Below are positions 1-64,000 of a stretch of DNA of 64,000 bases, piece after piece. The position numbers were made by a program, and so were the translations under genes. Source of the stretch: Thunnus maccoyii. Its lineage: Eukaryota > Chordata > Actinopteri > Scombriformes > Scombridae. The notes beneath the pieces were generated by a model that was not told the origin of the DNA, did not search any database, and saw only the letters and a list, made by a program, of their open reading frames with translations. Every line of letters starts with the position of its first letter. Position 1 is the stretch's first letter. The stretch spans positions 6,014,001 to 6,078,000 of the forward strand of contig NC_056554.1 in the NCBI RefSeq assembly GCF_910596095.1. Reading direction: 5' to 3'.

Positions 1-230
1 GGTGCCATTTTTAGTCCGGTCTCCAGCTCTTATAATACATCTATGCTCCACCCCCTCATTCATCCATGGTCACTTCTGGCTCCAAAAATCAAACATGGCG
101 AAGTCCAAATCTAAGGTGGCGATGGTCAAATCGCTACACTCGTGGCTTCAAAACGGCAGTTCGCAAACCAATGGGTGACGTCATGGTGACCACGTCCATA
201 TTTTTTGCAGTCTATGGTTGAATGTTGTGG
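1..230. repeat. fragment of a MITE-like element
   Basis: The end of this stretch (about 175-225: gtgacgtcatggtgaccacg, then a tccatat..cagtctatgg motif) resembles the terminal sequence of the complete element at 4264-4845. The left end runs off the window. There is no coding content. The class is unknown. Confidence 0.45.
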
Positions 231-2340
231 CTGGAGGGGCGCTGCACGTCTGTTGGTCGACCACCACCAGGTGAAGGTCACTTATCGTCTGTGCTGAAAG
301 TAACACGGTACTCGCTTGGTTAACTTCATGCCTCTGCCTTGCAAAACTGTGAATGGACACTGGAAAACGTTTGTGAAGGGAAGTCGTTCAACACTTTACG
401 AAACATTTGGTTAATTAGCACGGACATTCAAAAGAAACGGTCGGGAGAGTTAGCAGGTGTTGCTAATGATAACGGCTACCTACCTGTGTGAGACTGTGAA
501 AACTACGAAGTGGTGGACTGAGATAAGAAACGGATGGAAAACGTAGCTTCTCGGAAACTAAACCTGCTTTTCTTTGCTCTAAAAATATTCGTCCGTGTTG
601 TGGAAGACCTCAAATCCAGCGGGAAACGATATGATGCAGTTACAGCTCGCCATTATGAAGGACAGTGGGCTTCAAATACTGGTAGGTCAAACAAACAGTC
701 CTTCTTCTTTCTGCCTGCTGTGTGGCTTTCATGATGACAGAATGGCCCGCCGTGGCTTCCTGTATGAACATACGGTTGAAGTGCTTATATTGCTTGTAGT
801 ATTGGCCTGAATATAGCTGTTTGGTTTGTATTATACTCAGCATGAGTGATGTTTGTGAACTCAGCACCATGGACAGAGCTCACCAAGGCTTTGGATAACC
901 TTTGACATTATGTTGTGTAACTGTCTGTAATTATCAACTGGCTTGTTCTGCTGTGTGAGATTGGTGATTGATTGTATGACTTAAACGCCTCCTCTTTATT
1001 TAACCCATTATTTCACTTTAAACAGATGTAAGTTATAAAAATAATGATGGCTGAATTCTATTTAGTCGCTTCAGTTTCAGGGTCCTGGTATGGTTCAGTC
1101 AAATATAGCAGAGCCATCATTAAATATTATTAGTAACACCTGTGTTTTTCCTACTACAAGACAAAATGTCTGCTGTGAAAAAAGCCTGTTGTGAGGTAAA
1201 ATTATGACAACCTTAGCAGAGTGTGTGTGAGTTGTGTTGGACTGCTTTGGGCCAAACTCTGGCTGCTTTCAGTCTTATGTCTGAATGAACTTTTCACTGT
1301 GTTCAAAGTGTCTGAGCAACACGTCTTTTTCAGTATGGATGTCTTTAAGTGTTTGAGTGAAAGGCTTCAAAAGAGCAGACATGTATACTCACCTAGCTGA
1401 GCTGATGAAGGGAACTTGTGGCCTATAGAAGCCTTAAATGTTCAATGCCTAAACAAGGGGGGCAAAGATCATGGCTGCCTCTGGCTGTATAAATTTTAAC
1501 ATTATGGAAGTCAAAATGATCAGCTTTTTGACAGCAAGAAGACAAATCACTGAGTGAAGGCATGTTCAGGTTTAGTTAAGTTTTTCTTCCTGTTCTCTAC
1601 TAAAATCAATTCAGTGGTGGTCAGAAGGTGAGTTTCCTCCCATTTGCCAGAGTGGGAGAAATTTTGCATCTCTGTTGTTCATCTTTGCTGCAGCACAGTG
1701 TCTTCATGTTGTTTTGTGGCTTTTGTTTAAATTGTGAGAGTTACAGAGCTGAAGACCAGTCTTTCTGTGGTTGAGACTACTCTTTAGGCTGATACAGACA
1801 GTGCTGTTTGTTATCATAGTAAGCAGGGGCATAAATAAATCCATTTTTGACATAAATCCTAACATATTTATGCAGACACGTCAGAGGTATAAACTGAGCA
1901 GCTTTTGTACGCCTTGTACTGTGTAACTTTGCATTCCACTACGTGCTTCCAGGCTGCAAAAATTCAGTTTCAGGTTTGTGAATTGTGTGTTTTCGAAAAC
2001 AACTGCATCCTTTCAAGATTTATTCTTGCAGATTTGTGGCTTACTGCAGCAGGCCTCATGATTTTCACCTCAGTTGTGCTCAGACCACACTGTGCTGTGT
2101 CTTTCTGACAAAGTGGTTTGTCCTCCACTGCTGCAGACCTCCATTTTCTGTAACTCTAATCTAGACAGTCATCAGTGTTTTTAATGGCTCCTCTTCTATA
2201 AAACACAATCATATCAGAGTGAGATCTAAGGCAGATAAAATAAGTAAGAAAGGGATTTTGGCTGGAAAGTAAGAATTAAAACACACTTTACACTGTAAAG
2301 GAGATTTACATGAATCAGCACAACTTGAGTGAATATAGAA
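231..2340. other. no gene recognised upstream of A1 3' end
   Basis: I see no exon, RNA gene or recognisable transposon domain between 231 and about 2050. The short open frames at 534-870 have no recognisable motif and no splice context. From about 2057 the family A 3'-flank module begins (separate entry). Confidence 0.5.
2057..2260. repeat. family A 3'-flank module, copy 1
   Basis: The block contains cagaccacactgtgctg, then gacagtcatcagtgt, a ggctcctctt stretch, an aatcatat stretch and gcagataaaataag. The same order recurs at eight other places, usually just beyond a family A tail exon. Here it lies about 200 bp beyond the A1 stop codon. Confidence 0.6.
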
Positions 2341-2342
2341 TC

Positions 2343-2365
2343 TTTATTAGAAAATTTAATTTATT
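2343..2365 (-). terminator. poly(A) signals of A1
   Basis: Two TTTATT hexamers (AATAAA on the minus strand) at 2343-2348 and 2360-2365 lie 100-125 nt beyond the A1 stop codon. They suit a short 3' UTR. Confidence 0.5.
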
Positions 2366-2466
2366 GACAGTGATGGTAACATCTGCCACCCACATAAAAC
2401 CCCAACAAGATGGATTTAATAAAGCATCAGTTCCAGTCAGCGTTCAGTTTCAGTTGTTTGCTGAGT

Positions 2467-3653
2467 CTATCTGGTGGCAGCATAAATAACATTTGTCTCC
2501 ATCTCTCTCTCTGATGCAGGCCTTCTCCTAGTTTTTGCTTTTGGATGGAAACTCAGCGCTGCGTAGTTCAGGGCATCAGAGCCCAGATTCTGTAAATAAA
2601 AATATTTACAGTCACTCATCTCACATAGCTGAGTTTGTGAGAGAAAATAAAACCATGATTTGATAAATGAACCAGACAGCATATAAAAATAGACTTCGAT
2701 CACCTCACTGTGTTGTGGATTCTGTCCCTCAGTTTGAGCTAAATAATGGAAAGAGTAAAACTGGTCAGTTAATGGTTTTTAATCAAATATTTTTTAAAAT
2801 TAACACATTTAGGCAAACACAACGTTTTTCATTTGTAAACTTCATTAACTTAATTAAAACCAAATACAAGTACCTGTATGAAGTTTCCTTATTTTGACAA
2901 CCAGACCAATGATGACTAGAAGGAGGAAAACAGTCAGACCAACCAGGATTGCACTCATCAGCGTGCTTATTCCATCAAACACTTCTACAAGAGAGGTGAT
3001 TTATATTAAACTTTTTGTATAGTGTGTTACCTCTACTGGCTCAGTCCTTATTTTGACAGCAGCTAACAGGGAACATATCTGTTTGTTTTCAGTTAAAAGA
3101 AAGAAAAGAGCCTTACCTTGAACCTTTAAATATGTTGCACTGACAATAACTGGGTTTCCATCTGTTTTAAATCCACAGAAATACAGTCCAGAGTCAGATA
3201 AATCCACTTGTTTGATCTTGAGAAAGAGGGCAGTGGTGTTGGATGTCATATTAAATTTGTGATTTTGAAATCCATCACAAAATGAAACATTGGAATCAGA
3301 GCTGGCCATAGAGGAGATGCAGCTGGTGTTGGATCTGTTGGCCAGTCTGAACCAGTGTATGTGAATGGGAACACTGGAAAAGTTGGAGCACAGCAGTATG
3401 ACGTCTTCACCAGGCTGGACCTCCACAGTGTAAAACTCAGAAAGAGAGGCAGCGATACAACCTGAAACAAACATCAAGTCATTTATTCATAGGCTAGTTA
3501 TTCAGCAGAACCAAAGAACACATATTATGTTATTAATGAGTATTTTGTAAGTTTCAGTGCTGGTAAGTTACTGTATTGAAGTTAATTGTTATATTGAGTA
3601 AAAATCTGGTAGATATGCTTACAGAGTAAAGTCGTTACCAAGGTGAAGTTCAT
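2467..3653 (-). CDS. A1: single V-set Ig inhibitory receptor with ITIM
   Basis: Exons (minus strand): 3653-3623 leader, 3461-3117 V domain, 2984-2874 TM, 2738-2704 short tail exon, 2589-2467 tail with stop. All junctions have AG/GT. The phases (1,1,1,0) join to 214 codons. The V domain has Cys35, Trp47 and Cys106 (DLSDSGLYFC), plus a second likely disulfide pair, Cys58 and Cys72 (SCISSM / FCDGF). N-glycosylation sites include NFS, NRS, NVS, NMT and NTT. The TM segment (about 133-154) has no charged residue and is followed by KIRK. The tail carries LNYAAL (Tyr183), a consensus ITIM, and ends VIYAATR. A plasma-membrane inhibitory receptor is inferred; the ligand is unknown. Unlike A2-A5 it has no acidic stalk exon. 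The V domain lacks an FGxGT J-like motif, so it is not a canonical NITR; CD300-like is an alternative label. Confidence 0.85.
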
Positions 3654-4263
3654 CTTTGTGCATATGGTAGGACTGCACCACTGCTATGTCTGTAACTGAA
3701 CTGTGCTCCAGCAAGCGTGGTCTCAGCGTAAAGAGACAAAGTGTTCCTTTGTTCTTCCGGGTGCTCAGACGGACAACTTAGATACTTTAAAGAGTCTGGG
3801 TGCTGCAAGGAACTTTAAATAATCTTTAAAAAACCTTTAAATAATCTGGGTAATGTTATCTATTCCCTGTGTTTACAGGATATTGTCATACATTTCTTTT
3901 GAGTTTTTTTCAGTCCATTTAACCCAAGGATAGCCCAGTTTCACCAGTGGGAGTTACATACCTGGTAACATAGCATGAAGCAGCCTACAGTATCATATGC
4001 CTTGATCATGAAGGTTTTTTTTTAGGTGTCCTTTTATACAATTTTGACTACCAATGAAAAATGAGTTTCTGTGGTCATTTATTGAGAAATTTATAAATCA
4101 ATTAATTCATGTAATTTGATCTGATGCTGAAACAAATCTGTAAACAATGCATCGAAACCAGTATAATTCAAATCTTAAACTCTCATCTAACAAACAAAAT
4201 ATTTGTACCCTCTGTTAACCTGAACCTTAAGAATGTTCATTGTTCTGCAGTTGCTCTGCTCTC
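3654..4263. other. A1 5' flank, no gene seen
   Basis: The first 110 bp contain the family A promoter-like block (ctgtgctccagcaagcgtgg, then gcgtaaagagac). Beyond that the sequence is AT-rich and holds nothing I recognise. Confidence 0.4.
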
Positions 4264-4845
4264 CACAGACTGTATATAAGGATGGACATCATGACAGCTC
4301 CCCAAAAGTGAAGCCAAAATACCTCAAACACCCCCTGATGGCCGGTTGCAGTATAGGCCATAAATCCCCCCCCCCCCCCCCATGTTAGAGGATGGGACAT
4401 GAACCAAACTAAAAAATGGAAAAATATGGTTTCTATCATTTAAGGTAGTTCTTATCACACTATTTGTTCAAGTACTCATTTGTTTGTGATATTTGTGATA
4501 TTTGATGATATAAAAAGGGGGTGTGACATCACAATTGACAGCTGTGATTGACAGGCGCCCTCAAAACTCTGTCAGAGTGACCGCAGCAGTTTCTGAAGGA
4601 AGACACTAATGCACATTTTCATTTGTGATTCACTACCAGCTGCAGCTGCTAGTTACCGACTGGTTTTGGCTGGCTTACCTCTCCATCGTGACCATCATCC
4701 CGCCTCCCGACTCTGCACAGACTCTAGTTTTAAATTACATCACACATGAAAGATGGCAGCTCCCGAAAAAGAGAAATTTTGGCTTCACTTTTGCATAACG
4801 ACAGGATGTGGAGACGCGTCATCCATATCTATATACAGTCTATGA
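4264..4845. mobile_element. non-autonomous MITE-like element
   Basis: The termini are imperfect inverted repeats: cagactgtatataaggatgg at the left and atccatatctatatacagtc at the right. The 580 bp interior has no coding capacity and includes a poly-C run at about 4368-4382. A partial copy lies at 1-230. Class not determined. Confidence 0.55.
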
Positions 4846-5479
4846 TATACCCTAGTGAAATGTTGGGAAGGTACTAAGATATGAAAAAATCAATACTGCC
4901 CAAGACTAGATTGTACCAGTTATAATAGTTAAAGTTTAAATCTTACCTGACCAGTGATTATTATTGGATTCATGCCTGCAAGGCTCATTAGTAGGTTCAA
5001 ATCATATAAATGCATGTCACCGTAGAGATGGATGGGACCTGCACTGCTGTAGTTTTGATGTGATCTGTCATTTCAAGACATGCAAACTGGAGCCAAGTGA
5101 ATGCTTTGATATGAGGCTGTGAAAGTGTCACCTTGCTACAGGGATCTTCTCACAAAAATGTAGAAATGTGAGTTTGTGGGAGTGTAATAAATTTGAACTG
5201 TGATGAGGGGAGCAGTGACACAGTTTGACAGTGGTTTACCACTAACAGGATGTTCATCTCTACAAATACCAAAAACATCTTCACTGTATAGGGTTTTTCT
5301 ACTCTTGAGAAGATCAAGGCCTTTGTTGTGTTTGATTGTGATACAGAGCACTAAAGGCCAAACTTCCACTGGCTGAGACCTCATTAATGATACAGGTATA
5401 CATACCTCACTGATACAGACAGTGTTGTTTGTTAGCACATTGGAAAAATGCACTAATGGAGAGATTACTGCTACCTAAC
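4846..5479. other. no gene; dispersed duplication-unit remnants
   Basis: No exon is recognised. Short stretches such as gaggggagcagtgacacag (about 5205) recur near 25975, in front of A3's 3' flank. I read this as decayed intergenic sequence of the array. Confidence 0.35.
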
Positions 5480-5590
5480 ATTTCTGAATAATTAATAATA
5501 ATAATAATTCAAATGATAATAATAACTTTATTTGAATAGCACCTTTCATACAAGAAATGCAGCTCAAAGTGCTTTGCAACAAAAGAAATT
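5480..5590 (-). mobile_element. LINE/SINE 3' tail
   Basis: On the minus strand the sequence reads as the 3' end of a fish retroposon: an AAGCACTTTGAGCTGC stretch, GAAAGGTGCTATTCAAATAAAG, then an (ATT)n tail. A similar tail ends the LINE fragment at 44619. Confidence 0.5.
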
Positions 5591-6560
5591 ACATGCATCA
5601 AGTGCTTCATGTGGGAAGGACATAAAAAGACGATAACAGCATGAAAAAAACACTAATGTAACAAGATGGAAAATAAATCTACTCAATAAGATAAAATAAA
5701 AATAAGATAAAATAAAGTGAAAATACAATACATAGAATGCGTACTTCAGTGGTGGCAATTTGAGACTTAAGCAAAAACTCTGAAAGTATTTCGCCATGTG
5801 TATACAGACGGCGCCTAGGACCCTGAAGTCATAAGCATAACAGAACCTCACTTTCCCCCACAGACTTATTAGCAGTCTTGATTAACCGAAATCACCCCAG
5901 AACGTCTTCCCACAGGTTTAACCTCACTGTGGGTCTTTATCTGTGTCGGGCGCAACACGAAGTTGCCCCAGAAAGAACCATCCTTAGTGGTGCTGTGGGA
6001 GTAGAAGTCTTTTGTCAAACCTACAAACCACTGACCTCAGCACCTATGTAACATAAGATAGAAAATGAAACCCACTTGGTATCAATAATAAAAATAAGAT
6101 AAAATGAAGTGAAAATACAATTCATAGAACACATACTAATGTTGTTTAACCTCACTGTGGGTCTTATCTGTGTATGATGCAACCCAAAGCTGCCTCAGAA
6201 AAAAACATCCTTAGTGGTGCTGTTGGGGTTAAAAAAAACACACCACAGTCTTTTTGCTCTAACATACCAACCACTGACCTCACCAGCTATGTAAAATAAG
6301 ATGAAAAATGAAATCCACTTGATAATAATAATAAAAATAAGATTAAATAAAGAGAAAATATAATGAAGCCCACTTGATAGTAAAAATAAGATAAAAATAG
6401 ATAAAGTAAAACTAAAAATACATAGAATGTGTAATATAAGATGGAAGATAAAGCCCACTGACACATGAAATAGAATTAATACTGAATAATAAAAAGAGAA
6501 TAAAATATAATAAAAACAAGTTAAAACATAGAATACATATAATAAAGGAAAATACAAGGG
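5591..6560. repeat. AT-rich low-complexity block with a repeated unit
   Basis: Runs of gataaaataaa/aatacatagaa alternate with a longer unit (ttaacctcactgtgggtct to catccttagtggtgctg) found at about 5919-5995 and again at about 6147-6225. The long minus-strand open frame here is compositional (Phe, Ile, Leu and Tyr only) and is not called as a gene. Confidence 0.5.
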
Positions 6561-8130
6561 GTCAGAATCTTTAGGTATCTCATGATTTGATTCAGATTCT
6601 TGGTGTCTGAATGAATAGAAAAGGTTTTAGTCTCTTACTCTAGTACACTGTGTGCCAAACTATTCATTGGTGCCCTTAGTCCACTGAAATGCAATATGAA
6701 ACATAACTGGCAGTTTAGATATATGATCTTGATGAAGGTAACTGTCAGAAGAGAAAAGCATGTGAGAGTACACAGATTTTAAAAAGTTATCTGGATTAAT
6801 TCATTAATTAATTAATTTGAAAGCATTTTACAGTTCTCTGTTTGTATGAGAATAACAAAATGAAAGTGTAATTCACTGACCAACATCGCTGGTTAATGTC
6901 TTTGGTAAAAACAGAAGTTGGTGTGTTCGCCCTGCAGTAAGGGGAGGGGGAGGAGTGCTCTGTTGTGTTGTTATTAATGTCATGTCTCTGGCGATGGAGA
7001 GCAGCCTCTCTGCTGCACCGTTAGCTCTGGGGAAAGCCATTGTTGTCCAAGACGCTGAACACATTCAGGGATTTAGAGGTGAAAAAGACTGTACACAGTT
7101 ATTTTTTTCGCCTCAGAGTTGGTTTAAGTACTGCAGTGTGTGTTGGTCAGCTGGTCTTGTTTGTTACTGCTGGAGTTCACTGCTCTCCTCTGCTATCATT
7201 AGTCTCTGGGTGATGGTGTATAAAGTATTCACACTATACTTCACATTCAACTCGCAAAGGTAATTATTTAGTCATTAAGTAATTTAAAAAAGCCCAACTA
7301 CTGCCTTTTTTGAAGATGAACTACAAGATACCTCTACCGTGTGTGTGTTGTAGACTGTCCGGGTGTTGCACTGTCTTCCCAAATGAGTTCTGCTGTGAAA
7401 GTAATAAAAGACCAAATGATTGGATTATCATTTTAATAAGGAATTGTGGAAGGCAGACCAGTACTTTTTTGTCCTGTTACTTTGAATTGGAAAAGGGGAA
7501 TGTTCTCTTGTTATTCTTGAGGAGGCCTACTTCTCTCTCCCATCCTGGATTAGGTCTAAATAAGGAAATAAGGGTTTTAGCATAAGCAAAACCATTTAAG
7601 GGGTCAGAGGTCAGATCCTGGCTTGGGGGCCTTGGTTTCCGGAGCCTTGGGGAAATATGACTCTCATGTAACATACATGTGCATGCAGATGTATATCTCG
7701 TGGCTGTGTGCCATTGGCTGTAATCATATTAGCTGATACATTGACCATTCAGAAACTGATACGTTGTTCCTTCAGAAACTCTAATAGATTAGGTTTGCTC
7801 TTTGTTTGTTGAGACAAGCTGATGCCAGATCTTTGTGTGAGATCTGCCTACTTATTGCACAATAATAATTTTTAACCTTCAACCCAGAAGGGAATCTCAA
7901 AATAGATTTTTGAGATTTGTGAGTCGATTCAGAAACGTTGAAGATAAGAATCGTGATTCTTAAGTGAATATGTTTTTTCAGCCACCCCTAATACGTTGAT
8001 ATCACTGTTAAAAAACAGTTACTCTGTGTTTTTCAAAGGCTTCTCCATTTGGTCTGCTTGGCAGAAGAAAGTAAGTCAGTATCCATTGCTCCGTTTCAGA
8101 TTTTATTCTTGCAAAACTTGCTTAACAGAC
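6561..8130. other. no gene recognised
   Basis: No Ig exon or transposase motif was found. Around 7870-7990 there is a stretch (ttgagatttgtgagtcgattc to agccacccctaat) that resembles dispersed fish repeat ends. Open frames near 6955-7585 lack recognisable domains. Confidence 0.35.
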
Positions 8131-8195
8131 TCACGATGTTCACCTCAGTTGTGTTCAGACCACACTGTGCTGTCTCTTCCTTTCAAACACATGTG
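8131..8195. repeat. family A 3'-flank module, copy 2 (partial)
   Basis: The sequence gttcacctcagttgtgttcagaccacactgtgctgtctcttcc matches the start of the other module copies. The downstream half (gtcatcagtgtcc..) is missing, so the unit is truncated. Confidence 0.5.
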
Positions 8196-8950
8196 GTAAA
8201 CAAATCGGTGTGCTTTGGACATGGATGACATGGTTTCTGTTGTTTGTATGTCATGCTCTGTTAGCATATAGATAAGGACAAAGGTAGGATGCCACACACA
8301 TTCCTGCTAACTGCAGAGGGCAGTAATGCTAGTATATAGTACATGCAAGCTATATGATGCCCCTTGATTTCACACGGTGATGCTAAACAACAATTGATGG
8401 CGAGAAAGCTCCAAGACAGCTACCCAATTTAAACATTCATATAAGTAAGTTTTTTCTGTAATCCTTTAAACATGGCTACAATAGCCACATTTCAATGACT
8501 AGTTCACCTTTTGTGACCTGTGCCACCTGTTTTTTCTTTTATATTGTTGTCTAGTGGGGACGTTGAGGATGTTATATGTTTCTGAATCATATTGAAAAAC
8601 CCCCTGATTCAAATTTGGGATTTGTGTTAGCTTAATGTTCAGCCCAGTTTATAGATGTTTATAATGGTAAAGAAAATAAGAAAATAAGTAAATCTCCAAA
8701 AACTAATATTTGGTTGAGCAAACATTCTCATCCTAAGGCCCATTTTCTGGGACTTATATAGCATGATTTTCATCAGTAGATTTCTCCCAGTTGTCATGTT
8801 GAATTTTAAATTTCTATTTTTTTGGGGAGGACTTTAAGCTAACATTGATTAATAGTGTGGGTGAGATTGTTTTCTCAACTGCTGTTTTCATGGTCAAGAC
8901 AAAGCTTTGAACCCTAGGTAACATTTGGTAATTGACAGCCAACCAACCAG

Positions 8951-9640
8951 AGACTTAAAGCTGTTATCAAGGTAAAGGTCTTCATGGTGCGTATGACAAA
9001 GCTCTGCAATGTCCGTACTTGATGTGTGACCCAGGAAGGTTGCTCTCAACATAAAGAGGCGGGCTGTTTTCTTGTTTCTTGTCCTGTTCCTCAAACTGAC
9101 ATTAATGCTCTCAGGAAACGCATATTGACACAGATGTTTGGCCTCAGTTAGAACAAGACAGTTATTTTTCATACAATTTTATTTAAAAATAAATAATCTT
9201 CAACCTAAATTACACACAATATAGTGAAGAAAGATATATTGAATAAGACAGTGTTCCTCCTAGGTTGATTGCTTTGGGGCAGTGTTGGGGTTGAGGGGCT
9301 TTGGGTGGCTGATGAAAAACTCGGGCGACACTCAGCAGCCAGACATTTCTCTGTTCTCTGTGTAAGAGCAGTTGAGATTGACACTAAAATGAGAATAGCT
9401 GGTCCACCTTAAGGGTCAGTCCACCTTAAGTGAGCCTGGCCAGGTTAGGCTAACTCACTGTTGCTAACTCCGGGGCTAACCCCCTTCAGTAATACTGCTA
9501 AACTTTTCCTCTGCTGTGCTCACATTCACCATCGCTTTTCTGCCACTCGCTCAACTACACATTCACTATGCTGCCACATTATGCGCTGCCCTTTTCCTTA
9601 AAGCAGCTACACTACTCTCATAACACACCTTTCACATAGA
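8951..9640 (-). pseudogene. relic leader exon and 5' flank of a family A gene
   Basis: Minus-strand 8985-8951 reads like the A3/A5 leader (Met-Lys-Thr-Phe-Thr-Leu-Ile-Thr-Ala-Leu-Ser-Leu), but the sequence breaks before the splice donor and no V exon follows. Upstream, 8986-9640 matches the 5' flanks of A3 (28313-28920) and A5 (43128-43430), including the aacataaagaggcgggctg block. This relic marks the left border of the tandem duplication. Confidence 0.65.
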
Positions 9641-10249
9641 TGTCCGTTGATGAATGAGGAGAGGGAGGATGACTCAAAACAATTCCATGGTAACGTAGGA
9701 TGTTATGCTCGCAAAGTGTGTGAGTGAAAATCATTAGTAGACCATTGATATTTATGATTGCGTGAAATTTTAGCAGTGGCGCTCATGAACATAGTAGAAA
9801 CACTGTAAAAAAATCTGATTTCATCTTCATATCTGAAACAGGAGATTCACATAACACATAATCTCACTTATAAAAAGGTCCTCATCAGATTATTGAGAGT
9901 TGTCAGGAAATGTAACGCTAAGAGTCAGTCAACACTCTTTGACTGAATAACAGCAAGTTACACAAGTTTATATAAAAGTCGACATTATAATGTTAACACA
10001 GAACAGTGATCTTAAATGTAGTTGCACTGAAATCCATTGGGAAAGAAATACATTGTTGTTAGTTTCATTTCACTTGAATAAAGTACTGTTGTGATCTGTG
10101 TTTACATGACATTCATACATCTCTATGTCTATAACAAAATCCAAATCTCAAACTCAAACTCAGCCAGCTAGTAAAGATGGATAAGGATCATTGTTATGAA
10201 GTAGCATCCTAATATTTTTTACATTACATTGTTATTTATTAACATTATT
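9641..10249. other. array 5'-flank sequence, no gene
   Basis: Positions about 9880-10160 match 46480-46770, beyond the A5 leader, so this is ordinary unit sequence. The match defines the empty site for the DIRS-like insertion at 43435-46479. Confidence 0.5.
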
Positions 10250-10422
10250 TACCTTGTGAGGCAGCTGGATTCATGAGACCCTGAGATCAAGCAAGAATCC
10301 ATCTTGTCAGGCTTCAAGTTATACGCTTGTGTCTGAGCCAACAGTAGTTCAGACTAATCAGCATCCTATGAGGATCTTCGCATGATCTTGGGATCTTGCA
10401 GATCCAGCTGCCTCGCAAGGTA
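10250..10422. mobile_element. 173 bp palindromic MITE, Tc1/mariner-like
   Basis: The ends are near-perfect inverted repeats (ccttgtgaggcagctgga and tccagctgcctcgcaagg), each flanked by TA. A TA target duplication suits Tc1/mariner mobilisation. The element has no coding capacity. Confidence 0.6.
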
Positions 10423-10691
10423 AGATGCTGATAGACGGTGATAGTTGGTTCATCCAATCACCTGCCAAGTATGGTTAGAAAGTGCCTGCCCTTTTCCAAA
10501 CAGTTTCCAAGGACGACTTCTAAGGTGGTTCTGTGTAACAAACCATGTGGTACGTCAGGTTAGGACATTATTGCCGACTGATGAGAATATTTGCTCTCAT
10601 TAAGACAGGATCATAATAAAAGCTTGTGGCCCTTAAACCAGCTGCCACACATTGTGACTGTGATTTAGCTACAAACCTGTAGTGTTCCACT

Positions 10692-10768
10692 GTCATACTT
10701 GATGAGTGGATGAATGTTGTGCTTGGATGTTGTGTTTATTCCAGTGCTTTCCAATGGGATTAATGTCA
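10692..10768. repeat. direct repeat, first copy
   Basis: About 75 bp (tcatacttgatgagtggatg to ccaatgggattaatg) recurs at 11798-11874 with few changes. Confidence 0.5.
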
Positions 10769-11079
10769 TAGGAATGTGATGACCTAAATGTTTTGGGAAC
10801 ATTTGTTGCACAATAGTAATTACTTATTACTTTACTTGAATAATAATTACTTTAAAAACAGCAAGGCCTTTGGTTTTTGTGGTTATGGCTGAAAACCAGT
10901 CTCCCTGTGGTTTAGACTTTACTGTTGCTGTTTGTTGTCTGATGGTTATTTCTACACTTTGTTTCTCCAAAACATCTGTACAAATACAGCTGCAGATTGT
11001 GTTTTATCCTCACGACCAAAGCAACGAGGCCAGTGTTCACTTTTTCTTTTTAGACTTTCTCACAGATTTGTGAGTTCAG

Positions 11080-11195
11080 AAGCATCATGATGTGTTCAGA
11101 CCACACTGTGCTGTTTCCACTGTGAAATACTTCAACTCTCCCTATACTCTGTGTAGTCATCAGTGTCCAAAGGACAAGACAATAGATAATAATAA
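11080..11195. repeat. family A 3'-flank module, copy 3
   Basis: It contains gttcagaccacactgtgctg, then ctctccctata and gtagtcatcagtgtcc. No tail exon is recognisable beside it, so it probably marks a lost gene. Confidence 0.5.
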
Positions 11196-11797
11196 AAAAG
11201 ATTTTTGACAAGTGAAGGTAAAAATAAAGAGGCAACAAAACTCGTCATTAACAAGAAGATGTACATTTTAATGAGATGCAGGAAGAAAGTTTTAGCTGAT
11301 CTTTCATGTTGTCATGAGGTGAACCACTGTCTTTAAAGATGATTATGGCAACATTCTTCAGATGTTATTCACAATTTTTAGACAGTATTTCATCATAATC
11401 ATAATTTGGCTGTTTGATTGTTTAAATAGGCCACATGTCGGTTTCACATATCTGTCAGCAGCTAAATTACACTTTACATCATTCATAAGTTTAAAAGCAT
11501 ACTATGCAGGATTTGTTGGTTGGTGTTTGTAAACAGAGTATTCAAAGTTGGCTCCTCCTCCCCGGCTCAACGATTGACAGAGAGAGAGCAGCAGTGGTCA
11601 AGCAAGGCAGAGAGCAAATGAAGTGAAGGAGCGGCGGTAGTGAGAACAAAGCCGTGAATCAGAGATAAAACGTTACTTTCTGATTGTTTCACGGCGGTTA
11701 CGTTCTTAAGCAATAAACTAATTAACTCACTAATTAATTCCAGTTCATTCTACTCCCTTGTCTTCAGTTACTGTCAGTAAATTCAGCATGATGGCAC

Positions 11798-11874
11798 TGT
11801 CATACTTGATGATTGGATGAATGTTGTGCTTGGATGTTGTGTTTTTTCCAGTAGTGTTCAATGGGATTAACACC
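11798..11874. repeat. direct repeat, second copy
   Basis: Second copy of the 75 bp repeat at 10692-10768, about 1.1 kb away. Confidence 0.5.
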
Positions 11875-11942
11875 ACAACCGTGCACTTGAGTATCGATAG
11901 ACATGGAGAACATTTTGAGAGTAATTCAATGTCAGTACTTAC

Positions 11943-11988
11943 TGAGACTGCAGAGAAGTAAAGCTGTAATCATAGTAAAGCTCATCAT
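11943..11988 (-). pseudogene. orphan leader exon of family A
   Basis: A 46 nt exon begins ATGATG and encodes a hydrophobic leader (MMSFTMITALLLCSL). It ends in phase 1 at a GTAAGT donor, as in A2 and A4. No V exon follows downstream. The corresponding leader in copy 2 (30300-30345) still has a damaged V exon, so copy 1 lost it by deletion. Confidence 0.65.
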
Positions 11989-13096
11989 TGTGTGTTTGAT
12001 CATTTACACACACATCAATGGATCATCTTAGCTCCGGGAAGGAGGTTTGATTATGTCTGTTTATCTTGTCAGCCACTGACCACATAGTACCCACTCACAA
12101 AATAGTCCTCTACTTTTGTGGCAGCACAAAGATCAGCACAAGCAGCGACATCACAACTTAATTGACGCTGAGGTGTACTAGTATTTTAGTGCTTGTTTTA
12201 GTGCACATGGTGTGAATGTGGGAGGATAGGTGGCAGGTAACAGTTTCATTCACATGATAGAGAGCAAGGAGAGATGTTGATATTTTGGGTTGAAGTTGTG
12301 GTGCTGAGAACAGTGTTTTTCTGAGGTAACGCATCTTGTTTTGACCTGTATCCCCCTGCTTTGTACCAAACTCTACACTGAGCACAGGTTCATTTCTGAT
12401 CTTTTTATTAACTTTTGGTAAGACAGCCAACAAGCATATTATCCAAATACATGAAGGAGTAAGAAACTCAGTAATTGTTGCAATATTAAGACTCTAAATT
12501 CTCAACTTCAGAGACAACCAGGCCTTTATTTTACACAAACTTATAAGGACATGAATCTATTCCTAATTTCCTCTGTTTGCCTTTATAATTGTATCACATT
12601 TTAGTAAAATGTCTTGTTTGCTGATCTACTGTGGTTTAATTTTGCAGCTGGTGTTGTAATGCATACTCAAAATGTCCTCCTTGTTTACCTGTTGTCTTGG
12701 TCAAATCAATTCTGTTCCTGTGAGATTTTCTCTATAACAACAATACTGTTTTCACTCACTGATTAATTCTAGTTGATTCTACTTCATTGTCTTCAGGTAC
12801 TGTCAGTAAATTCAGCACTTTCCAGCAACATGTGACAGTAAATAGCTCTCTCAATGTTGTATTTAATAGTTCAGTTACTGTGGTCTGTAAAGAACGTGAC
12901 GGTTTGAGATGAGATGGATTTACACTTGATGGTATTTTAACTGATTACATCTCAACAGATACATCACCAAAATATCTTCATGTTAAGAAGAAAACAAGTT
13001 GTGTGAAAGAGGAACAGTTTTAATTGCATGTGGTTTTACAGCAGAGAGCTAAAGGCCAGTCTTGCTGTGGTTTTGTTTTGACTGGTTCACACTTTT

Positions 13097-13345
13097 ACCA
13101 CAATGGAAAATGACAGGGGCAGGGTGCACAAGACTTGTTACATGTCTGCACAGTTACTATACTTATTCACTGTGTCAGTACATAATGGAGACATTTCTAA
13201 AATGTAGAAATAATAATATATTGAGCCAAATAGAGTAAAATATAGTCTTGTTGAGATTGTTTCTACATTAGTAGAGATCAAGAGGTTAAATGAATTTAGT
13301 TTCATGACCCATGATGTTCACTTGAGACCACACTGTGCTGTACTT
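13097..13345. repeat. internal direct repeat, copy a
   Basis: About 250 bp (acaatggaaaatgacagggg to gaccacactgtgctg) recurs at 14347-14620 and, in the second duplication copy, at about 31270-31510 and 32525-32780. It shows that a smaller unit of about 1.25 kb duplicated before the large duplication. Confidence 0.65.
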
Positions 13346-13540
13346 CCTGTCAAACAAGTGACGTTTACCTCACTCACTCCTCCCTTCTTGCAGACCATCT
13401 GACTCTCCCTATAAGGAGATTTGACAGTCATCAGTGTCCTTTTCTGGCTCCACCTCCATCAAACATCTAATATGCTCTCGTTTCTCTCAGATTAGGATCA
13501 GAGGCAGACAGAATAAGAAAGACTTCAACAGAGAAGGATT
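13303..13540. repeat. family A 3'-flank module, copy 4
   Basis: Full module: gagaccacactgtgctgtac, ctctccctataagga, gacagtcatcagtgtcc, ggctccacctccatcaaaca, then gcagacagaataagaaag. It lies beyond the orphan tail exon at 13866-13984. Confidence 0.6.
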
Positions 13541-13865
13541 GAAAGAAACACAAGAAATAAAATGCAAACTTTTAATTTATTGATCATTTTTTCACAGTGA
13601 GTCCTTCCACCCACTGCCCACACACAAACACACATCAGGTTACTGTGATAAAGCATCAGTTCCTCTCTGAGTTTATTTGCTGGCAGCACTAGCTCTCACC
13701 TTTTTTCTTTTTCTGTCTGAAGAATAAGATGAAGACAAACAAGATAAAAAGACACTGAGACTGAGAGCAAGAGAGAAAGAAGCACGAGAGAATCAAAACT
13801 CAACCAGAACATAATTAAAATTTGATTCTAAACAAAGCGATCTCAACCATCCAGTAGCTTCCTGA

Positions 13866-13984
13866 ATCTGGTGGCAGCAGCAAACACAACATTCAGCTCC
13901 AGCTCTCTCTCTGATGCAGACCTGCAATTTTCTTTCTTTTGTTTTTGGATGGGCTACATAGTTCAGGTCAGCTGAGCTCATATT
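13866..13984 (-). pseudogene. decayed family A tail exon (A-psi)
   Basis: Minus-strand translation gives NMSSADLNYVA then a PKTKE stretch, homologous to the NLGSDDLNYAAV...PKAK tail of A2/A4. The acceptor AG is changed to AA. A frameshift follows the Arg-rich part, and the stop codon after AATR is replaced by TTC. The copy at 32036-32154 has the same lesions, so decay came before the large duplication. Confidence 0.65.
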
Positions 13985-14346
13985 TTGTACATAAGAGTTC
14001 ACACAGTCATGTGTTGTATCTTAGATGCTGTAGCTGAGTTTGTCAGGTATCATCCTTAAATATGTGCATAATTAAAGTTTTTTTAAAATGTCTTTCTTCC
14101 AAACAAGTAGGATAAATCTTGTAATTCAGTCACATTAAAGTTATAATACTATTGTTTTCTCCAATAACCATTCAATGTATTTCTATTCAGTAATGATCTC
14201 TCAGTATAGTAGTTATGCTTCATTCCTGCAGCTTCTACTGTTGTTGTGTATCAGAAGGTGCATTATTGCTCAAATGCCAACAGAAAGATAAGAAAAAGGA
14301 ATTGACAGTTGGTCATTTGTTGGCTTTGTTTTGGCTGGTTCACACT

Positions 14347-14620
14347 TTTACCATAATGGAAAATGACAGGGGGAGGGTGCACAAGACTTGTTGCATGTCT
14401 GCATATGAATGCAAACACAGCTACTATACTTATTCACTGTGTCAATATATAATGGAGAAATTTCTAAAGTGTAGAAATAATAATATATTGAGCCAAATAG
14501 AGTAAAATATAGTCTTGTTGAGATTGTTTCTACATTAGTAGAGATCAAGAGGTTAAACGAATTTAGTTTCATGACCCATGATGTTCACTTGAGACCACAC
14601 TGTGCTGTCTCTTCCTGTCA
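14347..14620. repeat. internal direct repeat, copy b
   Basis: Second copy of the 13097-13345 repeat. It ends in the next 3'-flank module. Confidence 0.65.
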
Positions 14621-14725
14621 AACAAGTGATGTGTCACCCACCCTCCCTATCGTACTCTCTCTGTAACTAAGTTTGACAGTCATCAGTGTCCTTTCTGCTC
14701 TTTTAATTGTCACATTAAGATTGTA
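14572..14725. repeat. family A 3'-flank module, copy 5
   Basis: gagaccacactgtgctgtct is followed by gtactctctctgtaac and gacagtcatcagtgtcc. It lies about 100 bp beyond the orphan tail exon 14830-14952. Confidence 0.6.
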
Positions 14726-14829
14726 GACAGATGATTTTGTGGTTGCTTGTATTCACCACCTACATCTGAGAACAACCAGAGAATAATATGATAAAGCATC
14801 AGAGCTGCAGTTCCAGTTGCTTCCTGAGT

Positions 14830-14952
14830 CTATCTAGTGGCAGCATAAACAACATGAGTTTCCTCCTCTCTCTCTGCTGCTGGCCTCCTGCTTCTTATTG
14901 TTTTTGGAAGGAACCTCAGCACTGAAGAGTTCAGCTCATCTGAGCCCAAATA
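14830..14952 (-). pseudogene. orphan tail exon with open frame, ITIM Tyr lost
   Basis: After a TTTACAG acceptor, 41 codons run in frame to TAG, the same length (123 nt) as the A1 tail exon. The sequence starts YLGSDELNSSVL and ends HVVYAATR. The ITIM LNYAAL is replaced by LNSSVL. No V, TM or short tail exon is recognisable upstream. The second copy at 33077-33199 also has an open frame. It is probably a leftover exon, but use as an alternative tail of A2/A4 cannot be excluded. Confidence 0.55.
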
Positions 14953-15612
14953 CTGTAAATCAGAGAATTGGAGTCACATACTGTATCTCACACTGCAATC
15001 TCTGTTTTTTCAATGTCTTCAAGTGCTGCACCTTTTACCAACACAGTTCTTCAGAAGTTAGAAAAAACAAAATGTAGTAGCAGTTTTATTTGGTGTGTTT
15101 TGTGGTTGTTGCTACATTGTGAAAGTAACATACTGGAGAAAATAGTACAGAGCTGAAGGCCATTCTTGCTGTGGTTGAGATGTCTCTTTTAGGCTGACAC
15201 AGACAGTACTGTTTGTTACACTTGAAAGTGGCAGGATGGACGACTGAGAGCATAAATACATGTTACATGCTAAAAAACACACCTGGATGTTAGCTGTAGA
15301 CTATCTTTGTATTTTCTTCCACGTACCACTATAGACACACCGACATACTGTATGTACTGTGCATACAGTCTATATTAAGTCAACATTTAAAGCTTAAGTT
15401 TCTGTATTGATGTACTGTAATAACATCTTTACAAGAGCGATATGAAATAAAACTCAGCACTAGAAAGAAGATGCAACTGTTATGCATCTTTTTTTCTGCC
15501 AAAGTAATGGTCTCCTGTCCACCAAACACACAAAAACACATAAAAACACAAGTGCAGATTCACATGAAAAAGCATCAGTTCCCCTCTGAACAGCTTTTCT
15601 TGTTTCTTGAGT

Positions 15613-17007
15613 CTATCTGGTGGCAGCATACACAACATTTGGCTCCACCGCTCTTCTTTTTGCTTTTGGACAGAAAGTCACTGCTGCATAGTTCAGGTCA
15701 TCAGAGCCCAGATTCTGTAAATAAAAGTATTTACAGTCAGTCACCTTAACAAGTGGAAATGAAGAGAAAAACAAAACAATGGCTGGACATGATCTTAAAT
15801 TATAAAACAAATACAAGTAAATGATCAAACTTTACTTGTAAAGTAAATGATAAAACATGATTCACCTCACTCTGTTGTCGATTCTTTTCTTCATTAGCTG
15901 CCAAATGAAAGAGACAATGTATCTAATCAGTTAATTGACCGTCATTATTCTAAAACTTTACTGTTATTCCGTTTTTGGCAAACATAAAATTTAGTAGTCT
16001 TCCAAAATATTCACACAACTTTAAAGAATTTGTGAAAAAAACTATGAACCAAATACAAGATAGAAACATTACCTCTCTGAAGTTTTCTGTTTTTAACAAC
16101 CAGACCAATGATGACCGTAGTGTGGAGAACAAACAGACTGCCCAAGATCACCAAGATCACACCCATCAGCTTTGTTGTTGCATCAGACTCTGCCACAAGA
16201 AAGATCTTTAATCAGACTGTTTCTCCTTTTCTAGCTAAAAATGACGAACATTAAAATGGACAAATGAATTTTGCACAATGAAATCTATAAGAGACTCTTA
16301 CGTTTAGACTTTCTGCCAATGTCATCATATGATTCATCATCACTGCCTTTTAATGAAATGAAGATACATTTTATTTTTATTTTGCTTTAAAAATGTGCAT
16401 CAATATCTTGTTTTGACAATAATTAAATAGCCACATATAGAAAGACATAAGAGAAGAATATAAATTTCATAACATCTTACCTTCAACATTTAAATGTATG
16501 ACACTTAAAAGCATCTGTCTGTTGCTGAAGAAAATCCACAGAAATAAACCCCTGAGTCAGATAAATCCACTTCCTTAATGTTGAGGGAGACTGTGGAAAT
16601 GTTGGAGCTCATTTGAAATTTTCCATTTTTAAATCCATCACAGTATTTAACCTTTTTAGAGCTGATCATAGTTGAGATACAGCTGGCTTTGGTTTTGTTG
16701 ACCAGTCTGAACCAGGTTGTCTTTGATGGAATGTTGGAAATGTTGGTGCACTGCAGTGTGACTTCTTCACCAGGCTGGACCTCCACAGTGTGAGACTCAG
16801 AAAGTGAGACAGAGATCCAGCCTGAAACACACAGCAGAGAAAACAAGAGATTTAGTTGTTATAGGAAGAAAAACAAAACCTCTTAATAAATTGAATAATG
16901 AGCAAAAAAGTTTCAATTCTGGCAGCAATGAAGTTGAGAGAAATGTAGTGGCAGTACTTACTGATGCTGCAGAGAATGAAAGCTGTTATCAAGGTAAGGT
17001 TCATCAT
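15613..17007 (-). pseudogene. A2: V-set receptor gene with frameshift in V exon
   Basis: Exons: 17007-16962 leader, 16821-16481 V, 16346-16302 acidic stalk, 16189-16073 TM, 15897-15866, 15714-15613 tail. The arrangement is the same as A4, but the V exon is 341 nt instead of 342. One base is lost after YFCGF, so the frame ends in SSATDRCF and a stop at 16505-16507, before the stalk and TM. All other exons stay open. The tail encodes LNYAAV (ITIM) and NVVYAATR. As written, the locus would give only a secreted, truncated V domain. It may be a recent pseudogene, a null allele or an assembly error. The V domain has the second Cys pair (SCISTM / YCDGF). Confidence 0.8.
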
Positions 17008-18115
17008 GGTGCGTATGATTGTAGCTCAGCAATGTGTGTAATCAAACTGTGCTCCAGGAAGGGTGTTCTCAACTTAAGAGGTGGGGCTATTTTTTCTTGC
17101 TCATACTGTTGCGTAAACTGTCCACATGAATGCTTTCTGTAAAACGAGTGTTGATGCCAAATGATCGTCTGAACGGATACGAGATGGTTATCCTGAAGGT
17201 TATTTTAGCTGCATAGTGTTCAAACCAAAGTTAAAGAATGATAGACAGTCACATGTTATTCTCTTATATTAAATACTCACATGGCCTGGATTAATCTCTG
17301 CCATAAAAATGGCCACGTCAGACATCTGAGAAGTGTCAGGAAATGTAATATTTCCTGGTCATTCTGAACACCAGAGTGCAAGCTGCAGAATATGAGATAA
17401 TAGTCTTCATGTGTAGAACAAAGTGCTTTATGTCTAGTTGCTCATCAGATACATTGAGGAAACAAACAGGCCCAAATAGAAACAACATAAAGACAAGTGG
17501 AATTTAAAATCATCTGATGAATGAAAGATGCAGGTTTTATCAACCACTTTTGTTTTGTTGTGTCTGCATCAGAAGCTTTAATTAACATTCTTACTTTTTG
17601 TAAATGAGGTACTTCCAGTTTTCTTTATGTTTACAGCTGCAGACAGTTGACTTGAATGGTTTACAATATAGATGCTGGTCATGTGTTGTCATTTACTTAC
17701 TTAAAAATTTTATCTATCTAGCATGTTGTGTTTTCCCACAACATGCTTTAGTGAGTGGGTGTGAAGATCTGTGATTCCATTACATACTCATACATATTTA
17801 CAGCAGTAGATCACGAAGCTGAGCCTCAATAATAATTCATAAACCTTTGTTTGACTAGTTTATTTCTGAACCCGCCCATCGTACACTGCGCCGTCATATG
17901 CTGCACCGTCACACACCACGCCACCCACCACCACAAGTAAATTCTCAACCTGTGGGAAACACTGTACATGTTGAAGACATGACAGATCACAGCAGAGATA
18001 CAGCAGGTGCAGCTCCTGTCCATCTTCACTGTTGTCACATCCTGCCAGGACTTTCTGTTGTGTTTGGACTCTGTGTTTTTGTTCTTTTGGGTTTTCTGTG
18101 TTACACTTATGTTGC
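17008..18115. other. A2 5' flank, no further gene
   Basis: The family A promoter-like block (ctgtgctccaggaagggtg, caacttaagaggtggggc) lies within 80 bp of the leader. The rest, up to about 18115, matches 35262-36360 closely and shows no exon. Confidence 0.45.
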
Positions 18116-18292
18116 CCTAATTGAAAAAGTGAGGCTTGACCTAGTCTAATCAGTGCATTCAGGCTTAATCTGTTGCACATTTGCAAAGCCAGGATGAGGA
18201 GGTGCGACTATGTTAAGTAATTCAGATAAGTGCATGTTCACGGCTTCCTTAAACAGACCACAAGGTCGATCATAGAGTTACTGATGCAGAAA

Positions 18293-19560
18293 TGGAGAAG
18301 ATGCGTGCTGCATACTTCTCACCAAGTGAGCAACAGCTTATAATGGAAACTTATGAGGAGGTGAAACATATATGTAAAAAAAAGGCAATACGGCCGCTGT
18401 AATTAAACAGAGAGAAAAAGCCTGGCAGACAATAGTGGACCGACTGAATGCGTAAGTAGTCCAAAAATACACTTATTAACCGCTGCTCCACTGAAACGGT
18501 CATAATTACAATTCAAGGGATTGTCATTTTCACAAATTAACAGTTGTACACTTTGCCTTAAAAGTGAGCAGTGGAAGTTAATGAAGACTAATTACAAACC
18601 ATAATGCAAGGATATGTACTACAACCATATGTGCAACTCTCTCTATCTATCTATTTCTATATATATATAAAATCTCTAAATGTTCATACAGAACAATTAT
18701 GACTGGACAAAAGAGGACTTGGCAACACGTCAACATTAAAAGAATAAAAAGAACATTTTGCAGGCTGGTAAGTGCCTTGATTGCTGATGTACAGAAATGA
18801 TCAGCATGTACAAATCAGGTGTATAAATTACTTAGAAGGTGCCTGCTCACATATTTTATTGACTGCACTGATTTTAGCAGTTAAGAAAAAGGCTCAAGTG
18901 TCTGGCACTTGCCCTCTTTATACAAAGTACATTATTCCAGTACTGCACATGGAACACAATCAACCATTTATATGGTGTTATGTGGACTGTCTGACTTTGG
19001 CTTGTCTTGCAGCATCTGGCAACACTGTCACTCTTCTGGAGCTACCAGATGATAATCTGGTGAGTATTATTCATTAAAGGCATAGGCTTGGCACATCTTG
19101 TCAACACTAGGTCAATACAAGTTCTATTGACAGGGGGAAGGCACTTCTGCCGCATATGACAAGGACACCGTGTCACTGGACTCTTGAGGTATCATGTCAG
19201 TCTTGTGGAAATACTTGGTCCATAATGGATAAGAAGTCAGTGATGTGGTGCTGTTAGAAAATATCACATTTGTAACAGGACCCAGATACTGTACAGCCTG
19301 ATAGTCAGCCTGGCAACATAGTGAGTATCGCCTAAAGGAAATCCACATTATGCACAATTCCTGCTGTGCTAATTGATAAGCCTTTTACAGAATTCACAAA
19401 CTGTCAGATGTCTATACACCAAACACCTAGAGAGACTAATAGAGCTGGCAGATGTGAAGATTTAAGTCCACAAGAAAAAACTGCAGGATATGGACCTTGA
19501 CATGGAAATTGAACGAAGGAAACTGGACCTGGATATCCTGAAACTAGAAAGAGAAGTAAG
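18293..19560 (+). pseudogene. Harbinger Myb/SANT-like DNA-binding protein, broken
   Basis: From ATG at 18293 the frame reads MEKMRAAYFSPSEQQLIMET, then hits a stop just after an eight-A run. In the next frame it continues KKGNTAAVIKQREKAWQTIV, so the A run carries a one-base shift. This is the helix-turn-helix region that binds element ends together with the nuclease. A later exon near 19490-19555 encodes a charged coiled-coil end (KLQDMDLDMEIERRKLDLDI). A stop codon also lies near 19465. Not functional as written. Confidence 0.7.
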
Positions 19561-19886
19561 TGATTTCAATGCACACTTTAAGCATGACTGGAACACAATG
19601 TATTAATAATTGTTGTTCTCTCTCCCAAGCTCCAAACAGACAAGTGATGACTGCAAAATAAAAAGGTCAAAACACATTGTGGTGTCCTCCCTGTTTCGTG
19701 AATGTACAGTATACTATATAGTTATTGGTCCAGTGAAGTGAGACTAATTTGGGAAGATTGTAAAATTATGAAACCTAACAACCAGAAACTGTGTGTTACC
19801 AATGCCAAATAAAATATATGTACACAGGGAAGAGTGACATACACTATCCTGTAAGTAGTAAGGGATAGGCTTCATCAAAAAGAGAA

Positions 19887-20880
19887 TCAGTCAACTGAAA
19901 TAATTAACAATGTATTGGTCTCTGACCAGTCTGCCATTAACATGGTCTGGAAATATTGCAGCATTGTCCTAGTCAATCTGTAATGCCACTCTGGGTCTGG
20001 GGTGACCCTCAGGTGGTGAAGACACTGAAAACGTGACATTAGAAGGCCAAATGCCATCTCAATTTGGGTCCTTGTTCTCACATGGGCAAGATTATTTGCT
20101 TGCTGTGCCACTGTTTGAGGGTCTGCAAGGGGAGTGAGCAGGAATGGCTGACAAGCATAACCCCTGTCTCCCAGCAACATGCAATAGAATACAAAATATA
20201 ATCGTTACAAGAACATAAATGGAGTAAAACTTTTGACACATTTATTATGTTCAAGGTTCAAGGTGCTTATCAATAAAATGTGTGTGGCTCACCTTGTCAT
20301 AGTCGCTGGTAAACCGTACTGGCCTGAAAGACTTGGGAGTCATGAACTGAGCCAGGCCACTTTGCCTCTAAATTACTGATTACGCAGTCAGCATCACAGA
20401 TCATCTGAAACAATAAGATGTAGCCTATTAAGGTAATTAAATACACATAATTAATATATGTAGTTGACAGTAACCATAAGTCATTCTTACCTGAACATTG
20501 ATAATGTGAAAGGATTTTCTGTTTACAAAATCTCCTTCATGTGCCCCTGAGGGATGTTTAATGTGGATCTGAGTGCAGTCCAGTGCACCAATGACATTAG
20601 GGAAAGCTGTAACACAAAATAATGAGTATCTTACAGTGACTGTTCTAATGTTAACGCTTTTTTGTTCTGTAATTGATGTTACCGGTAATCTTGTAGAATT
20701 CCTCTTTAATGTAGCAAATTCTTCTGTGGCCAGGGAAGGCGATGAAGATATGTGCCAATGATTTTAATGCCAAATACACATTTCTGATAGAGTGGCAAAT
20801 AGTGCCTTTATTCAGGTTTTCAGCATCTCCAACTGAATATAAGAACATGCCACTTATGAAGAAACGTGGGCAGGACACAG
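19887..20880 (-). pseudogene. HARBI1-type transposase, fragments
   Basis: Three blocks follow in order on the minus strand. Near 20870-20690: FLYSVGDAENLNKGTICHSI and FPGHRRICYIKEEFYKITG. Near 20605-20490: VIGALDCTQIHIKHPSGAHE, which holds the first catalytic Asp, then EGDFVNRKSFHIINVQ; near 20405-20300: a WPGSVHDSQVFQ motif. Near 20180-19890: LLGDRGYACQPFLLTPLADP and RTRTQIEMAFGLLMSRFQCL, with the second Asp and the Glu of the DDE site. Introns or indels separate the blocks, and the frame between the last two carries a stop (YQRL*). It is recognisably HARBI1-like but not shown to be intact. Confidence 0.75.
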
Positions 20881-20900
20881 TATAAATGCAGAATGCAGGT

Positions 20901-21290
20901 TTTTATTTAGGTGATTGTTAAACAGGTAACAGGCTGCAAAGAGGAAACAGCTGCTCTAGCGGTGATAACTGTGAACCTTTATTAGTATTAGCACAGTGCA
21001 CATGTGTACAGACACAAACTCCATCAGAAGTTTCTACAGCTGTTAAAGCCGACTGACAGCTGATCCATCTGTGATCAGCTGTTGCTGTCATCAGAAATGG
21101 ATGTCACTTCACATGACGCTTCAGAGGAGAGGACGTCTCATGTCTCTTAAAACAAATTTCCTCGTTTCCTGTCTCCTCGCTTGGTTTCCTTGTGTCTCTT
21201 CTTGCATCCACAATGGGAGGGACTAAGACACAAGGAAAAGACGCAAGTGAGGGAAACGTGGATGCAATTTAAGAGACTTGGGATGCACCC
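20901..21290. repeat. unclassified repeat between Harbinger and LTR-like fragment
   Basis: The segment is absent from copy 2. It ends with aagagacttgggatgcaccc and holds complementary stretches (ttccttgtgtctcttcttgc and gactaagacacaaggaa) that could form a hairpin. It may be the end of the Harbinger element or a separate MITE. Confidence 0.35.
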
Positions 21291-21672
21291 TATCAGCTCG
21301 CAATCTGCCCTTGTGTTGTGTCACCTGTTCCTTGTTGTCTGATTACTTTAGTTCCTGTTTTATTTTGAAATATTTTCTCCTTGTTTTTGTTTTGTTACCT
21401 TTATTTCCTGTGTTTTCTCACCTTTGTTGATTGCCTCATGTGTTTCACCTGTGTGTTGTTTCACTCACCTGTGTTCAGTTTGTAATCAGACCCTGTGTAT
21501 TTAAAGTCCAGTTTTCAGTTCAGTCTTTGTCAAGTTGTCTGTGTTTCTGGTCAGTGTTCCTTCTTCCTGTGTCTCAGTGTCTCCTGTGTGTTTTGAGTTA
21601 TTCTATAAATTTCTGTATCTGATCCTGCCTTCTTCTGTATTTGGGTCAACCTGCTCCACTCACTTCGTGACA
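21291..21672 (+). repeat. 5'-truncated LTR-like repeat, copy 1
   Basis: It matches 38438-38815 almost base for base and ends at the same TGACA. The first 140 bp present in copy 2 are missing here, replaced by the segment at 20901-21290. Confidence 0.55.
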
Positions 21673-21929
21673 GCTGTGATCTGTACTCAGTCTTCCTCAA
21701 TGCAGCTGCCAACATGTTTCTTGAAAAATATCAATGACTCATTACTTATTTGTCATTGAAATAATAATCACATTACTTTTGTACCTACTCAACAGTAAAA
21801 AGAAATGACTTATATGAACTGTTACATTAATTTCTGTGAGTCAACCCAGCTCTGTCAAAGGTGCTTTCCAACAACTCTACATGCCACATCTTTTTGTATT
21901 GAATGAGCAAAAGCAGAAATGAGACATTT
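21673..21929. other. duplicated intergenic sequence, no gene
   Basis: It matches 38816-39074 and shows no exon or repeat boundary. Confidence 0.4.
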
Positions 21930-22640
21930 TGGTTTGAAGGGGACATTTTGTGCACATTTCCAGGTCTATATTTATATTCTGGGGCTCTACTGGAATATCT
22001 GTGCATGATCTACAGTTTGAACTTTTTATCTTATACTGGCTCTTTATGCAGCCCCTCAGTTCAGCCTCTGTTTGAAACAGGTCATTTTAGCCCCTGTCTC
22101 TTTAAGGCTCCCCTCCTGATTAGCCCACTCTGTTCTGATTGGCCAACTCTTGGAAGCTGCGTCTAAGCTGACATCTGGGGACTCTGGAGGCTACGTAAAC
22201 AAGAAGTAGTAGTAGTAGGAGTAGGAGTAGGAGTAGGATCTGCTTCTTTTTCTTCTTCACTTGAAATGGAAACTTTTCAGATACATCTGTACATGTTTAA
22301 GCCTGATTCTAATCCGAAATATGTTGGTGGACAACACAAACAACACAATTTGAGCAACCTTAGCAACAACCTTGGGAACAAAGGCTACAAAATGGATGGT
22401 TGTTTGTGGGCATGTGCGAACAATCACTGTCATCACGAGGAGGAAGTAAAGGTAACATTGCAAATGAAGCATTCAGAGCAGGCTGAAGCCCTGAATGTTG
22501 ACTTTCAGAATAAAATAATGAGTATAGGCCAGAGGCAGACTGAACACCTCTGGATGTCATGTATGCAGCTACACTGGAAACATCCACAATGTCCAGATGA
22601 TCAGTCATCCTCCTCTAGAACCTCAACAGTGAGGCTCAGC
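21930..22640. repeat. unclassified dispersed repeat, copy 1
   Basis: The block starts near catttccaggtctatatttatattctggggct and runs past a GC-richer part (ctgattggccaactctt) to an open frame from 22266. It matches 39075-39600 and 40200-40340 in copy 2. A trinucleotide run (agtagtagtaggagtagg, 22206-22240) is much longer here than in copy 2. It looks like a transposon-derived block, but I cannot name the class. Confidence 0.4.
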
Positions 22641-23071
22641 TAAGTGATGTACTGCTGTGAATATGTATGAGTATGTAATGGAATCACTGATCTTCACACA
22701 CACTCACTAAAGCATGTCATGTCAAAACAAGCTATTCTTTGGGGGTTTTTTTTAATTAAAAAAAAAAAAAGTCTCCATAAGCCGACAGTTTGACATATAT
22801 ATCAGGTATGAACGTGGGAACTGTTGAAAGGTGAATTTTAAAAAAATCATATGCCAATAAGCAGAACTTTATTTCAGATACCTGGAAAAAGAGCGATGAG
22901 TGTTTAACCAGTTCCTCCACATGGTATCCCTGGAGGATGGTAAAGCTGACACAGTTGTTGCTGCTGCAAAGGATGTCATCCAGAAAACTTGAGGGGGGGT
23001 CACATCGTCAGGACCTTGAGGGGGGCTGTGTGCACTGATTGGGGGGAAAAAAAAAAAGGAATTTGACACTT

Positions 23072-23450
23072 AGACACTGAGACAGAGATCCACCTTGAAA
23101 CACATAGAGACAAGAAGAGATTTTTAATTAGAGAAAGTTTGACGGATAATAAATCTTAAACAAAAAGCAGAGAAAACAAAATATTTTTTTCTATAAAAGA
23201 AAAGGAACATAAGTAATTAATTTGGGTATATTTTGTAATTAGTGGATAGTGCATCTTGCGTATGACTGTTACACTGAACTGTCCGCAACTGAACTGTGCT
23301 CCAGTAAGGCTGCTCTCAACATAAAGAGGCGGGGTGTTTTTTCTTTTTTTAGTTACTTGTCTTATTGCTCAAACTGACATCATAAATGCTTTCAGGAAAA
23401 GTGTTGATGCAGAATGTTACCCTCAAGTTATTCTTCAGACTATGTTATAC
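23072..23450 (-). pseudogene. relic V-exon start and 5' flank of a family A gene
   Basis: Positions 23072-23100 (gacactgagacagagatcca, ccttgaaacaca) match the first bases and acceptor of the family A V exons. Positions 23240-23450 match the family A 5' flank (ctgtgctccagtaaggctgctctcaac, ataaagaggcgggg). The leader and the rest of the V domain are gone. Copy 2 lacks this relic. Confidence 0.5.
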
Positions 23451-23659
23451 AATATGTTGGTCATATCAGACGTTGCAGTTGCAGACATTTGTGTAGAAGC
23501 AGTGATTATATACCCCCATATATTAGAACTAAATGGAGCTTTACCTGCACAACAAAGGATGTTTTTGTCTCAGTACAGAGGTGGTCTCAAACGCTTGTGG
23601 TCTCCTGTTGATTTCCATCATTGTACACTCAGTTCAGTTAGGACACTCAGGTCAGATTT

Positions 23660-24172
23660 AAAGGTGCAATAAATGACATTTAGCCTCACTGGATGTCAGC
23701 AAACAACTATTTTCTATGTAAGGATATAGTGGAGTAATGGCTACCTGAGCAGTGATTGAAGTTACACTCCCTCTGTGTGTGTTGTTGGCTGAGCTTCTCT
23801 GTTCTTTATTTTGGTAGCCACACCAGCCCCATGTGCATGTTGATGCATGTTAGTGCATGTGAATCCCTCTGTGTCCGTTTCTAAGATGGCGGACACATCA
23901 CAAACTTTCTCAAATTACAGGTAAACAGTACACTAAAACATGTTTCTGAAAACATTTGAGGTGAGAAATAGGCAATGCAGTAACAGAATCTTGATCCATA
24001 TTTGATCAGCACCGCCTAGTTTGACAGTTTCAGTTCAGATCTGAGTTTTGTGAGTTGTTGGCTTTCTTTTTTCCCCCAATTTTATTGAGTAAACAAAACA
24101 CGTTTGTTTTGGTCTGGGATGTTGATTCTATAGTGCGACATCTAGTGGCTAACTGTCGTGAATTGCAACTTT
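23660..24172. mobile_element. MITE with AAAGGTGCAAT termini
   Basis: The left end aaaggtgcaataaatgac and right end gtcgtgaattgcaacttt form imperfect terminal inverted repeats. The 513 bp between them has no open frame of note. It is absent from copy 2. Confidence 0.5.
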
Positions 24173-26179
24173 AACCATTTATTTCAACAAGACATGCATT
24201 TTCAATTGACAGCGAAGCTCTGCCTATGTGATGCTCTGGAATAATCTGAGCAAGTTGACACAGACTGACCCTGAGCTCACAAGCCCCCGGCAGAGCTTTA
24301 CATACACAATGATTGAAGAACATGTATGATTGAACATTCATGTTCACAACAGCTGGATGCTAATACAGGAGGAGGCTGGAGAGGTAGAGTGAGATGAATT
24401 ACAGTCAGGTGGTAATGCAGGAGTGAGGAGCATAGTGAGCATTATGGCAAGCTGAATGAATGAGCACCTCCGAATTTATAAGGACAGCGTAAGTGGATGG
24501 AATAGATCATGGACATGTATGATTGGACAGAAATGAGACATGTGACTATAACTTACTTCCATGCCTGCCTTAACTAACGCTTAACTCCTTTGATTGTTTT
24601 TCAGATTTTTACTTCTATGCAAAAATAGTAACTGTTTTCCACTAGTGCAGTATGGCATGCTTACATAAGTGACAGTAAAAGATCTGTTACCAACATATTC
24701 ATACATACAGTATTCACAGCAGGGCATCCCTGAACTGAGACTGATGGTTTAAGGTCTGTTTCCTACCAGGTTGAAAGTTTGCCAGTCCTTTCAACCACAG
24801 GTAGGCTGTTCTTCTCCATGTGCTGGAAGTTCATGCTACCATTGTGGGCCCACCGCTCTGAAAATGAGCTAATTAGCCTTATAGACTGTGGTGGTGGAGG
24901 ACTTCTTTGCACCCTGAATTGCCTGTACTATGCCAGGGTCTAGACCTAGACTCAGTATTTTGACCCTTTTAGGTCCTATGCCATGAGTAGCTGGCTCAAG
25001 CTGGACCATGCTTTGATAGTGCTAGTTCCTGTACTTTTGTATCCTATTTATATGGACTGACCAGGGGTGAGGCTACTAGTAGTAAGGCATTTAACTGAAC
25101 CACAACACAGTTGCAACTGGGGGATATCAGGATGACCTGCAGATTCCTGTGTCTGATCCTCTGAACTTAGAGTGTTAAAACTAAAAGCAGCTCTTTGAGC
25201 CAGGGTACATCGTGTCCATGCCGGACAGTAGCTGTTATGCATGTCTTATTTCCTGGACCAGACCCTGATGATGAGAAGAACAGATTGAAGAACTTTCTCA
25301 TTTCCTGTTGTCTCAATAGTTCCAGTGTCCTGTGGACCCAGTTTGAAAAAGAAACCGAAGCCCTGGAATGTAAAATGATTAAATGTCCCTTGTTTGAATG
25401 CTACTGACACATAAAAGTATCTTTCACAATAGAGTCGAACAAGTTGCCTGGCACAACTAGCTTCAATCAACCCTTTAAAACAAATCTGCAAATGGCTCGC
25501 AGGTTGTAGAAGCATTCGACAGGTAAAGATCCAGATTCTCAAGAGGGTTGGAGATCTCATCAATTGAATCTACCGATCCAAGAGTGCTAAAGTTAAGCCA
25601 TGATTGTGGAGTAAGACATTACCACTGTATTCTATAAGCATCACAGATATCTTTCCCATTAACCTGTATTGAATGGTTCGGAAAAACAGGACCTTGTAGT
25701 GCTGGCATGCTGGCAGATATCTTGGACTCTGGCCAAAGTGTGACCCAAGACATGAAGTCATCCATAACTACTTCACAATGAGTTTTTACAGTAGTTCTGA
25801 GAAGAATTTTCCTCTTAAAACTGAATGTCAGTGGATGTATATGCTAGCGTGAGAAGTTAAACCCATAGAGCATGTTACAGGGTTAGAAACGTGGCTCCTT
25901 CTCCGTTAAACGCTATTCATATGCTTTCAGATGAAGATCTGTGTTTCAAGTGTGAAATGTGACTCATGACAAGGGGAGCAGTGACACAGTTGAAGGCTGA
26001 TTTACAGCTCACATGATGCTATTTTATTACATCTCCACTTATCACTCACATGGTAAAATATCACAGCAAAATATTCAGTTTTGACATTGTTGAACTGTAT
26101 GTGTTTCCAAAACCTCTATACAACTTTAGAGACTCTGACTTTTCTCTAAATTTGTTTTTAGAAAGCTTTGATCTAACAG
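24173..26179. other. no gene recognised
   Basis: No Ig exon, transposase or RNA gene is recognised. The short frames at 25195-25761 have no recognisable domain or splice context. Near 25960-26020 a fragment shared with about 5200 (ggggagcagtgacacag) reappears. Confidence 0.4.
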
Positions 26180-26350
26180 GCCACATGGTTCTCACCTCAG
26201 TGGTGCTCAGACCACACTGAGCTGTCTCTTCCTGTCAAAGAAGTCATGTGCACCTCACTCACTCATCCGACCTCAATATAACACTATAAGAGAATCTGGA
26301 CAATAATCAGTGTCCTCACTGGCTCCTCCTCCATCAAACACAAATCATAT
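26180..26350. repeat. family A 3'-flank module, copy 6
   Basis: Full module (gctcagaccacactgagctg, actataagagaatctgg, aatcagtgtcc, tggctcctcctccatcaaac) lies about 200 bp beyond the A3 stop codon. Confidence 0.6.
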
Positions 26351-26433
26351 GTTTTTACAAAATAAACTTTGACTGTGAGAAAGAAAATGCTGAGAATTAA
26401 AGCTCTGCAATAGGATAGTGATTGAAAATGATC

Positions 26434-26439
26434 TTTATT
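26434..26439 (-). terminator. poly(A) signal of A3
   Basis: TTTATT (AATAAA on the minus strand) lies 116 nt beyond the A3 stop codon. Confidence 0.5.
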
Positions 26440-26554
26440 GCAAAATGAGATTTTTTTGTTGGCAAGAGATGTTATTCCTCTCAGCAACAACAACACACAA
26501 AAGCCCCAAAGCGGATTAATATGATGAAGCATCATTTCCAGTTGTTTCCTGAGT

Positions 26555-28312
26555 CTATCTGGTGGCAGCATACACTACATTTGGCTCCACCACCTTTCTT
26601 TTTGCTTTTGGTTGAAATGTGACTGCAGCGTAGTTCAGCTCATCAGAGACCTGATTCTGTAAAAAGAGTATTTACAGTCTTAATGTGGTGAAATGATAAG
26701 ATTGAAATAAAATACAATTTAGATACTGGTTCTTTGAGGCCGATACCAATATTGATATTTGGCCAATTGTCATGAACACAATGATGCCTTGATTTTTTTT
26801 AAAGGATTGTGACATTTAGTGAAGATGTGAATGAAGGAAAACATTTTACAGTTGAAAAATAAACTTGTTCATGCTCTCTGATGGACATATTATGTAAAGA
26901 AGACACTGTTTCTAAATGACACATATCTTCGGCACTTTTATTTCTTGCCGATTTTGCTTATTTCTTACTCATCAGCCAACATAAACTGTGATACTGCAAC
27001 AAGATCATTTCAGCTAATAGGTCTGGCTGTCATACAATATATCAAAGTAAATGTAAAAGTAGGATTCACCTCACTTGGTTGTGGATTCTGCTCTTCTTCA
27101 GCTAAGTGACAGAGACAATTACATCTGATCAGTTATTTGACAGTCATTGTTCTAAAATATTGCTGTTATTACATTTTTCAAGCAAGACGTTTCATATATT
27201 TCCTCCATATTGTCAACACTTGAAGAGAATGTCCAGTAGCAACAAAACCAATTATAAGACAGAAACAGTAACTTTGAAAAAGTACCTGTCTTAAGTTTCC
27301 TGATTTTAACCAGCAGACCAATGATGACCATTGCAAGGAAAACAGTCAGACCAGCCAGGATCACACTCGTCAATTTTGTTATTCCATCAGACTCACACTC
27401 ACATTCTACAAGAAAGATCATTAAATCAGACTAAATTACTACCAGAAGTGACTTGAGATGAAAAAACAAATCAAGCAGAACTGTTTCATTTTCAAATGTT
27501 TGATAATCTGCATTTCTACATCTGCAAATCTTACTTTTAGATGTGTCATCCACGTCATCATGTGATCCATCATCACTGCCTTTTAATGAAATGAAGATAC
27601 ATTTAGTCTTGATTTTGTTTTGACAGATTTCACAATCATTGTTTGGTAATGTTTAAACTGTCACTTTGTTGCATATGTAGATATTAGATAATAATTATGA
27701 AACATATTGACAATATAAACATAAATGACCAAATAGTTGGTACCAAACAAAATACAAGACATTAATCTTACCTGCAACATTTAAATATATCACAGTGAAA
27801 ACTGGACGTCCACTTGTGTAGAATCCACAGAAATACATTCCAGAGTCTGATGAATCCACTTGTTTGATGTTCAGAGAGACAGTAGAGATGTTGGAGCTCA
27901 TTTCAAATTTTCCCTTCTGAAAGCCATCGCAGAGTTCAGCTTCGCTGCCAGATTTGATCATAACAGAGATACAGTTGATCTTGGTTCTGTTGACAAGTCT
28001 CAACCAGAAAGCCACAATGCTATTTTTTAATCTATCGGGACACTGCAGTGTGACTTCTTGGCCAGACTGGACCTCCACAACCCGAGACTCAGACACTGAG
28101 ACAGAGATCCAGCCTGAAACACACAGCAGAGACAAGTTGTTACAGGAAGATAAACGATACCTCTTAATGAATTTAACAGTGAGTATATAAGTTTCAATCG
28201 TGTCGGCTAAACATAGAATAACAACATTTGTAATGAAGTTGAGACTAATTCAAAGCCAATACTCACTAATGCTGCAGAGACTTAAAGCAGTTATCAAGGT
28301 AAAGGTCCTCAT
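26555..28312 (-). CDS. A3: single V-set Ig inhibitory receptor with ITIM
   Basis: Exons: 28312-28267 leader, 28113-27772 V, 27579-27535 acidic stalk (SDDGSHDDVDD), 27405-27286 TM, 27101-27070, 26656-26555 tail. The lengths join in frame to 228 codons. The V domain has Cys40, Trp52 and a VDSSDSGMYFC F strand, plus the extra Cys pair (NCISVM / LCDGF). The stalk-TM junction has two closely spaced Cys (CECESDG) that could dimerise. The TM has no charge and is followed by KIRKLK. The tail holds LNYAAV (Tyr204), an ITIM, and NVVYAATR. It is the partner of A5 in the other duplication copy: the two differ at 11 V-domain residues, six of them within residues 41-48. An inhibitory cell-surface role is inferred from the ITIM. 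Confidence 0.85.
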
Positions 28313-28400
28313 GGTGTGTATGACTGAAGCTCTGCAATGTCCGTACTTGATGTGTGACCCAGGAAGGTTGATCTCAACATAAAGAGGCGGGCTGTTTTCT
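28313..28400 (-). promoter_or_regulatory. conserved family A upstream block (putative core promoter)
   Basis: The block ccaggaaggttgatctcaac then ataaagaggcgggctg sits about 40-85 bp upstream of the A3 ATG. Related blocks precede A1, A2, A4, A5 and the relics at 8985 and 23240. Read on the minus strand it contains CCGCCTCTTTATGTTGAG; CTTTATG could serve as a weak TATA element. In A2 and A4 this part reads CTTAAG, and in A5 CTTTGTG. Confidence 0.35.
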
Positions 28401-28842
28401 TGTTGCTTGTCCTGTTCCTCAAACTGACATTAATGCTTTCAGGAAAAGCATCTTGATGCAGATGTTTGCCTCAATGAGAACGAGACAAAGTTATTTTTCA
28501 GACAATGTGATTTAATAATAAATAATCTTCAAGCCAAATTACATACAATATAGTGAACAAAGATATATTGAATAAGAGTGTTTCCCCTAGGTTGATTGCT
28601 TTGGGGCGGTGGGGGGTGAAGGGTTGTGATGGCTGATGAAAAACTCAGAAGACACATTTCCACGACAACGATTTGGAAGACGAGTCTTTTCTTTGTCTTG
28701 AGAAGCTGCAGCATTTATTTATTTACTGCCAGACTGACAAGTTACTGCTAACCTTTTCATCTGCTCCGCTCGCATTCACCGTCACTTTTCTGCCTCTCTC
28801 TCTCTGCACTCGCTCAAGTACACACGCTCATTTACACACTCA

Positions 28843-28862
28843 CCACACACACACACACACAC
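28843..28862. repeat. (CA)n microsatellite
   Basis: A run of about ten CA dinucleotides in the array 5' flank. Confidence 0.8.
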
Positions 28863-28919
28863 ATTACACACTGCCCTATTCCTAAACAGAGCTACACTAC
28901 GGCAGTGTGCCACTGCTGA

Positions 28920-29849
28920 ATGAATATTGGGGAAACACTGAGATATTTACCTCAATATCCAGTTTCTTGCTGTTTGTGTTTTTTCTATTATATCATTACA
29001 CATTATAGCTGCTCCAAGACTAAACAGTGAGTGCTGACATGCTCTCCATGTTGTTGTTATCTCTGATTTCTTCTCAGAGCTGAATACAAACCTTGAGTGC
29101 ACTTATCATTGTTCTTTTTTTTTTTTAAATATTCTCATTCAACATTAATTGTTTATTAATTTAACAATAAACAATAAAAAAGATTGGGAGCAAGAAAATC
29201 CTGAGAACATTTTTCAGGACCCGTTATTGTCGAGTGCTTTCATCTAAATTTCACAAAGTACATGCTTCATATCTGGTTGTGTAAATATGAGTTTGTATAT
29301 TTCAACAAGTCTGAAAGAAACTGTGAAGGTCAATTAGTCAGTTTGTATAAAGTAATGAGTGGAGTAGTGAAATATTGTCAGGAGTTGATATATACTGGTA
29401 ACTTTTAACTAGACTTGGATGTTTGTGGTTATGGCTGAAAACCAGTCTTTTTTGACAAGTGAAAGGACAAAGAGGCAACAAAACTCATCATTAACAAGCC
29501 GAAGTGCAGCTTCATCCTTTCTGTTGTGGCCTCTCTGCTCTGCATGTGTGTGCCACTCAAACAGACAGCAGAGGAGAGACACAGAGAAGCAGGAGAAAAT
29601 GAAGCACATAAAGAAACACAGTTATGTAACCTGGTCACTACGTTTTTATAGAGTCCTGACCTCAAACTCTGCATGCTGTTATCACAGCCACTGCCCAAAG
29701 GCTGATGCCCAACAGTGTCCCGACTGCAATATAAGTAAATACAGGCAGAGGGCAGGGTCTCAGCAGATACATACACCAACACGCACTTCTAGTGGGTCAT
29801 AAGTGATGATTACATTTGTATGAGTTTATACATTGTTTGTTTTAGGAAA
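28920..29849. other. array intergenic sequence, no gene
   Basis: No exon was found. At about 29420-29500 the sequence joins parts found far apart in copy 1 (gttatggctgaaaaccagtc at 10880 and ttttgacaagtgaa at 11205), so copy 2 carries a deletion of roughly 0.3 kb. Confidence 0.45.
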
Positions 29850-30345
29850 AGATAAATTCATGAGCTTGATTTTGAGAAACAAAGTAGAGATGTTGGATCA
29901 TGTTGGTCATTTCAAATGTTCCATTTTGAACCCCATTACAGAAAGAAGCAGGCTCAATATAATTGTACAGAGAGGAAATACAATGGGGCTTGGTTCTGTT
30001 GATCAGTCTAAACCAGAATAAACCAGAGAGGAAGAAGTGGAAAAGTTGGAGCACAGCAGAGAGTCTTCTTCACCAAGCTGGACCTCCACAGTCTGAAACT
30101 CAGAGGCTGAGACCGAGATCCAGCCTGAAACACACAGCAGAAACAAAATGAGATTTAAATCCCGGCTGTTAAGCAACAGACAGACAACAGTTCCTCTAAT
30201 CAACTGTATTAAGTCAATTCATTTTTCCTGCTGGTTATTAAAGGAAACATAAGTTAGCCATGGAGAACATTTTGAGGGTAATTCAATGTCAGTACTTACT
30301 GAGGCTGCAGAGAAGTAAAGCTGTGATCATAGTAAAGCTCATCAT
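29850..30345 (-). pseudogene. A-psi: leader plus broken V exon of a family A gene
   Basis: The leader exon 30345-30300 is intact (MMSFTMITALLLCSL, GTAAGT donor). The V exon starts at 30124 (GWISVSASEFQTVEVQLGEE) with the first Cys in LLCSNFS. A frameshift near 30020 separates it from FWFRLINRTKPHCISS...SFCNGVQNGTFEMT. A second shift follows: TLFLKIK appears in another frame. The second F-strand Cys, stalk, TM and tail are absent. In copy 1 only the leader survives (11943-11988). Confidence 0.75.
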
Positions 30346-31469
30346 TGTGCATTTGATCATCTACACAACAATGGATCTTAAAATCACTGAGCTCCAGGAA
30401 GGAGGTTTGATTATGTCTGTTTATCTTGTCAGCCACTGACCACATAGTTGATATTTTGGGTTGAAGTTGTGGTGCTGAGAACAGTGTTTTTCTGAGGTAA
30501 CACATCTTGTTTTGACCTGTATCCCCCTGCTTTGTACCAAAATCTACACTGAACACAGGTTCATTTAAAACTGATCTTTTTATTCACTTTTGGTAAGACA
30601 GCCAACAAGCATATTATCCAAATACATGAAGGGGTAAGAAACTCAGTAATTGTTGCAATATTAAGACTCTAAATTCTCAACTTCAGAGACAACCAGGCCT
30701 TTATTTGACACAAACTTATAAAGACATGAATCTATTCCTAATTTCCTCTGTTTGCCTTTATAATTGTATCACATTTTAGTAAAATGTCTTGTTTGCTGAT
30801 CTACTGTGGTTTAATTTTGCAGCTGGTGTTGTAATGCATACTCAAAATGTCCTCCTTGTTTACCTGTTGTCTTGGTCAAATCAGTTCTGTTCCTGTGAGA
30901 TTTTCTCTATAACAACAATACTGTTTTCACTCACTAATTAATTCTAGTTGATTCTACTTCATTGTCTTCAGGTACTGTCAGTAAATTCAGCACTTTCCAG
31001 CAACATGTGACAGTAAATAGCTCTCTCAATGTTGTACTTAATAGTTCAGTTACTGTGGTCTGTAAAGATGGTTTGAGATGAGATGGATTTACACTTGATG
31101 GTATTTTAACTGATTACATCTCAACAGATACATCACCAAAATATCTTCACGTTAAGAAGAAAACAAGTTGTGTGAAAGACGAACAGTTTTAATTGCATGT
31201 GGTTTTACAGCAGAGAGCTAAAGGCCAGTCTTGCTGTGGTTTTGTTTTGACTGGTTCACACTTTTACCACAATGGAAAATGACAGGGGCAGGGTGCACAA
31301 GACTTGTTGCATGTCTGCACAGTTACTATACTTATTCACTGTGTCAGTACATAATGGAGACATTTCTAAAATGTAGAAATAATAATATATTGAGCCAAAT
31401 AGAGGAAAATATAGTCTTGTTGAGATTGTTTGTACATTAGTAGAGATCAAGAGGTTAAATGAATTTAGT
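30346..31469. other. duplicated intergenic sequence, no gene
   Basis: It matches about 11990-13300 of copy 1 with small indels; no exon is seen. It includes the repeat described at 13097-13345. Confidence 0.45.
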
Positions 31470-31710
31470 TTCATGACCCATGATGTTCACTTGAGACCAC
31501 ACTGTGCTGTACTTCCTGTCAAACAAGTGACGTTTACCTCACTCACTCCTCCCTTCTTGCAGACCATCTGACTCTCCCTATAAGGAGATTTGACAGTCAT
31601 CAGTGTCCTTTTCTGGCTCCACCTCCATCAAACATCTAATATGCTCTCGTTTCTCTCAGATTAGGATCAGAGGCAGACAGAATAAGAAAGACTTCAACAG
31701 AGAAGGATTG
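31470..31710. repeat. family A 3'-flank module, copy 7
   Basis: Duplicate of the module at 13303-13540. Confidence 0.6.
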
Positions 31711-32035
31711 AAAGAAACACAAGAAATAAAATGCAAACTTTTAATTTATTGATCATTTTTTCACAGTGAGTCCTTCCACCCACTGCCCACACACAAACAC
31801 ACATCAGGTTACTGTGATAAAGCATCAGTTCCTCTCTGAGTTTATTTGCTGGCAGCACTAGTTCTCACCTTTTTTCTTTTTTCTGTCTGAAGAATAAGAT
31901 GAAGACAAACAAGATAAAAAGACACTGAGACTGAGAGCAAGAGAGAAAGAAGCACGAGAGAATCAAAACTCAACCAGAACATAATTAAAATTTGATTCTA
32001 AACAAAGCGATCTCAACCATCCAGTAGCTTCCTGA

Positions 32036-32154
32036 ATCTGGTGGCAGCAGCAAACACAACATTCAGCTCCAGCTCTCTCTCTGATGCAGACCTGCAATTT
32101 TCTTTCTTTTGTTTTTGGATGGGCTACATAGTTCAGGTCATCTGAGCTCATATT
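32036..32154 (-). pseudogene. decayed family A tail exon, second copy
   Basis: It matches 13866-13984 with one amino-acid change (SSDDLNYVA instead of SSADLNYVA). The acceptor, frame and stop lesions are the same. Confidence 0.65.
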
Positions 32155-32741
32155 TTGTACATAAGAGTTCACACAGTCATGTGTTGTATCTTAGATGCTG
32201 TAGCTGAGTTTGTCAGGTATCATCCTTAAATCTGTGCATAATTAAAGTTTTTTTTAAAATGTCTTTCTTCCAAACAAGTAGGATAAATCTTGTAATTCAG
32301 TCACATTAAAGTTATAATACTATTGTTTTCTCCAATAACCATTCAATGTATTTCTATTCAGTAATGATCTCTCAGTATAGTAGTTATGCTTCATTCCTGC
32401 AGGTTCTACTGTTGTTGTGTATCAGAAGGTGCATTATTGCTCAAATACCAACAGAAAGATGAGAAAAAGGAATTGAAAGTTGGTCATTTGTTGGCTTTGT
32501 TTTGGCTGGTTCACACTTTTACCACAATGGAAAATGACAGGGGGAGGGTGCACAAGACTTGTTGCATGTCTGCATATGAATGCAAACACAGCTACTATAC
32601 TTATTCACCGTGTCAGTATATAATGGAGAAATTTCTAAAGTGTAGAAATAATAATATATTGAGCCAAATAGAGGAAAATATAGTCTTGTTAAGATTGTTT
32701 CTACATCAGTAGAGATCAAGAGGTTAAACAAATTTAGTTTC

Positions 32742-32940
32742 ATGACCCATGATGTTCACTTGAGACCACACTGTGCTGTACTTCCTGTCAAACAAGTGAT
32801 GTGTCACCCAAACCCTCCCTATCGTACTCTCTCTGTAACTAAGTTTGACAGTCATCAGTGTCCTTTCTGCTCTTTTAATTGTCACATTAAGATTGTAGAC
32901 AGATGAAATAAGAAAGACAAAGACTTTGGCTTAGAAAAGA
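32742..32940. repeat. family A 3'-flank module, copy 8
   Basis: Duplicate of the module at 14572-14725. It keeps an extra stretch (gacagatgaaataagaaag to caaactagtttc) that copy 1 has lost. Confidence 0.6.
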
Positions 32941-33076
32941 AAAAGAAAAACACAAGCATGAAAATACAAACTAGTTTCTATTTTTGTGGTTGCTTGTATT
33001 CACCACCTTCATCTGAGAACAACCACAGAATAATATGATAAAGCATCGGAGCTGCAGTTCCAGTTGCTTCCTGAGT

Positions 33077-33199
33077 CTATCTAGTGGCAGCATAAACAAC
33101 ATGAGTTTCCTCCTCTCTCTCTGCTGCTGGCCTCCTGCTTCTTATTGTTTTTGGAAGGAACCTCAGCACTGAAGAGTTCAGCTCATCTGAGCCCAAATA
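33077..33199 (-). pseudogene. orphan tail exon with open frame, second copy
   Basis: Same 123 nt frame as 14830-14952, with a TTTACAG acceptor, LNSSVL in place of the ITIM, HVVYAATR and TAG. Both copies remain open. No other exon of this gene is recognisable. Confidence 0.55.
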
Positions 33200-33870
33200 C
33201 TGTAAATCAGAGAGTGGGAGTCACATACTGTATCTCACACTGCAATCTCTGTTTTTTCATTTGTGCTGCAGCACAATGTCACAATGTCACAATGCACCTT
33301 TTACCAACACAGTTCTTCAGAAGTCAGAAAAAACAAAATGTAGTAGCAGTTTTATTTGGTGTGTTTTGTGGTTGTTGCTACATTGTGAAAGTAACACACT
33401 GGAGAAAATAGTACAGAGCTGAAGGCCATTCTTGCTGTGGTTGAGATGTCTCTTTTAGGCTGACACAGACAGTTCTGTTTGTTACACTTGAAAGTGGCAG
33501 GATGGACGACTGAGAGCATAAATACATGTTACATGCTAAAAAACACACCTGGATGTTAGCTGTAGACTATTTTCTTCCACGTACCACTATAGACACACTG
33601 ACATACTGTATGTACTGTGCATACAGTCTATATTAAGTCAACATTTAAAGCTTAAGTTTCTGTATTGATGTACTGTAATAACATCTTTACAAGAGTGATA
33701 TGGAATAAAACTCAGCACTAGAAAGAAGATGCAACTGTTATGCATCTTTTTTTCTGCCAAAGTGATGGTCTCCTGTCCACCAAACACACAAAAACACATA
33801 AAAACACAAGTGCAGATTCACATGAAAAAGCATCAGTTCCCATCTGAATAGCTTTTCTTGTTTCTTGAGT

Positions 33871-35261
33871 CTATCTGGTGGCAGCATACACAACATTTGG
33901 CTCCACTGCTCTTCTTTTTGCTTTTGGACAGAAAGTTACTGCTGCATAGTTCAGGTCATCAGAGCCCAGATTCTGTAAATAAAAGTATTTACAGTCAGTC
34001 ACCTTAACAAGTGGAAATGAAGAGAAAAACAAAACTATGGCTGGACATGATCTTAAATTATAAAACAAATACAGGTAAATGATCAAACTTTACTTGTAAA
34101 GTAAATGATAAAACATGATTCACCTCACTCTGTTGTCGATTCTTTTCTTCATTAGCTGCCAAATGAAAGAGACAATGTATCTAATCAGTTAATTGACCGT
34201 CATTATTCTAAAACTTTACTGTTATTCCGTTTTTGGCAAACATGAAATTTAGTATTCTTCCAAAATATTCACACAACTTTAAAGAATTTGTGAAAAAAAA
34301 CTATAAACCAAATACAAGAGATTACCTCTCTGAAGTTTTCTGTTTTTAACAACCAGACCAATGATGACCGTAGTGTGGAGAACAAACAGACTGCCCAAGA
34401 TCACCAAGATCACACCCATCAGCTTTGTTGTTGCATCCGACTCTGCCACAAGAAAGATCTTTAATCAGACTGTTTCTCCTTTTCTAGCTAAAAATGACGA
34501 ACATTAAAATGGACAAATGAATTTTGCACAATGAAATCTATAAGAGACTCTTACGTTTAGACTTTCTGTCAATGTCATCATATGATTCATCATCACTGCC
34601 TTTTAATGAAATGAAGATACATTTTATTTTTATTTTGTTTTAAAAATGTGCATCAATATCTTGTTCTGACAATAATTAAATAGCCACATATAGAAAGACA
34701 TAAGAGAAGAATATAAATTTCATAACATCTTACCTTCGACATTTAAATGTATGACACTTAAAACTGTCTGTCCACTTCTGAGTAAAAATCCACAGAAATA
34801 AACCCCTGAGTCAGATAAATCCACTTCCTTAATGTTGAGAGAGGTTGTGGAAATGTTGGAGCTCATTTGAAATTTTCCATTTTTAAATCCATCACAGTAT
34901 TTAACAGTTTTAGAGTTGATCATAGTTGAGATACAGCTGGCTTTGGCTCTGTTGACCAGTCTGAACCAGGATGTTATTGCTTGAACTTTGTAAATGTTGG
35001 TGCACTGCAGTGTGACGTTTTCACCAGGCTGGACGTCCACAGTGTGAGACTCAGAAACTGAGACAGAGATCCAGCCTGAAACACACAGCAGAGACAACAA
35101 GAGATTTAGTTGTTATAGGAAGAAAAACAAAACCTATTAATAAATTGAATAATGAGCAAAAACCATTAAATTCTGGCAGCAATGAAGTTGAGAGAAATGT
35201 AGTGGCAGTACTTACTGATGCTGCAGAGAATGAAAGCTGTTATCAAGGTAAGGTTCATCAT
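33871..35261 (-). CDS. A4: single V-set Ig inhibitory receptor with ITIM
   Basis: Exons: 35261-35216 leader (ATGATG), 35075-34734 V, 34599-34555 acidic stalk (SDDESYDDIDRKSK), 34442-34326 TM, 34155-34124, 33972-33871 tail. They join to 227 codons. V-domain landmarks: Cys40, Trp52, Cys63 (SCISTM), Cys76 (YCDGF), Cys110 (DLSDSGVYFC). The TM segment lacks charge and is followed by KNRK. The tail has LNYAAV (Tyr203), an ITIM, and NVVYAATR. A4 is the intact partner of A2: the intron between stalk and TM is identical over 112 nt, but residues 44-51 differ at seven of eight positions. An inhibitory membrane receptor is inferred; the ligand is unknown. Confidence 0.87.
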
Positions 35262-36360
35262 GGTGCGTATGATTGTAGCTCAGCAATGTGTGTAATCAAA
35301 CTGCTCCAGGAAGGGTGCTTTCAACTTAAGAGGTGGGGCCATTTTTTCTTGCTCATACAGTTGCGTAAACTGTCCACATGAATGCTTTCTGTAAAACGAG
35401 TGTTGATGCCAAATGATCGTCTGAACGGATACAAGATGGTTATCCTAAAGATTATTTTAGCTGCATAGTGTTCAAACCAAAGTTAAAGAATAGAGATAGA
35501 CAGTCACATGTTATTTTCTTATACTAAATACTCACATGGCCTGGATTAATCTCTGCCATAAAAATGGCCACGAGAAGTGTCAGCAGATGTAACATTTTAA
35601 AGAGTTCCTGGTCACTCTGAACACCAGCGTGCAAGCTGCAGAATATGAGATAATAGTCTTCATGTGTAGAACAAAGTGCTTTATGTCTAGTTGTTCATCA
35701 GATACATTGAGGAAACAAACAGGCCCAGATAGAAACAACATAAAGACAAGTGGAATTTAAAATCATCTGATGAATGAAAGATGCAGGTTTCATCAACCAC
35801 TTTTGTTTTGTTGTGTCTGCATCAGAAGCTTTAATTAACATTCTTACTTTTTGTAAGTGAGGAACTTCCAGTTTTCTTTATGTTTACAGCTGCAGACAGT
35901 TGACTTGAATGGTTTACAATACAGACGCTGGTCATGTGTTGTCATTTACTTAAAAATTTTATCTATCTACAAAAAATAGCTTGTTTTCCCACAACATGCT
36001 TTAGTGAGTGGGTGTGAAGATCTGTGTTTCCATTACATACTCATACATATTCACAGCAGTAGATCACGAAGCTGAGCCTCAATAATAATTCATAAACCTT
36101 TGTTTGACTAGTTTATTTCTGAACCTGCCCATCGCACACTGCGCCGTCACATGCTGCACCGTCACACAGCACGCCACCCACCACCACAGGTAAAACACAG
36201 GCCTGTGGGAAACACTGTACATGTTGAAGACACAGCAGAGATACAGCAGGTGCAGCTCCTGACCATCTTCACTGCTGTCACATCCTGCCAGGACTTTCTG
36301 TTGTGTTTGGACTCTGTGTTTTTGTTCTTTTGGGTTTTCCTGTGTTACACTTATGTTGCC
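35262..36360. other. A4 5' flank, duplicated, no further gene
   Basis: It matches 17008-18115. It carries the family A upstream block near 35300-35345 and no exon. Confidence 0.45.
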
Positions 36361-38204
36361 AGAGGGGTGTTCCATCAACGCAGTTAAAGAAAACTACGCT
36401 TACTTGAAAAAGCCTGGCTAGAATTAACGTCAACTTTCACTTGAGGCTCAAGTCATTCCACTAATGCAGCTTAGCCATGTCTAGTCAATGCTAAGTCTAG
36501 TAACGGGACAGAGTGCACAGTAAACTTGGCAGCCACGCATTGCTCTGTTCTGTATTTCTCTGTTTTGTGTCCTCAGGTTAGCTAGCCCATTGTTGTTAAC
36601 TTTGGAGCTAACCCCCTTCACTTTTCCAGCATTTGGGGAAACAACAGATGTGACTTTTTAGCATTTATTAAACGACACACTGTAGTCTGTACTTTACATT
36701 TACTGCCAGACTGACAACTTACTACTAACCTTTTCCTCTGCTCCGCTCGCATCCACCGTCACTTCTCTGCCCCTCGCTCTCTCCCACTCGCTACGCAAAC
36801 ATACTCCTTAATGGAGCCATGCTACCAATCGTTTCCCAGGCAACAACACAGAGGTTGACTCACGTACCGGAACAGCGCTGCTCAGAGACTCCCAAACGCT
36901 GTCAGATATCAAATATTAATTTTTTTTTGGCGGGGGTTCTCGTTGTGTCATTATGGTGAAACACAGATTCAGTAAACGTTCAGCACGTTCAGTAAACGTT
37001 GAGTACAGTTAGACCCAGTCTTCTCTATTAGGTTGAGCAAGTTCAAAGTTGTGAAAACAATGGGGGTGTTTTGAATACACCCCTGTTTTCACAGGTAATT
37101 TGTTAGTCTGTCCCTCCCGCCACAGGAAATAATGGATTACTCCTGGAAAGCTGTTGATGTAGCACTTTTCTCCTCATGAAAATAACACAGAGATTATTCG
37201 ACCAATGAGAATTTAGTCGGACGAGAGCATATCAACCAACTAATCAACCAGCAGACTACAGCCTTACTGTCTAGGACATTTATCACTATAAGCAGATGAT
37301 TATTATAACCATTTCTTTTTCTTTATTTGTCATAAACAATACCATCTAATTGACATTTGTATATTTATTAGCCTACATGAATATAAAGTTACCAGTACAG
37401 CTGTTTCAAACACAGTGTGCACATTTTTGAAGCAGCAGGTTCTGACTTTTGCAGGTAATAAGTTCCTTCTTTTCCCCGGCGGCAGAACAGGCGAAGATAG
37501 CTGTGAATTTTGCTTAAATTTCCCTTTAATTGTCATAAGCTTCGAGGATACTATGTTTGTCATTGAGAGAAAATGACTTTCTGTCTCTGTAATGATTTCA
37601 GTGTGCACGCAGCAGCAGCTGCTTATCATGGGAGTAAAGTTTTGTATAGGAATGATTCTGTCTCAGAGCTTTTTGATCCATATAAACAGCTGATCACTGT
37701 AACTGTGATCACTATAAGCGGTTACCACTGTATACATTTAAACACAGCAGGAGGACATGGTTTGGACTTTATTTAATTTTCTTTTTCTCTTCACAGCTTG
37801 AACAAAATGAGTGAATGAATAAATAACTAACTTAAAAATAAACGCTGGCACACTTTTATTTCTTAAATTATAAATGCTAAGCTTTTAAATAAAAGGGTTC
37901 ACTCCAACACAGAAGTGGCCATGAATAAAATGGGGATTTACTTTAGTATTTTTTGTAAAAGTCCCTCAGAGTTCTTCTATTTTATGTTTACGAGCACGGA
38001 CAAGTGATGTGAGTGCGAAAAGACACTTGATGGGACCGTCTTTTGAGAGTCTGTTTCCGTCTGTCGGACATTCTTTGACATGCAGCTGAATTAAGCTTGA
38101 CTGCTAGCCTGCCACGGAGCAGGCTAGTTCTTCTGACCAAGTTACCATGGTTACTGAGCTGGGACTGATATAAGCCGCAGTGGTGGAACGGAACTCTCAC
38201 TTAA
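36361..38204. mobile_element. copy-2-specific 1.8 kb insertion, probably a TIR element
   Basis: The match to copy 1 stops at 36360. The segment begins agaggggtgttccatcaacg and ends with agccgcagtggtggaacgga, actctc; these are imperfect inverted repeats (GTTCC..CGCAG). No transposase is recognised. An internal part (about 36520-36850) resembles 9350-9620 and 28740-28900, so this repeat occurs elsewhere in the array. Confidence 0.45.
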
Positions 38205-38296
38205 ATAATTGAAATTAATTATGGAAATAAGCCAGGCTACACACCCCTGTAGTCATTTGATTGAGCTTGTTTATTATTTGACTTTCGGTCGGATTG

Positions 38297-38815
38297 TGTC
38301 ATGTGTTCTGGAATTTGGTTTTCTCTGTGTTTCCCTTGTGTGTTCCTTCACTCCTCCTGTGTTCATGTTCATCCTCCTCTCACCTGCCCTGCATTACCCT
38401 CGTTAGCCCTGCCCTGCTCCTAGTGTCTTACTCAGTCTATCAGCTCGCAGTCTGTCCTTGTGTTGTGTCACCTGTTCATTGTTGTCTGATTGCTTTAGTT
38501 CCTGTTTTTATTTTGAAATGTTTTCTCCTTGTGTTTTATTACCTTTACCTCCTATGTTTTCCCACTTTGTTGATTGCCTCATGTGTTTCACCTGTGTCTT
38601 GTTTCACTCACCTGTGTTCAGTTTGTAATCAGACCCTGTGTATTTAAAGTCCAGTTTTCAGTTCAGTCTTTGTCAAGTTGTCTGTGTTTCTGGTCAGTGT
38701 TCCTTCTTCCTGTGTCTCAGTGTCTCCTGTGTGTTTTGAGTTATTCTATAAATTTCTGTATCTGATCCTGCCTTCTTCTGTATTTGGGTCAACCTGCTTC
38801 ACTCACTTCGTGACA
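38297..38815 (+). repeat. solo LTR-like repeat (TGTCA...TGACA)
   Basis: The 519 bp segment starts tgtcatgtgttctgg, ends cacttcgtgaca, and has a TATA-like tatttaaag about 170 bp from its end. These are features of a retroelement LTR. No internal coding region and no clear target duplication were found, so the call is tentative. A truncated copy lies at 21291-21672. Confidence 0.45.
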
Positions 38816-39074
38816 GCTGTGATCTGTACTCAGTCTTCCTCAATGCAGCTGCCAACATGTTTCTTGAAAAATATCAATGACTCATTACTTATTAGTCATT
38901 GAAATAATAATCACATTACTTTTGTACCTACTCAACAGTAGAAAGAAATGACTTATATGAACTGTTACATTAATTTCTGTGAGTCAACCCAGCTCTGTCA
39001 AAGGTGCTTTCCAACAACTCTACATGTCACATCTTTTTGTGTTTAACAAGAAAAAGAAGGAAATGAGACATTTT

Positions 39075-39761
39075 GGTTCATAGGGGACATATTGTGCACA
39101 TTTCCAGGTCTATATTTATGTTCTGGGGCTCTACTGGAATATCTGTGCATGATCTACAGTTCAACAAACTCTTTATCTCATACTGGCTCTTTATGCAGCT
39201 CCTCAGTTCAGCCTCTGTCTGAAACAGGTCATTTTAGGTCCTGTCTCTTTAAAGTCCCCCTCCCAGTTAGCCTACTCTGTTCTGATTGGCCAACTCTCGG
39301 AAGCTGTGTCTCAGCCGACTTCCGGCAGCTCTGGAGGCTACGTAAAAAAAACCGTAGTAGTAGGATCTGCTTCTTTTTCCTCTTCACTTGAGATGGAAAC
39401 TTCTCAAATACATCTGTACATGTCAGAGACTGATTCTGATCTGAAATATGCAAGTGAAGAATGCAGACAACACATGGGACAACCTTAGCAACAAAGGCTA
39501 CAAAATGGATGGTTGTTTGTGGGCATGTGTGAACAATCTGATGTCAAGTCTGATGGCATTCAGAGCAGGCTGAAGCCCTGGATGTTGACTTTCAGGGAGC
39601 ATTTTTTCACACATTCACCTCAAGTTTTGGACCTTTGACCATGTTTAACAAACATCTGACATCTTAACATTATAAAAATGAGAGAAAAAAGCATAATGTT
39701 GCCTTTTGACAAGCAGCTAGCACACACATTGTAGAGATTCACAACAGTGAGCCCCAGCGCG

Positions 39762-39794
<33 letters not shown>

Positions 39795-40340
39795 CCAAAT
39801 CTGAACAAAACCCTGGTGATACCCAAATATAGCAAGAGCTAGCCAGCTAAGGAGACACAATATACACCTAGAGCACTCTCAACTGAATGCACACAGACAT
39901 TATGTTGATCCTCCATCCAATTCTTTGTAAGACAGCAATCCCACCTTCCTATGTAGGAGTAAAAAGAGCATCACTGGGATTAGTAACTGTCGTCAATGCT
40001 GAATTTAAAAAATGAATCCTTTACATTACTTGTAAGAGATTTGAAACTACTCATTAATGAAAAATGTACCACATCAGTGTAATGTGCTCTGGTTAAAACA
40101 TTCATCAAGAATGTTGTTGGATTTGTTCTGTGTCAGCTGTCAACTGATCTTTGTCTGACTCAATACTAGTAAAACCTCACAATATGTCAATAATGTGTAT
40201 AGACCAGAGGCAGACTGAACACCACTGGATGTCATGTAGGCAGCTATACTGGAAACATCTACATCTCTATGTCCAGATGATCAGCTGTCCTCCTCTAGAA
40301 CCTCAACAGTGAGGCTCAGCTAAGTGATGTACTGCTGTCA
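39075..40340. repeat. unclassified dispersed repeat, copy 2
   Basis: It corresponds to 21930-22640, but about 0.6 kb (39600-40200) has been gained here or lost in copy 1. That part includes a (CA)n tract at about 39761-39792. Confidence 0.4.
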
Positions 40341-41186
40341 ATACGTATGTATGAGTATGTAATGGAATCACTGATCTTCACACACACTCAAAACAAGCTA
40401 CTTTTTTGTGGATACTTCAAAGTTTTAAAAATGATGTCTCCATAAGCCGACAGCTTGACATGCATTTCAGGTATGAATGTGGGAACTGTTGCAAGGTGAA
40501 TTAAAAAAATCAGATGCCAATAAGCAGAACTTGATTTCGGATACCTGGAAAAAGAGGGACGAGTGTTTAACCAGGTCCTCCACATGGTATTCCTGGAGGA
40601 TGGTAAAGCTGACACAGTGTTGCTGCTGCAAAGGATGTCATCCAGAAAACTTGAGGGGGGGGGGGGTCACATGGTCGGGATCTTGAGGGGACCTGTGTGC
40701 ATTGATTGATTGAAAATTTAAAAAAAAAATGGAATTTGTATTTTCTGTACCTTGGCAGGTCTTAATCTATCTGGACAGGCTGCCCAAGTAGAGAGAAACA
40801 CTGATGTACAGTCTGGAGCAGAGTGAATGTTTTCACATGAGGCTGTCAGTGTCAAACTGTGTCACAAGTTGCTTATAGATCATGTGAAGATAAAACAGTG
40901 GTGCAAGTTTGTCAGAAGTGTTAAGATACATATACAGATATGTCACTAATACAGACAGGGCTGTTTGTCACCACAGTGTAAAGTGCAACAAGGGGCAGGT
41001 GGGAGCCACATATAATTATATTTAGAAATACGACCTTTCAAAATGCATATTTGAATTCAGACATTTAGTACATCAACATCAGTTTAAATATCCAGTTTTC
41101 ACTTTGATGGTTGTAAGTTTTGCAAAAAGGTTTTTATAAATGTTCTGTAGAAGCTGATCATTTAGTCTACTTGACAGCAGAAAGTC
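40341..41186. other. no gene recognised
   Basis: The first 350 bp match 22640-23040. From about 40735 the sequence differs from copy 1 and holds no exon. Confidence 0.4.
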
Positions 41187-41240
41187 ACACAGTTAACTAC
41201 ACAGTTAACTACACAGTTAAATACACAGTTAAATACACAG
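41187..41240. repeat. 12 bp tandem repeat
   Basis: About 4.5 copies of cacagttaacta/cacagttaaata in a row. Confidence 0.8.
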
Positions 41241-41254
41241 TTTTGACTGAACAG

Positions 41255-41440
41255 GTCTCTTGACTTTCAGGTCAGTTGTGCTCTGACTACACTGTGATAT
41301 TATGTGTACTCCTCCACTGTTGCATCTAACTCTCTCTATAAGAGAATGTGGACAGTCATCAATGTCCTTACTGGCTCCTCCTCCATCAAACACCAATCAT
41401 ATTGTTTTGCTGTCAGATCTCTATCTGAGGCAGATAAAAT
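41255..41440. repeat. family A 3'-flank module, copy 9
   Basis: gctctgactacactgtgat, ctctctataagagaatg, gacagtcatcaatgtcc, tggctcctcctccatcaaac. It lies about 260 bp beyond the A5 stop codon. The (TTTATT) pair at 41491-41500 between them is a likely A5 poly(A) signal. Confidence 0.6.
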
Positions 41441-41700
41441 AATCAAGAAAGAGACTTTGAGAGAGATGAGAATGAAAACATTTAGCTCACTTTATTTATT
41501 TGCACAAATAACAAAACACACACAAACAATACATTAAAGAATTAAAAATGATTTTCATCAGGTGCTTAACTCAACAACACACAACACAATTTTGTATGAA
41601 TCAAACTTGTTTAGATGATTTGACATCATTTTTGGATAAGTTGATGGTGTGTATCGCTACCCTCACAATACTCCACCAGCAGATTAATGAAGCATTAGTT

Positions 41701-43127
41701 TCACTCTGAGCTGTTGTTGTTTCTTCTTGTCTGTCTGCAGGCAGCATAAATAACATGAGTGTCCACTTCTCTCTGTGATGCAGGCCTCCTGCTTCTTATT
41801 GTTGTTGAATACAAAGTCAGTGCTGTGTCCTTCAGCTGATCAGAGTCCAGATTCTGTAAATAAAAGTACATGCAGTTCTACATGTCAAATAGCTGAGTTT
41901 GTGAGAAAAACACTATTGACTTGTGATGATTCTACAACCTTTGAAATGATCAAACACAAAAGTGGATTTACCTTGTTCACAAGTGAATTCTGCCCTTCAG
42001 TCGCAGCTGAGTGACAGAGACAATACATCTGATCAGTTAATAGAAAGTTTGCTGTCATCACATCTTGGCTACAAGAAATGTTCTATTTTTTCATCATACT
42101 GACACTATTGAACATTTCCATAAGTGTTTAGTTTGAGTAATTCTCATAAAGTACCTGTCTTAAGTTTCCTGACTTTAACCATCTGACCAATGATGACCAT
42201 TACAAGGAAAACAGTCAGACCAGCCAGGATCACACTCGTCAACTTTGTTATTCCATCACACTCTTCTACAAGAAAGATCATTAAGTCAGACTAAATTACT
42301 ACCAGAAGTGACTTGAAATGGAAGAAAAAAGTCTGCATTTCTACATCTGCAAATCTTACTTTTAGATGAGTGGTCCATGTTATCATGTGATCCATCATCA
42401 CTGCCTTTTAATGAAATGAAGATACATTTAGTCTTGATTTTGTTTTGAGAGATTTGCATCACAGTCATTGTTTGGTAATGTTTAAACTGTCACTTTGTTG
42501 CATATGTAGATATTAGATAATAATTATGAAATATATTAACAATATAAACATAAATGACCAAACAAAATACAAGACATTGATCTTACCTGCAACATTTAAA
42601 TATATCACAGTGAAAACTGGACGTCCACTTGTGTAGAATCCACAGAAATACAGTCCAGAGTCTGATGAATCCACTTGTTTGATGTTCAGAGAGACAGTAG
42701 AGATGTTGGAGCTCATTTCAAATTTTCCCTTCTGAAAGCCATCGCAGAGTTCAGCTTCGCTGCCAGACCTGATCATAACAGAGATACAGTTGATCTTGGT
42801 TCTGTTAACAAGTCTGAACCAGAAAGCCACAGAGCCATATATTAATCTATTGATGCACTGCAGTGTGACTTCTTCACCAGACTGAACCTCCACAACCTGA
42901 GACTCAGACACTGAGACAGAGATCCAGCCTGAAACACACAGCAGAGACAAGTTGTTACAGGAAGATAAACGATACCTCTTAATGAATTTAACAGTGAGTA
43001 TATAAGTTTCAGTCGTGTCGGCTAAACATAGAATAACAACATTTGTAATGAAGTTGAGACTAATTCAAAGCCAATACTCACTAATGCTGCAGAGACTTAA
43101 AGCAGTTATCAAGGTAAAGGTCTTCAT
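41701..43127 (-). CDS. A5: single V-set Ig receptor that has lost its ITIM
   Basis: Exons: 43127-43082 leader, 42928-42587 V, 42404-42360 acidic stalk (SDDGSHDNMDHSSK), 42265-42155 TM, 42006-41972, 41853-41701 tail. They join to 243 codons without a stop. V-domain landmarks match A3 (Cys40, Trp52, NCISVM / LCDGF, VDSSDSGLYFC). The TM segment has no charge. The tail differs sharply: where A3 reads LNYAAV, A5 reads LKDTAL (Asp202 in place of Tyr). The usual TAG after the VIYAAT-like end is CAG, so translation runs on for about 12 residues (CRQTRRNNNSSE). A remaining Tyr (VIYAAC) is not a consensus ITIM. It may be a non-signalling decoy or an early pseudogene. Confidence 0.8.
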
Positions 43128-43434
43128 GGTGCGTATGACTGAAGCTCTGCAATGTCTGTTCTAGATGTGTGACCCAGGAAGGTTGCTCTCAACACAAAGA
43201 GGAAGGATGTTTTTTTGTTTCTTATCCTGTTGCGCAAACTGACTACATTAATGCTTTCAGGAAAAGAATATAAACGCAGATGTTTGGCCTCAGTGAGAAC
43301 AAGACAAAGTTATTTTTCAGACAATGTTATTTAATAATGAATAATATTCAACCCAAATTACATACAATATAGTGAACAAAGATATATTGAATAAGAAAAT
43401 CAAATTTCATCAGAAGATTAACACATAATCTCAC
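43128..43434. promoter_or_regulatory. A5 upstream flank
   Basis: It matches the flanks of A3 and of the relic at 8985. It contains the conserved block ccaggaaggttgctctcaac, and stops matching at 43434, where the DIRS-like insertion begins. Confidence 0.4.
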
Positions 43435-46400
43435 ACAGGCTCCACTGTCTGCTGAACTCTATGGGTAATCCTCCTCTCATATCACATGCACACAATCGCT
43501 CACACTCACCAGAAGCAGTGGCAGCACATCGACAATATGATGTCTCACTCCGCTGCAACTAGACTGAGCTGGAGCTTGAGATAGATCTCTACAGTGAAGA
43601 TGAAATCACCGCTCCATCTGGCTCTCTGCCGCCACGGCCACCGCTGTCAGATGCCTCAGCTGAGACACTCCAAGCGGCTTCTCCAATGGATGATGACGAC
43701 AGCCTCTCATCTGTCTCAGCGACTTCACTGACCTTCTGAAATCCGCCGCCCATGTCTGTTCCCCAGGATTTCCTGAAAGTTATGGCTATGGCGGTGGAGC
43801 GTGTGGTGCTTCCTTTGCCCACCCCCCATTCCACCCAAGCTGGTCAACTGTGAAGGATTTTATGGCCTGGCTCATCCTGATCAGCCTGCCTTCGTTTCGC
43901 CTCCTCTACCAGACATCTGGCATTTCGCCAAAGCGTCCTGGAAGGAGCTGCTGAGAACGAAGTCACCGGTGGCGGGACTGGTATCCTTCTTGACAGTGCA
44001 GGGTCACATGGAGACAGGCTGTCCTGGTGTGCCCCCCCTGGAAGAGACCATTGCAACCCTCCTACTTACCTACACTTGGCTGGTTGGGCAGCAGTGAGAA
44101 AGCTGCAGCCTCCACTGGCGCAGGACAGAGACACGCTGGAATATTTAAAAAAATATTCGGGCTGGGCACACAAATACACAGCTGCACGCCTCCTTCATGG
44201 TAGATTTCCCATAGTGCCGGACGGTCTCTTCGGATCCCTCTCCTCTGTCACTCAGCACTTCAAGAGGCTTGAAGAAGAGAAGACGCAGCTGAGCTGACAT
44301 TTGCCACTCGCCCCTTCTTTAAATCAGAGAGGAGACGAGGTGCACGAAGGAGAGTGCGCAGCAGATTTGGAACTGGTTTGGTAGAGTAGAAGTGGACCTG
44401 TTCGCCAGTCAAAATAACACCCACTGCCTGCCGCACAACGATTGACCTTTGGGGGTGGATGCCTATGCACACGCGCCATGGCCAAGAAGCTGCATTACGC
44501 CTTTCCTCCTCTTTGTCTCATTCCCCTGCTGCTGGAGAGAGTGAGACAAGAGTGGTTGTTGGTCATCCTGAAAGCCCCTGGACCGCCGTTTGGCACTGTA
44601 GTATGCAGAGATGACTAGGATAACAATAATAATAATAATAATAATAGTAATAATAATAAATTTTATTTATATAGCACTTTTCTAAACAATGTTACAGAGT
44701 GCTTTACAAAAGAGAATGAAACCAACAAGGCAGATAAAATAAGAAAAGAGGAACACATAGGTAAAGGCAGAAGTACATAGTAACAATAGAGAATGCACAA
44801 TGATAGTAATAATAGGACAATGGAATGCACAGGAGTAAAATAATGATTAAAAATAAGATAAAATAACATCAATTAATAGGTGTAAAAACAGTAATTAAAA
44901 CATATCAAACATTTCCAAAAGCTTTCACAAAGAAAAAAGTTTTAAGATGAGTTTTAAAAAGAAGCTAGAGACCTAGTGTGTCTGAGTTCAGTGGGCAAAG
45001 AGTTCTAGAGAGTGGGGGCTCTGACAGCAAAAGCCCGATCATCCTTTGTCACAAGCTCTGACCTGGGAATGACCAACAGGGCTCCATCTGCGGATCTTAA
45101 GGGCCGAGGGGGCACATATCAGTTCAGTAGTGCAGATATGTAACTGGGAGCAAGGCTGTTTAATGCCTTAAAGTTAAGTAATAAAATTTTAAAATCAATA
45201 CGAATAGAAGGCTAACTGGGAGCCATTGTAGGGAGGCAAGCACAGGGGTGATGTGCTCATACCTTTTTGTCCCAGTAATGAGACGAGCAGCAGCATTTTG
45301 GACCAGCTGGAGACGGTGAAGGGAGCCCTGTCTGATACCTGAATAAAGTGTGTTGCAGTAGTCGAGTCGAAAGTATAGTTTTTTGAAGATCGGCAAAAGA
45401 TAAAAATGACCTAATTTTGAAGATGAACTTCAACTGGTAGAACACAACTTCACAACATTTTTGACTTGATTCTCAAAACAGAGGTTGGAGTCAGATGTTG
45501 GCGGCTCAGCCCTGCTCCATTCCCCAGGTGTGGGGGGCTTGGCATGTTATGTTGAACGCACAGCTCCCTTTTGGCTATGGAGAGGGAGTGGCTGGTAAAG
45601 CCCTACCCAAGAATTGCCTAGCTAGTTGGCTTTATGAGTGCATCTCCCAAGCCTACAGGCAGGTGGGTAAGGTAAGGTCCAAGCAAATTCAACACATAGC
45701 ATGGCAGCCTCTATGGCCTTGTTCGGTGAGGTGAGTGTCGAGGACATATGCATGGCGGCGTCCTGGTCTACGCCTTGTCCATTCATGAAGTTCTATGGAC
45801 ATGACAGGCTCCTTTTCAAGGTCCATGCTTGCAGGTGTGACTCAGGACTTATGAAAAGGGTGGTGTGTGTCAGCTGTGGTTCACCTGACCCCCTCCTGGG
45901 CAATTATACACCTGCATTCTCCGTGATCTAAGGTAACTCAGGAAATGGGGTGTGCAGGGTGTTTTGCATATGACCTAAGACCCATGTGAGGTTAGACCAT
46001 TTTTTTCACCCAGCTCTGCTCCATGTTAACTGTACTGGGTTGGGCCCACTACTGCTCCACTAAGCAGCTGGGATTATACAGTTGCGGCAGTCTGATGATA
46101 TGGCGCACATTCATCAGGCTCCTCCTACTGTGTCCATAGAGTCCAGTAGAGGGTGGAGCCTGTGTGAGATAGAACAAACATTACAATATTATAATCCTAT
46201 TTCTATAAGCACAGGCAGCACCCTACCAATGGACCCTGCCACTCCCACGCCATCCTCTGAAGTGGTGTTGGATGGTAAAGCGTCAGCGAGACACTGCTTA
46301 TATAGTGTGTGGGACACACGTAATCGGTAGGCGCGTCCTGATTGGCCAGCTATGTGCATGCAAATTTCAGTGAGTGATTTCATGCGTGTGATCGGACAGG

Positions 46401-46479
46401 AGTATTACCCATAGAGTCCAGTAGACCCTAACCCTCCGCTTGTGCTCATAGAACTAGGGTTACAATATTGTAACCTTCG
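43435..46479 (+). mobile_element. degenerate DIRS-like tyrosine-recombinase retrotransposon
   Basis: A gag-like part (43800-44290) contains VPPLEETIATLLLTYTW and a KYSGWAHKYTAARLLHGRF stretch across a frameshift. At 44390-44585 lies an RT/RNase H-type end (VDLFASQNNTHCLPH, PLGVDAYAHAPWP). At 45690-45800 is a recombinase end (SMAASMALFGEVSVEDICMA, ASWSTPCPFMKFYGHD). Much of the element is deleted. The usual HSTR-type catalytic stretch reads NSTH here, so the recombinase is probably dead. An L2-like LINE fragment interrupts it. Borders come from comparison with the unoccupied paralogous site near 9867. Confidence 0.7.
44619..45490 (-). mobile_element. L2-like LINE 3' fragment nested in the DIRS element
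   Basis: Minus-strand translation at 45396-45160 gives RLDYCNTLYSGIRQGSLHRL and QLVQNAAARLITGTKRYEHI, then TPVLASLQWLPV. This is the conserved C-terminal end of L2/CR1-type reverse transcriptase polyproteins. The 3' untranslated part ends with tatataaataaaatttatta and an (ATT)n tail, so the microsatellite at 44619-44660 is the LINE tail. The 5' part is missing. Confidence 0.75.
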
Positions 46480-46770
46480 TTATAAAAAAGCCCTCTTCAG
46501 ATTGAGAGTTGTCAGGAAATGTAATGCTAAGAGTCAGTTGACACTCTTTCACTGAATAACAGCAAGTTACACAAGTTTATGCAAAAGCTGACATTATAAT
46601 GTTAACACAGAACAGTAATCTTGAATGTAATGGCACTGAAATCCATTGGGAACGAAATACATAGTTGTTAGTTTAATTTCACTTGAGTAATTTACTGTTG
46701 TGGTCTGTGTTTACATTACCTATTCATACATCCCTACGTCTAAAACAAAATCTAAATCTCAAACTTACTC
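46480..46770. repeat. continuation of the array 5' flank
   Basis: It matches about 9868-10160 (gagagttgtcaggaaatgta, acacaagtttat, gaaatccattggga). It is the right flank of the DIRS-like insertion and the last sequence clearly belonging to the family A duplication unit. Confidence 0.65.
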
Positions 46771-47389
46771 AAAAACCTCGCAAGAACTTTGCACGAGCTG
46801 CAGATAGTAATGGGTGGACCGATTCTTTTCACAGTATCGGTTCATTTGAGTTGATACATATAAATGTATCAAACCTTTCGAGTTTTGATAGTTTTTGCAA
46901 AATACTCAGTTATAGTTCAAGCACATTCAAAAGCTAGTGCTGCCTGCCTCACAAAATTTCTCTTCAGTGCATTACCAGTCATCATGTATAAATTTACATT
47001 AATAAAGATAAAATATTAATTTAAATGCATTGATTCACAATCCCACTTGTATGTAAGTAGGCTATATAAGCTCAATATGATGTTACAGAAATGTGATGTG
47101 ACACTGACCAACGATCTGTCGGTCTTTTTAGGGGCAGGTAGCAGACCTCCTAGTTTGAGAGAACAGCAGTTCATTCTGTCTCGTTCAATTTAACCTGCCG
47201 TCTGTCTCGACTTAAGTCCAATTAAATCGCTTCTCGTTCACTCATACGTCCTAGTTCGAGAGAACAGTTCATTTGATCTCGTTCAGTGAGTAGCTGCCAG
47301 GCTGTCTCGACTTGAGTCACTCGCTGATGATCTTGTACGAGACAATGATTCCCGCTCATTCATTGGTGCTCATTCATGTTTTGAGCAAC
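46771..47389. other. no gene; repeat-like sequence
   Basis: Two related stretches (tagtttgagagaacagcagttcatt at about 47151 and tagttcgagagaacagttcattt at about 47252) form a direct repeat with about 100 bp spacing. No coding exon is seen. Confidence 0.4.
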
Positions 47390-47735
47390 TGCACCATTGT
47401 GGTTTTGGACTGTGGGAAGAATCAACATGTAAGAGTCTGTCCATTCTTGATGAAAAGCTGTTTGCAGTTTTCACTGTCTAATCTTCTCTTTTTTTGAGCA
47501 CGCCACGTGATTTCTTCTCTCCCCTTGTGTGTATGTGTGTGTACCATGAAGGATAGAAAAGCTGCTCTGTATAAAATACATATGCTCCGTCATATAATTT
47601 ATCATTTATTTCACTCATCCATACGATCTGCCCGTGGGAAGAAGGAACATGTAAGAGTCTGTCCATTCTTGATTAAAAGCTCTGTTTTTGCTGTCTACTG
47701 TCCTCTTTTTAGAGCACGCCATGTGATTTCTCTGA
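47390..47735. repeat. direct repeat pair of about 105 bp
   Basis: The sequence catgtaagagtctgtccatt, cttgatgaaaagct .. gagcacgccacgtgatttct at about 47412-47515 recurs at about 47650-47735. Confidence 0.6.
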
Positions 47736-47989
47736 CTGTATTTCTAAATTATCCACTCGTCACTCTGGCGAGTGGAAAATAGGAATTTCCTACACATGCC
47801 AGAGAAAGCTGCTGGTTTGCTGTGTTTGTTTGTGGGGGTAGATAACTGGTTCACACTCCAGCTTAGTAGGTGGCAGTGATGCACCTTAACGCTGGTTGCC
47901 ACCCACCATAAAATATAAAAAAGAAGATAGTGCTGCACACCCAGCAGCAGGTCAATCAGGCTGAGTCTGAGACAGTGACAGGAGCAGGA

Positions 47990-50330
47990 GAGCAGCCCGG
48001 GCTTGTCAGGCAGAGATAATGTAATCCTCTGCCTTCTGCCTAGGATTAATCACCGGCTTATCAGATCATAACCTAACCCTATGTGCGAGAAAACTGACTA
48101 AAAATAGATTTAGGACCACGGCAACTAAGGCCCTGTTTACACCTGGCATTAACATGCGTCTCCACATGCGTCCTGAGTGACCACGTGTGATCCGATCTCA
48201 CTTCCCCGCTCTATATGCAAATAAACATGGACATCATTTCTGTTTTCAAAGACCAAATTTGTTCGTTATTCATCCAAAGCTGTGTTCAACTTCTTTGATA
48301 ACAGGATAAATATTCAGGATATAAATAAAAATTCCGCGTCGGGAGAGAGAGAGATGCAGCGATCTCCCCGCAGCTGCATCTCTCCATTCAGAGACACTGT
48401 GCATATTTAAGCATAAGATACAGCAGCATAACTTCATAGATTATTTAAATCTCCGACACGCCGACAGGGTCAGTCAGGATCTAACATTAATTACTGTTCT
48501 GTGTTTATCTGCACATCCAATAGGTCAGCTGTTGCACACACAGTCCAGGTTCATACAGTGAAACTGTTTGGAGTAAAGCAGCCATCCTGAGTTCATTATG
48601 TCGAGCAGCGCAGCAAAACTAAAAACTGTAGTTATCAATTTGACAGGACAGAGGAAACTATCCAGCTACGTTTAGCTTCTGAAATATTTAGTTAGACAGT
48701 CAAGCGAAAAATTAATGGTTTAATTTCTATTCTAACTGTCGATTTGAAGAGGGAAACCGGTTAGGGGAATGAGAAAAACAAGAAAAAAGGGAGGTTTATT
48801 ACGTTTTTAATCCATATCGAAAAACAAAATAATTTGTTTATCCTGTTATCAAACAAGTTGAACAGCTTTGGACGGAGGGTCCTGTGTCTAGTCTGCCGGA
48901 AAATAGAGGACGTCAGTTGAGTAGGCGGTCCTTCAATGTGGCCCAGGATGCATTTGCGTATGCTACTAAAAGAATGTGGCTACATGCGGCCCAGACCACC
49001 TCCGAATGTGGTCTGAGTGATCGGATCTCAGTCCATCCTCAATGCGTCTTGGGTGCGTTTACACCTGTACTTAAAGCTGTCCACTTGTGATCGGATCACC
49101 TGAGACGGATGTTAATACCAGGTATAAACAGGGCCTAAGACAGTGATCTTTCAGTGTATACCCAGAGCTAAGCAAGAAGAATTTGTCAGTGAAATTAACA
49201 GCTTGAACTGGGATGATGTACTGTCCTCTGATGATCTAGACTATGACTGTGATACTTTTATTCACAGAATCAACTCTGTGAGGGAAAGATTTAATGTGAG
49301 GATACAGATAAAATCTAAAAATAAAAACAATTTACTGTGGTCTAATGAAAAATTTGTGAAAACTAATGAAATCTAGAGATGCTGCGCTAAGGAAGGTAAT
49401 TAAAACTAGAAGAGACACTGACATGCTGATTTATTAAGGTTTAAGGAACAAAATTATCCAAGAGCTAAGAGAAGCTAAATCTTGTTTTTATCTCAATATA
49501 TTGAATGAGGCAAAAGGCAACAGTAAATTGATCTGGAAAAACACTGATAATCTCACAAGGAGGGACCCAAAATTTTTAGGAGCACAGGGAGAGTTAATTG
49601 AAGATCATCTTACTGTTGCTTCTATCTTTAATCATTTTTTTCTTGCGTCTGTATATGAGTTAGGAAACAAAATTATGAAAATGAAACTAGATATTGTCCT
49701 TATAGATGCTACAGGCCAGGTTTTCGAGCTGGTGGAGACTAGTGAGTTACAAGTAAACAAAATCAGCTCCTTAAAAAGCTCCAAAAGTAGAGTTGCTGTC
49801 CAATTTGACACCATGTTTGTTAAATCACACAAAGATATTTTAACTACCCCTATTGCTCATTTAATTAACTTGTCTTTTAAACACAGCTCCTTCCCTGATG
49901 ACTGGAAATGTGTCACACCTATTTTTAAATCTGGAGTCCACCTTGAAGCCAGTAACTACAGACCAATAAGTATACTGCCAGTACTCTCAAAGGTTGCTGA
50001 TAAAGTTGTCATTGAACAACTGACAACATTTCTTAATACAAGCAGCTTTGGTCTACATTGTATGCAATTTGGCTTTAGAACAAGTCATTCCACCAAAACT
50101 GCTACCTTGCACTTAATAGCGCAAATTAAATCAAGACTTGATAAAGTAGGAGTAGTTGGTGCTGTATTTTTAGATCTGCGTAAAGCATTCAACACAGTCA
50201 ATCATGATGTTTTAATATAGAAACTCTCTAAATTTAACTTCTCATCTAGAGCACTGTCCCGTAACATGAAGTGCACAATGGGTGTTCCACAAGGGACAGT
50301 GTTAGGTCCCCTATTATTTAGCCCAGAGGT
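47990..50330 (+). mobile_element. L2/CR1-like LINE, split by a TIR element and broken
   Basis: Positions 48045-48127 encode the end of an endonuclease (GLITGLSDHNLTLCARKLTK). Coding resumes at 49140 after a 1.0 kb insertion (PRAKQEEFVSEINSLNWDD), shifts frame near 49375, and continues as reverse transcriptase at 49501-50220: NYRPISILPVLSKVADKVV, QFGFRTSHSTKTATLHLIA, VVGAVFLDLRKAFNTVNHDV. After a stop at 50218-50220 the sequence jumps to GVPQGTVLGPLLFS and ends at about 50325. Motif A reads AFNTV (usually AFDTV) and the YADD motif is absent, so it is inactive. Confidence 0.8.
48128..49138. mobile_element. 1.0 kb non-autonomous TIR element inside the LINE
   Basis: The ends ggccctgtttacacctggca(ttaacatgcgtc) and (gacggatgttaa)taccaggtataaacagggcc are inverted repeats of about 30 bp. 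A TAA on each side suits the 3 bp target duplication of PIF/Harbinger elements. Subterminal gtgatccgatctcac / gatcggatctcag motifs are also inverted. No transposase is encoded. Confidence 0.65.
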
Positions 50331-51440
50331 TCTCAACTGGTCTCACTCTGGGACCCATATTTTCCCATGGTCATTAAGTCGTGACCCACTTTTATAGAAT
50401 TCAAACTGAGCAAATTTATTTTTTCAAAAATATCCTTCGAAAAAACACATGTATGTCATCTTTTTTTTTAAACATATATTTACATGCACAAAGTGCACTT
50501 CAGAGCACATTATTAAGAGGAGGACCATGACAACTGCCAGTACACTAAAATAAATATCAAAACTACACAAAATAAATAAGGCCACAAAATAAGATATTAT
50601 GGCAAAAATCATAATCACAATTAATTTGGTCAATATTGAGATCACGAATATTTAACACAATTACTTTTTGACTCTCATTTTGCCGATTGCCAGTGCCAAT
50701 ATATGAACATATTTTTTTCCACCTGGCTGAGTAGACTATTACACATGCAATCATAGATTGTACTAATGATCAAGAAAGACAGTATATGAGGGAAGAAATT
50801 GGGAAGACTGGATTCAGGAGCTCAGCATTAAAAAAATTAAAACCTGCCAAGTGGGTGGAGCAGTAGTTTTCTTTGAGTTTATTAGACAGGATTAATGTGT
50901 AGGATTTAATCTTTGGTCCACAGTCTGAAGCAGAAGGGGGCGGTAATGCACCTCATATGCTGGTTGCCAACCGCTGATATAAACCAAAAAGAAGAAGAAA
51001 AAGTTTTTTCAGAGTGGTACATCCTGTCAGCCGAGGGGTTTCCTATGCAGCCGAACATGGCAGCACCTCCACGGACAATTACATCCCCGCGGTCCCGGTG
51101 CTTCCTCCGCAGGCTCCACTTCACTCAGCTGCCCGTCAGACCCGCTGCTTCTTCCCACTTTAACCTTAATAACAAACCGGGGCTCGGTGCCCCGGTTGGA
51201 TCCAAATGGAGAGCCGGGGCTAGCTGGGAGGCTATTTTTACAAAATTTTCACAGAAAAATAACTGGATTTAAAAAAAAACCCAGAAACCTACTTTTCAAT
51301 GCCCAAAATAACAGTGTACAAATTCCCAGATTTTCAAAAAAAAGAAAAAACATTAAGGGCCGTGAATATACTGTATATCTCCAAAACCCAGATACAGGAA
51401 AGTACCTTTTTTTTCCAAGTAATTCTCTGACAGTTAATTC
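50331..51440. other. repeat-like sequence, no gene
   Basis: Positions 50325-50400 (gaggttctcaactggtctca, ctctgggaccca) resemble the start of a hAT-type non-autonomous element. A 50 bp piece at 50936-50990 (ggcggtaatgcacctcatat, gctggttgccaaccgc) resembles 47868-47925. A GC-rich stretch at 51040-51230 has no open frame of interest. No leader or V exon for B1 was found here. Confidence 0.4.
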
Positions 51441-51453
51441 TCTGTGGATTTAG

Positions 51454-51902
51454 AAGCCAATCTCAAGGAAATTGTCCGGGGACCATCATCTGAGACCGTC
51501 CAGCCAGGCAGCTCTGTGACCTTCAACTGCACAGTACAAACTGGAACCTGTGATGGAGAGCGCAGAGTTTACTGGTTCAGACACGGATCTCGCCAAGGAA
51601 TCCTTCGCACCCACATGGATCAGTCTAAACACATCTCCACAGCACAGTCTCCATCACAGAGCTGTGTCTATCATTTTCAGAAAACGAACCTGAGCTCCTC
51701 TGATGCTGGAACTTACTACTGTGCTGTGGCCTCCTGTGGGGAGATACTGTTTGGAAGTGGAAGCGAGCTGCTCATCAAAGACGATGTTGAAGACCCAGTG
51801 GCACAGATTAGAATCTTAGTCTGGCTGTCCATCATTAGAACTGGGATCCTCCTGCTCTTTCTAACTTTGTGTCTCTTGGCTTATATCAGTAAGAGTTGGT
51901 GA
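51454..51902 (+). CDS. B1: single I-type Ig domain fused to TM, NITR-like
   Basis: After a possible acceptor (GTGGATTTAG) an uninterrupted frame starts EANLKEIVRGPSSETV, has Cys residues in TFNCTVQTGTC, then YWFRHG and TYYCAVASCGEILFGSGSEL. The AVASCG[EQ]ILFG signature matches the second Ig domain of B2 and B5. It runs without an intron into a TM segment (VWLSIIRTGILLLFLTLCLL) and ends ISKSW. In B2 and B5 an intron separates domain and TM. The TM contains an Arg, and the tail is too short to signal, as in activating receptors that pair with adaptors such as DAP12 (inferred). No leader exon was found, so it may be a partial gene or retrocopy. AATAAA lies at about 51972. It is opposite in strand to its neighbours. 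Confidence 0.6.
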
Positions 51903-51979
51903 AGTCCTTAATGTAGAGAATACAGACCAAAAGTAGATGCACACATTTTTTATTTGGCTGTTACAATTTTGAATAAAAG

Positions 51980-53120
51980 TAACTTTGACAAAGCTCTTTC
52001 ATCATTTGTCTCTTCATACAATGTCATTATTTTTGTCAGTGTCACTTGAATTTACAATGAATTTAATCTCTACAAAAGAAAAGCAACTACACAAACAAAA
52101 CAACATTTTAAACAATTATATAAAACACTTGAAATTTACGGTCAAAAATATTGAAAACAACTTTTCAACCCAGTTGCACTGAATATTATTATTCATTAGT
52201 CAATTTATTTAATTCTCCATATAACTTCTTTTTTGTAATGATATCCAGGTCAAAACCAGTAAATTTGAGAACGCCTTCAGTCAACAAAAAACACATAATT
52301 TCAACACTGAAATTACTTGAGATTGTGTTAAGATGATTTCATTCTACCAATAACATTAATTTGATATTGAAAACATTAATAAAAAATAAGGGAGGCTGAT
52401 GGTGGTGGTGATGTGCTTTTTTTTTTTTTTATCTCCTTCTTAGTTAGTTTAGTTTAGTTAGTTTCTTTTTTGTTTTAGATGCTCTCACCTCTTTCTTCCT
52501 GTCAAAAACTAGATGAGTAAAGCAGTGAGAGTACCTCAGGAACATGCTCACTTTGTTCAATCAACCTATAAACTTGAGTTCAGATCTTGCTAACCACAGT
52601 GCTACATACCAAGGTGTGTGCGGTGACTCAGAGATGCACAAAAGCACACTGTGTTGTAGAACATCAATGAATTTAGGCTTCTTAAGATAGAGGTTGATGG
52701 CTGAGAGGTTGGCAAAAATAGTTTCCTATGATCTACTGAAAGTCTTGGGGTGGAGGTGGAGCTACATAGGTTTTTGGCACCAAAATGAGGACATCCTGCT
52801 TGAAACGACAGTACTACACATGAAAACAAAGAGAGTGAAAGGTCCTATAGAGAGGTGTGAGTGCACTTCTTTTAAATTTGGCAAAGAAGAGTACAGTGAT
52901 AGTGGAAATTAGCAAGTTGTAAGGCAAGATGTAAGTTTCGCCACTCATCACTTCAAAGAAACCTTCTGACAGAAGTCATTGCAAGGCAAGCTTTCAAAGT
53001 ATTTGATCAAATGTAAATGAAATCATTTTGACAGAAGTGTTTGTGTTTCAGGAGAACTCACATTACCCTGATAAACAGTTGTCTTTGTACACAGAATCAA
53101 AGTACAGATGAAACATGTTC
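51980..53120. other. no gene; B2 3' side
   Basis: AT-rich sequence between the convergent B1 and B2. No exon is seen. A short poly-T run lies at 52415-52430. I could not fix a poly(A) signal for B2. Confidence 0.4.
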
Positions 53121-53123
53121 GCT

Positions 53124-55408
53124 CTACTGCTTTACAGTGGAGTACACACATTCACTCCAGGTGTTGTCCTGCTGTCTTCTTGATCTTTTGGCCTTGTGAT
53201 CCCTTATAGCAGCATAATGAAGGTTTTCTGCATCTTGACCTAACTGTTAACAAAATATATGGTTAATTACTATAATATAACATATAGCACATGCATGTGT
53301 AAGGACCTGTCATGGTGAAACAAACTAATTCATGCGCTCAAATAAATAATTTGTGTGCACTAATTAACAGAACATAACATTAAACAATCAATTAAAACTA
53401 CTAACAACCAAAACTGACCAACAGCTGCAACAAAGGCCAACAGGAAAATAAAAATAAAGATGTTGCTGTGCTGTTAAAAATTCTTAATTGTTCAATAGAA
53501 CATGGTGCTTACCTCTGCATTAGGAGTAGACGTCGCTGAAAATGTTGAGTCTGGTTGTGACAAACAAAATAAAAAGTCAGTTTTATTCAAATGAAATGTG
53601 TCCTCAGTACTTCATTAATATTACAAGTACCTGTACATTGGCAGTTTCTCTTCATTATGCACACTGTGAGAGCCAGTAAAACAACCAGGACTGTGGTGAA
53701 TGCCAAAGCTCCGCTCAAGAAATGCACCAAGGGAAGAAGGTCCACCTCATCTGTAGACATTACAGAGCTTTTAGCTTTTTTCTCATGTATATCATAATGG
53801 TCTTGAGCTTTTCAAGTCTACCTTAAAACAGAACTGACATGCCCATATAGTATGCACAATAAAAGGGTTGTAAATAGTCCACCTCTCCATACAGGCCACA
53901 AAAAGATTTCAGTGTAAGTTATGGGGGCCAAATCCACAGTTCTTTGACCTGTGTAAAAATTCATTCTTAAGTTCAGGTGAAGCTAATATGAGGCGCTCAG
54001 CAGTCTGAGTTCGTCAAAACAAGTGTTTAACTTCCATATGCAATACTCACATGTCAGTGTAAAGAGTTGTTGCTCCTCAACCCGTTTATCTTCCAGCGTT
54101 AGTCTTTTTTTGTGATTGTATCACCACAAAAAGCATTCCTTGCTTAGCTGTGGTGAAGGGATACTTCTTGGCAGTCAAATGTATATTTGTTGCCAGTGAT
54201 AAACCTGTATTGAACTGCCAAGATGAAGATACCAACTTGATTTGGTTTAAATTTTAAATGTTAAAGCCTCATATTAACTGCAGCTGAATTTTGGAAAGCA
54301 TATTTTTCACAACAAAAACTGTTGAATTATTCTCCATCTCTTACAGTGGTGTTGCTTTAGGAAGCAGTTGCTTCATGGTTGGTAAAGACAGAAGGAATGA
54401 TTATAGCAACCATTCATTCTTACTGGCATGTGAGTATTGTATTAAGATAGAAAATCTGGACCTATTCTTTAAGGAGTTCTCTCTATTTAACAAATGAGAC
54501 GACCTCTGCTTGATTGTTACTTACACTCAAAGTCCAGCTTGGTCTTATTTCCAAATAGTATCTGTCCACATGAGGCGACAGCACAGTAGTAGGTCCCAGC
54601 ATGAGAAAGATTCAGACTCTTCATTGGCAAGTTGTAGACACAGGTGTGTGTTTGTGTGTTGTTGTTCCTCTCACACTGATCATTCCTGCCTCCATGTGTG
54701 TAAATGATTCCTGGATGAGATTCTTCAGAGTTTTTGAACCAGTAAACACTGTGTTCTCCATCATCACAGGTCCCAGTGTGTACTGTACAGTTCAGAGTCA
54801 CTGGCTGGATGCTCTCAGATGCCGACTGATGGACCAAAGCTTGGATGTTCAAACCTGAACCCTTTACATTGAGAGCAGTGCCCTCTACAAATTCAAAGTC
54901 ATATAAATTGCTACTGACGCAGTAGTAAGTAGCTGAGTCTGAAATGCGCAAACCTGAGATCATCAAGTGATGGGTATTGTTTTCAGTATCCAATGAGAAA
55001 CGTGGATTGTCCTTGAATTCATCATGAAAAGTGTTAACTTTGTTATGCCTGTAGAACGTAGTCACCAGCTTTGGTTTCTGTGCCGGAGTTTGCTTGTACC
55101 AGTAAAGCATCATTGCAACATTATCTCGACAAAAGCATTGCAAAGTCACACGTTCCCCAACATTAGCTGATTCAAAACGTATAGATGGTTGTTTTAAAGA
55201 TGTCATATGAGCTGAGGAGAAAGTGAAGAGACAAAGGAAATGCACAAGTCATTTAATGCCAGTATGTTGTAGTGAACTGTATTGCAAAATGCATAAAAAC
55301 ATGTTACAATCATATGGTTACACATTAAAGCAAAAAGGCAAATCACAACTTACCTGAATTCACCACAAACAGACATGTGAAAAACAAAGCAAAGTATGGA
55401 GGCGTCAT
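53124..55408 (-). CDS. B2: two-domain (V+I) NITR-like inhibitory receptor
   Basis: Exons: 55408-55354 leader (MTPPYFALFFTCLFVVNS), 55211-54525 both Ig domains, 53750-53631 TM, 53550-53513, 53243-53124 tail. They join to 339 codons with phases 1,1,1,0. Domain 1 (about 20-130): Cys44, Trp56 (LYWYKQ), ISDSATYYC at Cys116, and a degenerate J-like FVEGT. Domain 2 (about 138-245): Cys159, TGTC at 163-166, YWFK, and YYCAVASCGQILFGNKTKL, the I-domain signature of teleost novel immune-type receptors. Domain 2 lacks three residues that B5 has (SIQPVTL versus SIQPGVSVTL). The TM (about 252-277) has no charge. The tail has LHYAAI (Tyr310), an ITIM, and CVYSTV. An inhibitory receptor on lymphoid cells is inferred. 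Confidence 0.85.
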
Positions 55409-55482
55409 CGTGCTTCAAATGCTGTGATGAATGAATTGAATCTCTGTACGTTCTCTGCTCTTCAGAGAGATGACTGTGTTTG

Positions 55483-55492
55483 ATTGGCCAAT
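55483..55492 (-). promoter_or_regulatory. palindromic CCAAT box upstream of B2
   Basis: The sequence attggccaat, CCAAT on both strands, lies 75-85 bp upstream of the B2 ATG. B3 also has CCAAT motifs at a similar distance. Confidence 0.4.
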
Positions 55493-55499
55493 CAGAGGT

Positions 55500-58400
55500 C
55501 CTAATTTGGAAAGAGTGCTCAGTGCCCCTTGCCCTGATAATTTTGGTCCTTGAGAAGAGCTTTATCAGCAACAACATGACTCTTCAGCCTCTAATTAGAT
55601 TTACAAAGAATCACTGATAAAGAAATGACTTGTGTAGTTTATACATAACATCATACAGTGAAGTCAGTGAACAAGGCGAATCAGGATTTACAGCTTGCAG
55701 AAATATGTTGACTGACTGACCGGCTGGTGGGCAACACAAGCTAGTTGTAACTGCTTAGCATTGATGTTAAATGACTACCTGACAAGCATATCGGGGATAA
55801 TTTTCAAGATAATATTAATGGTTTTCTTCCAAAGTCGGATGAGAATTTTGAGCAATTTCCTTAATGGTTATTCAGCCACATTAAAAATCAATAGTTGGTT
55901 AATCATTAACAATTTATGAAATACAGTGTACATTTTTCCGCAATAAAATCATTTTAAACCACTGTTGTGGCCTATAATCACTGCAAAATCAGTAGTGAAT
56001 TAGGAATTTGAAGAACAGGGTCGGTAAACACCAAGTTTCTTGAATTATAAATGAAATAAACAATGTTTTCATTTAAAATGCGAAGTGCCCATCTGTCTGT
56101 CACTATAAGTATGTCGCAGGACTTCCAGGCTTCATTAGAGGACATAGATTAAATAAGACCAGATCTGTTGGACACATCAAACAAAAACAAATATAACCCA
56201 TTTTTCCTTTATCAAAAGGGCCTTCAACAGTAAACAGTCTGTAAAAATATTGAATGAATATAAAACAGCTTATCCACAACTGACTTCAGTCTTAATGGTT
56301 TTATATATAATAATTTGGGGATTTTTATACTGTGTGGGGTCCTTACAGGCGGTCAGAAAACACACCTGTAACTCCATCTTATTCAACAGTAAGAGGCACC
56401 ACGGAGTGGTGCAACTGGGTACTGCAACAAATCTTCAGTATCTTTTCTGACAGTTACACTGCACGTCTGTAGTCTTCTGCATTGTTGGTGAATATATTCT
56501 TAATTTCTATTAATTTATTAATGGAAATTAACCAATAACCAATTAATCGCTGACATCACTGTTCAAAATAGTCCAAGATACCAAGAAAGTAAACTTAAGT
56601 GTCATACATTTCGGTAACAAATAAAAGACTTCAAGGTCACATTCAACATCTTAACTCTGCTGACCACTATAAGAACTCCATCTTCAAGCTATGTTACACA
56701 CCAGGGTTAACTGTATATGTACACATGACTCAGTCAAATGAAAAACAACTACTAAGATTAAAAAAATACACAAAAATAAATTTGTCCAATTTGTGATCAA
56801 TAACAGAACTGTCAACAGTACATAAAGCCACATGATGTTCAACCCAAACTGTTTTGACCTAATGATTAGAAAACCCTGCAAAGAGACCATGCTGATTTGT
56901 TGACAGATGACTGTTGATGTAACACTTGAGTGTTTTTTCTGTGTGAACTCTCTGAAGGTGCTGCTCTATATCCTACCACTTACTGAACCTGGAGACAATA
57001 TAATAGCTGAGTTGTTCCACACTTTATAATACATACTAGGAACTAAAACAATAAGTGTTAGGTGTTGTCATGGTCAATTAGAGAAAGCTTCACTCTGAGG
57101 AGAACTTTAGTTAACATAAGATGATACTCTACTCTCACTTTTAAAATGTTAATCATTCGGTCCTTTTGTGTTGCAGCATGTTATCTGCATTTGAAACATG
57201 ACCCTCATTTCAGCCAGTTGCCTTTCAAAATGGCTTTTTACTCTTGCCATTTGTCTCAGCTTGTATACGCTGTGGTTTAGAGACCACAGGCCAGTCTTCC
57301 TGTGTTCAAGCGAGGGGTTATGTTTCCACCAGTGGAAACGTCTTCACAGTAGTTCACGCCTTAGTCACAAGAGTCAAAACAAGAGTGAAATGCAGAGAGC
57401 TGGCTAGTTTGATGCTACCTGCACTTATGTTTCTGGTCAGAAGAATCTATTAATAGGTCAGAGGGGATTTTTTAGCATGCTTTGTGTACTGTGTCTGTAT
57501 CTAATACTGCACATCACAGCTTCCTTTAACAGGGGGTAGTTTGCCATAGACTAGTTTGTGTTGTACATTTTGCCTTTTCTGTTTCATGTATTTTGTGAGG
57601 CTTACAGCTTCTAGCGGAAATGACAGAGAGAAGCCGTGCTCTCTTTTTTCCCTCTGCAATGCAAAATGCTGAATATTATTCTTTTAGTTATTTGTGGATG
57701 AGCATTGTGACGTTGTAACTAACTAATGTTAATCATGCATCACCACAAACTTTTTTCCTGCTGTCATAATCATTAGCTTTTATTTTGTTTTGCCTACTGC
57801 TGCATATTAAAGGGCCAGAATGACTTCTGATAATCCATATAACTCGCTGACCTTTTTATTGGAACAACTTTATACCAAAGAAATAGTCCCTATGAAAAGT
57901 GCTCACAGTGAGGTCCATGGATTATTCTGAGTGACAACAACACTGTTTTTGATGTTGAGGTTTTCAAAATTCATTGTTCAAAGGTAATTTAGTTTCATTC
58001 TGTCTTCCACTGACTTTTGACTTTTGTAGTGACAGTCACTGAGTCGTATTAGCAGCCTTGGACTTGAAACATGCTCCATGCAAGTACATGAATGCAAAGT
58101 TTTGAACTACACAAGATTGATTTCATGCTTGCTTCTTGTTGTTGCGTTCTGGAGTAACAAAATGCTTGCATAAGCTGCAGTTTGAGTGTTGCAGCTAGAG
58201 TCGCTATAGCATGAAACAACAAGAGAAAGCAGACCTCTCCCACTCAAAACAATCTGTGAGCTATTCAAACTTAGCACATCACATTTTCTGTGCTTTTTCT
58301 TTCTTCAGTGTTTGTTTGTTTACTACTGTGGTCATGGAAATGCTCTGATTAGCTTTAACCAGCCTATATGGCCTCCTTGACAACTGAGATGGATCACCTC

Positions 58401-58640
58401 CTGCATCTAGAGTATGTTCACCAGGGTTGCATGTTTGTGGCGGCTGGGCCTGGCAATTTGTTTATATACCTGTGTGGAGAATGTTTGTGGCCTTAATGCA
58501 GCAGGCACTGGATTCATGCAAGACCCAAGTGCTGATAACCGAACCAGGCCTGCAATTAACAGTTATTTCATTATTTCAGGCTCTCTTTAGTCTTCATTCT
58601 CTCTGATTTGTCCGCCTTCTCCAGATGAAACTTCTTGATT
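55500..58640. other. no gene recognised between B2 and B3
   Basis: About 3.1 kb without an Ig exon, transposase or RNA gene that I can recognise. The short frames at 56250-57453 lack domains and splice context. Confidence 0.45.
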
Positions 58641-58646
58641 CTGTTG

Positions 58647-59501
58647 TCAGTACCTGATGTCAGAATAAACTACAGAGTCTCCACTGTATTTCACTCTAGC
58701 TTGCCTGGAGGAGAGGCTTCTGGGTGCCGAACACACAGATGCATATATAACTGCTTGACTAGCCTGTTAGAAACAAAATTTCCAAAAATGAAGACTCAGA
58801 AAGATGTCGTGCAAATCAAACAGAAAAGTTATATGAAGCTAACATATTTCTCTGTTAGTGCTCTTACCTGATTGCCTTCAGAAGATCCATCATTAGCCTC
58901 TAAAGAAACAAAGATAACTACTGTCAATTCCAGTTACAGCCGAATGTAACACAATGTGGATCTGATTCCGCTGCAGATATACAGCTGATCAGTACAATCT
59001 CGTCTGAAATACCTGTGGGATCTTTCCTCCGACATTTCAGCATCAAAAAGGTTCCTGGTCCAAACTGAACATCATTTAAATTCATCACTCCACAGTAGTA
59101 TGTGCCAACATCTTCCCACTTTGTTGCAGATATGCTCAGATTACTGCTGATGCTGTTAAATTTAAATGAATAATGGTGACGAAATTCATCAGCAAAGACA
59201 TTACAATAGTAGTGAGAATCAAATGCTGTCACAAGCTGCAGTCTCTTCTCTGTAGTCAGTTTGTACCACACTCTTTTTTTCATTTCACTCTTTATGTGAC
59301 ATTCAATAGTAGCTGAGTCTCCGAGCTTCACTGTCTGGAAAGAAACAGGCTGAGAGATTTCACTTAACTGCACCACACCTGAAATAAACAGAATATCATC
59401 AGCTCTGTGTGTGAAGACTCTCATGAAAAGATTCCACAAGTGGATTTTTGTTACTTACACAAAGAGCAGAGCAGGAAAACATTTAAAGAGTACATCATCA
59501 T
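58647..59501 (-). CDS. B3: single V-domain NITR-like gene, TM exon unclear
   Basis: Exons: 59501-59459 leader (ATGATGATG, MMMYSLNVFLLCSL), 59378-59013 V, then 58899-58868 (EANDGSSEGNQ) and 58763-58647 tail. The V domain has Cys in ATIECHI, VWYKL, a Cys within HYYCNVF, and WEDVGTYYCGV, then an intact J-like FGPGT, followed by KCRRKDPTG at a GT donor. Two ITIM-like motifs lie in the tail: VIYASV and VVYSDI. Between V and tail I found no clear TM exon: the candidate (DEIVLISCISAAESDPHC) stops at a TGA near 58924, and a second frame (RNQIHIVLHSAVTGID) is only weakly hydrophobic. The gene may be recently broken, or the TM exon is divergent. Confidence 0.65.
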
Positions 59502-59588
59502 CTTGTCAGCTTCAGCCTACTGAAGGAACAGCAGACTTACCAGATTTATCAACACTTGTCCTACATTCCGCCACATCTGTCAGGTCTG

Positions 59589-59625
59589 ATTGGCTCCTCA
59601 TCCTCACCTTGCAGAGCGTGATTGG
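59589..59625 (-). promoter_or_regulatory. two CCAAT motifs upstream of B3
   Basis: ATTGG at 59589-59593 and 59621-59625 (CCAAT on the minus strand) lie 88-125 bp upstream of the B3 ATG. Confidence 0.35.
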
Positions 59626-59639
59626 CAGCTGAGACAGCA

Positions 59640-60184
59640 AGCTTTGACGTCATAAGCCAACAAGAGTTTTTCAGTTTGTAGTCTCTTTCTGACCCAGAAC
59701 AGACCAGTTTTTCTCTAGTCTGAATCAAATGTCACTTCCTCACAGACCCTTTCTGTGAACAATGTGAGGCCCCTTTAACAGGAAACAACTGAGCAGCTTA
59801 AATTAGAAGAGGTGTAAATCACCATGTTTGCTACAAGTACTGATAAATCTGTTGTTTCTGTAATGACAATGATAAAAGTTTAGTTTTAATAAACAATGTC
59901 ATCATTGTCATCAGGCAGTATGTCATCTCCACTGTGAATTACACTGTGAATTTATTTTCAGCACCAGAAACAAAGATGTAAGTTTATTGCAGTCTGTTGG
60001 CACAGAGATAATGTAAATCATTGCACTTCATGTTTTGTCTCTTGTTTAAAGAGTTTATTGGTAAGATAAAACTTTACATTGAACACAAATGAAGTAAAAT
60101 CATATTTACAAAACTGCTGTTTTAGGGAAAGCAAAATGACCCTTTTAAAGTCTAAACATAGACACAGATAAAACATGTCCAGCT
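59640..60184. other. no gene between B3 and B4
   Basis: B3 upstream flank followed by the 3' side of B4. A TTTATT at about 60055-60060 could be a poly(A) signal for B4. No exon was seen. Confidence 0.4.
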
Positions 60185-61119
60185 CTACTGCTTTACACTA
60201 AAGAACACACATTCACTCCAGGTGTCATTCGTCTGGCTTCTTGATCTGTTGATCTTGATCTCCATCAAAGCAATGTAATGGAGGTTATCTCCATCTTGGT
60301 AACCCTGGACATGAGAAACAGTATATCACAATGTGGTACACAACCATTTATGCACACAAAAAAGTGTTGTGCAACAGCTGTATATTTGAATAGTAATTCA
60401 ATAGTCTAAAAGAGAATACCTTTACATTTCTTTTTGAGGCTGCTGAAATTCCTGTATGAAAATCTAAAAAAACAGAATTTAAACCTTCTTAATATTGTGT
60501 CATGTTCAGTGAATACACATTAAAGATAAAAACAGCACCAGTTACCTGCACAAGGAGAGCGGTTTCTCTTGTTCATCACACACATTAAGAGTGCCAGTAA
60601 AAACATTCAGGATGGTGGTGAACGCTGCAACCCCACGCCTGAAATTCACCGAGACAAGACAGTCCACCTCATCTGTAGGGAGCCAGACGTCAAGATACAT
60701 TACAGCTTTGAGCTTTTTTTCTTAAGTTTGATTAGAAGATAACCATCACAAATCTCTGGTTAGAAAGTTACTTACAGCCAAATTCCAACGTGGTCCCGTC
60801 TCCAAACAGTATCTGTCCACATGAGGCGACAGCACAGTAGTAGGTCCCAGCATAAGAAAGATTCACACTCTTCATTGGAAGGTGTAGAATGAGTAATGCA
60901 AACCTTCTTGCGTGGTAGTAATTAGCTGAGTCTGAAATGCGTAAATCTGAGATCATTAAGTGATTTTTAACACTTTCAGCATCCACTGCTTATACCAGTA
61001 AAGTCTTGTTGTAGCATCAGGTTAATAGAAACATTGTAAAGTCAAACTTTCACCAACATTTGCTGATACAAAACTACTTTCTTGATGAGATGAGGAAGAT
61101 GTCTCATCAGTTGCTTGAG
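60185..61119 (-). pseudogene. B4: two-domain NITR-like pseudogene
   Basis: Exon order matches B2 (61119-60776 Ig, 60672-60546 TM, 60451-60420, 60304-60185 tail), but the gene is broken. Domain 1 has a TAA right after its first Cys (LTLQCFY, stop). A deletion removes most of the V core. The F strand reads SDSANYYH, with the Cys lost, and joins directly to the late part of domain 2 (LPMKSVNLSYAGTYYCAVAS, CGQILFGDGT). The TM exon has a one-base shift in a T run: TTILN is followed by LLALLMCVMNK only in another frame. The tail is still open, with ITIM LHYIAL and CVFFSV. No leader was found. Confidence 0.8.
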
Positions 61120-61319
61120 CTGATGTGAAATAAAAGACAGAGAAAAATAAATAATTCATTTTAAGTGATAGAATTCAGCATAATCAGCACATAAAGAAAT
61201 ATTTGAAACATTTGTACAAGCTCTTGTTACAAAACACCACTCACCCATTTTTCCCATTTTTGCTATTCTCAATACTCACAAGGTAATCTTTCAAGTCTAA
61301 CAATTACAACAAAGTACAA

Positions 61320-62500
61320 ACAGTTTAGATGAATGAAATGGCCTCACAGTGATTCTCAATAGCACCACTAGCTGATGTAGCTGTAATGTTATACAGGAAA
61401 TGATTAATCATAACCTCAAAAGCAGATCATTTGAACCTACACTATCTCAAAGCGAGGACTATTTTTATGCATAACTGTATAAATAAAATAAAATAATTCC
61501 ATCCAAGTCTGACTAAAGCTTAAACTAAAGAAAAGTAGTCTGTAGAAGTCTAAATAAGTCACTTTCCACCACTGAACATTTGGCTGTTTATTAATTCAGA
61601 CACTTTCATACTGTGAGGAAACACACCACTCTGTCTGTCTGTCTCTAATCAATCAACATTTTTTTTGTAACTTGTTTTTATCAGTTGCTGAAAATAGTAA
61701 AATGATCATTGATATAAGCTGCTTAAATATAATCACCTGATTGCAAGGACTGTATGATGATAAGTTTATTTTTAAAAAGACAAAAAGTGGGGTCGCAAAA
61801 GCATTACTTTGCTTCCCCTAATTGAATAATGGGGATGAATTCGCTCCACTTGCTCCATTTCACAAGCACGGATGGTAATGACGACTCCAAGATGGAGGCC
61901 AGAAGAAGGAGAGGAGTATGAAGTGCAGAAGATGATGGCCTGGGAAGACATTTATGCTTTAAACTTTAATGCTAACTAACTTTATATTTAGACTAATAAA
62001 TACAGTTCACATCAACATGCGAGTCGTAACTACTGCTAGGAGAATCAAATTTCTCTGAAACCTCCAATAAAATATAAAGTACACATAACACATATGGATG
62101 CCTCATATCACTCATAGTTCACATTCAAGATATAATTCATTTCAACACAGATTTAAAATTTATAGTGCTCTATTGACCATCCACATATATTTTTAACACT
62201 TACACACGCAAATCTGCCATCATATAACCACCGTAAGTGGTCAGATGCTCTGAACACAAACATAAACATTGTCTCAAGGTCAAATTGTTCCATAATTACA
62301 TTTATTTCATCATTGCTGACAAAATGTTCATCGAAATGCACAGTGCACATAATCATGTTAAAACCCATTCAGGATAAACAAATACCACTTTTTCCCCTCA
62401 TGTTCTTCATATCCAAACAGTAACTTGTTATACAGCATAAATGAATCTGGCCTTCTAAATGTTCTTGTATAATCACAGAAAGAATATGATTTTAGAATCA
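61320..62500. other. no gene between B4 and B5
   Basis: AT-rich sequence with no recognisable exon. Frames at 62153-62546 have no domain or splice context and overlap the expected 3' UTR of B5. Confidence 0.4.
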
Positions 62501-62511
62501 AAGATATATGT

Positions 62512-62517
62512 TTTATT
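62512..62517 (-). terminator. possible poly(A) signal of B5
   Basis: TTTATT (AATAAA on the minus strand) lies 235 nt beyond the B5 stop codon. A second one is at about 62301. Confidence 0.4.
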
Positions 62518-62750
62518 AAAAGAAAGCAATGTAACAGCAGAGACATCCTGTAGATGTTCTTTAAACCACACTGACAAGCAACAAAAAGAGTAGAGAGTCC
62601 TGAATGGGCTAATTATTACTGAACTCTACCAAAATGCAGAAAATCTTATCTTTTGACTACAGATCATGAAAGCAAATATTTATCTCAAGACCTTTATCTA
62701 AGACTACAATACATGATTATCAAGATTCTAAGAAACTTTCCTCACAAGTT

Positions 62751-64000
62751 CTACATCTTTACACTGGAGTACACACATTCATTCTTGGTGTTGTTCCTCA
62801 CTCTTCTTGATCTGTTTGCCACATTAGCATTTAAAGCAGCATAATGGAGGTTGTCTGCGTCTTGGTTACCCTGCTAACAAAATATATAAAAGTAAATCAC
62901 ACTGTGATTAAAACAATGTCCACAACACAATTAATTGCTGTGATATAAAAAGGTGGTTAAATGGCAGTATAATACTTCAAAACTGCATTCACCTCTGCAC
63001 CTGCTGTGGACGGAGCTGCAAATCCATGTTGAGGCTCTGATCATGAAACAAAAAATACTCTTTTATTCAAAAGCCAAATTCAATTAATACAAGTTGTCAT
63101 AAACAAGTGGTATCATTTGCCTGTACCTGACTGGCAGCTGTTTCTCTTGTTCATCTTGTACACTGAGAAAGCCAATAAAACACTGAGGATGGTGGTGAAC
63201 GCCAAAGCTCCACTCAAGAAATATACCAAGACAAGAGAGTCCACCTCATCTACAGAAAGTCAGACACCAGGAACAGAGCTTTCAACATGTTTTCAGTTTT
63301 CATCCCAAGCTTAATGAGGGAGTAAGACTGTATCAAATGGGACAATGTCTCCTAAAAAGTTACTTACACTCAATGTCCAACGTTGTCCCATTTCCAAATA
63401 GTATCTGTCCACATGAGGCGACAGCACAGTAGTACGTCCCATTATGTGAAAGATCCAGACTCTTCATTGGCAAGTTGTAGACACAGGTGTGTGTTTGTGT
63501 GTTGCTGTTCCTCTTACACTGATCATTCCTGCCTCCATGTGTGTAAATGATTCCTGGATGAGATTCTTCAGAGTTTTTGAACCAGTAAACACTGTGTTCT
63601 CCGTCATCACAGGTCCCAGTGTGTACTGTACAGTTCAGAGTCACAGAGACTCCTGGCTGGATGCTCTCAGATGCCGACTGATGGACCGAAGCTTCAATGT
63701 TCAAACCTGAACCCTTTACATTGACAATAATGCTCTCTAAAAATTCATACGAGTATGAATAGCTACTTATGCAGTAGTAAGTAGCTGAGTCTGAGATGTG
63801 CAAATCTGTGATCTTCAAGTGATTTTTCTTGTTTTCATTATCCAGTGTGAAACGTGGATTGTTCTTCAATTCATTATGAAAAGTGCCATTACTTTCGTAG
63901 TTGTAGAAGGTGGAGATGAGCCTTGGTTTCTGCCCCAGAATTTGCTTATACCAGTAAAGCCTTGAAACAACACCTTCATAGAAACATTGCAAAGTCACCT
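62751..64000 (-). CDS. B5: two-domain (V+I) NITR-like inhibitory receptor, partial
   Basis: Visible exons: 64000-63368 (V+I, 5' part beyond the window), 63249-63127 TM, 63036-62993, 62870-62751 tail. The V domain enters at TLQCFYEG, then RLYWYKQ and ISDSATYYC. The J-like region has lost its FGxGT (YEFLESIIVNV). The I domain has TLNCTVHTGTC, YWFKNSEESHPG and YYCAVASCGQILFGNGTTL. The TM segment (LVLVYFLSGALAFTTILSVL) is uncharged and followed by KMNKRN. The tail has ITIM LHYAAL and CVYSSV. Domain 2 is nearly the same as in B2, while the V domains differ more. The leader exon lies outside the window. Confidence 0.85.

Follow-up and report, generated by a model that had tools for sequence, protein, structure and literature searches.

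Replacement-biased variation in the CDR1- and CDR2-like loops of a tandem array of putative NITR-related receptor genes in Thunnus maccoyii

The window, a 64,000-nucleotide stretch of chromosome 22 (C22:6014001-6078000) in the 782-Mb genome of Thunnus maccoyii, contains two similar receptor genes, designated A2 and A4. Searching the genome with the V exon of A4 returned 53 candidates, 40 of which were scored; all 40 lie on chromosome 22 at 5.63-6.06 Mb, and 15, including A2 and A4, are at least 91% identical to the query. These 15 genes are designated A-type, the 13 besides A2 and A4 being named by "g" and their start on C22, and all comparisons among them use the sequence of all 15 genes, drawn from 200 kb of upstream DNA and from the window. 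A2 and A4 belong to a tandem array of these 15 close relatives on chromosome 22; the list of genome matches to the A4 V exon holds no A-type match at 5.82-6.01 Mb.

The A4 V exon occupies positions 34734-35075 of the window on the minus strand (342 nt, 113 whole codons), as read from its splice sites, and matches the Pfam V-set domain with E=1.7e-11. Its translation shows 0 differences from predicted protein P0001 over the first 96 codons, the remainder being equal by eye, and it corresponds to RefSeq LOC121890060 of T. maccoyii. The remaining A4 features, all on the same strand, comprise the CDR1-like codons with the eight loop differences described below (34969-34992, from the alignment; the B-C loop of an AlphaFold2 model spans residues 25-30, with strand C from residue 31), the CDR2-like codons of the C'-C'' hairpin (34900-34920), which form the second variable patch of the family with 14 minimum changes at 21 sites in 13 genes, and the CDR3-like (F-G) loop (34771-34785), which is one codon longer than in 13 upstream genes. 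The leader exon (35216-35261) is identical in 14 of the 15 sister genes. On the other side of the V exon lie the stalk-TM intron (34443-34554), which A2 and three other genes share base for base, the transmembrane exon (34327-34442), and the coding part of the last cytoplasmic exon (33871-33972), in which an ITIM-like LNYAAV and a VVYAATR can be read. The frameshifted V exon of A2 (16481-16821, 341 nt) is likewise on the minus strand, as are its CDR1-like codons (16715-16738), assigned by alignment and pattern search to the same type as those of g5802659 (C22:5802659-5802997), an in-frame stop past the frameshift (16505-16507, from translation) and the aligned stalk-TM intron (16190-16301). 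Both genes are embedded in duplicated blocks, at 12274-18116 around A2 and, by block alignment, at 30444-36360 around A4, with 98.1% identity over 12274-14734 and 94.8% over 14735-18116.

The A-type protein is composed of one V-set Ig domain (Pfam), a short stalk, a transmembrane segment and a tail. The tail is of one nearly uniform ITIM-like type in 11 of the 15 genes, that of A2 lying behind its frameshift, and in these 11 genes LNYAAV accompanies the transmembrane sequence LMGVILVILGSLFVLHTTVIIGLVV; LNYAAV presumably fits the ITIM rule, and an ITIM-like function is predicted. No charged residue lies inside the transmembrane stretch of the two A-type modules read. The A-type proteins read (e.g., P0001, P0002, P0008 and P0009; 211-239 aa) pass from the V domain to stalk, transmembrane segment and tail with no I-type domain, and a J-like end of the form FGXGTXLXV is absent, the V domains ending in ...GQTVLSVIHLNVE or similarly. 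In a PDB sequence search the top match was NITR11 (6e-12), which we take to be the catfish protein, with antibody V domains next (5e-11), and the best Foldseek rows were V domains of TCR, nectin, CD96 and antibodies. A special V fold was considered and rejected, as the fold search gave generic V-set rows. The 120 relatives listed of 240 all come from spiny-rayed fish and are mostly "uncharacterized"; the nearest receptor-named one among these 120 is "Novel immune-type receptor 2" of Miichthys miiuy. As far as this evidence goes, the predicted product is an NITR-related single-V receptor, which we do not file as a typical NITR because it is without the J-like end and the I domain.

Divergence between A2 and A4 was taken from a global alignment of the two duplicated blocks. 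The first-pass annotation had reported stalk-TM introns that match at every base beside eight loop changes that all alter amino acids, and both observations are borne out: positions 16190-16301 and 34443-34554 show 0/112 differences, and all eight base changes in the minus-strand loop codons are replacements (NISNIPSKTTW versus NIYKVQAITSW). V exon and introns are also unequally diverged overall, which answers its call for such a comparison, the V exon having 30 mismatches over 341 aligned bases and a single gap column versus 8/389 in introns 1-3 (p=4e-5) and 2/245 in introns 2 and 3 (Fisher p=9e-6). Intron 2 accounts for 2/133 differences and intron 1 for 6/144, the contrast of the latter with the V exon being non-significant (p=0.09); the 3' side differs at 53/3412 positions. 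Over the first 96 codons silent divergence is 2/62.5 sites, like that of nearby non-coding DNA, and the per-site replacement divergence exceeds it 2.5-fold. Since approximately 76% of CDR1 sites are replacement sites, eight replacements out of eight are not by themselves unlikely (0.758^8=0.11). The same 112-base intron also occurs in g5679168, g5729348 and g5751777, approximately 280-370 kb away, and its identity is therefore no mark of the A2/A4 duplication; its use as a clock for that event was rejected. With 8.8% divergence in V and 2.9% in introns 1 and 2, A2-A4 ranks with the nine most divergent of the 105 pairs in V, and at 16 of its 30 V differences both bases are seen among the 13 other genes. 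The A2-A4 contrast is a strong case of a family-wide feature, and should therefore be read against the whole array.

Across the 105 pairs of the 15 genes, divergence is 2.9-10.0% in the V exon (median 5.3%) and 0-4.8% in introns 1 and 2 (median 2.2%), the V exon being the more divergent in 101 pairs and not so in 4. The introns of the sister genes differ from those of A2 or A4 by 0-5.4%, except intron 3 of g5802659. Silent (S) and replacement (N) changes in the first 96 codons were tallied codon by codon as minimum numbers of steps, a count that treats sites as independent. In the 13 genes other than A2 and g5802659, the 20 codons of the CDR1- and CDR2-like loops have N 33 and S 0 (p=0.0002), compared with N 15 and S 5 in the 76 framework codons; with all 15 genes the loop counts become N 42.5 and S 2.5 (p=0.004) and the framework ratio 17:6. 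The 20 loop codons had been chosen partly with the variation in view, and the count was therefore repeated with loops defined by the AlphaFold2 model (mean pLDDT 86; B-C and C'-C'' loops plus two residues on each side), which gave N 23 and S 0 (p=0.005). The whole 96 codons, with no choice of loops, gave N 48 and S 5 (p=0.015), and the F-G loop region alone showed no replacement excess in 12 genes (6:1, p=0.6). Per site, the 13 genes have 0.084 replacement versus 0.101 silent steps in the framework and 0.71 replacement steps in the loops. Minimum changes amount to 29 at 54 CDR1 and CDR2 sites versus 36 at 385 sites of introns 1-3 (rough Fisher p=5e-9). The replacement rate in the A-family loops thus exceeds both the silent and the intron rates. 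Between species, two predicted T. albacares proteins were compared with the nearest T. maccoyii gene (for P0003, one of four tied nearest genes); of 17 residue differences, 11 fall in the 20 loop codons (p=0.0001). The diversifying selection suggested by the first-pass annotation thereby finds support for the family as a whole (33 N to 0 S across 13 genes), and not as a rewriting of A2 or A4 after their duplication.

Interspersed with the A genes is a second family of B-type V exons, at positions 27777-28113 and 42592-42928 of the window and at 11 more places at C22:5.65-5.80 Mb. Its N:S counts point in the same direction without reaching significance (34:4 in 9 core genes, p=0.08; 61:12 in all 13, p=0.21). 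The 9 core genes differ by 6.0% in V versus 1.9% and 0.9% in nearby introns, and over all 13 genes intron 1 has diverged as far as V (11.7% and 10.1%, respectively). A third V type, with CSNFSTSSSQIFWFR or nearly so, recurs along the array, at C22:5685866, 5702694, 5723368, 5746003, 5756697, 5789227 and 5799286; it has almost no loop variation, its open frames end near the second Cys, and a damaged-looking relative lies at 29850-30124 of the window. These units are either dead or a constrained receptor, in contrast to A and B.

The first-pass annotation had offered gene conversion from a donor V exon as a second explanation for the loop and proposed a genome search for such a donor. A genome-wide search with the A2 loop pattern (one free place, at most 3 mismatches) found one place other than A2 itself, g5802659, 228 kb away. 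A2 has the g5802659 base at seven of the eight loop differences and the eighth base is found in g5670764; of the A4 loop bases only one is private, a kinship that rests on the 15 A-type genes. The seven sites common to A2 and g5802659 span 21 nt, and the nearest differences outside the loop are 55 nt apart. Over 39 bases the loops of A2 and g5802659 show 3 differences, among them one in the Cys codon; two of the three fall within the loop itself, and an exchange, if there was one, is therefore not recent. For the CDR3-like loop of A2 no other place was found at 3 mismatches or fewer, and no donor for its CDR1-like loop in other V families is nearer than 10 of 39 bases, in a comparison set up for 16 of 32 non-A matches, of which 15 gave rows and the one at 6041777 failed the inclusion rule. 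The V-exon tree (CDR3 excluded) joins A2 to g5802659 (99/95; bootstrap not settled) and rejects an A2+A4 clade (AU p=0.02), the tested clades having been chosen after the shared loop had been seen. When CDR1 is also omitted, A2+A4 is no longer rejected (p=0.96), and a 3' flank tree of 11 genes joins A2 and A4, weakly (80/78). The discord is therefore confined to the loop. The donor proposal stands insofar as the loop of A2 is present in g5802659; a significant tract linking the two genes was not detected in a GENECONV-like test from leader to intron 2.

Several observations bear on exchange among the copies. In the 15 A-type V exons 47% of informative site pairs are incompatible with a single tree, and the PHI test gives p=0.007-0.024 over three window sizes for the 15 A genes and p<=0.01 for both B sets; it is not significant in the 13 A genes without A2 and g5802659 (p=0.20-0.73). 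Among the 105 pairs, the GENECONV-like test found one significant tract, between g5674508 and g5679168 (p=0.002). In four of the 15 genes (g5674508, g5733306, g5792713 and g5802659; L014, L020, L026 and L027) the transmembrane exon is 21-25% different from that of A2 or A4, and V and tail modules have therefore recombined; one V type serves two tail types. Two predicted isoforms of LOC121890064 (P0004 and P0005) join the V exon of g5708568 (C22:5708568-5708906) to the other transmembrane module, although the unit of g5708568 has its own ITIM-type transmembrane and tail exons downstream, which may reflect splicing between adjacent units or a faulty annotation. Within an 18-kb two-copy unit, three collinear non-A parts are 84-90% identical compared with 95-98% for the A block, which suggests that the A block was evened out later, a dating weakened by the recurrence of two of the three non-A parts along the array. 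Beside A4, a segment of approximately 1 kb (window 30982-32017) has at least five full-length upstream copies of 95-97% identity, with shorter pieces elsewhere too.

The two genes that share this loop type are both altered. V exons are 342 bases long in A4, 339 in the other 13 sister genes and 341 in A2, which is therefore out of frame from the CDR3-like loop on and reaches its stop (16505-16507) in the F-G loop region. No protein with the loop of A2 is present among the 120 homologs listed of 240, a result that fits a pseudogene and would also fit an assembly error. A2 is probably a pseudogene now, and a one-base error in A2 is possible. In g5802659 the first canonical Cys is replaced by Arg, the tail is different and predicted without LNYAAV, and intron 3 is another sequence.

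We consider it probable that diversifying selection acts on the loops across this tandem NITR-related array, with older loop types spread among the copies and the remainder of the unit kept alike. This reading is based on leaders that are uniform in 14 of 15 genes, introns that are mostly a few percent apart, and CDR1- and CDR2-like codons that vary nearly only by replacement and faster than the introns. The V domain would present three loops to a ligand and the tail would send an inhibitory signal. The loops may face a changing ligand, of pathogen or self, and selection would hold loop variants apart as recombination and gene conversion homogenize the units otherwise and carry loop types between copies; many copies with different loops may widen or refresh recognition. 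The A2/A4 contrast would then represent two pre-existing loop types of the family that met in sister units through conversion of a short piece or through older sorting.

Sorting by itself is a credible if unlikely account, in which the loops of A2 and g5802659 are ancestral and those of the other 13 genes derived, with no need for V-exon conversion. The lack of a significant A2-g5802659 tract leaves room for sorting of old loop types among copies, and the frames TNIS.....TTWFR and SNIS.....TTWFR occur in Micropterus and Anabas proteins, respectively. Nucleotide distances to other families do not settle the polarity (10 of 39 bases for the nearest family versus 11-12), and B-type genes are nearer to A4 or equal. 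Set against sorting are the like flanks of A2 and A4 and a cytoplasmic CPK variant found in A2 and A4 only among the 11 genes compared; together these imply at least one exchange of loop or flank, unless the introns make the array seem far younger than it is. A further elaboration, which we regard as rather improbable, is a germline loop-cassette system in which selection and short conversion tracts would shuffle CDR1- and CDR2-like pieces among V exons with uniform leaders, introns and tails, and broken copies such as A2 and g5802659 would store old loop types, in a way loosely comparable to the pseudogene V segments that serve the antibody genes of birds.

That new adaptive substitutions rewrote the loop of A2 or A4 after the duplication is very unlikely. 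The eight replacements out of eight and the 2.5-fold replacement to silent ratio speak for such a rewrite, but the former alone has p=0.11, the bases of A2 already exist in g5802659 (7/8) and g5670764 (the eighth), A4 has a single private base, and the two carriers of the loop are a frameshifted gene and one without its first canonical Cys. A pair-specific rewrite was accordingly rejected. Assembly is difficult where tandem units are 95-98% identical, and units wrongly joined or collapsed, or a spurious second haplotype, might have produced the loop or the frameshift of A2; this is, however, just as improbable, given that the three collinear parts of the 18-kb unit differ by 10-16%, far beyond two haplotypes, and that the family pattern is independent of A2. 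Least probable of all is local hypermutation or relaxed V-exon constraint without selection for change: the nearly equal N and S rates of the framework do make V-domain constraint look weak, but 0 silent steps in loops with 0.71 replacement steps per site, at a level of change far above the introns, would need a process that strikes replacement sites alone.

No paper on this tuna array is among the listings of the literature searches made for this work. Known systems offer three comparisons. Natural killer receptor arrays of the KIR/Ly49 type place shared ligand-binding modules on different tails and exchange sequence among tandem genes; the tuna array resembles them in its shared binding modules, differing tails and probable tandem exchange, and differs in that their domains and ligands are other and the tuna transmembrane modules read are without a charged residue. 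The NITRs are, like the tuna genes, fish-restricted clusters of type I receptors with V domains and mostly ITIM tails, evolving by birth and death with strong V divergence, as described for medaka (PMC2442602). Nearly all medaka NITRs have a J or J-like end (FGXGTXLXV) on the V and/or I domain, and a six-cysteine I-type domain was used to find them, single-Ig forms also existing (PMC2442602). The tuna A genes differ in having neither I domain nor FGXGTXLXV end and in their low divergence outside the loops.

The closest parallel is the mammalian CEACAM family, and the kind of evolution is a known one. In ruminant CEACAM1 and CEACAM32, gene conversion is located in the leader exon and introns and not in Ig-domain exons, and most candidate diversifying codons of CEACAM32 map to the ligand-binding face of the N domain or close to it, with a reported mean dN/dS of 0.65, purifying on average (PMC7042247). 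CEACAM1-related receptors whose shared V-like domains are kept alike via conversion are the subject of PMC2832619. The tuna array resembles CEACAM as an IgSF family with more uniform non-Ig parts and diversified codons on the presumed ligand face; the difference is that the mammalian case concerns one escaping paralog, whereas the tuna array comprises 15 single-V genes with a clear replacement excess in the loops. The array adds a good new example to this known kind. It is also a compact natural experiment: its 15 receptor genes vary chiefly in the loops presumed to contact ligand, each carries its own introns as a neutral yardstick, and the causes of loop change among the innate receptors of fish can thereby be addressed.
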